DNA of 34,586 bases from IMG/VR virus record IMGVR_UViG_3300011116_001150, positions 1 to 34,586 of that record. The stretch is one strand, 5' to 3'. Below, piece by piece: positions 1 through 34,586 of the stretch (positions are counted from its first letter, which is position 1; every line of letters begins with the position of its first letter). The translations under genes and the position numbers were made by a program. This stretch comes from a virus. Below the pieces are notes generated by a model. The model was not told where the DNA came from. It saw only the letters and a program-made list of their open reading frames with translations, and did not search any database.

Positions 1-186
1 GTTGCTAAATCTCGTAGTCCATGGTACACATATGCAGGTTCATTGTTCCAAATTGCTATTGTGTTATTGACTGCAAGTATTTTAGCTGTAAACAACAAAT
101 TATATAAGGCAAGTATTGGTGTTGGTGCATTAGGTGCTTTGTTGATGAGTCAAGCAGTTTGGTTATGGTTACCAATCGTTCTATAA
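1..186 (+). CDS. DUF4337-like membrane protein, 3' end only
   Basis: The window opens inside a gene: frame 1 is open from base 1 to the TAA at 184-186, giving the last 61 residues. Two hydrophobic segments are visible, roughly residues 14-30 and 38-58, separated by a short basic/polar turn, so the C-terminus is a membrane hairpin. The pattern (aromatic pair, helix, short polar loop, Gly-rich second helix) resembles the C-terminus of DUF4337 proteins, whose function is unknown; this resemblance is from memory. It is followed after 16 bases by two further membrane-anchored proteins on the same strand, so all three may act together at the inner membrane. The N-terminus lies outside the window. 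Confidence 0.6.
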   Translation, partial: VAKSRSPWYTYAGSLFQIAIVLLTASILAVNNKLYKASIGVGALGALLMSQAVWLWLPIVL

Positions 187-202
187 CAAAAAGGGAAGTA
201 CC

Positions 203-799
203 ATGGGCGAGGAAATCAAAAGCGTAGATGCAAAGATTGATGCGGCTGAAGAGGCAGTAAAAAAATATGCTAGTAAAGATACTGTTATCAGTATCGGTGG
301 TTATGAATTCACCCCAGCAAAATTGATGGTTGCTTTTACAATAGCATCATCACTACTTGGTGGTCTTTATGGCACATTTGAAGTCTATAAAGATTACATG
401 AGTATGAAGAAAAAAATTGCAGAGTATGTTACACCTGATTTGACAGAAATTTATAAAAAGATGGAAGTGTTGGATGCCAATACTAGTAAGATGGCAGAAT
501 ATAGCAACTCTATCAAAAATGATTTGAAGCAAGATGTTCGTAGTGTTCAATCTGTTGTTGAAAATATTGAAAGGTCTACAAAAACAGACCAAAGAAATAC
601 TGATGCCACAGTAAAAGAGATAAAAAGAGATGTTGATTTAAACATAAAAGAAATTCGTAAAAATACTGATGATACTGTTAGAGATTTAAATCGTGATATG
701 GTGAAAAATCAAAAAGAGTTACAAGCAGAAATCCGTGCGTTGAGAAGTGAAGTTGATATGAAGATTAAAAAGGCATTGGATAATCCATTATCAAACTAA
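203..799 (+). CDS. Membrane-anchored coiled-coil protein (paralogue 1)
   Basis: A 198-residue protein with an RBS (AGGGAAG) just before the ATG. One hydrophobic segment lies at about residues 40-58, followed by the motif YKDYMSMKKKI and then a long charged region (about 70-190) rich in K, E, D, N and R with heptad-like spacing, probably a coiled coil. The last residues are KALDNPLSN. The next gene repeats the same plan and many of the same residues, so the two arose by duplication; this copy is longer because the coiled coil is extended (repeated TDxTVxxxxRD-like units at about 130-170). I do not recognise a functional family. It could be a phage protein that sits in the host inner membrane and projects a rod into the cytoplasm or periplasm. 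Confidence 0.75.
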   Translation: MGEEIKSVDAKIDAAEEAVKKYASKDTVISIGGYEFTPAKLMVAFTIASSLLGGLYGTFEVYKDYMSMKKKIAEYVTPDLTEIYKKMEVLDANTSKMAEYSNSIKNDLKQDVRSVQSVVENIERSTKTDQRNTDATVKEIKRDVDLNIKEIRKNTDDTVRDLNRDMVKNQKELQAEIRALRSEVDMKIKKALDNPLSN

Positions 800-806
800 G
801 GAAGAC

Positions 807-1235
807 ATGGCAGAAGAGAAGAAAGAAGCGTATGAGTTTAGCATCGCTGGATTCAAACTAAAACTAAACAGCGCATTTTTAGCAATGGCAATACCAATCG
901 CAACAACAGTTGGTGGTGCTATGTGGGGCGCATTTGAGTTTTATAAAGATTATATGGACATGAAGGTAAAAATTCAAAAGTATGTTGCACCAGATTTATC
1001 CGCTTTTGATAAGAGATTGGCAGTAATTGAAGAGAATAGTCAAAAAACTACTGACTATACCAGAGACATTAAGAATGATTTGAAGCAAGACTTACGCCGA
1101 TTGGAAGGTGTTGTTGAAGGTGTTGAAAGAACATCAAAACAGGCACAAAGGGAATCGGAGAATGATGTTCGCCAATTAAGAAAAGAAATTGATAGTAAAA
1201 TACAGAAAGCGCTAGATAACCCTCTAGCAAAGTAG
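807..1235 (+). CDS. Membrane-anchored coiled-coil protein (paralogue 2)
   Basis: A 142-residue protein seven bases after its paralogue, with AAGGAAG before the ATG. The layout is the same: a beta-like N-terminus (FSIAGFKLKLN), a hydrophobic segment at about 24-45, a YKDYMDMKVKI motif, then a charged predicted coiled coil ending in KALDNPLAK. Shared blocks include the IKNDLKQD segment and the VVEGVER region. Codon use and spacing match its neighbour, so it is a normal member of the operon and not an import. Function unknown. A strong hairpin terminator follows five bases after the stop, making this the end of a transcription unit. Confidence 0.75.
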   Translation: MAEEKKEAYEFSIAGFKLKLNSAFLAMAIPIATTVGGAMWGAFEFYKDYMDMKVKIQKYVAPDLSAFDKRLAVIEENSQKTTDYTRDIKNDLKQDLRRLEGVVEGVERTSKQAQRESENDVRQLRKEIDSKIQKALDNPLAK

Positions 1236-1239
1236 TATC

Positions 1240-1277
1240 GGTAAGTGTTGTAAAAAAACAACACTTACCTCTTTTTG
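1240..1277 (+). terminator. Rho-independent terminator (cassette 1 hairpin)
   Basis: Perfect 12-bp stem: GGTAAGTGTTGT at 1240-1251 pairs with 1258-1269, loop AAAAAA, followed by TCTTTTT. It lies five bases after the stop of the preceding gene and directly before a sigma70-type promoter. The arms are related to stem-loops found at 9030-9067, 9469-9503 and 10812-10856. Confidence 0.88.
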
Positions 1278-1280
1278 AGC

Positions 1281-1309
1281 TTGACAGGCACTTTGATTTG
1301 TGATATACT
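1281..1309 (+). promoter_or_regulatory. Sigma70-type promoter P1 (extended -10)
   Basis: TTGACA at 1281-1286, 17-bp spacer, TATACT at 1304-1309 with TG one base upstream (extended -10). Preceded by GC, giving the GCTTGACA form shared by several promoters in this window. The predicted start is near 1316, leaving a leader of about 48 nt before the gene at 1364. It should be read by host RNA polymerase, so it is probably an early promoter. Confidence 0.85.
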
Positions 1310-1363
1310 GATATTCTAATTCAAATTGGATACATAACATTTATATGATGAGGATTTTATAAC

Positions 1364-2449
1364 ATGGCTAGAGTGCTTGACGCTAATTCATTGTTTTCAG
1401 GAACAGAACCTAAGGTTTCTGGTGAATTGTCTCGTTTGCAATTAATGATTGCACTAAACTGGTATTCACAAAACAAGGATGCCAAAGATTCTTTAAAATG
1501 GGCAAGTGATTACCTCAACAAAAAACTCAAATTAAAAATCCCCGAAGCAAACATCAAAAATCAAACCAGTACCTTTGGTTGGATTTGTCGTATTGTCAAC
1601 AACGGTGGCATTTTGCCAGAAGAAAACAAAAATTGGTTACAGAATGAGATTGATATTCTCAAACTGAAAAAAGAACCAGTTGTTGTTGATTCTTCCGCAA
1701 AACCAGCAACGGTAATGCCGTCAATTCAGGAAAGAATCAAAGATTCCGCTTCTCGCATTATTGGTGAATTAGAAGGATTCGTTGATGACTTTGTTTTGAA
1801 TGGATGTAAAGAATCTAGCAAAACACCTAAAGGCATGATGGTTGAATTGAAAGCAAAATCAGTTCATACCAAATCGATTGTTGAACACTATAAAAAAGTT
1901 AGAGAAGAAGTTTCTGAAGCAATCAAAGGTAATGATGAACAATTGGTAGAAGGTTATTCCAATTTCAAAAAAGTTGAATTGAAACGATTTGAGGCATTCC
2001 TCTCAAAAATGATTGATGATGCTTTGACATTGGAAGATGAATCTAAAAAGAATCGTAAACCTCGCAAGAAAAAGGTTAAGACTGCTGAACAGTTGATTGG
2101 TAAATTAAAGTATTGTATTGAAGATACAACATTGAAAATTAAATCAGTCGATCCAAAATCAATCATCGGTGCTTCGGCACTTTGGGTATATAACTCAAAG
2201 ACACGAAAACTTGGATGCTATCAAGCACAAGATATTGGTGGATTGTCAATCAAAGGTTCCACAGTTTTGAATTATATTGAAAGTAAATCGGTACAGAAAA
2301 AGTTGAGAAAACCAGAACAGATTGTTCCAGAAGTTATCAATGGCGGAAAAGTATTTCTCCGTAATGTAATTGATAATATTCGTGCCGTTCAATCACCGTT
2401 GTCTGGTCGAATCAATGCAGATACAGTATTAGTTAGGATTATAAAATGA
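1364..2449 (+). CDS. Conserved phage protein of unknown function (361 aa)
   Basis: First gene after promoter P1, with GAGG about 11 bases before the ATG. No domain is recognised with certainty. The N-terminal third (about 1-100) looks helical and contains SRLQLMIALNWYSQNKD; the middle (about 120-235) is a strongly charged helical region, probably coiled coil, with a basic patch KKNRKPRKKK near residue 230 that could bind nucleic acid; the C-terminal third (about 250-361) looks like a compact alpha/beta domain. It ends in ATGA overlap with the metallophosphoesterase, so the two are translationally coupled. The basic patch and lack of a signal peptide suggest a cytoplasmic, possibly nucleic-acid-bound protein; that is inference. 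Confidence 0.7.
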   Translation: MARVLDANSLFSGTEPKVSGELSRLQLMIALNWYSQNKDAKDSLKWASDYLNKKLKLKIPEANIKNQTSTFGWICRIVNNGGILPEENKNWLQNEIDILKLKKEPVVVDSSAKPATVMPSIQERIKDSASRIIGELEGFVDDFVLNGCKESSKTPKGMMVELKAKSVHTKSIVEHYKKVREEVSEAIKGNDEQLVEGYSNFKKVELKRFEAFLSKMIDDALTLEDESKKNRKPRKKKVKTAEQLIGKLKYCIEDTTLKIKSVDPKSIIGASALWVYNSKTRKLGCYQAQDIGGLSIKGSTVLNYIESKSVQKKLRKPEQIVPEVINGGKVFLRNVIDNIRAVQSPLSGRINADTVLVRIIK

Positions 2450-3312
2450 AAATTGCAGTATGTAGTGACCTTCACCTAGAATTTGGTGATATCAATTTGC
2501 AGAATACAGAAAATGCCGATGTGTTGATACTCGGTGGTGATATCTGTGTTGCTGCTGATATTGGTAAACCAGATCCTGATAATTTCTTTGAAGGTGCGAG
2601 AAGTAATCGTATTACCGATTTCTTCAAACGATGCTCATTTCAATTTCCGCATGTGGTTTACATTATGGGAAACCATGAACACTACCATGGCGATTTTGCC
2701 ACAAGTGCAAACAAATTAAAGTCAATGTTGGAATCTAATATGTTGAGTAATGTTTATTTGCTCGACAAAGATTCTAAAGTGATTGATGATGTAACATTCA
2801 TTGGTGGAACATTGTGGACTGATATGAATGGTGAAAATGAAATGACAATGAACCATGTTAGTCGTAGAATGAATGATTTTCAAATTTGTAAAAACAGTTT
2901 GAGAAAAGTTAGTTACAGAACATTTGAAGAAGGTAAAGCAAAATTCCATGAAAGAGAAGCTTACCTTAGTCCTTCTGATGCTGTTGAAGACCATAAGAAA
3001 ATGCTTGGTTATGTTCGTACCATAATTGAAGGTAAGTTTGACGAAAAGTTTGTTATTGTGGGACACCACGCACCAAGCAAATTGTCAACTCATCCTCGTT
3101 ATAAGCATGATACTCTAATGAACGGTGCTTACAGTTCTTCATTAGATGATTTTATCATGGACCACCCACAAATCAAATTGTGGACTCATGGGCATACCCA
3201 TGAAGATTTTGATTATATGCTTGGCACTACCCGTATTGTTTGTAATCCAAGAGGTTATATCAATTATGAAGAAAGAGCAGACAGTTTTAATTTGAAAGTG
3301 GTTGAAGTATGA
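2446..3312 (+). CDS. Calcineurin-like metallophosphoesterase
   Basis: A 288-residue protein with the full ordered set of motifs of the calcineurin-like phosphoesterase fold: SDLHLEF (D8, H10), LGGDI (about residue 30), GNHEHY (about 62), GHHAPS (about 205) and THGHTHE (about 247). These residues coordinate a two-metal centre and hydrolyse phosphomono- or diesters. The substrate cannot be told from sequence; phage members of this family may act on nucleotides, nucleic acid ends or protein phosphates. It starts inside the stop of the previous gene (ATGA) and its own stop overlaps the next start, so it is the middle of a coupled operon. All metal ligands appear present, so it is likely active. 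Confidence 0.9.
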   Translation: MKIAVCSDLHLEFGDINLQNTENADVLILGGDICVAADIGKPDPDNFFEGARSNRITDFFKRCSFQFPHVVYIMGNHEHYHGDFATSANKLKSMLESNMLSNVYLLDKDSKVIDDVTFIGGTLWTDMNGENEMTMNHVSRRMNDFQICKNSLRKVSYRTFEEGKAKFHEREAYLSPSDAVEDHKKMLGYVRTIIEGKFDEKFVIVGHHAPSKLSTHPRYKHDTLMNGAYSSSLDDFIMDHPQIKLWTHGHTHEDFDYMLGTTRIVCNPRGYINYEERADSFNLKVVEV

Positions 3313-3644
3313 GTGACTATAATCCAGACAGATGGGTAGTTGTCAGAATTACTGGAAAAGATTTACCACCTATCCATAAAGTTTTTGCTTGTTGGTATGG
3401 TGGTTATCTTGGATCAGATTCTTGGAAACTAAACAGCGGTATTACAAGAGTTACTGAAACAGGGGATTATTTCTTCTTTGATGGATCCAGTGGTTCAGTT
3501 TACTCTTGTCGCAAAGGTTCTTATGGAACTAATGGTTATGGTGGAAGTGTTCTCAATAATATGATTGAGAAAGTAGAGAAGAATGGTGGGAAGATAGAAA
3601 TTCTTCCTGAAGAAACTAAATGGGTGGAGATTGATTATGCGTGA
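3309..3644 (+). CDS. Conserved small phage protein (111 aa)
   Basis: Overlaps the upstream gene by four bases (ATGA). The protein is rich in aromatic and Gly residues in its first half (WVVVRITGKDLPPIHKVF, then GGYLGSDSW), suggesting a beta-rich globular fold, and ends with a short helix and a beta strand. No signal peptide, transmembrane segment or cysteine motif is visible. I do not recognise a functional family, although proteins of this appearance seem common in aquatic T4-like phages. Coding reality is supported by the operon overlap at both ends and normal codon use. Confidence 0.7.
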   Translation: MSDYNPDRWVVVRITGKDLPPIHKVFACWYGGYLGSDSWKLNSGITRVTETGDYFFFDGSSGSVYSCRKGSYGTNGYGGSVLNNMIEKVEKNGGKIEILPEETKWVEIDYA

Positions 3645-4170
3645 AGAACTAGATAAACAATTATGTGAAAAGTATCCTCTAATTTTTAGAGATAGACATG
3701 GCAATATGCAAACTACAGCTATGTGTTGGGGCATCTGCACTGGTGATGGTTGGTATAATATCATTGATACTCTTTGTGGTATGTTGACTTCTCGGTATCG
3801 TAGCGCAAAAAGTCGTTATGAATATCTTATGGATACTGGTGTTGGTAATGTTCTTTACGGAACAAAAACAGTAACACAAGAAGCAGTTGATGAAGCAAAA
3901 GCAAAACTTGATGAAGAGACTCTGAAAGTTCCAGTTGCTGTTCAAGTGAAAGAGAAATTTGGTGGTTTGAGATTTTATGTTCAAGCGGCAACTGATGAGC
4001 ATTACAATTATATTTGTTTTGCTGAAAGTATGAGTTACAAAACTTGTGAAACATGCGGGGCACCAGGAGAAAGATATACCGATGGTTGGCATCAAGTTCT
4101 ATGCGAAACTCATGCCAAAGAACAAGGTCGTGAAAAAATTGAAGAAGAAGGAGACGATGATGGATTATGA
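3637..4170 (+). CDS. Conserved phage protein with CxxC zinc-ribbon-like motif
   Basis: The ATG at 3637 is preferred over an upstream TTG at 3631 because GGAG lies at a good distance (3625-3628). The product is 177 residues. The middle carries the charged segment VPVAVQVKEKFGGLRFYVQ, and the C-terminus has CETCGAPGERYTDGW followed by LCETHA: three Cys and a His in CxxC...CxxxH spacing that could bind one zinc. The tail is very acidic. Overlaps its neighbours on both sides by 8 and 14 bases. Function unknown; the zinc ribbon suggests nucleic-acid or protein binding, as inference. Confidence 0.7.
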   Translation: MREELDKQLCEKYPLIFRDRHGNMQTTAMCWGICTGDGWYNIIDTLCGMLTSRYRSAKSRYEYLMDTGVGNVLYGTKTVTQEAVDEAKAKLDEETLKVPVAVQVKEKFGGLRFYVQAATDEHYNYICFAESMSYKTCETCGAPGERYTDGWHQVLCETHAKEQGREKIEEEGDDDGL

Positions 4171-4678
4171 TTATAAACGATATGAAGATATTCTAATCGA
4201 AATGCTAAAAGCAAGTTGGAGGGATCCTGACGATTTAGAAATTGGCCGAGATATCTCTGATTTGCCTGAAGTGAAAATTATCTTTGATGGTTATGGTGAC
4301 CTTGAAGAAGAAATTGATGGTGAATACAAGTATACAGAAGGTGGGAACACCAACATGGAATCTTATGCCATCTTCATTCACAAAGATGCACTAGTAGAAG
4401 AATTTATCTTTCCAGAGCATGATAGTTATTCATTTACATTTGGTTCAATGATTCAACACCGACCAAAAGAAGAAGTTTGCATTTATGCTTGGTATGATGT
4501 TGAAAATGATTCTTGGGATATTTTACCACTTGAAGATAGACTTGATAGTGATAATGCCATGAATGAAAATGATGTTATGACCATCCTTGAGGGTCTTTAT
4601 GACTTATATTACAAACCATGGGAAGGCAAATTTGAAAATGACCCGAACACCGGTTTACCGAAATGGCCTTTTAAATAA
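4157..4678 (+). CDS. Acidic conserved phage protein (173 aa)
   Basis: The frame is open much further upstream, but the ATG pair at 4157/4160 follows GAAGGAGA and begins a well-formed protein (MMDYDYKRYEDIL), so the earlier ATG at 4046 is considered a shadow of the preceding gene. The protein is acidic and aromatic-rich, with a probable alpha/beta fold and a C-terminal LYDLYYKPWEGKFENDP segment. No known motif, membrane segment or cysteine cluster. It is the last gene of the 1364-4678 operon. Function unknown. Confidence 0.65.
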   Translation: MMDYDYKRYEDILIEMLKASWRDPDDLEIGRDISDLPEVKIIFDGYGDLEEEIDGEYKYTEGGNTNMESYAIFIHKDALVEEFIFPEHDSYSFTFGSMIQHRPKEEVCIYAWYDVENDSWDILPLEDRLDSDNAMNENDVMTILEGLYDLYYKPWEGKFENDPNTGLPKWPFK

Positions 4679-4728
4679 CACCATGTTTACCGCATTTCAG
4701 CAAAGAAATGTAGTAGAATGGCTACACT

Positions 4729-5577
4729 ATGATAATATTTGACTTTAACCAGGTAGCAATCTCCAATTTGATGGAACAGATTGGCTCTTCAAAAACGGCA
4801 GTTGATGAGAGCCTTGTCCGTCATATGATTTTAAACACCATTCGTACCTATGTGAAGAAGTATAAAGCTTCACACGGACCCGAAATTGTTATTGCTTGCG
4901 ACAATAAAAAATATTGGCGCCGAGAAATCTATCCGCATTACAAAGCGGGTAGAAAGAAAGCAAGAGAATCTTCTGGTCACGATTGGAACACCATCTTTGA
5001 ATGTCTTGGTAAAATTAAACAAGAACTAAAAGACCATTCGCCATACAAAGTGATTGATGTTGATACCTGCGAAGCAGATGACATTATTGCTACTTTGACA
5101 CTTAAATTTTCTGCAACAGAAAAGATTATGATTCTGTCCTCAGATAAAGACTTTGCACAACTGCAAAGATTCCCTAATGTAGAACAGTATTCGCCCATTC
5201 TTAAAAAACAAATCAAAGAACCTTTTCCACTTGCACAATTAAAACAACTTATTATTCGAGGAGATAAAGGCGATGGGATCCCTAATATTCTTAGTGCTGA
5301 TGATTGCTTTGTTACTGCGACTAGGCAGAAACCGATAACAGAGGCAAAAATTATTGGTTGGATGAACCAAGAACCAAAAGATTTTTGTAACGAAGATATG
5401 TTACGAAACTATTCTAGGAATGAAACCTTAATTGATTTGACAAAAATACCCGAATCTCTTAAAGTTGCGATACTAGATACCTATGAGAACGCAAAAGGTA
5501 AAACAAAGCAAGAGTTTATGAATTATATGATTGCGAACCGTCTCAAAAACCTACTTGAAGTGATTGATGAATTCTAA
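4729..5577 (+). CDS. rnh: T4-type RNase H (5'-3' exonuclease)
   Basis: A 282-residue member of the FEN/5'-3' exonuclease family, close in length to T4 RNase H (305 aa). Visible acidic metal-binding positions include IIFDFN (D5), ACDNK (about 65), EADD (about 114-117), SSDKD (about 137-141) and GDKGDG (about 177-182). It removes RNA primers from lagging-strand fragments together with gp32. A basic segment (YKAGRKKARES) at about 80 corresponds to the disordered bridge over the active site. No clear Shine-Dalgarno precedes the ATG: the 50-base gap before it contains a weak TAGAAT at 4714-4719. The stop overlaps the next ATG (TAATG). Confidence 0.9.
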   Translation: MIIFDFNQVAISNLMEQIGSSKTAVDESLVRHMILNTIRTYVKKYKASHGPEIVIACDNKKYWRREIYPHYKAGRKKARESSGHDWNTIFECLGKIKQELKDHSPYKVIDVDTCEADDIIATLTLKFSATEKIMILSSDKDFAQLQRFPNVEQYSPILKKQIKEPFPLAQLKQLIIRGDKGDGIPNILSADDCFVTATRQKPITEAKIIGWMNQEPKDFCNEDMLRNYSRNETLIDLTKIPESLKVAILDTYENAKGKTKQEFMNYMIANRLKNLLEVIDEF

Positions 5578-6017
5578 TGAGTGCAGAAAAATTATATTCC
5601 GAAGTCTTTGAAGACTTCCAAAAAGCAGAAGATAAAGCAGGTAAGATTAAAGTCCTAAGAGAAAACGACCATAAAAGTTTTCGTGAATTCTTAGAAGCAG
5701 CTTTTAATCCTGCCATTGAATTTGATGTTGAAATACCAAACTATAAACCAGATATATCTCCCGCTGGTTTAAATTACACCTACTTGGATATGGAGATGAA
5801 CAAACTATATCGGTTTGTTAAGAATCATCCAAAACGAACTAATGTTGAACCAAAGAAGCTATCAAATCTGTTAGAGATTATCTTAGTCTCTTTACACAAA
5901 GATGAAGCAGAATTATTGGTTCGATGCATTAAGAAAGATTTGAAAGTTCCTTTTCTTACCCCTAAATTGATTAGAGAAGCATACAACGATAAGAATATGC
6001 TTGGTAAAGCAAAATGA
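5577..6017 (+). CDS. DUF6433-like conserved T4-superfamily protein
   Basis: A 146-residue cytoplasmic protein coupled to RNase H by a TAATG overlap. Recognisable blocks are FREFLEAAFNPAIEFDVEIP, then AGLNYTYLDMEMNKLYRF and LLEIILVSLHKDEAELL. I recall this pattern from the DUF6433 family found beside rnh in many aquatic T4-like phages; the function is not known to me. The fold appears mostly helical. Its fixed position beside RNase H hints at a role in replication or DNA metabolism, but that is inference only. Confidence 0.7.
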   Translation: MSAEKLYSEVFEDFQKAEDKAGKIKVLRENDHKSFREFLEAAFNPAIEFDVEIPNYKPDISPAGLNYTYLDMEMNKLYRFVKNHPKRTNVEPKKLSNLLEIILVSLHKDEAELLVRCIKKDLKVPFLTPKLIREAYNDKNMLGKAK

Positions 6018-6760
6018 AAGTTGCAGTAGTTACGCCATCTATTGGTAAATATGATTTAATGGATTGTCTTAGGTCAGTAGATAATCAAACCTATAAAGAT
6101 TTAACACATTATATTTTTATCGATGGTTATGATTATCGAACATCAGTATTCGATATGGCAGTAGGTGCTACGAAAACAAAATTTGTTATTTTAGAAGATA
6201 ACATCGGCAAAGGTTGGTATGGACACCGAGTATATGCGGCTTGTTCGTTCTTAGTTAACGCTGATGTTATTTGTTACCTTGATGAAGACAATTGGTTTGA
6301 ACCAAATCATATTCAGAATATGGTTGATAAGTTGAGTGAAGGTAATGATTGGGTTTATTCGTTAAGGAACATACATGATAAAAATGGAAAATTTCTCTGT
6401 GAAGACAATTGCGAATCGCTTGGTAAATGGCCTGTATATTTTAATCCTCAGGTACACCACATTGATACATCATGTTTTGCCATACGCCGTGATGTTGCTG
6501 TTCGGATTGGTCATGCTTGGTACGGCCAATGGGGCGCAGATAGACAATTCTTTCATGCATTAAAAGAAAACTTTACTAAGTATGATTGCACAAACGAAAA
6601 TACTGTTGCATATCGATTAGATGGAAATGCTAATTCAGTAACAGAAGAGTTTTTTACAAAAGGTAATGATTTACAGAAAGTGAAATATAATGGTGAATTT
6701 CCATGGAAACTAAAACAGCACTTAACAACTGTTGGACCAGGAATTAGTATTATTTACTAA
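6014..6760 (+). CDS. GT-A family glycosyltransferase
   Basis: A 248-residue family-2-like glycosyltransferase. The N-terminus reads VAVVTPSIGKYDLMDCLRSV, typical of the nucleotide-sugar-binding start of the GT-A fold, and YLDEDNWFEP near residue 90 supplies the DxD-type metal-binding acidic cluster. The rest, with ADRQFFHAL and a C-terminal region of aromatic residues, fits the acceptor half. No membrane segment, so the enzyme is soluble. It starts in the stop of the previous gene (ATGA). With the nearby GalE-like epimerase it may modify phage DNA, virion proteins or host surface sugars; the acceptor cannot be read from sequence. Its 3' end overlaps the convergent NUMOD3 gene by 11 bases. Confidence 0.85.
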   Translation: MKVAVVTPSIGKYDLMDCLRSVDNQTYKDLTHYIFIDGYDYRTSVFDMAVGATKTKFVILEDNIGKGWYGHRVYAACSFLVNADVICYLDEDNWFEPNHIQNMVDKLSEGNDWVYSLRNIHDKNGKFLCEDNCESLGKWPVYFNPQVHHIDTSCFAIRRDVAVRIGHAWYGQWGADRQFFHALKENFTKYDCTNENTVAYRLDGNANSVTEEFFTKGNDLQKVKYNGEFPWKLKQHLTTVGPGISIIY

Positions 6761-7100
6761 AATTTCTTTTTTTCATTGATTCACTAATTTTTCTTTTAGT
6801 TTCTTCGGATCTTGGTACACCAGTTTTTGTTAGACTTATTGATTTTTTATGTTTCTCTGACAAAGGTCTGCCTAATTGACTTTTAAAGAATGGAAGTTTC
6901 TTACCAAAGAAATGATTATTTTCACCAGTTCGTTGTTCACTAAGGAGTTTTTTTGTTTCTTCACTATGAGTTTTACCTGTCCAATCCCAACCACCTCTAA
7001 TGTTTGGATCGGAAACTAAGTCTTCTTTTGGTATTTTTGAGACAAAATCTCTTAAATCTATAAGAAATTCGTCATCTGGAGTGGGAGAATAAATATTCAT
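6750..7100 (-). CDS. NUMOD3-repeat protein, homing-endonuclease remnant or derivative
   Basis: The only minus-strand gene in the first 22.5 kb. Its 116 residues carry three NUMOD3-like DNA-binding repeats: GKTHSEETKKLLSEQRTG, GRPLSEKHKKSISLTKTG and GVPRSEETKRKISES. NUMOD3 modules normally follow the GIY-YIG nuclease domain of phage homing endonucleases. Here no GIY-YIG or HNH catalytic part is present in any frame upstream, and the N-terminus (about 1-35) is unrelated, so the protein could bind DNA but probably not cut it. A T4-type late promoter core lies about 60 bases upstream on the same strand. It sits between two sugar genes, consistent with insertion of a mobile gene. Confidence 0.75.
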   Translation of the reverse strand: MNIYSPTPDDEFLIDLRDFVSKIPKEDLVSDPNIRGGWDWTGKTHSEETKKLLSEQRTGENNHFFGKKLPFFKSQLGRPLSEKHKKSISLTKTGVPRSEETKRKISESMKKRNFSK

Positions 7101-7126
7101 AGCTGATATGGTTCTTTCATGTTAGA

Positions 7127-7156
7127 GTGGGTGCAGACTGCAATCTGGCGACCCAC
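7127..7156. promoter_or_regulatory. Stem-loop in the gap between divergent genes
   Basis: GTGGGT (7127-7132) pairs with ACCCAC (7151-7156); inside it GC pairs with GC and AGA with TCT around a CTGCAA loop, giving 11 bp with two single-base bulges. No T-run follows on either strand, so it is not a normal terminator. It would be at the 5' end of a minus-strand transcript starting near 7153, or upstream of the plus-strand epimerase. Confidence 0.5.
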
Positions 7157-7159
7157 AAC

Positions 7160-7167
7160 TATTTATA
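7160..7167 (-). promoter_or_regulatory. T4-type late promoter core TATAAATA
   Basis: Exact TATAAATA on the minus strand (7167 to 7160), the core recognised by the T4 late sigma factor gp55. The predicted transcript start near 7153 gives a leader of about 50 nt before the NUMOD3 gene. T4 homing-endonuclease genes are often under late promoters, which fits. Confidence 0.6.
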
Positions 7168-7180
7168 CAATTGAGATATT

Positions 7181-8134
7181 ATGGAAAATAAAACAGCATT
7201 AATAACTGGCGGCGCAGGCTACTTAGGTAGTCATCTAGCAAAAACATTAAAGAAGGCTGGTTGGAAAGTTGTTGGTCTAGGTCATAAGAGGCATACACTT
7301 AATCCATACTTTGATATGATGCATTATGCAGATATCAGAGACCAAGATGCATTGCACGACCTATTTGGTAGAATTAAATTTGATGTAGTCATTCATTTGG
7401 CTGCTAGAATCGAGGCAGGCATTTCATTCCAAGAACCAACTGAATTCTATTCTGTCAATACTGGCGGCACTTGCAATCTTATTAATGTTATGTCTAAGCA
7501 CGGTGTGAAGAATCTTGTGTTCTCTTCTACTGCTGCGGTATACAAAGCAAAAAATACTCCAATATTGGAAACTGATGAGAAATTCAATAATTCTCCATAT
7601 GGCAATTCTAAGTTGTGTGCAGAACAGGCAATCGAAGCGTCTGGTTTGAACTATGTCATTTTTCGATATTTCAATTTGACTGGTGCAGACCCTGATGGTG
7701 AGTTTGGTGAAGCACACGAACCAGAGACACATTTAATTCCTCGGTTAATTGAAAATCTAAATAACTTTCAGTTGAATGGTAATGATTATAACACACCAGA
7801 TGGAACTTGTATTAGAGATTATGTTCATGTAACCGATGTTGCAGAAGCACACATTAACGCAGCTAAGTATTTACTAGAAGGCAACAAGTCAATCACCATG
7901 AATCTCGGCACAGGTCGAGGTCATTCTATCCTTGAAATGATTACAGCATTAGAATCAATCACAGGTCAAAAGGTTAACTATACCGTCAATCCTCGTAGAA
8001 GTGGGGATGCCGATAGTTTGGTTGCCGACACCACTATTGCCAAAAAAGTCTTGCAATATAGTCCAAAGTATGATATAGTAGATATTCTAAAAACAGCTTA
8101 TGACTGGCACAAGAATGGCAACCAAAACGGATAA
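7181..8134 (+). CDS. galE: UDP-glucose 4-epimerase-like (extended SDR)
   Basis: A 317-residue extended short-chain dehydrogenase/reductase. The NAD-binding TGGAGYLGSHL starts at about residue 9, SSTAAVY (about 115) holds the catalytic Ser/Thr, and YGNSK (Y140, K144) is the catalytic YxxxK. The C-terminal PRRSGDADSLVAD matches the RRxGD block of GalE-type enzymes that binds the UDP-sugar. It likely interconverts UDP-glucose and UDP-galactose, or the N-acetyl forms, supplying the glycosyltransferase encoded just upstream. Only a weak SD (GAG) precedes the ATG. Length is typical for GalE (about 330 aa). Related NDP-sugar epimerases cannot be excluded. Confidence 0.85.
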   Translation: MENKTALITGGAGYLGSHLAKTLKKAGWKVVGLGHKRHTLNPYFDMMHYADIRDQDALHDLFGRIKFDVVIHLAARIEAGISFQEPTEFYSVNTGGTCNLINVMSKHGVKNLVFSSTAAVYKAKNTPILETDEKFNNSPYGNSKLCAEQAIEASGLNYVIFRYFNLTGADPDGEFGEAHEPETHLIPRLIENLNNFQLNGNDYNTPDGTCIRDYVHVTDVAEAHINAAKYLLEGNKSITMNLGTGRGHSILEMITALESITGQKVNYTVNPRRSGDADSLVADTTIAKKVLQYSPKYDIVDILKTAYDWHKNGNQNG

Positions 8135-8705
8135 AAAAGATAACGATGAGGCAATGGTCGCCTCGGAAAAGATTAACCTTGCGTTACTTGAAAGTCATTT
8201 TCATTATTTAAGTGGTGAGATAGAAGACGAAAATGTTTCAGAAACAATTCGTTGGATCATCTATGAAAATTTCAAACAAGAACCAGATAAAGTCCTTACA
8301 CTAATGATTAATTCAAATGGTGGTGATTTATCTAGCGCTTTTGGTTTGATTGATATTATGAAAAACTCAAAACTACCGATTCGCACAATAGGTGTTGGTT
8401 CTGTGATTTCGGCTGCGTTTTTAATTTTTGCTTCTGGAACAAGAGGTGAGAGATTTATTGGACGAAACACTAGCATTATGTGTCACCAATATTCTTGTGC
8501 GACAGAAGGTAAACACCATGACCTTAAAGCATACACTAAGGAAATGGAATCGACAAATAAGAGAATGGCAAATATTCTCAAAGAAGCAACAGACTTAGAT
8601 TTGAAGACAATAAGAGCAAAGTTGTTACCACCAACAGATGTGTGGATGACACCTACTGAACTTATTGAATTTGGAGTAGCAGATAATTTTTTGAACTATA
8701 CCTAA
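8115..8705 (+). CDS. ClpP-like serine protease
   Basis: A 196-residue ClpP-fold protease. With the ATG at 8115 the nucleophile is the Ser in GVGSVISAAF (about residue 98), His is in IMCHQYS (about 122) and Asp in PTDVWMTP (about 174), so the triad is complete. Other ClpP blocks are INSNGGDLSSAFGLIDIM and EFGVADNF. ATGs at 8100 and 8154 are also in frame and none has a convincing SD, so the exact start is uncertain; the start overlaps the end of galE by about 20 bases. ClpP-like genes in T4-superfamily phages are usually taken as prohead proteases or as modifiers of host proteolysis; no capsid gene is in the window to decide. Confidence 0.88.
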   Translation: MATKTDKKDNDEAMVASEKINLALLESHFHYLSGEIEDENVSETIRWIIYENFKQEPDKVLTLMINSNGGDLSSAFGLIDIMKNSKLPIRTIGVGSVISAAFLIFASGTRGERFIGRNTSIMCHQYSCATEGKHHDLKAYTKEMESTNKRMANILKEATDLDLKTIRAKLLPPTDVWMTPTELIEFGVADNFLNYT

Positions 8706-8730
8706 AGAAAGGATAAGAAGTTTTACCAAA

Positions 8731-8877
8731 ATGTTCACAAACAATCATCGGCAGAAAATCAAAGTAAAGTCGAAAAAAAGACACGAAGAAGAGCCAGTTA
8801 AAGAAAAGCAACATCAAAAGCGTGATAAGAGTATGTGGAGATTATTGCGCCAACAGGAGAAGGACTATGTCATATAA
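8731..8877 (+). CDS. Small very basic protein (48 aa), tentative
   Basis: An open frame of 48 codons in the gap after the ClpP-like gene. The product is highly basic (RQKIKVKSKKRHEEE and later KEKQHQKRDK) with WRLLRQQE near the end. A purine-rich AAAGAAAGGATAAGAAG upstream could act as SD, though it lies rather far from the ATG. The stop overlaps the next gene's start by 11 bases, a spacing typical of this phage. No family recognised; could bind RNA or DNA. An untranslated spacer remains possible. Confidence 0.45.
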   Translation: MFTNNHRQKIKVKSKKRHEEEPVKEKQHQKRDKSMWRLLRQQEKDYVI

Positions 8878-9034
8878 AGACCTATTGAAAAAACAAATTG
8901 CAGATTTGGAAGAGAAAATCAAAACTGCAAAAGGTGAAAAATCCGAATTAGAAAAACAATTGAACAAATTACGGTTGTCGGAATTCGAGGAAGAGATGGC
9001 AACTGAAAATACTCAAGTATTGCTCAAAGGTTAG
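8867..9034 (+). CDS. Short coiled-coil protein (55 aa)
   Basis: The ATG at 8867 follows AGGAGAAGGA, a strong SD, so this start is preferred over an in-frame ATG at 8822. The 55 residues form one long predicted amphipathic helix (KKQIADLEEKIKTAKGEKS and onward) with leucines in heptad positions, so it is probably a dimeric coiled coil. Function unknown. Its TAG stop lies inside the palindrome of the following stem-loop cassette. Confidence 0.7.
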   Translation: MSYKDLLKKQIADLEEKIKTAKGEKSELEKQLNKLRLSEFEEEMATENTQVLLKG

Positions 9035-9067
9035 TGACCACTAACTTATTGTTGTAAAAAAGCAACA
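9030..9067 (+). repeat. Stem-loop pair of intergenic cassette 2
   Basis: Two adjacent inverted repeats: GTTAGTG-AC-CACTAAC (9030-9045) and TGTTG-T-AAAAAA-G-CAACA (9050-9067). The first contains the stop codon of the preceding gene. A promoter begins 17 bases later. The same two elements recur at 9469-9503 and, with one flipped, at 10812-10856. No T-run follows, so terminator strength is uncertain. Confidence 0.75.
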
Positions 9068-9083
9068 GTCTAGGGACTAGTGC

Positions 9084-9112
9084 TTGACATCCATGCCATA
9101 GTGTGATACTAT
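9084..9112 (+). promoter_or_regulatory. Sigma70-type promoter P2
   Basis: GCTTGACA with TTGACA at 9084-9089, 17-bp spacer, TACTAT at 9107-9112 with TG one base upstream. The expected start (seven bases after the -10) is 9119, exactly the A of an in-frame ATG of the next gene, so the mRNA may be leaderless. Confidence 0.75.
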
Positions 9113-9118
9113 ATGGGC

Positions 9119-9502
9119 ATGAGTGAAATTCTTAAAGAAACGACAGTATGGGATTGTGATTTCCAGGCAAACCATACTTACTTGCTTGACAATAAAGGCA
9201 AGATTATCGCCCATGCTGTAAACGGTGGGGATAAGATAATGATATCAAAATCTGGAAATATCAAATTAGACAAACGGTATCGAACCTTTGTCAAGTCAAA
9301 TCATCCTGGTTTGGCAAAACTAATCAAATCCGAAAAACCAGAATCTGGTGTTCGTGTCTTCAAAGTAAAATCCAAAGAAAAAGAATATACCGTGGAATTG
9401 TCAAATTCTGACTATTCCTGCACCTGCGTGGGATACGGTTTTCGTGGAAAATGCAAACATATTGACGCTGTTGCAAAAAAGCAACAAGTTAGTGCCCACT
9501 AA
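9119..9502 (+). CDS. SWIM zinc-finger protein
   Basis: ATGs at 9113 and 9119 are both possible; 9119 is preferred because it coincides with the predicted transcript start, while 9113 overlaps the -10 box. The product has 127 residues. The C-terminus contains CTCVGYGFRGKCKH (about 100-113), the CxC...CxH signature of SWIM zinc fingers, which bind DNA or proteins. The N-terminal part (about 10-80) is a beta-rich domain with repeated polar strands. No Shine-Dalgarno is visible. The last ten residues are encoded by the stem-loops of cassette 3 and the TAA lies inside the palindrome. Role unknown; SWIM proteins occur in recombination and chromatin factors. Confidence 0.8.
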   Translation: MSEILKETTVWDCDFQANHTYLLDNKGKIIAHAVNGGDKIMISKSGNIKLDKRYRTFVKSNHPGLAKLIKSEKPESGVRVFKVKSKEKEYTVELSNSDYSCTCVGYGFRGKCKHIDAVAKKQQVSAH

Positions 9503-9503
9503 C
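9469..9503 (+). repeat. Stem-loop pair of intergenic cassette 3
   Basis: TGTTGC-AAAAAA-GCAACA (9469-9486) followed by GTTAGTG-CC-CACTAAC (9488-9503), both perfect. They are translated as the last residues of the SWIM protein, and the stop codon lies in the second palindrome. The order is reversed compared with cassette 2. Confidence 0.8.
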
Positions 9504-9522
9504 CAAATAGTCCGAAAAGTGC

Positions 9523-9551
9523 TTGACATTGTTGCCTTTTTTTGATATACT
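9523..9551 (+). promoter_or_regulatory. Sigma70-type promoter P3 (extended -10)
   Basis: GTGCTTGACA with TTGACA at 9523-9528, 17-bp spacer, TATACT at 9546-9551 with TG one base upstream. Predicted leader of about 24 nt with GAGGA before the gene at 9582. Confidence 0.88.
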
Positions 9552-9581
9552 GGTACCATAGAAATTGATAGAGGAACTGAA

Positions 9582-9809
9582 ATGACTGAATTTGAGAAGA
9601 ATTGCTACGGTATGACCGAAGCAGATATCCGTGAAGAATATCTAAATTCCTTAACTGCAAAATTATCTGGTATTGATATGGTAGTTGCTGGAATTCTAAG
9701 TGATTGCCAAGAAATGTTATCCATGAATTATGACAATGATTCGATTCGCAAACAATTGAATATTGCCAAATTTTGTTTGTTTGAAAAAACTGAAAAGGAA
9801 GTAGCATGA
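9582..9809 (+). CDS. Small conserved phage protein (75 aa)
   Basis: First gene after promoter P3 with SD GAGGA seven bases before the ATG. The protein is acidic and probably all-helical (ADIREEYLNSL, GIDMVVAGILSDCQEML). Two cysteines but no metal motif. The last codons overlap the next ATG (ATGA). I do not recognise a family with known function. Confidence 0.7.
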   Translation: MTEFEKNCYGMTEADIREEYLNSLTAKLSGIDMVVAGILSDCQEMLSMNYDNDSIRKQLNIAKFCLFEKTEKEVA

Positions 9810-10144
9810 AAAATTTGCAAGTTTATATCCCTACGGATGGTTTAGGTTATTGGTCATCCGTTGCAAAAGAAGTTTTTGTTACTCAAATGCGAATTTCCTA
9901 TTTGAATGATGAATCCGATTTTGGTGAACTCCGTGTTTATTTCAATACCGAAGATTGGGATGTTAATTCTGACGGATTGATTTACACCGACAAATTGTTT
10001 TTGGAAACCCTCAAATCTTATTTGACCGATATGGGTTACGATTCTTCCGATGTATCGTATTCCGAACAAGGCATGCAAGGCGACAAATATGTTTCCTTTG
10101 ATGTTGGTGCTAAATTTATCAATTCTTTTATGGTGACCGCATGA
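9806..10144 (+). CDS. Conserved phage protein (112 aa)
   Basis: Coupled to the preceding gene by ATGA, with GGAAG before its start. The sequence is acidic and beta-rich (LQVYIPTDGLGYWSSVAKEVF, LRVYFNTEDWDV and YVSFDVGAKF). No cysteines, signal peptide or membrane segment. Function unknown. Its stop overlaps the next start, so it is an internal gene of the 9582-10816 operon. Confidence 0.7.
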   Translation: MKNLQVYIPTDGLGYWSSVAKEVFVTQMRISYLNDESDFGELRVYFNTEDWDVNSDGLIYTDKLFLETLKSYLTDMGYDSSDVSYSEQGMQGDKYVSFDVGAKFINSFMVTA

Positions 10145-10320
10145 AAATTAATCCTTTTACAATACTCAAAGTAGCAAGTGAAATTAATGCTATGACTAAG
10201 GATGAATTGCAAGTGCTTGCAGAAACCTTGAATGAGAAAAAAGCTGATGCGCTTGCTTCGTTTATTTCTTATGTTATTCAAGACCGTCAAATTGTCAAAA
10301 ATGAAATGGAGTTGGTATGA
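10141..10320 (+). CDS. Small helical protein (59 aa)
   Basis: Starts in the stop of the preceding gene (ATGA) and ends in ATGA with the next. The product is a short, probably helical protein with KVASEINAMTKDELQVLAE and a C-terminal KNEMELV. No recognised domain. Coding is supported by the two four-base overlaps and by codon use like the neighbours. Function unknown. Confidence 0.65.
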   Translation: MKINPFTILKVASEINAMTKDELQVLAETLNEKKADALASFISYVIQDRQIVKNEMELV

Positions 10321-10478
10321 TTCGATTTATCCTTGGTTTGATTATTACTATGGGTGCAATAGGTGGTATGGAAGTTCCAGGTAGTAATTCCGACTTTGCC
10401 TTACAAATCGTTGCTGCTGTGATAGGATTGACCTTAGTTGCCTTTGGTGCAAATAAGTTGAGTCGGAAACAATGTTAA
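10317..10478 (+). CDS. Small two-helix membrane protein (53 aa)
   Basis: Starts by ATGA overlap, SD-like GGAG before it. Residues about 2-20 and 28-45 are hydrophobic, separated by a short polar loop (VPGSNSD), and the C-terminus is basic (NKLSRKQC). This is a small helical hairpin for the inner membrane. Function unknown; small membrane proteins of this type may be lysis accessories or host-modifying proteins. Confidence 0.65.
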   Translation: MIRFILGLIITMGAIGGMEVPGSNSDFALQIVAAVIGLTLVAFGANKLSRKQC

Positions 10479-10816
10479 TTTATACCTATCAAAAATCAAA
10501 AAAGAAGAAAAAAACAAAACAAGAAATTGCTGAATATCAGCGATGGCTTGATTCCGTCAATTCACAAAAAACTGATTTTGGTGGAAAATACGGAGTGAAA
10601 GTTGTAAAGATTGTTAGCAAACCACAAGAACCGTATCGCCGTGAAACTGTTCGATATCCAAGTTTAGATACCGGTCATGGTAATGCAACAAAACCAATTC
10701 AAGGTAAAAGATATACAGGTGACAAATTACTTGGTATCGGTACTTTGCACAAATCGAATGCTGTGCCAATTTTCTCTCAGGAAGAGGCGCAGGATCAGGC
10801 AAAAATGCGTAGGTAA
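10472..10816 (+). CDS. Conserved phage protein with basic N-terminus (114 aa)
   Basis: Overlaps the preceding gene by seven bases. The N-terminus is very basic (QKSKKKKKTKQEIAEYQRW), and the C-terminal half carries a distinctive block: SLDTGHGNATKPIQGKRYTG then LLGIGTLHKSNAVPIFS. I recall this block from many unrelated phages but know no function for it. No membrane segment or metal motif. It is the last gene of its operon and is followed by stem-loop cassette 4. Confidence 0.7.
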   Translation: MLIYTYQKSKKKKKTKQEIAEYQRWLDSVNSQKTDFGGKYGVKVVKIVSKPQEPYRRETVRYPSLDTGHGNATKPIQGKRYTGDKLLGIGTLHKSNAVPIFSQEEAQDQAKMRR

Positions 10817-10856
10817 GACTGTTGCTTTTTTACAACAATGTTAGTGCCCACTTACC
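10812..10856 (+). repeat. Stem-loop pair of intergenic cassette 4
   Basis: TGTTG-CTTTTTTA-CAACA (10820-10837), the reverse complement of the cassette 2 hairpin core, then GTTAGTG-CC-CACTTAC (10840-10855, one mismatch in the stem). An outer GGTAAG (10812-10817) can pair with CTTACC (10851-10856), as in cassette 1. A promoter follows ten bases later. Confidence 0.7.
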
Positions 10857-10865
10857 AAATAGTGC

Positions 10866-10894
10866 TTGACAATTTGCCAATAGTGTGTTATACT
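10866..10894 (+). promoter_or_regulatory. Sigma70-type promoter P4 (extended -10)
   Basis: GTGCTTGACA with TTGACA at 10866-10871, 17-bp spacer, TATACT at 10889-10894 preceded by TG one base upstream. The predicted leader is about 25 nt, as for P3 and P5. Confidence 0.88.
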
Positions 10895-10925
10895 TACAAC
10901 ATAGACTGAAAAAAGGCGATATATT

Positions 10926-11675
10926 ATGAATTTGTTGACCGTTGGAAACCCTAAAGTGCTCAAGGGAATGTCTCAAGGTTATATGACCTACATTCTACAC
11001 CTTGCACCTGCAAATTTGTCTGGACATGAGGTTTGCCCAAAACGAACCAAAGGTTGTACCGATGCTTGTTTGAACCTTGCAGGTCGTGGCGGTATGTTCA
11101 AAAAGGGTGAAACTACCAATGTTATTCAACAAGCTCGAATTCGCAAAACCAAAATGTTTTTTGAGAACCGTGCTGAATTCATGGCAATGCTTGTTAAAGA
11201 TATTGAATTGGCAATTAAACAATCAATCAAAAAAGATTTGATTCCTGTTTTCCGTTTGAACGGTACTTCCGATTTGTCGTGGGAAAAATACGAAGTGATT
11301 CGTAACGGTGTTGTTTACAAAAATATTTTCGAAGCATTTTCTGAATTCCAGTTTTACGATTACACTAAAATTCTTGGTCGTAAAGTTGTTGCGATTGATA
11401 ATTATGATTTGACATTTTCTGCCGCTGACGGAAATGATGCGGATGTATGGTCTGCTATTTCACAAGGTTATAATGTCGCTGTTGTTTTCGGTGTTAAAAA
11501 ATCACAACCGTTACCTGAAACCTACAATGGTCGTAAAGTGATTAACGGTGATGAATCCGATTTGCGATTCCTCGACCCAAGAGGTGTTGTTGTTGGTTTG
11601 TATGCCAAAGGTAAAGCGAAAAAAGATACCTCTGGTTTTGTGAAGTATCCTACAATTATGTTGAAAGCTGCTTGA
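10926..11675 (+). CDS. GP88-domain-like phage protein
   Basis: A 249-residue protein after promoter P4 with a weak SD (AAGGCG). The N-terminal half has CPKRTKGCTDACLNLAGRGG, a three-Cys segment at about residues 37-57, followed by a helix with NVIQQARIRKTKMFF; then VFRLNGTSDLSWEKY. This pattern fits the 'gene product 88' domain (PF17338), known from phages and plasmids and of unclear biochemical function; the assignment is from memory. The Cys cluster could bind metal. No signal peptide. It ends one base before the next gene. Confidence 0.65.
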   Translation: MNLLTVGNPKVLKGMSQGYMTYILHLAPANLSGHEVCPKRTKGCTDACLNLAGRGGMFKKGETTNVIQQARIRKTKMFFENRAEFMAMLVKDIELAIKQSIKKDLIPVFRLNGTSDLSWEKYEVIRNGVVYKNIFEAFSEFQFYDYTKILGRKVVAIDNYDLTFSAADGNDADVWSAISQGYNVAVVFGVKKSQPLPETYNGRKVINGDESDLRFLDPRGVVVGLYAKGKAKKDTSGFVKYPTIMLKAA

Positions 11676-11676
11676 T

Positions 11677-11916
11677 ATGGAAACCTATGAATTAAGTGAA
11701 GTTGATAGAATGAAGTTATTTGGCACCGAACTTTTAATTGGTCGACCAGAACAAATTTTTATTGTAAAATCTTTCGGACCTGAAAACGGTTATGTTAACC
11801 TAAAAGCTTTTCTTTACAGAAAAGATGCCGAAGAATTTTATGAATATTGTTCGAAACAAATACCTGATGATATTAAAGATGAATTTGTTGAAATTGAGGA
11901 GATGACATTAGAATGA
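11677..11916 (+). CDS. Small acidic protein (79 aa)
   Basis: Begins one base after the preceding stop and ends by ATGA overlap with the next gene. The product is acidic, with LLIGRPEQIFIVKSFG then KDAEEFYEYCSKQIPDD, a likely alpha/beta fold in which the region from about residue 45 looks like a helix following a strand pair. No known motif. Function unknown. Confidence 0.65.
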   Translation: METYELSEVDRMKLFGTELLIGRPEQIFIVKSFGPENGYVNLKAFLYRKDAEEFYEYCSKQIPDDIKDEFVEIEEMTLE

Positions 11917-12128
11917 TTCGTGCTAAACAAATTGCGGAAAGTATGGTTATTGATTTGACTGGACCTCAAGGTAATGCATTTTGTTTGATGGGCTATGCAA
12001 AGAAATTTGCTCGTCAACTTGACCTTGATGGTAATAAAATCATAGAAGAAATGCAAAGTGGTGATTATGAAAACCTTGTCGCAACATTCGACAAGTATTT
12101 TGGTGATTATGTAATTTTAGAGAGGTGA
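11913..12128 (+). CDS. Conserved phage protein (71 aa)
   Basis: Coupled by ATGA, with GAGGAGATG before the start. The sequence AKQIAESMVIDLTGPQGNAF followed by LMGYAKKFARQL is a pattern I recognise from many aquatic phages, always without assigned function. Probably a small helical bundle. The acidic C-terminus ends in GDYVILER. Confidence 0.7.
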   Translation: MIRAKQIAESMVIDLTGPQGNAFCLMGYAKKFARQLDLDGNKIIEEMQSGDYENLVATFDKYFGDYVILER

Positions 12129-12129
12129 T

Positions 12130-12246
12130 ATGCATTTTAAATTAATGGAATTTTTATCTAAGTTTCCTTGGTTGTTTAATCCAATGATTATACAATTCTT
12201 CAATCTATTTTTGATTGTTGCATTTTTAATTTTTATGTTTGGCTAA
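12130..12246 (+). CDS. Tiny single-pass membrane protein (38 aa)
   Basis: A 38-codon frame with SD AGAGGTG directly before the ATG; its TAA overlaps the next ATG (TAATG). Residues 17-37 are almost entirely hydrophobic and aromatic, and the N-terminus has a few Lys, so it is probably a single membrane helix. Function unknown. Confidence 0.6.
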   Translation: MHFKLMEFLSKFPWLFNPMIIQFFNLFLIVAFLIFMFG

Positions 12247-12437
12247 TGAAAAGATTTTTTAAAGTTTATTGTGAACATTGTTCGGATTGGCATTCAACCG
12301 ATGATGTTGAATTTTTGAATATCGAGGAAGATATTCAAGGTCGTGATGTGATGTATTTCATGTGTGGAAAACCACAATCATGGAATGAAGAAACTTCACG
12401 ATATGAAAGTAGCTCGTCTTTAGTTTATTCGGAGTAA
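12246..12437 (+). CDS. Small protein with one CxxC (63 aa)
   Basis: Starts in the TAATG overlap. CEHCSDWHS near residue 9 is a CxxC motif followed by His, perhaps half of a zinc site or a redox pair; a lone Cys lies near residue 40. The C-terminus is Ser-rich. No homology recognised. The gene ends three bases before the next ATG. Confidence 0.6.
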   Translation: MKRFFKVYCEHCSDWHSTDDVEFLNIEEDIQGRDVMYFMCGKPQSWNEETSRYESSSSLVYSE

Positions 12438-12440
12438 AAT

Positions 12441-12830
12441 ATGGGAACTCGTTGTTTGACTTTTGTGTATGATGGTGATAAAGCCGTCATTAATATGTAC
12501 CGCCAGTTTGATGGTTATCCATCTGGTCACGGACAAGAATTGGCAGAATTTTTGATGCCATTCAAAGTGATTAATGGTATCGGTTCAGGACAAGATGTTC
12601 CTGGTAAATTTGCAAATGGTATGGGTTGCTTGGCTGCTCAAATGATTGCACATTTTAAAAATAGTGTGGGTGGGTTTTATATTCATCCCGTAACTGATAC
12701 CGATTGCTGGCAAGATTACGAATACCATGTTTATGAAGATAAAGTGGTTGTAAAGAATCCTACTGAAGTGATTTTTGATGGCACTTGGGAAGGTTTTCAT
12801 TCTTTCTGTTATGAGGATGAATTGGTGTGA
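12441..12830 (+). CDS. Widespread phage protein, 'MGTRCLTFVYD' type (129 aa)
   Basis: SD GGAG before the ATG. Blocks MYRQFDGYPSGHGQELAEFL and NGMGCLAAQMIAHFK are typical of a protein widely spread among phages and some bacteria, with no function known to me. The fold seems alpha/beta. Cys residues are scattered rather than in metal pairs. It is the last gene of the operon started at P4; promoter P5 follows 45 bases later. Confidence 0.75.
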   Translation: MGTRCLTFVYDGDKAVINMYRQFDGYPSGHGQELAEFLMPFKVINGIGSGQDVPGKFANGMGCLAAQMIAHFKNSVGGFYIHPVTDTDCWQDYEYHVYEDKVVVKNPTEVIFDGTWEGFHSFCYEDELV

Positions 12831-12875
12831 ACGGTGACCCCTACCGCAAATACCCGGTAATCATGGCGATACCGC

Positions 12876-12904
12876 TTGACAAACTCGCCTTATTGTGTTA
12901 TACT
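12876..12904 (+). promoter_or_regulatory. Sigma70-type promoter P5 (extended -10)
   Basis: CGCTTGACA with TTGACA at 12876-12881, 17-bp spacer, TATACT at 12899-12904 with TG one base upstream. The 45 bases before it contain short inverted repeats (CGGT/ACCG at 12832-12846 and CGGTA/TACCG at 12855-12874). Leader of about 25 nt to the ATG at 12936. Confidence 0.87.
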
Positions 12905-12935
12905 AGTAGTTCTTAAATTGATTATGGAGAAACAA

Positions 12936-13361
12936 ATGGCAAAAGCTAAAGTTGCGAAAGCAGTAAAGACACCTAAGACCCCTAAAGTCAAAACGGTGCG
13001 ATTGAATCACACACAAAAACTTGTGACCGTGATGTTGTCTGGTAAAGTTGTGACCAAAGATGAAATTGAGTCCCTCTTGGGTGACCAAATTCAAATGTAT
13101 AAATTGTCTACTTACATGTGGGCGATTAAAACTAAGATGAACGGCACTATCAAAGTCGTTAAAGATGGTCGCAAAGTTGCTGGTTATCAGTTGCTTAACC
13201 CTAATGACCTTATTGCAGTCTCTAAGGTTAAAGAGTATATGAAACAGACAGGCGGTAATGCTGCTGGTCAAGTTACCAAGTTGAAAGACTTGGGTGCAAC
13301 AGAGTCGGCTAAGACCGAGACCGTTGCAGAAGAAATGGAAGTAACTGAAGTTACTGCCTAA
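12936..13361 (+). CDS. Basic, possibly winged-helix DNA-binding protein (141 aa)
   Basis: The ATG at 12936 follows GGAG and is preferred to an in-frame start overlapping promoter P5. The first 25 residues are Lys/Ala/Pro-rich (AKAKVAKAVKTPKTPKVK), like histone tails. The middle (about 25-90) has a helix-turn-helix-like pattern ending in a beta hairpin with KVVKDGRKVAGYQLL, suggesting a winged helix. The last 25 residues are acidic. It stands alone behind one of the best promoters in the window. A role in transcription control or DNA packing is inferred; no family was recognised. Confidence 0.7.
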   Translation: MAKAKVAKAVKTPKTPKVKTVRLNHTQKLVTVMLSGKVVTKDEIESLLGDQIQMYKLSTYMWAIKTKMNGTIKVVKDGRKVAGYQLLNPNDLIAVSKVKEYMKQTGGNAAGQVTKLKDLGATESAKTETVAEEMEVTEVTA

Positions 13362-13372
13362 TATATTTGCTA

Positions 13373-13507
13373 ATGGGAGAGTTGCGAGACTCTATGCGAG
13401 CAGTCAGTCAGATGCCGGATTCTATGAATCTTAAAAATGGATCGTGCAGTCAGTCTCATATAGGCAGAGTCCGCTCATTCTTAAACAACAGCACTATTGC
13501 TCGCTGA
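13373..13507 (+). other. Compositionally distinct gap with 44-codon ORF or structured RNA
   Basis: The 192 bases between the genes at 12936 and 13554 look richer in G and C than the surroundings. They hold a 44-codon frame (ATG at 13373 or 13394, TGA at 13505) with products such as MRAVSQMPDSMNLKNGS, and also RNA-like structure: AGAGT/ACTCT and GATTC/GAATC hairpins, a GCAGTCAGTC block repeated twice, and GCGAGC near 13397 able to pair with GCTCGC near 13500. No clear SD precedes 13373. I cannot decide between small gene and RNA. Confidence 0.4.
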
Positions 13508-13553
13508 GAAGCGCCTAGATTATTGTGTCCCTTAGCATTTCAAAGGATTCTAA

Positions 13554-13775
13554 ATGAGTGTATTGCAGTTAAATGTAAGACCGCTTGTTGCTTTTGATGT
13601 TTGCAATGTTGAACATCGAAAGTATTATGCTGATTTCATTAAAAACAAAACTTGGGGCTATTGTCCTGTTCGTTTTGCGATTGATGGATTGCCCACAGAT
13701 TTGATTACTCAAATCCAAAGAGACATGGTTGATTACTATGTCAACAAAGAATTTAAAACAAAGAAAAATAAATGA
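13554..13775 (+). CDS. Conserved small phage protein (73 aa)
   Basis: SD AAAGGA is seven bases before the ATG. The product has the pattern VEHRKYYADFIKNKTWGYCP then VRFAIDG and a basic C-terminus KTKKNK. I recall similar proteins in aquatic phages; function unknown. Overlaps the MazG-like gene by four bases (ATGA), so it is translationally coupled to nucleotide metabolism. Confidence 0.7.
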   Translation: MSVLQLNVRPLVAFDVCNVEHRKYYADFIKNKTWGYCPVRFAIDGLPTDLITQIQRDMVDYYVNKEFKTKKNK

Positions 13776-14056
13776 ATCAAAAAGAAAAAGAAATTTTGCT
13801 TATTGCACAAGAAGAGTGTGCCGAAGTAACTCAAGCAATTAGTAAAATATTTCGATTCGGTATGGATGCAAAACACCCAAACGAAGATAGGAATAACAGA
13901 CAAAGGCTTGAAGAAGAATTGGGTGATTTAGTTTGCATGATTGGTCTTTTAATGGATCAAAAAATAGTAAACGAATCAAATGTTGAAGCGGCTGCTGGGA
14001 TGAAATTGAAAAAGTTGAGAACTTGGTCGAGTATTTTTTCTAACGAAAAAGAGTAA
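13772..14056 (+). CDS. MazG-like nucleotide pyrophosphohydrolase
   Basis: A 94-residue all-alpha NTP pyrophosphatase. The metal-binding helices are visible as QEECAEVTQAISK (ExxE-type, about 12-24) and LEEELGDLVCMIGLL (ExxxD-type, about 46-60). Such enzymes hydrolyse (d)NTPs or ppGpp-like nucleotides to monophosphates; in phages they may lower stress alarmones or clean the nucleotide pool. Length is that of single-domain MazG proteins. The start lies in the stop of the gene before. Confidence 0.85.
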   Translation: MNQKEKEILLIAQEECAEVTQAISKIFRFGMDAKHPNEDRNNRQRLEEELGDLVCMIGLLMDQKIVNESNVEAAAGMKLKKLRTWSSIFSNEKE

Positions 14057-14058
14057 AT

Positions 14059-14277
14059 ATGGAATGGGTTTTAGTTTTTTGGATTAACTCACAAACAAAC
14101 TTTATGGTTCATTCAAAATATGAATCACAAATAGATTGTGAAGAAAATATTTCTTTATATGAAAGAGCTTTTCAACAAGCCAATTCAAAGATGGTTGCAG
14201 AATGTAAACCATTAACTAAAGAGTATAAGAAGAAAAATAAATCTAACATTGTTTATAGTAAGGTGATAATGCGATGA
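14059..14277 (+). CDS. Small protein of unknown function (72 aa)
   Basis: Begins two bases after the MazG-like gene and ends by ATGA overlap. The N-terminus is hydrophobic (WVLVFWINSQTN) but too short for a clear membrane helix; two Cys lie at about residues 27 and 49; the rest is basic (TKEYKKKNKSN). Possibly a small beta protein exported or membrane associated. No family recognised. Confidence 0.6.
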   Translation: MEWVLVFWINSQTNFMVHSKYESQIDCEENISLYERAFQQANSKMVAECKPLTKEYKKKNKSNIVYSKVIMR

Positions 14278-14642
14278 GTAAAGTAATTGAGAATGGTCAA
14301 GTTGCAGTTTTGTATTCGCCTGGATATGGTGCAGGTTGGTATACTTGGAATGAATCACGATTTGAAGACGAAGATGAAGCACTTAGACTCATTTTCGATC
14401 CAATTCTAGTTGATTTGGTGAAACAAAAAGAAGCAAATCGATTCGAAGACCTCGATATGCTGAATTCTATTCATCAACAAATTGAGAAACGAGCTTCTGA
14501 AATTTTGCCTGATGGTTATTTTGGTGGTGTTGAAGATTTGACCATTCAATGGATGCCTATCGGTACTCAATTTCGTATTGAAGAATATGATGGAAGTGAA
14601 TCTATCCTCTACAAAGAAAATGAATATTGGTTGTCAGCATGA
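14274..14642 (+). CDS. Conserved phage protein, 'GYGAGWYTWN' type (122 aa)
   Basis: ATGA overlap with the preceding gene. The N-terminal block VAVLYSPGYGAGWYTWN followed by acidic helices and a C-terminal FRIEEYDGSESI is a pattern I recognise from many phages without functional assignment. Probably a compact alpha/beta protein; no cysteines, signal or membrane segment. Function unknown. Confidence 0.7.
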   Translation: MSKVIENGQVAVLYSPGYGAGWYTWNESRFEDEDEALRLIFDPILVDLVKQKEANRFEDLDMLNSIHQQIEKRASEILPDGYFGGVEDLTIQWMPIGTQFRIEEYDGSESILYKENEYWLSA

Positions 14643-14821
14643 AAAACTACCTAAGATATAGTGGTGGGTGTATTATTTTCCAACTCAATCCTTTGCATTG
14701 GAAAATATTGCCTTGGTTTAGAAATGAAACAAATACCGAATGGGGTTCGGCAGAACACACTTACAGCTTGACATTCTTGTTTTTAACTGTTAGAATATGG
14801 ATAGATAGTGGGGAATGGTGA
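14639..14821 (+). CDS. Small Trp-rich phage protein (60 aa)
   Basis: ATG at 14639 overlaps the previous stop. The product is rich in Trp and aromatic residues (LHWKILPWFRNE, TEWGSAEHTYSL) with a hydrophobic stretch near the C-terminus that may contact a membrane. Promoter P6 lies inside its 3' third. Stop overlaps the next gene's start region. Function unknown. Confidence 0.6.
   Translation: MKNYLRYSGGCIIFQLNPLHWKILPWFRNETNTEWGSAEHTYSLTFLFLTVRIWIDSGEW
14768..14796 (+). promoter_or_regulatory. Sigma70-type promoter P6, inside a gene
   Basis: AGCTTGACA with TTGACA at 14768-14773, 17-bp spacer, TAGAAT at 14791-14796 with TG one base upstream. It lies within the coding region of the 60-residue gene and would start transcription about 18 bases before the next gene. 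Confidence 0.65.
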
Positions 14822-15123
14822 TGAAATACTGGACAGAATTGAATAATTTAGAAACACAAATTATCCGCCTTGAAGAACTGCGGTCTTTGTTTAGTGTATT
14901 AGCTAATGGTACTGAAGAAAGTGATGTGGAAGATATCCGTAGTGCTCTTTGGTATGTTGAAGGTTCTATGAACAGTATTCATAATGAATTGCGAAATGAA
15001 TTCGATAATCTGTGGCAAGCTGTTTCAGAAGATGAAACTGAAGAACTGATTGAAGAAGTTAAAAAGAAACACAAAGGCGGTATGAAGAAAAAAAAGATGA
15101 TGACTGACCGTGAACTACCATGA
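14815..15123 (+). CDS. Acidic helical protein with basic tail (100-102 aa)
   Basis: ATG codons at 14815 and 14821 are both possible; GTGGGGA fits the second better. The product is probably helical throughout (NNLETQIIRLEELRSLFSVL), acidic in the middle (EDETEELIEEVKKK) and basic near the end (KKKK). It may form a coiled coil. It overlaps the next gene by four bases. Function unknown. Confidence 0.6.
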   Translation: MVMKYWTELNNLETQIIRLEELRSLFSVLANGTEESDVEDIRSALWYVEGSMNSIHNELRNEFDNLWQAVSEDETEELIEEVKKKHKGGMKKKKMMTDRELP

Positions 15124-15674
15124 ATATTTTTTACCTAGACCATGATGTAAAAAAATGTGCCGAAATGCACAATGATAAACATTGCGTAAAGATGATCCTT
15201 GAATATGCTCAACTATTGTCTACTGCTCATCGTGTTATTGATGGCACTATTGGTACTGGTCTTTCTCCATCTGGACGAAAGAAAACGACATATACTTTGT
15301 CTAACACTTTGCTTGATGGTATATTCTATTCCGCTACTCATGTTCATCATCCTAGTGCCGTTTGGGTCAGACAATCTTCGGAGAATTATATTTGGCTAGC
15401 AAATATGTTGCTTGCATTGTGTGAAGAATATACCTATCGTTATGGCAAAATTCACAAAGTAGAAAGAGATGGACTTTGTTATGCATTACTTAAAAATGTT
15501 CCTAATGGTATTGCTAATAGTGACTTTACACAGCCTACTCCTGCAATGCCAGATGAAGTGAAAATTGCAGGCGATTCCATCAAGTCCTATCGCAACTACT
15601 ATATAAACAACAAGACGCATTTAGCGTCATGGAAAAAGCGAAGCACACCAGGATGGTATAATGCCAACATATGA
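15120..15674 (+). CDS. Conserved phage protein, 'MNIFYLDHD' type (184 aa)
   Basis: ATGA overlap with the gene before. Strong conserved-looking blocks: NDKHCVKMILEYAQLLSTAH, HHPSAVWVRQS, LCEEYTYRYGKIHK and SYRNYYINNK, with several His residues that could bind metal or catalyse. I recognise it as a frequent protein in T4-like and other aquatic phages, but its biochemical function is not known to me. No membrane segment. Its end overlaps the next gene by 14 bases. Confidence 0.75.
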   Translation: MNIFYLDHDVKKCAEMHNDKHCVKMILEYAQLLSTAHRVIDGTIGTGLSPSGRKKTTYTLSNTLLDGIFYSATHVHHPSAVWVRQSSENYIWLANMLLALCEEYTYRYGKIHKVERDGLCYALLKNVPNGIANSDFTQPTPAMPDEVKIAGDSIKSYRNYYINNKTHLASWKKRSTPGWYNANI

Positions 15675-15969
15675 ATTTTTAGATACAAAGACTAATGAAG
15701 TTTTTGAAACGATTATGAAGATTGCAGAGAGAGAAGAATTTCTCCTAAACAATCCTCATATTCAACCAGTAGTATCTGCACCAATGCTTGTGTCTGGTGT
15801 TTCTACAACAAACAAAATGCCTGATGGTTTTAAAGAGGTACTTTCTAAAGTTGCTGAGAAACATCCAAACAGTCCTGTTGCAGATAAACATGGCCGCAGG
15901 TCAGCAAAAGAAGCGAAAACAAGGCAGATTGTAAAAAAATATGCCGACAAAATAACGAAAAGTTCTTGA
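15661..15969 (+). CDS. FmdB-like protein lacking zinc-ribbon cysteines (102 aa)
   Basis: The start MPTYEFLDTKTNEVFETIMK is like the N-terminus of FmdB-family zinc-ribbon regulators (MPxYEF...). Those normally contain two CxxC pairs; this protein has no Cys at all, so it could not bind zinc in that way. The remainder is basic and helical (ADKHGRRSAKEAKTRQIVKK). I infer a structural or DNA-associated derivative. Overlaps the exonuclease start by one base (TGATG). Confidence 0.6.
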   Translation: MPTYEFLDTKTNEVFETIMKIAEREEFLLNNPHIQPVVSAPMLVSGVSTTNKMPDGFKEVLSKVAEKHPNSPVADKHGRRSAKEAKTRQIVKKYADKITKSS

Positions 15970-16643
15970 TGCAGTTTAATCATGTAAAACTTGAATCATT
16001 AAATTTTGATTTGACAGCCGTTACAACAGATAACGGAAGACAATATACAACACCAGAGGGTAAGATTTATCCTTCGGTAACTACTGTATTGTCGGAGTAT
16101 AATAAGAAAGCTATTTTTGAATGGCGAGATAGAGTTGGTGCCGAAGTAGCAAATAAGATTTCTAGGACAGCATCTGGTCGTGGTACTAAATTACACACCG
16201 TTTGTGAAAAATATTTACTCAATGAAATGAGTGATATGAAAATACAAACAATGATGCCTGATACGAAAGAATTGTTTTTTGCTTTGAAACCACATCTTGA
16301 TAAGAATATTGGCAACATCTATTCTTTGGAACAGGCTTTATATTCTGATGAATTGAGAATGGCAGGCAGAGTAGATTGTATTGCAGAATGGGATGGAAAG
16401 TTATCTGTAATTGATTTTAAAACTGCATCGAAGTCAAAAGATGAAAATTATATTTTGAATTACTTTATGCAATGTACCGCATATGCGAATATGTTTGAAG
16501 AAAGAACAGGTCAACCGATTGACCAGTTGGTCGTTGCTATAGCAGTAGTTGAAGATTTCCCACAGATATTTGTGAGAAACAAAACAAAGTATATACCAGA
16601 GTTAAATAAGTTTATAGATAGTTATTGGAAGAAATTGTCGTAA
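15969..16643 (+). CDS. PD-(D/E)XK exonuclease (RecB/Cas4-like)
   Basis: The ATG at 15969 is in a TGATG overlap. The 224-residue product has the nuclease core GRVDCIAEWDGKLSVIDFKT (about 135-155): Asp after GRV and DFK matching the D...(D/E)xK metal-binding triad. Upstream, an early helix with GTKLHTVCEKYL supplies the His/Glu often found in this family, and downstream QCTAYANMFEE matches the QxxxY motif. It likely degrades or trims DNA in recombination or host-DNA breakdown. The stop lies just before the tmRNA acceptor piece, so the mRNA and pre-tmRNA may be cotranscribed. Confidence 0.85.
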   Translation: MQFNHVKLESLNFDLTAVTTDNGRQYTTPEGKIYPSVTTVLSEYNKKAIFEWRDRVGAEVANKISRTASGRGTKLHTVCEKYLLNEMSDMKIQTMMPDTKELFFALKPHLDKNIGNIYSLEQALYSDELRMAGRVDCIAEWDGKLSVIDFKTASKSKDENYILNYFMQCTAYANMFEERTGQPIDQLVVAIAVVEDFPQIFVRNKTKYIPELNKFIDSYWKKLS

Positions 16644-16645
16644 TC

Positions 16646-16698
16646 CCTTCAAAGTGAAGGACTGTTGGACGGGAGTTCGATTCTCCCCACCTCCACCA
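16646..16698 (+). ncRNA. ssrA: tmRNA acceptor piece
   Basis: Contains a 6-bp hairpin CCTTCA-AAG-TGAAGG (16646-16660), ACTGTTGGAC, which can pair with the TAGCAG region of the coding piece (helix P2), the T-arm, and the 3'-terminal ACCA encoded in DNA at 16695-16698. The mature 3' end is charged with alanine in all known tmRNAs. Its 5' boundary is an estimate. Confidence 0.85.
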
Positions 16699-16709
16699 AA
16701 AGGACTTTT

Positions 16710-16862
16710 ATGTTTGAAAATTGGCATTGGGTTTATCTTTGGGGCATAGCAGTTTTTGTAAACTATATGTTCTGCCTTATAAAAAGTTTTTTTGATGGGG
16801 GTGACCTGGATTCGACAGCGGTAGATAGCAGAGACGGCGACACGGTAGGCGATGACCGTTAA
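16710..16862 (+). CDS. Small membrane ORF in tmRNA intervening segment, running into the coding piece
   Basis: ATG at 16710 with SD AAGGA right after the acceptor CCA. The first 26 residues (FENWHWVYLWGIAVFVNY and onward) look like a membrane helix; the remaining about 20 residues are read from the tmRNA 5' region and look random and acidic. Intervening segments are normally non-coding and removed. Either this is a small phage membrane gene that has fused into the tmRNA or a chance frame with a good SD. Confidence 0.4.
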   Translation: MFENWHWVYLWGIAVFVNYMFCLIKSFFDGGDLDSTAVDSRDGDTVGDDR

Positions 16863-17052
16863 TCAAGCAAAACATCTAAACGCAAACGATGAAAGATTTG
16901 CATTAGCAGCCTAAACACTGCTTAGGGTTTCGGATGGTTTCCTCGTAACAGAATAACCATCCACGAATTAGTTAGTCTTTACTTGGTGACAGAACCCGAT
17001 ACCCATAGGTGTCCTTGGGCTGTAGCGAAAGTGACGAATCTAATAATAGCAG
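16797..17052 (+). ncRNA. ssrA: tmRNA coding piece with tag reading frame
   Basis: Begins with GGGGGTG and the D-arm-like CCTGGATTCGACA. A pseudoknot-type stem CGGT/ACCG surrounds 16842-16858, just before the resume codon. After the tag, a long stem GGATGGTT/AACCATCC (about 16932-16963) and later CCCA/TGGG pairing (about 17000-17020) fit the pseudoknot domain. The 3' boundary is not exact; a T-run follows near 17057. Confidence 0.82.
16882..16914 (+). CDS. ssrA: tmRNA proteolysis tag ANDERFALAA
   Basis: Resume codon GCA at 16882, then codons for A-N-D-E-R-F-A-L-A-A and TAA at 16912-16914. The ALAA end is the signal for ClpXP-type proteases. I associate ANDERFALAA-type tags with betaproteobacteria, which points to the host; that is a remembered association. 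Confidence 0.9.
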   Translation, partial: ANDERFALAA

Positions 17053-17079
17053 TATCTTTTTTATTTAAAAGGAAAAATT

Positions 17080-17247
17080 ATGAAAGCAATTATTACTACA
17101 ATCGCAGCACTTTTCGCAGTAACCGCATTTGCAGCCGAGCCTGCAAAGAAAGAAGAAAAGAAGGCTGAAGCAGCTAAAGTTGAAAAGAAAGCTGAAGCAC
17201 CAAAGACTGATGCTAAAGCAGACAAGAAACCAGAAGCTAAGAAGTAA
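17080..17247 (+). CDS. Secreted Lys/Glu/Ala/Pro-rich small protein (55 aa)
   Basis: ATG follows AAAAGGAAAA. The first 18 residues (MKAIITTIAALFAVTAFA) are a classic Sec signal peptide with an AFA-A cleavage site. The mature part is a low-complexity run of K, E, A and P (EPAKKEEKKAEAAK and similar). It would be exported to the periplasm or cell surface. Similar tiny proteins occur in proteobacterial genomes, so it may have been acquired from a host. Function unknown. Located directly behind the tmRNA. Confidence 0.7.
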   Translation: MKAIITTIAALFAVTAFAAEPAKKEEKKAEAAKVEKKAEAPKTDAKADKKPEAKK

Positions 17248-17251
17248 TTGA

Positions 17252-17449
17252 TTGAGTTGGTGGACCTCAATAAAACCACCAAGAATACTATGGCAAATTT
17301 CAAAAGAAAAAAATCAAAAAGAAGTTGTCGGTGCACCTTGTGTACCAATTATAGATGGATGGGAAATTCAATTTCTAGGAAAAGAATTTCCGATAGGCGA
17401 AATGACGATAAATTTAAATCATATAGGGAAACAGAGTGAAAGTTTATAG
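17252..17449 (+). CDS. Small protein with probable TTG start (65 aa), tentative
   Basis: No ATG near the start; TTG at 17252 lies just after an in-frame TGA at 17249. The product is protein-like, with LSWWTSIKPPRILWQISKE and later GAPCVPIIDGWEIQFLG, more natural than the two overlapping frames. It overlaps the next gene by 14 bases, as many real genes here do. SD is weak (AAGAAG). It might instead be the 3' part of a gene whose start was lost. Confidence 0.45.
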   Translation: MSWWTSIKPPRILWQISKEKNQKEVVGAPCVPIIDGWEIQFLGKEFPIGEMTINLNHIGKQSESL

Positions 17450-18107
17450 AAGTAATTACCGACACCATTGGGTGTCTCCCTACACAATTCTCAAAGTGAT
17501 TTGTTTTTGGGAAAAAGATGAAGATGTGTTTTATAACCATGAAGATATTCCTGGTCACAAATACGACAAATGGGTAAATTTCTTAGAACCATTATGTCGT
17601 GCATGGCAAAAGTTTCTTGACTTTGTTCATCCTGAAATTAGATATGTAAAAATTGACCGATGGGATACTTGGTCGATGGATCATACCTTAGCAGATATCA
17701 TTCTGCCAATGTTGAAACAATTGAATGAAACTAAACATGGCGCACCTTTGGTTGATGATGAAGATGTGCCAGATGAATTGAAATCAACATCAGCACCACC
17801 AAAAGAAAACGAATATGATACTGACGGCAATCATTTTACAAGATGGGATTATGTTCTTGGTGAAATGATTTTTGCTTTTGAATGTAAAGTTGACGATTCA
17901 TGGCAAGACAAATTCAGTTCTGGTGAACTTGATAAAAAGACTGTTGCTTGTCAATGGGATGAAAATGGTAAAGCAACAATGTATCAATGGATTGACGGAC
18001 CAAACAATACCTACAAATTAGATTATGAAGGTATGCAAGTAGTCCAAAAACGAATTACAAATGGTTTCCGTTTGTTTGGTAAATACTATGAAGCACTATG
18101 GGACTAA
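17436..18107 (+). CDS. Widespread phage protein, 'RWDTWSMDHTLA' type (223 aa)
   Basis: GTGAAAG region precedes the ATG. The distinctive blocks are VKIDRWDTWSMDHTLADIIL, LNETKHGAPLVDDEDVP and HFTRWDYVLGEMIFAFE. I recognise this as a very common protein of T4-like and other large phages, with no function known to me. Two Trp/Asp-rich blocks in conserved order suggest an enzyme or a binding protein rather than a structural one. No signal peptide or membrane segment. Confidence 0.75.
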   Translation: MKVYRSNYRHHWVSPYTILKVICFWEKDEDVFYNHEDIPGHKYDKWVNFLEPLCRAWQKFLDFVHPEIRYVKIDRWDTWSMDHTLADIILPMLKQLNETKHGAPLVDDEDVPDELKSTSAPPKENEYDTDGNHFTRWDYVLGEMIFAFECKVDDSWQDKFSSGELDKKTVACQWDENGKATMYQWIDGPNNTYKLDYEGMQVVQKRITNGFRLFGKYYEALWD

Positions 18108-18264
18108 ATTGTGGAGACTTTGGGCTAAAGCATTAGGTGAGAAAGCATCAACGGATGACAACGAAGCAGATAAAATTGCCGTTGTTCGTTCAATAATTGT
18201 GTTAATATACATCATTACTAATTTAATCATTATTGCAGGTGTCTTACGACATTGGAATGACTAA
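18088..18264 (+). CDS. Small membrane protein (58 aa)
   Basis: The ATG at 18088 gives MKHYGTKLWRLWAKALGEKA, overlapping the preceding gene by 20 bases; the frame is open upstream but starts there are not protein-like. Residues about 30-52 form one membrane helix (VVRSIIVLIYIITNLIII), after an acidic/polar segment. The short C-terminus is LRHWND. A frequent small membrane protein in aquatic T4-like phages as I recall; function unknown. Confidence 0.65.
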   Translation: MKHYGTKLWRLWAKALGEKASTDDNEADKIAVVRSIIVLIYIITNLIIIAGVLRHWND

Positions 18265-18267
18265 ATA
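18261..18267 (+). promoter_or_regulatory. Candidate late-promoter motif CTAAATA
   Basis: CTAAATA overlaps the preceding stop and lies about 58 bases before the next ATG. The expected start near 18274 gives a leader that contains the hairpin ACCAGC/GCTGGT (18272-18296). A second copy of CTAAATA lies before gp32 (21548). Related motifs serve as late promoters in T4-like cyanophages. Confidence 0.4.
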
Positions 18268-18324
18268 AGTAACCAGCACTCACACAAATCGCTGGTAACA
18301 CACAAACACACAAAGGAGTATTTT

Positions 18325-18603
18325 ATGTCAAATATGACACCGTTCGAAATTCGCCTCGAACTACTAAAAATGGCGAAAGACATGCTTACCGATGACTATT
18401 ATGGTAAGCGTGAAATTATTAGCAATAGTTGGCATGCCAAACTAGAAATTGCTAAAATCAATGGAGGTGAGTTGCCTGAACATCCAGGTTTCCCACTATT
18501 CCCATCCGAAGCAGAAATCATTGCAAAGGCTCAGACCTTAAATGGTTTTGTTTCAAACATCCCACTAGAAACAAAGACTACAAGTAAAAAGTCTACCACC
18601 TGA
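18325..18603 (+). CDS. Conserved T4-superfamily protein, 'MTPFEIRLELLKMAK' type (92 aa)
   Basis: SD AAGGAG at good distance. The N-terminal MTPFEIRLELLKMAKDML and the C-terminal FPSEAEIIAKAQTLNGFVS blocks are typical of a small protein conserved in aquatic T4-like phages. Mostly helical with a Pro-rich link (EHPGFPLFP). No function known to me. Followed at once by a strong hairpin terminator or attenuator. Confidence 0.7.
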   Translation: MSNMTPFEIRLELLKMAKDMLTDDYYGKREIISNSWHAKLEIAKINGGELPEHPGFPLFPSEAEIIAKAQTLNGFVSNIPLETKTTSKKSTT

Positions 18604-18609
18604 TGGGCG

Positions 18610-18641
18610 AGGAGAGCTCTCTCCTCGGGAGCTCTCCTTTT
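18610..18641 (+). terminator. Terminator hairpin with overlapping alternative hairpin
   Basis: Perfect 10-bp stem AGGAGAGCTC (18610-18619) / GAGCTCTCCT (18629-18638), nine-base loop, then TTTT. The left arm can instead pair in CGAGGAGAG-CT-CTCTCCTCG (18608-18627), which excludes the terminator. It lies 6 bases after a stop and 16 bases before the next start. Confidence 0.75.
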
Positions 18642-18657
18642 AACAAAAAGGAGTAAA

Positions 18658-19203
18658 ATGAAAGCACGATATCTTATTAGTATCAGCCTAATTACGGCAA
18701 TACTAACATTCAGTTTTGGAATGTCGCAGAGCATATCTTACAGTATGCCATTCAAAACAAATTTTCAAAATTTATCACCACAAGCAAAACAACAAGTAGA
18801 ATGTTTAGCAGAAAACATTTACTTTGAATCTGGCTATGAACCAAAAGAAGGGCAAGTTGCTGTTGCATTTGTTACCTTAAACCGTGTCAAATCCGGAATA
18901 TTTGAAAATGATATTTGTGGTGTTGTGAAACAAAAAATTAATAATGTATGCCAATTTTCATGGTATTGTGAAGATAGGCAATATAACATTTCTGCCAATA
19001 AAAGCTTGACAAGCAGTAACAATTCGTTGTATAATAGCATTAGAGAATTAGCTACGAATGTGTATGCTAATTCTGAGAGAATGACAGACCCATCCAACGG
19101 TGCATTGTTTTATCATGCTGATTATGTAAAACCTGGATGGAAGAACATGCAGACCACGGCAGTAATCGGTCGGCACATTTTTTACAACAGGAAAGGCATA
19201 TGA
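18658..19203 (+). CDS. SleB-type cell-wall hydrolase with N-terminal signal
   Basis: A 181-residue Hydrolase_2 (SleB-like) enzyme. Residues 1-26 (basic start, then hydrophobic) form a signal or signal-anchor helix. The catalytic block CLAENIYFESGYEPKEGQVA holds the conserved Glu near residue 56, followed by VALNRV-like VTLNRVKSGIF and CQFSWYCE. Such enzymes cut peptidoglycan glycan strands; here it is probably the endolysin or a lysis helper, exported by its own signal rather than by a holin. SD AAAAAGGAG before the ATG. Internal promoter P7 lies in its second half. Confidence 0.85.
   Translation: MKARYLISISLITAILTFSFGMSQSISYSMPFKTNFQNLSPQAKQQVECLAENIYFESGYEPKEGQVAVAFVTLNRVKSGIFENDICGVVKQKINNVCQFSWYCEDRQYNISANKSLTSSNNSLYNSIRELATNVYANSERMTDPSNGALFYHADYVKPGWKNMQTTAVIGRHIFYNRKGI
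19006..19035 (+). promoter_or_regulatory. Sigma70-type promoter P7, inside a gene
   Basis: AGCTTGACA with TTGACA at 19006-19011, 18-bp spacer, consensus TATAAT at 19030-19035. It lies within the SleB-like gene and could serve the downstream genes from 19200. Confidence 0.6.
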
Positions 19204-19478
19204 AACCAATCAATGTATCAGATTTAATACCAAAGATAGATTCAACAGTTGTTATCTGTATAACACTAATTTTTCTTTCTGCCATTGCAGGACTCGGTTA
19301 TTATGGAGTGAATGACAGAAAGTTAATGGCAGAAAACATCAATACTGCAATCACAAAAGGGATTGATCCTTTGTCAGTAAGATGTTCGTATGCAAAGAGT
19401 GATGATATCATTTGCGTTGCATTTGCATCATCAGCACAATCTCATAATACGGGTTTATCATCGTTAGTTAAAAAATAA
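19200..19478 (+). CDS. Small membrane protein (92 aa)
   Basis: The ATG at 19200 overlaps the SleB-like stop and follows AGGAAAGG; longer upstream frames are shadows. Residues about 14-40 are hydrophobic (TVVICITLIFLSAIAGLGYY), giving one membrane helix, followed by a polar, probably periplasmic part with two Cys (RCSYAKSDDIICVAF) that may form a disulfide. Location after a peptidoglycan hydrolase suggests a spanin- or holin-like lysis role, but this is inference. Confidence 0.65.
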   Translation: MKPINVSDLIPKIDSTVVICITLIFLSAIAGLGYYGVNDRKLMAENINTAITKGIDPLSVRCSYAKSDDIICVAFASSAQSHNTGLSSLVKK

Positions 19479-19491
19479 GGAGTAAGTTGTT

Positions 19492-19764
19492 ATGGCTATT
19501 CAGCAAGTGAGTGTAAATCAAATTTCAAATCCTGCCGACCGTGAAAAGTTGTTAAAGGTAATTCGTGATTGTTCCGATGCAATGGCTCGGGCTCAAGGCG
19601 AGAAAGAATTTATTAGGGAAGCGGTTACTGATATCAGTAAACAATTGCAACTACCGAAAAAAGTAGTTGCTAAAATGGTGAAGGTCTATTTCAAACAGAA
19701 CTATGATGAAGAAGTTGCTGTTCAAGACCAATTTGAAACTCTTTATGAAACGGTTGTAAAATGA
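19492..19764 (+). CDS. dsbA: DsbA-like double-strand DNA-binding protein
   Basis: A 90-residue protein of the same length as T4 DsbA (89 aa) with the same plan: N-terminal helices, KEFIREAVTDISKQLQLPKK in the middle (T4: ELIKDI... DELGV), and an acidic end ETLYETVV (T4: VELYDTVF). T4 DsbA binds DNA near late promoters and supports late transcription. Its position beside gp33 agrees. SD AAGGAG. Confidence 0.8.
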   Translation: MAIQQVSVNQISNPADREKLLKVIRDCSDAMARAQGEKEFIREAVTDISKQLQLPKKVVAKMVKVYFKQNYDEEVAVQDQFETLYETVVK

Positions 19765-20258
19765 AATATATTTTTAAACAAATAGACAATATCTCTGGTC
19801 ATAACACAGAGACTACGGTCGAATTTAATGCTGACACACTTGATAGTGTTTTGCAACAATTTGAAATGTTTATTCGTGGATGTGGATTCTATCCATCAGG
19901 CACATTAGACTTTGTAAATGAAGATGATTGTGAAGAATGGTCAGAAGAAACCGAAACACCTACTCATCCATGGACACAAACATTGCGAGATGATGTTGAG
20001 TGGCCGTTCGCAAAAGAAAAACAACCAGAATCAATCTATGAAGATGGTTACGAATCACCTAGTGGTAGTGTTACACAATCATGGCAAGGTGTTGCACCAT
20101 CGGTTGCAATGCAATGGACAGTAAATGAATTGATGAAAGGTCCTGTGACTTTACAATCCGTTTCTGATAATTGTTCAGTATGTGGTTTAAGTTTTGAAAA
20201 AATGAAGAATCAAAAATGCTGGGATGCCAAATGTCCAAAAGGAAATGATGCCAACTAA
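19761..20258 (+). CDS. Phage protein with C-terminal zinc-ribbon-like motif (165 aa)
   Basis: ATGA overlap with dsbA. The N-terminal part (about 1-50) is alpha/beta (FNADTLDSVLQQFEMFIRGC), the centre is acidic and disordered with Trp residues, and the C-terminus has CSVCGLSFEKMKNQKCWDAK and CP: four Cys in CxxC...C...C arrangement. A protein or nucleic-acid interaction role is likely; the family is known to me only as uncharacterised. It overlaps the gp33 gene. Confidence 0.7.
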   Translation: MKYIFKQIDNISGHNTETTVEFNADTLDSVLQQFEMFIRGCGFYPSGTLDFVNEDDCEEWSEETETPTHPWTQTLRDDVEWPFAKEKQPESIYEDGYESPSGSVTQSWQGVAPSVAMQWTVNELMKGPVTLQSVSDNCSVCGLSFEKMKNQKCWDAKCPKGNDAN

Positions 20259-20472
20259 AGATGAGATGGCAAAATTTGCCAAGTCGATTGAGGAGTTAGT
20301 TTCGAGGACAGATTACAATTATATTGAAGCCATAGTTGAGCATTGTAAGACTACTGGATTGGAAATAGAAGTAGCTGCAACACTAATTAACTCCAATTTG
20401 AAATCTAAAATTGAAATGAATGCTATGGATAATAACATGCTCAAAGAGAAAGGTTCCAGATTGCCGATATGA
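20248..20472 (+). CDS. 33: gp33-like late transcription coactivator
   Basis: The ATG at 20248 is chosen because AAAAGGA lies five bases upstream; 20245 and 20266 are alternatives and 20224 is a shadow. The product (74 aa) has the conserved core SRTDYNYIEAIVEHCKTTGL and a following AMDNNMLKEKGSRLPI, as in T4 gp33 (112 aa: YLEATTAF...AIDENLL). gp33 links the late sigma factor gp55 and RNA polymerase to the sliding clamp. Shorter than T4, with a reduced N-terminus. Confidence 0.78.
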   Translation: MPTKDEMAKFAKSIEELVSRTDYNYIEAIVEHCKTTGLEIEVAATLINSNLKSKIEMNAMDNNMLKEKGSRLPI

Positions 20473-21059
20473 CTGGTTATGAAACATTTGAAATATATCA
20501 GGCACTCAAACTACACTTCACATCCGATTCTTATGATTTTTTCAAATACAATGGTAAGACCAATGTTAGTGTAACTGCTTTTGAGAACAGAAAAGACAAA
20601 TATCATTTTTACAAATTGTCTCGTAAGTGTACCAACAAAGATGATTTAATTAATTTTGTTGTTGCCAATTTTGTTGAAGATGAAAAGTCTTGGGTCGGTA
20701 ACTTGTTGATGGAAGAAGCAGATATCAATTACAGAAAAAGGCAAAAGGTAATTCAGTCATTATCTTATACTTTTGAAAATGATTGTAAACTTATTTTTGA
20801 AGATTGTAAACTTAATCCAAACGAAGTGTTGATGACTGATGGTGATTATCCGATTCTATTGACGAAGACTTTAAGAAAAGAGACACAAATTGAAACCTTG
20901 TGTATACTTAATGAGATACTTGGGTTCTTTCCAATGTGGTCTAAGAAGATTACCGACACCATTCGTTGGCCTGAATATAGGAAGAAATGCCTCAAGTATA
21001 CCGCATTTCTCCCCAAAGATGTAGTAAAATACAAGTTGATATTGAAAAAGGTGATTTAG
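20469..21059 (+). CDS. 59: gp59-like DNA helicase loader
   Basis: A 196-residue protein like T4 gp59 (217 aa). Blocks in order: YQALKLHFTSDSYDFFKYNG, ENRKDKYHFYKLSRK, FVVANFVEDEKSWVGNL and a C-terminal KCLKYTAFL. gp59 binds fork DNA, gp32 and the gp41 helicase and loads the helicase during replication and recombination. The gene lies between gp33 and gp32, which matches the T4 order 33-59-32. The HAD-like gene is inserted between gp59 and gp32. Confidence 0.87.
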   Translation: MTGYETFEIYQALKLHFTSDSYDFFKYNGKTNVSVTAFENRKDKYHFYKLSRKCTNKDDLINFVVANFVEDEKSWVGNLLMEEADINYRKRQKVIQSLSYTFENDCKLIFEDCKLNPNEVLMTDGDYPILLTKTLRKETQIETLCILNEILGFFPMWSKKITDTIRWPEYRKKCLKYTAFLPKDVVKYKLILKKVI

Positions 21060-21544
21060 TGAAAATCAGTAAAATTTATTTGGACATGGACGGTGTAGTT
21101 TGTGACTTTGAAAAACGATTCAAAGGATTGTTTGGAGAAGAAGCTCTGAAACTAAGAGACAAGAAACTATGGACTGAAAACTGGCCTAACTTTATTATGA
21201 ATAAACAGTTTGAGGAACTAGAATGGTTTCCTGGTGGACTTGAATTGTTAAAATTTATCCGCAGTTATGATGTTGATGTTGAAATGTTGACTTCATCTGG
21301 TGGCGAAAAGTTCCACGAAGAAGTTGCGGAACAGAAACGAATTTGGTTGAAAAAGAATAATATTGCTTATAAACCAAATGTGGTGCCTGGAAGGCGACAC
21401 AAGGCTCAGTATGCAAAGCCTGATATCATTTTAATTGATGATACCGAAGATGTAATAAGTGCCTTTAACAAGGCAGGTGGGATCGGCATACTTCACAAAG
21501 ATGCAGGTGAAACTATTGAGAAATTGAAAGTTCTGCTTGCATAG
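21059..21544 (+). CDS. HAD-family 5'-nucleotidase/phosphatase
   Basis: Start is GTG at 21059 (overlapping the gp59 stop), supported by AAGGTG seven bases upstream. The 161-residue product has YLDMDGVVCDF (nucleophile Asp near residue 9), a second motif MLTSSGG (about 77), a Lys-rich segment with RRHKAQYAK, and ILIDDTEDV (about 128-136) for metal binding. This is a HAD-like phosphatase, like phage deoxyribonucleotidases (NT5C type). It probably dephosphorylates nucleotides. All motifs appear intact. Confidence 0.82.
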   Translation: MKISKIYLDMDGVVCDFEKRFKGLFGEEALKLRDKKLWTENWPNFIMNKQFEELEWFPGGLELLKFIRSYDVDVEMLTSSGGEKFHEEVAEQKRIWLKKNNIAYKPNVVPGRRHKAQYAKPDIILIDDTEDVISAFNKAGGIGILHKDAGETIEKLKVLLA

Positions 21545-21566
21545 TGACTAAATATTATGATATAAT
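21537..21566 (+). promoter_or_regulatory. Combined sigma70-like and late-like promoter before gp32
   Basis: GCTTGCAT with TTGCAT at 21537-21542, 18-bp spacer, TATAAT at 21561-21566 with TG one base upstream. CTAAATA at 21548-21554 lies in the spacer. A 62-base leader precedes the gp32 ATG, with AAAGGAA as SD. Confidence 0.65.
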
Positions 21567-21627
21567 GATATTGTGGACAAAATACTATACAACAATCATA
21601 CATCGTATATACGAAAGGAAATAAAAT

Positions 21628-22530
21628 ATGAGTTCATTTGCAAACCTTAAGCGCAATCATAGTTCTTTGGAGAAACTCACAAAGGCGATTGAAGCTACCA
21701 CAGCAACCACCTCTTCTGAGGCCGGTTCAAAAGACGATACCAGACTCTGGCAACCTACTGTTGATAAAGCAGGCAATGGCATGGCAGTTATTCGCTTTCT
21801 TCCCGCACCTGCGGTAGATGGTGATGATGCACTACCTTGGGTTCGTAGATTCGACCACGGATTTCAAGGTCCAGGCGGTTGGTATATTGAAAACTCTCTG
21901 ACAACTCTTGGTCAAAAAGATCCAGTATCAGAGTATAACACTACATTATGGAATTCTGGCATCGAAGCAAACAAAGAAATTGCTCGCAAACAAAAACGCC
22001 GTTTGCATTACATTGCTAACATCTATGTAATTTCAGACCCAAGTAATCCTCAAAATGAAGGTCAAATCAAACTGTTTAAGTTTGGTAAGAAAATCTTTGA
22101 TAAGATTACAGAGGCGATGAATCCAGAATTCGCTGATGAAACACCTATCAATCCGTTTGATATGTGGGAAGGTGCTAACTTCAAGTTGAAGATTCGTAAT
22201 GTTGAAGGCTATCGTAACTATGACAAATCAGAATTTGCTGATAAGTCTGCATTACTTGATGGTGATGATGAGAAACTTGAAGAACTTTGGAAGAAAGAAT
22301 ATTCTCTCAAAGAATTCATCGACCCATCCAACTTCAAATCATATGAAGTATTGAAGGCGAAACTTGATAAAGTTTTGGGTTTTGATGGTGGTTCTTCCGT
22401 AAAGACTAAAGCAGAAGATGCAGTCTTTAAGAAATTTGATGATGAAGATGTATCAGTAATCGATAAAAAGATTGCTGAAAGTGAAGACGAAGATTTAGAT
22501 TACTTTAAGTCTTTGGCTGAAAAAGAATAA
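21628..22530 (+). CDS. 32: gp32 single-stranded DNA-binding protein
   Basis: A 300-residue protein, same length as T4 gp32 (301). The N-terminal domain for cooperative binding (about 1-20, basic) is followed by the OB-fold core with MAVIRFLPAP, FDHGFQGPGGWYIENS and RRLHYIANIYVISDP, and a C-terminal acidic tail (DEDVSVIDKKIAESEDEDLD) for protein contacts. In T4 gp32 a zinc is held by three Cys and one His; in this protein the matching segment reads WYIENSLTTLGQKDPVSEYN with no Cys, so the zinc site is lost. Binds ssDNA in replication and recombination. Confidence 0.93.
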   Translation: MSSFANLKRNHSSLEKLTKAIEATTATTSSEAGSKDDTRLWQPTVDKAGNGMAVIRFLPAPAVDGDDALPWVRRFDHGFQGPGGWYIENSLTTLGQKDPVSEYNTTLWNSGIEANKEIARKQKRRLHYIANIYVISDPSNPQNEGQIKLFKFGKKIFDKITEAMNPEFADETPINPFDMWEGANFKLKIRNVEGYRNYDKSEFADKSALLDGDDEKLEELWKKEYSLKEFIDPSNFKSYEVLKAKLDKVLGFDGGSSVKTKAEDAVFKKFDDEDVSVIDKKIAESEDEDLDYFKSLAEKE

Positions 22531-22531
22531 A

Positions 22532-22560
22532 CTAAACGCTCCTTTCTCGCACTTAGTTTA
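22532..22560. repeat. Short inverted repeat between gp32 and its terminator
   Basis: CTAAAC (22532-22537) and GTTTAG (22555-22560) flank 17 bases. It is weak compared with the GC-rich stem that follows and may only assist it. Confidence 0.35.
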
Positions 22561-22561
22561 G

Positions 22562-22586
22562 AACCCCGCCTTGTGCGGGGTTTTTT
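22562..22586 (+). terminator. Strong Rho-independent terminator after gp32
   Basis: AACCCCGC (22562-22569) pairs with GCGGGGTT (22575-22582), loop CTTGT, followed by TTTTTTAT. It closes the plus-strand replication block. The T-run overlaps the stop of the convergent minus-strand gene at 22585. Confidence 0.93.
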
Positions 22587-24783
22587 ATGCCGTTGCGGAT
22601 TGTCTTCCGATGAGTGTGCTTATTAAATCTGTATCGTATGCAGAACCAGGTTTTCTTTGGGAAGAAGCTAATGTTTGTCTTGGTGGTTGTGAACCAACAA
22701 CTGCTGTTCCGCCTGTTGGTTGTGCCATAGACTCCCTTCTTCCGTCAGCAACAGCTGTTGATGCAGATGCAACTTGAACACCAGTAGAAGGAGAACTTGA
22801 TGTTGGTGTTGGTGCTGACGAAGAAGCAACTGTTGTAGCACTTCCAGGCATACTTCCTGGTGCTTGTGTAGCTGCACCAACTTTAAAGTATGTTGCAGAA
22901 GAAGTACCGTATGCATCGGAACCTGCTTTTCCTTGTGATAGTGCTAGTGCACCACCTGGACCTAATAAGTGAGAAGCTGCCAAATAACCAGCAACTTGTT
23001 GTGGTGAAGTATCTTTCTTTATAACACCCAATCTTGACAAACTTAAAAAGTTTTGCATGGTGTATTTTTTCATCGTATCTTCTTGTAACTGTGCATTTTG
23101 TAAGAACGCTGATTTGCCACCTGGAATAGTCCAGTTATCTGGATTATCTAATGCCTTTTGTCCTTTTCTTCCAACACCTTGTTTAACAAGACCCATATCT
23201 TCAAGTGCCATAGCACCAAATTGATATTTTCCAACATAACCAATACTATTAACAGTATCGTATTTTCCACCACTTTCTTTTTTACCAATCTCTTCAGCAT
23301 AAGATGCATAATCAATTGGTATTCCTGGAACATTTCCAACAGATGCTGGCGTTGGACTTGTAAAACCTCTACCACCACCGGCCGCACCAGATGAAGATAT
23401 AGTCGCTTGTCTTCTTGCCTTATAAGCACCCATAGTTCCGGCTTGTGTACCTGTTGTTGATTCTACTGGCGAAGGAGTTTGTCCTGAAGTAACATAACCA
23501 CCAGAACCTGATGTTAATGGAACTCCTGCACCAGACATAACTGCATTTGCTGGAACTGCTGATGGTGATGGTGTTGATAAATCTGGATTAATAAAACCTC
23601 TACCACCACCTGCACCAGTTGCTGGTAGTGGTGGTGGGGGCGCAGAAGGCGCAGGTTGTTGTGGTGTTGGTGGTTGCAATGAAGCAACCATTTTCAAATA
23701 TTCTTCTTTTAATTTTGGATCACAAGTTTCCAACACTTGTTGCAAATTAGATTCTCTTGCAATCTCTTTAACAAAACTTTCAGCGGCTGCACCCGTAAGT
23801 TTATCTTCAATCAATCTCTTAACAATATCATTAGCGGTACCTTCACCACCTAATTTACCAAGAGCTTTTTGCCTATTCTTCTCACCACCTTCTTTTAGAG
23901 ATTTTACTTCACCTCTTCTTAGTTGATTTAAAGGAACATCTTTGTTTTCAGGTTTCTTTAAATCTTCTTCCGCAAATCGTTTAGCTAAGTAAATCAGTAA
24001 TGCGCCACCTAATACACCCAACACAATTGGATTCATTAACAGAGAACTTACCATAGAAGCGATAGAACTCATCATTGGACCACTTGCCATAGAAGCTATC
24101 ATTTGATTTGGATCTAAACCCAACTCAGACATTAATCCACCGCCACCTCCAGTAGATGCACTTGCTTTTGAAGCTGCACCTGCTGCTTTATCTTTTTTGA
24201 ACATTTTCGCTAGAGAACTTTCATACAAGCTTTCTCTTTCACCTGCTCTTTTGAAAAACATGTCTGCTTTATTTGTTGCAACACCACCTTGCAGTTTAAC
24301 AAGTTTGGCAATATTTTGTCGCATGAGATTCATATCTCTTGCCATTGCAGGTAGAACCAAACTATTTTTGGCAGTTATACTTGAATTTCTAGACACCAAA
24401 GTTGTTGCTTGTAAAATTTCTCGCAACACATCGGTTTGCATTTCTTCTCTCTTATCGATCCCTGCTTGTTTTCCGGCAGCAGTAGCAGCTTCAGCTCTTT
24501 TGGTAGGATTATATGCCTTTAAAGAAGGAAACATAGAGACAAGTAGACCAGATTGGTCTAACATCTTTCGTGGGTCGAGTTTTTCTGCTAGTCTTTTACT
24601 AACAGCAGAACCTAGTCCACCACCTGTCTTTTTTTCACTTCTATACATAGAGACAAGTAGACCAGATTGGTCTAACATTTTTCGTGGGTCGAGTTTTTCT
24701 GCTAGTCTTTTACTAACAGCAGAACCTAGTCCACCACCTGTCTTTTTTTCACTTCTATAAATTTCTGCTAGTCTTGATGCCAT
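22585..24783 (-). CDS. Tape-measure candidate with lytic-transglycosylase-like domain (732 aa)
   Basis: Three parts are seen. N-terminus: a 38-residue unit (RSEKKTGGGLGSAVSKRLAE and on) repeated twice, then helical, Lys/Ala-rich sequence to about 225. Middle: hydrophobic segments at about 228-266 (NPIVLGVLGGALLIYLAKRF). C-terminal half: Pro/Ser/Ala-rich linkers around a domain at about 495-640 with IGKKESGGKYD (catalytic Glu near 503), GYVGKYQFGAMAL and AGYLAASHLLGPGGA, resembling lysozyme/transglycosylase domains. It follows gp26 and the putative frameshift ORF, the position of the tape-measure gene in lambda-like tails. Hydrophobic segments and a cell-wall-cutting domain are common in tape measures. 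T4 gp29 (590 aa) would be the counterpart; a hub lysozyme is the alternative. Confidence 0.7.
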   Translation of the reverse strand: MASRLAEIYRSEKKTGGGLGSAVSKRLAEKLDPRKMLDQSGLLVSMYRSEKKTGGGLGSAVSKRLAEKLDPRKMLDQSGLLVSMFPSLKAYNPTKRAEAATAAGKQAGIDKREEMQTDVLREILQATTLVSRNSSITAKNSLVLPAMARDMNLMRQNIAKLVKLQGGVATNKADMFFKRAGERESLYESSLAKMFKKDKAAGAASKASASTGGGGGLMSELGLDPNQMIASMASGPMMSSIASMVSSLLMNPIVLGVLGGALLIYLAKRFAEEDLKKPENKDVPLNQLRRGEVKSLKEGGEKNRQKALGKLGGEGTANDIVKRLIEDKLTGAAAESFVKEIARESNLQQVLETCDPKLKEEYLKMVASLQPPTPQQPAPSAPPPPLPATGAGGGRGFINPDLSTPSPSAVPANAVMSGAGVPLTSGSGGYVTSGQTPSPVESTTGTQAGTMGAYKARRQATISSSGAAGGGRGFTSPTPASVGNVPGIPIDYASYAEEIGKKESGGKYDTVNSIGYVGKYQFGAMALEDMGLVKQGVGRKGQKALDNPDNWTIPGGKSAFLQNAQLQEDTMKKYTMQNFLSLSRLGVIKKDTSPQQVAGYLAASHLLGPGGALALSQGKAGSDAYGTSSATYFKVGAATQAPGSMPGSATTVASSSAPTPTSSSPSTGVQVASASTAVADGRRESMAQPTGGTAVVGSQPPRQTLASSQRKPGSAYDTDLISTLIGRQSATA
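24531..24758. repeat. 114-bp tandem duplication inside the 732-aa gene
   Basis: Copy 1 at 24531-24644 and copy 2 at 24645-24758 match at all but one position, a silent AAG/AAA difference. The unit is 38 codons, so the reading frame is kept. The near identity means a recent event, or an assembly or replication-slippage artefact. Confidence 0.9.
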
Positions 24784-24787
24784 TTTT

Positions 24788-24925
24788 TTATCTCTTAGCT
24801 AATTTTTGTTGTTTCAATTTTTCATTTTCTTCTTCTAAGTACCTACTTAATAATCCCACATAGATTTCTCTTTCCCACGGTAACATATTTTCCAATTCAG
24901 TCAAACTATATTTGTGGTGTTGCAT
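24788..24925 (-). CDS. Small ORF downstream of gp26, probable -1 frameshift extension
   Basis: From its own ATG the frame gives 45 residues: QHHKYSLTELENMLPWERE, a hydrophobic/aromatic piece, then EEENEKLKQQK. The same frame is open without a stop back through the end of gp26 to the slippery site at 24982-24991, where gp26 reads in the 0 frame. A -1 shift would therefore fuse gp26 (242 residues) to 64 residues, giving about 306. The ATG has no good SD, which favours expression by frameshifting. The architecture is that of G/GT tail assembly chaperones. Confidence 0.75.
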   Translation of the reverse strand: MQHHKYSLTELENMLPWEREIYVGLLSRYLEEENEKLKQQKLAKR

Positions 24926-24975
24926 AAGTGCAAAGTTTGTATGATAATAGTTACCTAAATTTTCGTGAGAAAGAG

Positions 24976-25707
24976 TTATATGAAAAAATTTTGTAGACCC
25001 TCTACATTAATATCTTCTTTATATCCACACTTTTTACAATTGAAGTTTAGAGTGTGTCTCAATTTTGGTGAAGTTTCAAAGAATGTTTGAATTTTCTCTA
25101 AATCTTTTTGTTGTAGATTGTCGATAAACTCCATTACCTCTTCTTGCGAAACATCTTTAATTTTGTAAATATTTTCTGCATCATAAATGTAATCGATACA
25201 ATTCAATAGTAGAATCATCAACACTTCATCTTCACTCTTATTTGGTAAAGAAGATACAATTTCAAATGTTGGATATTTCATAACAATACCCATTTTTTCT
25301 GTCAATTCTATTTTCTTGTTATGTTTGTCGTTTGTTGTTGGTTTAATATCCAACAATTTAATTCCAAATGTTTCTAATGAATTGCAGGGCTCTTCTTTGC
25401 CGTCTTCTTGTTTTACTATGTTGTTGCATTTGTATTTCAACTCAACAACTTCATTTACAGACCTTGCTCTAAGATTCAAAAACAAATATTCTAAATCAAA
25501 AGTTGCCAATGAATCAATGTCTATTTCATCAATAACACAATTCTTTAAAACTTGTTTTACAATCTTAATATTTTCTTCCGAATCCTCTGACTGTGAACCC
25601 ATCAATAACAATTTCTGTTCTTTCACCAAAAATGGTCTGAATCGAACAACTTTATCATTTGAAATAAGTTTCACTTCATAAATTGGTACATCTAACTTTG
25701 GTAACAT
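24976..25707 (-). CDS. 26: gp26 baseplate hub / tail assembly chaperone-like protein
   Basis: A 243-residue protein of the T4 gp26 family (T4_baseplate, PF12322; T4 gp26 is 208 aa). Blocks: LPKLDVPIYEVKLISNDKVV, RFRPFLVKEQKLLLMG, FDLEYLFLNLRARSV and, near the end, FNCKKCGYKEDINVE. Two pairs of Cys (about 92/104 and 225/228) could hold a zinc. GAGGATATT before the ATG is a good SD. T4 gp26 acts in hub assembly; the slippery end and the extension described above suggest it also gives a longer chaperone form here. Confidence 0.8.
   Translation of the reverse strand: MLPKLDVPIYEVKLISNDKVVRFRPFLVKEQKLLLMGSQSEDSEENIKIVKQVLKNCVIDEIDIDSLATFDLEYLFLNLRARSVNEVVELKYKCNNIVKQEDGKEEPCNSLETFGIKLLDIKPTTNDKHNKKIELTEKMGIVMKYPTFEIVSSLPNKSEDEVLMILLLNCIDYIYDAENIYKIKDVSQEEVMEFIDNLQQKDLEKIQTFFETSPKLRHTLNFNCKKCGYKEDINVEGLQNFFI
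24982..24991 (-). promoter_or_regulatory. Candidate -1 programmed frameshift site
   Basis: On the minus strand the bases are AAATTTTTTC. In the gp26 frame this reads A_AAT_TTT_TTC, which contains two overlapping X_XXY_YYZ heptamers (A_AAT_TTT and T_TTT_TTC). It ends three bases (one codon, ATA) before the gp26 TAA at 24978-24976, and the -1 frame is open for 64 further codons. Confidence 0.65.
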
Positions 25708-25728
25708 AATATCCTCGCTTGTTAATAA

Positions 25729-26478
25729 TTAAAATGCTTTTCCTAATGGTAATATTCTTGAAATTCCTGCACCGAACAAAGCAGATGCAGCTGCACCAAG
25801 GTCATAATTACCATCATAAATTACTCTATATTTTTGATATGCAAATTGAATAGACAGTCTATGAAATGCATCATCGGACCAACTCAACGCTTGTGATGCC
25901 ACACCAATAGGAAATGCATCAATCAATTCTACTGCATAAATCTGTTTAATGAAATCATCATATTGAATAATTTTAATGTTTGTCATATATCTTGATTCCG
26001 CACCTTTTGGGAATCTTAAATTGTTTGTGTCGGATGGATGTATTGCTTCTAACCAACGGTCAAACAATTTTCTTTCATAGAATTCATTGGTACATAAAAA
26101 TGTTAATGATGTTTCATTGTATTGTGTTTGATATGGAACTTTAAATGTTGGTCCATAAATTTTAACATCTTGCGTTATCAATGTTTTTCCTGGTAATTCA
26201 GCAGTCTCGCATTGCAACGCCAAATTTCTTGACAACGAAGCATTTGATGTTTTTGAATACCCTTGGTCACCTTCATTTCTTCCTAATGCAGAATTGACTG
26301 CATCACCTATATCTGAAAAAACAGAATTTGGTAAATTTAGAATCTTTTCTAAAATTGAGTTACCAATAAAACTGTTGATGTATGGTGGGATAGGCAGTAT
26401 AACTTCAAACCTAGAAGTTTTTGCTGGACCATCTTTTGACCTAATGTTTGCTAAAAATAAATTTGGTGAGAATGACAT
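25729..26478 (-). CDS. 54: gp54/gp19-like tail tube initiator protein
   Basis: A 249-residue protein of the tail-tube fold: NLALQCETAELPGKTL (early beta hairpin), IYGPTFKVPYQTQYNETSLT and a final WSDDAFHRLSIQFAYQKYRV strand. This beta-barrel pattern is shared by gp19 (tube) and gp54 (tube initiator) of T4; length and place among baseplate genes favour gp54. The start overlaps the stop of the gene before it (TAATG). Confidence 0.6.
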   Translation of the reverse strand: MSFSPNLFLANIRSKDGPAKTSRFEVILPIPPYINSFIGNSILEKILNLPNSVFSDIGDAVNSALGRNEGDQGYSKTSNASLSRNLALQCETAELPGKTLITQDVKIYGPTFKVPYQTQYNETSLTFLCTNEFYERKLFDRWLEAIHPSDTNNLRFPKGAESRYMTNIKIIQYDDFIKQIYAVELIDAFPIGVASQALSWSDDAFHRLSIQFAYQKYRVIYDGNYDLGAAASALFGAGISRILPLGKAF

Positions 26479-27062
26479 TAGAATTTCTTCCGTGAATCAG
26501 AGTAAACTCTGCTTGTTTTTGCACCGACAAAACTTTCCATTGGTAACATTGCGGCAATATCCCACTCGTCTGCGGTGATTTCTAAAAATCGTGATTCTAT
26601 ATGAGAGAATAAATATCTCTTAATACAAGGTGTTGCTTCAAATATTTTTGAAGCAGATGTTAAATACGGATAACTCAATCTTAATCTTGATGTTTCATCG
26701 TATTTGTCATTAGTTAAAGTGTCACTCAACTTATCTAATAGAATCAATCTTTGTTTTGGGTGAATATAATGTAGATTTAATCCCAAAAAACCATCAGTAT
26801 ATCTTTCGATTGGTATGACTAAAGGGAATCTATCGTAATATGGCAATCTATCTTTTGTTTTTGGGTCATAGAAATAGAAATACATTCTACCAATCATAGA
26901 CTTGTTTCGTAGTCTTTCTTGGTCTCGCATAAATGTAGTTTTTGAAGGAGTTAAATCTTTAACTTTACTTCTCAACCAAGTTCGAGCTGCAGCAGTCCTT
27001 GGCTGTAATCCTTCTTTTGCCAAAGATGCTTGTATTCTATCTATTAGTTTTTTTGTCGCCAT
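26478..27062 (-). CDS. Conserved T4-like virion/structural protein (194 aa)
   Basis: A basic N-terminal helix region (about 1-50), then a strongly conserved-looking core with MIGRMYFYFYDPKTKDRLPY, YDRFPLVIPIERYTDG and FLGLNLHYIHPKQRLIL. I recall this protein beside gp4 in aquatic T4-like phages. It has sometimes been labelled as a DNA end protector (gp2), but I cannot support that. It lies 12 bases after gp4 and overlaps the tube protein start. No membrane segment. Confidence 0.6.
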   Translation of the reverse strand: MATKKLIDRIQASLAKEGLQPRTAAARTWLRSKVKDLTPSKTTFMRDQERLRNKSMIGRMYFYFYDPKTKDRLPYYDRFPLVIPIERYTDGFLGLNLHYIHPKQRLILLDKLSDTLTNDKYDETSRLRLSYPYLTSASKIFEATPCIKRYLFSHIESRFLEITADEWDIAAMLPMESFVGAKTSRVYSDSRKKF

Positions 27063-27074
27063 GGTGTATTTATC

Positions 27075-27506
27075 TCAAATGCCTATGTCTTTTTCAGTTA
27101 ACACTTTGAATTGCCACCCGTGTTCTTTGCAAAATAAATCTGCAGCCCGCCACTTTTCTTGGTTGATTGCATAAGTTGCCGCCTCTTGCAAAAATCGTTT
27201 GGTCTTTCTTTTTTGCACAGGTTTGATAGTTTGTTTGTGGGGTTTTATCTCAATAACCACAGTAGATTCTGTACCGGTTTTTTGTTTTAATCTAACAATA
27301 AAATCTGGAAAATATCTGTGTATTTTTTGGTCGATTGGTGACCTGTATTTGATGATTAGTTCTTCAGATGCCCACCAGATAACCGATGGATTTTCATCTA
27401 ACCATTTCATCACTCTTAGTTCCCACGATGAGCGATAGACAACATTTTTACTGTCGCCTTTGTATTTGTTTGGATTTTTTGGGGTAAACCACCCTTTATA
27501 TGACAT
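27075..27506 (-). CDS. 4: gp4 head completion protein
   Basis: A 143-residue protein (T4 gp4 150 aa). Blocks are MSYKGWFTPKNPNKYKGDSK, VVYRSSWELRVMKWLDENPS, HRYFPDFIV and VVIEIKPHKQ. The YFPDF...EIKP arrangement is that of an endonuclease-like (PD-(D/E)xK) fold, in which gp4 is thought to act in head completion and tail joining. First gene of the minus-strand structural block. Confidence 0.87.
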   Translation of the reverse strand: MSYKGWFTPKNPNKYKGDSKNVVYRSSWELRVMKWLDENPSVIWWASEELIIKYRSPIDQKIHRYFPDFIVRLKQKTGTESTVVIEIKPHKQTIKPVQKRKTKRFLQEAATYAINQEKWRAADLFCKEHGWQFKVLTEKDIGI

Positions 27507-27511
27507 AAATA
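27504..27511 (+). promoter_or_regulatory. Candidate late promoter CATAAATA before gp48
   Basis: CATAAATA in the gap between divergent gp4 and gp48. The predicted start near 27518 gives a leader of about 24 nt with TTGGA before the gp48 ATG. One base differs from the T4 core TATAAATA. Confidence 0.5.
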
Positions 27512-27541
27512 ATACTTAGTTAACCAACATTTGGAATTTAT

Positions 27542-28810
27542 ATGGCTCTTTTCGGCTTTTCAGACATTACTTTTAACAAAGGCACACCCCAAAGAAATAG
27601 TCCTTTGGGTGCTCTCGTTGGTGATGAATTTAAGACTAATACTTATAGGTATCCTTTAGACCTTGGTAATGCGGATAAAGGTCACTACATGGTAATTTAT
27701 ATCCGCCAGCAGAAAGATAGTGCTTATAAAACAGACGATGTTTTACAAGATTCTGCAATACAACAAACAGGCAAATATACAGCAGAATCAGTCATGTCTG
27801 TTATGAATGGAAAACCAGGAGTAGCATTTGCTGGTGAAATCAATTCTAGAATTAATAGTGGTTTATCGCAACTAAATCAAGCAACGAATGGTGTTCTAGG
27901 TGGTTTAACATCTACTTTATCTAAAGGCTTGAGTGAAGCTGTTACTGGTATTGAAAGTGGAATAAACAATCTTTTTGGTGATAAAAATGTTCATTTGTCT
28001 GGTGATTCAGCATCAACACAAAAAATTATTGATACTTCAATAAAGAAGATTACTGGTGGAAGTAGAAGATTTGATGCATTGAAAAAAACTGAGTTGACTT
28101 CTGATGCCATTGCATTGTATATGCCAGACACTTTAGTTTATTCTTCACAACAATCGTATAGTGATTTAACTCCAGGTACTGAAATTGCTGGTCAACTTGT
28201 TCAAGCTGGGGCAGATTTACTATCATCTTTTAATGAAGGTAATACTGATTGGAAATCTGCTTTCATTAAAGGTGCAAAAATATTTGCAGATAGACAAGCG
28301 CAAAAACTTGGTCAAACTGGTGCATTAGCAGTTTATGGTGCAACTGGTGTTGTTACCAATCCAATGTTGGAATTAATCTATCAATCCCCATCATTCAGAA
28401 CATTTCAATTTGATTTCATGTTTTATCCAAGAGATGAAAGAGAAGCATTAGAAACTCAAAGAATTATTGAACGATTAAAGTTTCATCAAGCACCAGAATT
28501 TTCTGATACATTTGGTGTTGGATTTTTAATTCCACCATCAGAGTTTGATATCAAATTTTATTATGCAGGTAAAGAGAATCCAAATATTCCACAAATTGCA
28601 ACATGTGTATTGACTTCGATAGATGTTAACTATGCACCACAAGGATTTTCTGCATATGAAGTACCAAATGAAAATTTCCCATCTTTAGGTAGAACTGGTA
28701 TGCCAGTTGCTATTCAGTTGACATTACAATTCAAAGAAGTTACATATCTCACAAAAGAAGACTTTAAAGAATCTGATGGTGTTGCTAAACCTTCTCTAGC
28801 AAGAAACTAA
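27542..28810 (+). CDS. 48: gp48 baseplate tail-tube cap protein
   Basis: A 422-residue protein of the gp48 family (T4 gp48 364 aa). The second half has the clear family pattern TNPMLELIYQSPSFRTFQFD, FMFYPRDEREALETQRII, ERLKFHQAPEF and IPPSEFDIKFYY. The first half is Gly/Ser/Asn-rich with a variable segment. gp48 sits on the hub and starts the tail tube together with gp54. First gene of the plus-strand baseplate operon. Confidence 0.87.
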   Translation: MALFGFSDITFNKGTPQRNSPLGALVGDEFKTNTYRYPLDLGNADKGHYMVIYIRQQKDSAYKTDDVLQDSAIQQTGKYTAESVMSVMNGKPGVAFAGEINSRINSGLSQLNQATNGVLGGLTSTLSKGLSEAVTGIESGINNLFGDKNVHLSGDSASTQKIIDTSIKKITGGSRRFDALKKTELTSDAIALYMPDTLVYSSQQSYSDLTPGTEIAGQLVQAGADLLSSFNEGNTDWKSAFIKGAKIFADRQAQKLGQTGALAVYGATGVVTNPMLELIYQSPSFRTFQFDFMFYPRDEREALETQRIIERLKFHQAPEFSDTFGVGFLIPPSEFDIKFYYAGKENPNIPQIATCVLTSIDVNYAPQGFSAYEVPNENFPSLGRTGMPVAIQLTLQFKEVTYLTKEDFKESDGVAKPSLARN

Positions 28811-28811
28811 C

Positions 28812-29462
28812 ATGGCAAAATATTTTAATTATTTCCCAAAGACATTTTACTCAAGTAGTAATACAACTACTGGTCTTGATTCTGTAACAAACATCATTGC
28901 TAGATTTGGTTTTGAAAGCACACTAAAAGAAAATGCTGCTGCCTTCTATCAGTATCAAATACAAGAATCTGATACACCAGAAATTATTGCCCACAAGTAT
29001 TATGACAATTCAGAAAGACATTGGATTGTATTGTTGTTTAATGATATTGTTAATCCACAATTTGATTGGCCAATGCCATATCAAACATTTATTAGTTATG
29101 TTGATACAAAATATACGGCAAATGGAGCTGCAAATACAACTGTTCAAACTGGACTTGCTTGGGCAATGAGCAATAACAATGTCCATTCATATTATAAAAT
29201 TGTTAAAAGAACGGCAGAAAATGGAACAGAGATTGAAGAAAGAGTTCAAGTAGATGCAAATACATATGCCAATGTTGCAGCAACTACTGTTTCATATACT
29301 TTGCAAAATGGTGATGTGATTACACAAACAACTTCAAAAGAAAAAAAGACTTACTACGAATACGAACAAGAAACGAATGAAGCAAAAAGAACAATAAAAC
29401 TACTCAAAAAAGAATTTGTTCCAGAAGTTGAAAAAGAATTTAAGAGAGTAATTAAAATATAA
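28812..29462 (+). CDS. 53: gp53 baseplate wedge protein
   Basis: A 216-residue member of the Phage_gp53 family (PF11246; T4 gp53 196 aa). The order YQYQIQESDTPEIIAHKYYD, NSERHWIVLLFNDIVNPQFD and WPMPYQTFISYVDTKY matches T4 gp53 (YRLRTYYIKGSPRPEELANA...YWVLLMCNDNYDPYYGW). The C-terminal half is more variable and acidic/basic. gp53 holds neighbouring wedges together in the baseplate. Starts one base after gp48 and its stop overlaps the next gene's start. Confidence 0.85.
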   Translation: MAKYFNYFPKTFYSSSNTTTGLDSVTNIIARFGFESTLKENAAAFYQYQIQESDTPEIIAHKYYDNSERHWIVLLFNDIVNPQFDWPMPYQTFISYVDTKYTANGAANTTVQTGLAWAMSNNNVHSYYKIVKRTAENGTEIEERVQVDANTYANVAATTVSYTLQNGDVITQTTSKEKKTYYEYEQETNEAKRTIKLLKKEFVPEVEKEFKRVIKI

Positions 29463-30796
29463 TGGAAATAAAAGCACAGAAATCAACTCAATTTAAAATA
29501 AATGAGTTGGTGGTTGTAACTAAGGCTGGCAAAATTGATATCTCTTCTATGTATGAAGAGATTAATATTTTTGATTCTATGCTTGTTTCGGTAATGAGCG
29601 GCAATATTCTAATCAGAGATTCTGTTGGTTTGTCTGGTAAATTATTGTTTGATGGTTCAGAATCAATACTGATAGACATATCAAAGTTTGCTGGGTCTGA
29701 CATTGCTTCGTTTAAGAAAGCGTATAGGATATACAAACAGTCTGGAAGAACAACTGATAAACCAGGCAGTGAAATGTACCTTTTACATTTTGTGTCGGAT
29801 GAGTTATTTTATTCAGACCAATATAAAATTAATCAATCATACGAATTGAAGTATTCAGACATTGTAAGAAAGATTTTACAAGACTACCTAAAAGTTTCTG
29901 ATAATAATTTGGGTGGGATTTATTCTGCTTCATCTGGTGTAAAAGATATTGTTATACCAAATTTAAGTCCATTAGATGCGATTGAATGGTGTTCAAAAAG
30001 AGCTGTTGATGTGAATCGTTCGCCAAATTTTATGTTCTTTCAAAACATAACCGGCTATAATTTTGCCTCACTTTCAAAACTATTAAGTGAGAAAGAAATT
30101 CTTGACATTAATTTTGAAACAAAGAATTCACAAAAAAGTAATCCATTGGATGAAATAAGTGCAGCAAGAAGTTTTGAAGTATTGACTACTGCAAATTTAA
30201 TTGACAATACAAGGTCTGGTGTAAATGCTGGTACATTTACTGGATTTGATCCATTAACAAGAACGATTGCTTCAAAAAGAATATCATACGGTGACCATTA
30301 TAGTTCAATGTCACATGGCAATGAAACACCAAATTTTACGCCAATCTTAAACAGAGATGGCCAAAGCAATTTAGAAACTTTTGGGTCAAGAAAATCTTTT
30401 GCCTTTTTTTCTGCAAGTAGAAAGTATAGTGAATATATTAAAAAATATGACCCAACTTCTCTTTCAAAAGAAGAAAATATTGAAGACTTCTTATTTCAAA
30501 GAAAAGCAATTATTAAAAATTTAATGGCAAAAAGATTAAAAATTGTAATGCCTGGAAACTTTCAATTAACTTCAGGATTTAATGTGAATGTTAATGCACC
30601 AACATTTGGTCAAAGACAAAAAGGTGAAGATGAACAAGATAAAAGTGTTAGTGGAAAATATGTGATTGTTGCTTCTAGACAAGTTATTGGGTTTGAAAAA
30701 CACGAAACAATAATTGAAGTTGCTTCAAGTTCATCCGACAATGAATTTATACCAGCAAGTAGTTATTCGCAAGTAGAAGAGATAATGGATTATTAA
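29462..30796 (+). CDS. 27: gp27-like baseplate hub protein
   Basis: A 444-residue hub protein (T4 gp27 391 aa). Features: INIFDSMLVSVMSGNILIRD in the N-terminal barrel, YKQSGRTTDKPGSEMYLLHF, SPLDAIEWCSKRAVDVNRS (the typical 'all-hub' helix of gp27/gpD-like proteins) and a C-terminal barrel strand with MPGNFQLTSGFNVNV. It forms the trimeric ring between tube and spike. Overlaps gp53 by one base (TAATG). Family assignment rests on motif order and place before gp5. Confidence 0.75.
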   Translation: MEIKAQKSTQFKINELVVVTKAGKIDISSMYEEINIFDSMLVSVMSGNILIRDSVGLSGKLLFDGSESILIDISKFAGSDIASFKKAYRIYKQSGRTTDKPGSEMYLLHFVSDELFYSDQYKINQSYELKYSDIVRKILQDYLKVSDNNLGGIYSASSGVKDIVIPNLSPLDAIEWCSKRAVDVNRSPNFMFFQNITGYNFASLSKLLSEKEILDINFETKNSQKSNPLDEISAARSFEVLTTANLIDNTRSGVNAGTFTGFDPLTRTIASKRISYGDHYSSMSHGNETPNFTPILNRDGQSNLETFGSRKSFAFFSASRKYSEYIKKYDPTSLSKEENIEDFLFQRKAIIKNLMAKRLKIVMPGNFQLTSGFNVNVNAPTFGQRQKGEDEQDKSVSGKYVIVASRQVIGFEKHETIIEVASSSSDNEFIPASSYSQVEEIMDY

Positions 30797-30797
30797 T

Positions 30798-31910
30798 ATG
30801 AGAGATGAATCAGAATCTATTGATTTTGCTGGTAAAGCAGGATTTATTTGGTGGGTTGGTGTTATTGAAGATAGAAAAGACCCAATAAAATTGGGTCGTT
30901 GTCGTGTTCGCTGTGTTAACTGGCACTCTGATAATAAGATGCAGTTACCGACAGAAAAACTGCCTTGGGCAACACCACTTAATCCATTAAACAACACAAA
31001 CACATATCCAGCAAAAGAAGGTGATATGGTGTTTGGATTTTTTGCCGATGGTGAGAACGCACAAGAACCAATTATACTTGGTACTTTTCCTGGCATAGCA
31101 TTAAAAGAAGCGAATAGACAAAATGCGTTTAATGATCCAAGAACAGATAGTGAACTACAATCTGCACCAAGAACTCCAAAAAACAAAACTTACAATACTG
31201 ATGGTTCTGGTATATCAATAGAAGAAAAAACTCAAGCAGAATCTTATCCAAGATTACTTGATGAACCATCAACATCGAGAATTGCAAGAAATGATAGTGA
31301 AACTATTACAAAAACTTTTATCAACGAAAGAAAAGCAAATAAGGTAAATTCTGTCCCAACAGTAACTTCAAGTTGGAGTGAGCCAGAAACAAAATATGAT
31401 ACAAAGTATCCATACAACAATGTTATGGAAACTGAATCTGGTCATTTACTAGAGTTTGATGATACTTACAAAAAAGAACGAATTCAAATTGCTCATAGAA
31501 ATGGTAGTTTTATAGAATGGTTTCCTGATGGAACCAGAGTAGAAAAAATCACTAAAGATAACTATTCTATCGTGATGAAAGATGACAATGTTTACATTAT
31601 GGGTAAATGTAATATCACGGTTCAAGGAAATGCAGAAGTATATGTTAAGGGTGATACACAATTAAAAGTTGATGGTAATGTTACCGGTACGATTGGTGGA
31701 CAAGTAGATGTGACAGTTGGTGGCACAGTAAACGCTACTGCACCAACATTCAATCTAAATGGTGATTTGAATGTGTATGGTAATATACACTCTTCGCAAG
31801 AAATTAGTGATGCCACAAGAAGTATGTCTTCCGATAGGGCAATTTATAATGGTCATTCACATCCTGATCCTCAGGGCGGCAATACAGGAACTCCAAATTC
31901 TTCACAATAA
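30798..31910 (+). CDS. 5: gp5-like spike protein without lysozyme domain
   Basis: A 370-residue spike. An N-terminal OB fold (about 10-95: GFIWWVGVIEDRKDPIKLGR, CRVRCVNWHS, VFGFFADGEN and PIILGTFPGI) is followed by a linker with EIDENCE of Ser/Thr/Pro-rich segments, then a beta-helical needle (about 245-330) of short alternating repeats (VQGNAEVYVKGDTQLKVDG). The end YNGHSHPDPQGG carries an HxH motif like the iron-binding tips of P2 gpV and phi92 gp138. T4 gp5 (575 aa) has a lysozyme domain between OB fold and needle; it is absent here. Confidence 0.82.
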   Translation: MRDESESIDFAGKAGFIWWVGVIEDRKDPIKLGRCRVRCVNWHSDNKMQLPTEKLPWATPLNPLNNTNTYPAKEGDMVFGFFADGENAQEPIILGTFPGIALKEANRQNAFNDPRTDSELQSAPRTPKNKTYNTDGSGISIEEKTQAESYPRLLDEPSTSRIARNDSETITKTFINERKANKVNSVPTVTSSWSEPETKYDTKYPYNNVMETESGHLLEFDDTYKKERIQIAHRNGSFIEWFPDGTRVEKITKDNYSIVMKDDNVYIMGKCNITVQGNAEVYVKGDTQLKVDGNVTGTIGGQVDVTVGGTVNATAPTFNLNGDLNVYGNIHSSQEISDATRSMSSDRAIYNGHSHPDPQGGNTGTPNSSQ

Positions 31911-31926
31911 GTTGAATAAATAGAAC

Positions 31927-32331
31927 ATGGCTCAAGTAAACATAGAAAGCACAAGAACTTTTAGAGATTTGGATTTGAATTTTGACATTCATCCAATTAC
32001 TAAAGATATCAATACTTACAAAAATGAGTATGCTATCATTAATTCTGTAAAGAATCTTGTTTTAACAAATCACTACGAAAGACCGTTTAGGCCAGAAATT
32101 GGTAGTAGTATTCGCAGACTTTTGTTTGAGAATATTGATTCAATTGTAGCTGCTCAACTAGAAAGAGCTGTTACTGAAACTGTAAACAATTTTGAACCGA
32201 GAGCTAAAATAAGCAAAGTTGTTGCAGTAGCAGACCCTGACAACAATGGATATAAAATGCAACTTGAATTTTTTATTATCAATTCAACAAGTCCAATAAC
32301 AATCAATTTTTTCCTAGAACGGATTAGATAA
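31927..32331 (+). CDS. 25: gp25 baseplate wedge protein
   Basis: A 134-residue protein (T4 gp25 132 aa), with FDIHPITKDINTYKNEYAII, HYERPFRPEIGSSIRRLLFE and the conserved EPR turn in NNFEPRAKISKVV. gp25 starts the sheath and joins the wedge core. The 16-base gap before it contains AATAAATA four bases from the ATG. Confidence 0.92.
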   Translation: MAQVNIESTRTFRDLDLNFDIHPITKDINTYKNEYAIINSVKNLVLTNHYERPFRPEIGSSIRRLLFENIDSIVAAQLERAVTETVNNFEPRAKISKVVAVADPDNNGYKMQLEFFIINSTSPITINFFLERIR

Positions 32332-32332
32332 T

Positions 32333-34390
32333 ATGGCAGACCGTTTAAGAATTACCGAACTTGATTTCGATACAATCAAGTCAAATTTAAAAACTTTTTT
32401 AAATCAACAATCACAATTTACCGACTATGACTTTGAAGGTTCTGGTCTTTCTGTTCTATTGGATTTGTTGGCATATAACACCCACTACAATGCTTACTAT
32501 TTGAATATGGTGGCAAATGAGTCATTTTTAGATACCGCTTTGTTGCGTGATTCTGTTGTCTCACATGCAAAAACTTTGGGTTACACTCCACACTCAACAA
32601 GAGCACCAATCGCTAGAATCAATCTTACAGCAAATTCTGCAACAAGCACTTCTGGCACATTAACTCTTCCAGTTGGATTTAATTTCTTATCAAATCAAAT
32701 TGACAGTAAATCTTACAACTTTGTTGTGTTGAATGAAGCTACTGCAACAAAAGCAAATAGTTCTTATTATTTTGAAAACTTGGACATATATGAAGGTCAA
32801 TTTGCCACATATAGTTACATTCAAAATAATTCAACTAACCCAAAACAAATCTTCACTTTACAAGATTCAAACATCGATACCACTACACTTAAAGTAGTTG
32901 TATCACCATCAACGACAACCACAGAAACAACAACATATAGTAAAGTTACTGATATTTTAGATGTTGGAATAGATTCTGAAGTATATTACCTACAAGAATC
33001 TAAAGGTGGACAATATCAAATTTATTTTGGTAATGATGCCGTAGGCAAATCTTTACCTGATGGTGCGGTAGTTACAGTTAGTTATCTTGTTACAAATGGA
33101 ACATTAGCAAATAAAGCAAATAACTTTGTAACAGTTTCTTCCGTTGTTGATTCTCTATCAGAATCATTGACAAACTTTATTGTGACACCTGTATCAGCTG
33201 CGGCTGGTGGTGCTATAAGAGAATCTGTTGATGATATTAAATTTGCTTCTTCGGCACAATTTTCAACACAAAATAGATTAGTAACTCTCAAAGACTATGA
33301 ATCTTATTTGAAGAAAAATTATCCTAGTATTGATTCATTATCAGTTTGGGGTGGTGAAGATGAAGATCCACCAACATATGGTAAAGTTTATATTTCATTA
33401 AAACCAAAAGATAATTACTATATCTCAGAAACAGAGAAACAAAGAATCATTGATGATATTGTTTCACCAAAAGCAATTGTTGCCGTTGGTGCAGAAATTA
33501 GAGATCCAGAATATCTGTATTTGGTTTTGGAAAATTATGTTGAATATGACAAAACTAAAACTTCACTATCAGCAGAATCTTTAAAACTGGCAATACGAAA
33601 TGCCATAATTCTTTACAACAATACCAATTTAAATAAATTTGATGCAACTTTCGTTTTGTCTAAACTACAAGACAGTATTGATAATGTTGATTTAAACTCA
33701 ATAAAAGGTTCTGAAACTGTATTGAGATTGCAAAAGAGATTTGAACCAACTTTAGGTGCTTCAACAACTTATACAATTAATTTTAATGCTCAGTTGCATC
33801 GTGGAACAACAACAAATAAATTGACTTCTTCAGAATTTAAAGTTTATGATAATGAAGGCGTTTTAAGAACTGTTTTACTTGAAGAAGTTCCAGAATCATT
33901 TACAGGAATATCTGAAATTCAAGTTACCAATGCAGGTAGTGGATACACAGAAGCACCAACAGTCACAATTACTGGTGATGGTACTGGTGCAGCTGCAACA
34001 GCAGTAGTTGTAAATGGAAAAATACAAAGTATTGAAATAACAAATCGAGGAATTAATTATACAAGAGCGATTGTTTCGATTAGTGGTGGTAACGGATATG
34101 GTTCGTCTGCCGTTGCAGTTTTGGATGGTAGATTTGGTTATCTAAGAACAATTTACTATGATGATAATGCTGAAAAACAAACAATCAATGAGCAAATTGG
34201 AACAATTAATTACAATACAGGATCAATTACAATAAATGATATTAGAGTCATTTCTGTTATTCCTTCTGATGGTTTAATTAGACTAACGATTGAATCAGAA
34301 AAAGGCATTGTTAAACCAACAAAAAATACAATCATCACACTTGATGAGAATGACACATCTTCAATATCAACTGAATTAGTTTCAATTTAA
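32333..34390 (+). CDS. 6: gp6 baseplate wedge protein with beta-repeat insertion
   Basis: A 685-residue protein (T4 gp6 660 aa). N-terminal block LSVLLDLLAYNTHYNAYYLN and MVANESFLDTALLRDSVVSH is diagnostic; a long beta-rich central region follows with RLVTLKDYESYLKKNYPSID. Near residues 530-600 two copies of a GSGYT...TITGDGTGA-type unit are inserted (VTNAGSGYTEAPTVTITGDG, then ITNRGINYTRAIVSISGGN). Such repeats are common in phage fibres and tail proteins. gp6 forms the ring of dimers around the hub. Ends with TAATG overlap. Confidence 0.92.
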   Translation: MADRLRITELDFDTIKSNLKTFLNQQSQFTDYDFEGSGLSVLLDLLAYNTHYNAYYLNMVANESFLDTALLRDSVVSHAKTLGYTPHSTRAPIARINLTANSATSTSGTLTLPVGFNFLSNQIDSKSYNFVVLNEATATKANSSYYFENLDIYEGQFATYSYIQNNSTNPKQIFTLQDSNIDTTTLKVVVSPSTTTTETTTYSKVTDILDVGIDSEVYYLQESKGGQYQIYFGNDAVGKSLPDGAVVTVSYLVTNGTLANKANNFVTVSSVVDSLSESLTNFIVTPVSAAAGGAIRESVDDIKFASSAQFSTQNRLVTLKDYESYLKKNYPSIDSLSVWGGEDEDPPTYGKVYISLKPKDNYYISETEKQRIIDDIVSPKAIVAVGAEIRDPEYLYLVLENYVEYDKTKTSLSAESLKLAIRNAIILYNNTNLNKFDATFVLSKLQDSIDNVDLNSIKGSETVLRLQKRFEPTLGASTTYTINFNAQLHRGTTTNKLTSSEFKVYDNEGVLRTVLLEEVPESFTGISEIQVTNAGSGYTEAPTVTITGDGTGAAATAVVVNGKIQSIEITNRGINYTRAIVSISGGNGYGSSAVAVLDGRFGYLRTIYYDDNAEKQTINEQIGTINYNTGSITINDIRVISVIPSDGLIRLTIESEKGIVKPTKNTIITLDENDTSSISTELVSI

Positions 34391-34586
34391 TGTCTGATAA
34401 TAAAGTCTCTTTACTGATTAACCGTCAGGTTCCCGAATTCATTCGGGAAGAGTATCCTCTTTTCATTACTTTTTTAGAGGCATACTATGAATACCTTGAA
34501 ACAAAACAAGGTAGTGAAATTAATGATTTGATTGCAAAAGCACAAGATTTAAAAAATCTGCCAGATGTTGATGCATCAATAGAAGA
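34390..34586 (+). CDS. Baseplate wedge/tail structural protein, 5' end (gp7-like by position)
   Basis: ATG at 34390 overlaps the gp6 stop; the frame is open to the end of the window, giving 65 residues. The start contains VPEFIREEYPLFITFLEAYY and EYLETKQGSE, the well-known N-terminal helix pair of T4-like wedge and fibre-attachment proteins. By gene order (25-6-7 in T4) it is probably the gp7 counterpart, but the part seen does not prove it. Confidence 0.6.
   Translation, partial: MSDNKVSLLINRQVPEFIREEYPLFITFLEAYYEYLETKQGSEINDLIAKAQDLKNLPDVDASIE

Follow-up and report, generated by a model that had tools for sequence, protein, structure and literature searches.

The window analysed in this work, i.e. 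the whole 34,586-nt stretch of DNA (a 34.6-kb virus record, incomplete contig), probably holds a working phage-encoded permuted tmRNA in which a gene for a small phage membrane protein has come to occupy the intervening segment that is discarded; from comparative sequence data and predicted folds, we put the probability of this reading at roughly 0.8. The original prediction had recognised the tmRNA as permuted, phage-borne and carrying a betaproteobacterial-type tag, all of which held, and had overlooked the open reading frame (ORF) in the intervening segment.

Identification and anatomy of the permuted tmRNA

The only gene that ARAGORN called in the window is a permuted tmRNA (tmRNA*) at 16606-17005(+) with the tag ANDERFALAA. 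RF01850 (beta_tmRNA) was the top-scoring Rfam model (158.2 bits, E 3.9e-49, gathering cut-off 84), its final 3' hairpin being poorly matched, and RF04321 (tmRNA_permuted) matched over its full length (1-213) with 147.5 bits (gathering cut-off 47), from position 16636 onwards. Both halves of the gene scored above the Rfam gathering cut-offs in this covariance search, which had been proposed as a check of the circularly permuted, two-piece form, and the scores, together with the ARAGORN call, bear that form out. The order of the pieces, the 7-bp stem, the T-arm, the CCA and the tag frame with its hydrophobic C-terminus ALAA are those expected of a permuted tmRNA. As predicted, the acceptor strands GGGGGTG/CACCTCC pair over 7 bp (7/7 pairs read from the sequence, G3.U70 wobble included). 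The end of the span first proposed (16645-17052) lies too far downstream, as the related locus L519 is alignable with the window tmRNA only up to about 16965. The features discussed below are as follows.

15966..16643, plus strand: PDDEXK/Cas4-like exonuclease gene directly upstream of the tmRNA, stop at 16641-16643 (phrog_298, E 1.4e-70)
16636 to about 16965, plus strand: complete permuted tmRNA gene, 3' end approximate (Rfam, ARAGORN, L519 alignment)
16636..16698, plus strand: tmRNA acceptor piece, with P2 strand TGTCG, T-arm, CACCTCC and ACCA (RF04321 match start, L519 comparison)
16636-16640 with 16838-16842, plus strand: P2 strands TGTCG/CGACA (read from sequence)
16688-16694, plus strand: acceptor 3' strand CACCTCC (read from sequence)
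16695-16698, plus strand: ACCA (read from sequence)
16695..16709, plus strand: predicted extension helix, 5' strand (ACCAAAAGGACTTTT), including the SD (fold z-score, group test, nested versus free-standing copies)
16699..16796, plus strand: intervening segment of 98 nt, absent from the mature tmRNA, its final TGAT preceding the expected RNase P site (sequence, Rfam)
16699-16704, plus strand: SD AAAGGA of the nested ORF, just behind the CCA end
16710..16862, plus strand: nested ORF, ATG at 16710, 29 codons within the segment (16710-16796) and run-on to TAA at 16860-16862 (homologues, codon-position bias)
16782..16796, plus strand: predicted extension helix, 3' strand (AAAAGTTTTTTTGAT), coinciding with the nested ORF's final codons, K-S-F-F-D (same tests as the 5' strand)
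16797..16965, plus strand, 3' end approximate: tmRNA coding piece, with GGGGGTG, D-loop-like CTGGATTCGACA, P2 strand, tag frame and 3' hairpin GGATGG..CCATCC (sequence, ARAGORN, Rfam)
16797-16803, plus strand: acceptor 5' strand GGGGGTG (read from sequence)
16882..16914, plus strand: tag reading frame ANDERFALAA, resume codon GCA, stop TAA at 16912-16914 (ARAGORN)

Genomic setting and phage relatives

The window is a fragment of a T4-like myovirus related to the pelagimyophages and Melnitz. It encodes gp32, gp59, gp4, gp2, tail tube, baseplate hub and wedge and tail-tube cap, and its baseplate gp6 is closest to those of the Pelagibacter phage HTVC008M (43 %) and the Methylophilales phage Melnitz (40 %), with 39-43 % identity over Melnitz and the pelagimyophages. 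These surrounding T4-like genes confirm that the tmRNA is phage-encoded; a prophage remnant or host fragment was ruled out on the same gene content and on the nature of the record, a virus contig.

The last 8 nt of the upstream exonuclease gene (TGTCGTAA) are shared with the tmRNA acceptor piece, and the encoded protein is 46 % identical to the PDDEXK nuclease of Melnitz (gene 83). Permuted tmRNAs are present in HTVC008M, Mosig and Melnitz. That of Melnitz is separated by two small genes from the PDDEXK nuclease upstream and is followed by the gp59 loader, i.e. it lies in the same exonuclease-tmRNA place as in the window, although its tag ANDNYVPVDYALAA is unlike ANDERFALAA. Since the three phages share a permuted tmRNA and Melnitz also shares its place, the gene appears to have long belonged to this phage group and not to have been acquired recently from a betaproteobacterium serving as host. 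Both the tag type and the best-scoring model are betaproteobacterial, and the same tag pattern occurred mostly under titles of Burkholderiales and other Betaproteobacteria among the matches listed, in line with the type first assigned to the tag. No match to SmpB (PF01668) was detected in the window, an incomplete contig, or in nine related phage records of up to 342 kb, and host SmpB is therefore the presumed partner of the window tmRNA. That this tmRNA might displace the host's own trans-translation or compete with it, as first suggested, is conjecture.

A promoter and terminator scan of the plus strand gave nothing useful. Downstream, at 17080-17247(+), a small gene whose product starts like a signal peptide and has a tail rich in Lys, Ala and Glu (MKAIITTIAALFAVTAFAAEPAKKEEKK...) lies in a stretch of ~300 nt missing from L519; the product had no PHROG match.

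Selection on the tmRNA

The exonuclease of L519 is 96 % identical in protein to that of the window. Between the two loci, the acceptor piece has undergone 5 changes in 63 nt, all at paired positions (5/5), and the coding piece shows 5 differences in 169 nt. One acceptor-stem pair (GGGGGTG/CACCTCC in the window, GGGGCTG/CAGCTCC in L519) and two T-stem pairs (GGGAG/CTCCC versus GGCGG/CCGCC) have changed, and as all three changes are compensated the tmRNA is considered to be under selection. The intervening segment of L519 is an unrelated hairpin of 62 nt, against 98 nt in the window. Compensated stems together with a swapped segment indicate that selection acts on the phage tmRNA.

A gene nested within the tmRNA precursor

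The intervening segment begins AAAGGACTTTT-ATG and its 29 codons (MFENWHWVYLWGIAVFVNYMFCLIKSFFD) remain open to the last base, which directly precedes the expected RNase P cut; from there the frame runs for 21 further codons into the tmRNA coding piece. Nested homologues were found in L239/L245, L596, L597 and six identical ones, L601, L602, L605, L607 and L609/L612. The nine distinct nested copies each have 29 codons, from ATG to GAT/GG (the slash marking the expected cut), with the stop absent inside the segment, and they sit behind differing acceptor stems and tags. By means of a search pattern not tied to tmRNA, free-standing homologues with their own stop (MFENWHWVYMWGILVVVNYMFWIVKSLFDNVKE or ..KSLFDNVKE, then the stop), a form of 33 aa, were retrieved among L610-L621; most lie just upstream of a tmRNA having another segment, and L615/L621 have no called tmRNA beside them. 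The protein core is kept across the family and the run-on tails past the cut vary. Between close pairs, changes fall mainly on third codon positions (e.g. 2, 0 and 5 or 3, 2 and 10 changes at the first, second and third positions). Judged on this conservation, on the coding signature and on the free-standing homologues, the nested frame is a real gene, the strongest evidence being that the free-standing copies have their own stop.

The nested peptide of the window has one hydrophobic segment (17-residue mean 1.98). It gave no match in Pfam or by tblastn against INPHARED, and its best PHROG match was weak (phrog_14813, unknown function, E 0.0045). This product is most safely described as a putative small phage protein anchored in the membrane.

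Nested genes in other phages

Phage tmRNA genes had been called rare, which is overstated: two-piece tmRNAs have been described in phages, 53 being suggested among 133 unique phage tmRNAs (PMC9004378), and more than 80 viral contigs with a permuted tmRNA were found among the matches listed in one tag scan. Intervening segments were examined in three samples drawn without regard to nested frames, by a tag pattern, an acceptor pattern and exonuclease neighbours, and the frequencies given here hold for these samples among the matches listed. A nested ORF was counted under a strict criterion, i.e. an SD-led frame starting 8-15 nt after the CCA and reaching the segment end, with dinucleotide shuffles as control. 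Relaxed ORF criteria without the SD were dropped because shuffles often reach them (5.3 expected by chance of 52 in one sample). The strict combination occurred in 16/143 unique viral segments versus about 0.6 expected in shuffles (~25-fold). It occurred in 0/49 cellular segments, a weak contrast since the cellular sample is small, mostly of the alpha type and made up of shorter segments (median 32 nt, with 10 segments reaching 56 nt or more).

The nested proteins belong to unrelated families (membrane peptides, helical, cysteine-rich), many of them with one hydrophobic segment. For about ten further families of nested ORFs, homologues lie elsewhere than in called segments among the loci examined, though a few of these may be segments of tmRNAs missed by ARAGORN; one protein, for instance, is nested in L251/L268 and lies beside the tmRNA in L571. 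The C-x-C..C-x-x-C protein in L251/L268 looked by eye like a Bfd-type ferredoxin, an assignment that was rejected as Pfam gave no such match.

Nested frames end in two ways: in about half of the families by a UGA one base before the expected cut, otherwise by a GAT/GGG run-on, which besides the window is found in L251/L268, L173 and Melnitz. The intervening segments of HTVC008M and Mosig are short (44-49 nt, versus 98 nt in the window), and that of Melnitz, with 142 nt, resembles the window's in holding an SD-led frame. This frame of 41 codons (MZ577097, 46096-46218; L627/L633), unannotated in its record, lies inside the SsrA feature and ends with GAT/GGG at the expected RNase P site. It is identical in all four Melnitz records, no other homologue of it was found, and the text of the Melnitz paper (PMC9004378) does not mention the intervening segment. 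Lying under the tmRNA feature, as in the Melnitz record, nested genes escape annotation.

Several further observations were made on these loci. L523 and L232 have tandem segments: behind an ORF or hairpin comes a remnant that resembles an acceptor piece and contains CACCA, and then another hairpin, as though entire cassettes of acceptor and segment recombined or inserted. The hairpin segments of L024 and L052 hold a GGTTCGAATCC T-arm-like motif, possibly a tRNA remnant. Unusually long tags, e.g. ANADTFEIGTFSFTGNTVKGGVAVAA (26 residues), occur on the phage permuted tmRNAs of L596, L605 and L144. Two permuted tmRNA genes each are present in the cellular L500 and L502 (genomes G206 and G293), the second copies sharing the tag ANDNVALNEVRLAA and having longer segments. 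Xanthomonas phage XacN1 (AP018399) gave two permuted tmRNA matches of equal score, at 37231-37530 and 356026-356325, perhaps lying in long terminal repeats.

The predicted extension helix

The ends of the intervening segment are predicted to pair and thus to prolong the acceptor stem. In a group test on the first and last 14 nt of each segment, the UGAU being left out, 21 ORF-type segments reached a mean of -8.1 kcal/mol versus -4.2 with swapped ends and -3.2 when shuffled. For the gene of the window, the helix energy is -8.1 in nested copies versus -3.3 in free-standing copies, a difference that could partly reflect the need of the tmRNA for the helix and not selection for SD pairing. The fold of 16689-16803 has a z-score of -4.07, with 0/200 shuffles as stable, and that of 16640-16870 a z-score of -1.88. 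The SD and the last codons lie within the helix, and not in the loop, in nearly all nested families. In the full precursor, the predicted unpaired probability of the SD is about 0; as long as the nascent transcript has not reached the 3' strand, the SD is predicted to be more open in parts, the GGA core still being mostly paired otherwise. Because of this difference, translation of the nested ORF and maturation of the tmRNA may be read as competing.

Proposed mechanism and alternative readings

In the model that we infer, the transcript runs in the order exonuclease, acceptor piece, nested ORF and coding piece, and the 7-bp acceptor stem and the ~14-bp extension helix would close the intervening segment. 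RNase P would cut before G16797 and 3'-processing would leave the CCA at 16698, yielding a two-piece tmRNA that would receive alanine (G3.U70) and act together with host SmpB. Since its ribosome-binding site is within the extension helix, the nested ORF would be translated before or during processing, and folding of the tmRNA would switch it off. As the window-family ORF has no stop in the segment, processing would leave a non-stop message of 29 complete codons. What we infer here comprises processing, translation, its repression by folding, the coupling of the nested gene to the tmRNA and whatever the peptide may do. In its fullest form, the intervening segment would be a regulated nest, where the shared helix makes translation and maturation mutually exclusive and the non-stop message of the window family is policed by the tmRNA that its own cut releases; we consider this form unlikely. 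Were it true, the peptide would respond to the trans-translation state during infection.

The chances are about even that the nested gene is real and uncoupled, i.e. that the segment is a tolerant landing site, the helix being kept for tmRNA processing and the nascent transcript translated without regulation. In favour of this, the nested genes are mutually unrelated and the same helix is held by hairpin and cellular segments without a gene; moreover, genes nested in one phage adjoin the tmRNA in others, and the segment swaps freely among close relatives. The burial of SD and last codons in the helix in nearly all families argues against it, though a freer SD with an end helix would be possible, and Melnitz nearly has one.

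It is also conceivable, at rather long odds, that ORF and tmRNA form a self-limiting non-stop unit, the tmRNA made by the same cut tagging the product for proteolysis, so that the peptide would appear chiefly under saturation of trans-translation or before the tmRNA has been formed. The endings point that way in the window family, where 9/9 distinct nested copies lack a stop, the free-standing copies have one and the tails beyond the cut differ, and the frame ends likewise in L251/L268, L173 and Melnitz. However, with a UGA before the cut in about half of the nested families, the non-stop end does not hold in general, and the GAT may only mirror a structural UGAU element.

Finally, an ordinary permuted tmRNA in which only the hairpin matters and the frame arose by chance in AT-rich DNA is very improbable: most viral segments are indeed plain hairpins without an SD-led frame and relaxed criteria do yield many chance frames, but the same protein stands free with its own stop, which largely refutes this reading, it is conserved across different tmRNAs, and the strict counts far exceed the shuffles, so that a chance ORF was rejected.

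A real gene within the discarded segment of a working tmRNA would give the phage tmRNA a second output, the "discarded" part being a site where phages keep small genes. The cultured phage Melnitz makes this idea directly testable.

Comparison with known systems

The tmRNA itself is a further phage permuted tmRNA, of a type already published. One close counterpart is the betaproteobacterial permuted tmRNA (RF01850, the best Rfam match), a cellular example with the same tag ANDERFALAA being L473. In cellular genes the segment forms a short hairpin or measures a few nt and lacks an SD-led frame, whereas the window segment has one.

Two regulatory systems resemble the nested ORF in the way they work and have no sequence relation to it. 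The hok mRNA, a type I toxin mRNA, encodes a small membrane peptide and has its SD paired with its own 3' end; for the window ORF, no antisense RNA, toxicity or rescue activity is known. ArfA of E. coli is made from a non-stop message under tmRNA control (PMC10107115), and the sequence layout of the window (GAT/GGG at the expected cut) would allow ArfA-like regulation.

In the literature searched, no earlier description was found of protein genes lodged in the intervening segment of a tmRNA, most subscription journals and preprints lying outside the search, and the nested arrangement recurs in many phages with unrelated genes. The tmRNA database paper (PMC11915505), which in the passages found does not mention protein genes in intervening sequences, describes one permuted tmRNA with a repetitive element there and another with a tRNA-Ala gene, called a unique feature. 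The latter case resembles the window in having a gene inside the intervening segment of a permuted tmRNA and differs in being a single instance of an RNA gene, whereas the type found in the window comprises protein genes of many unrelated families in phages.
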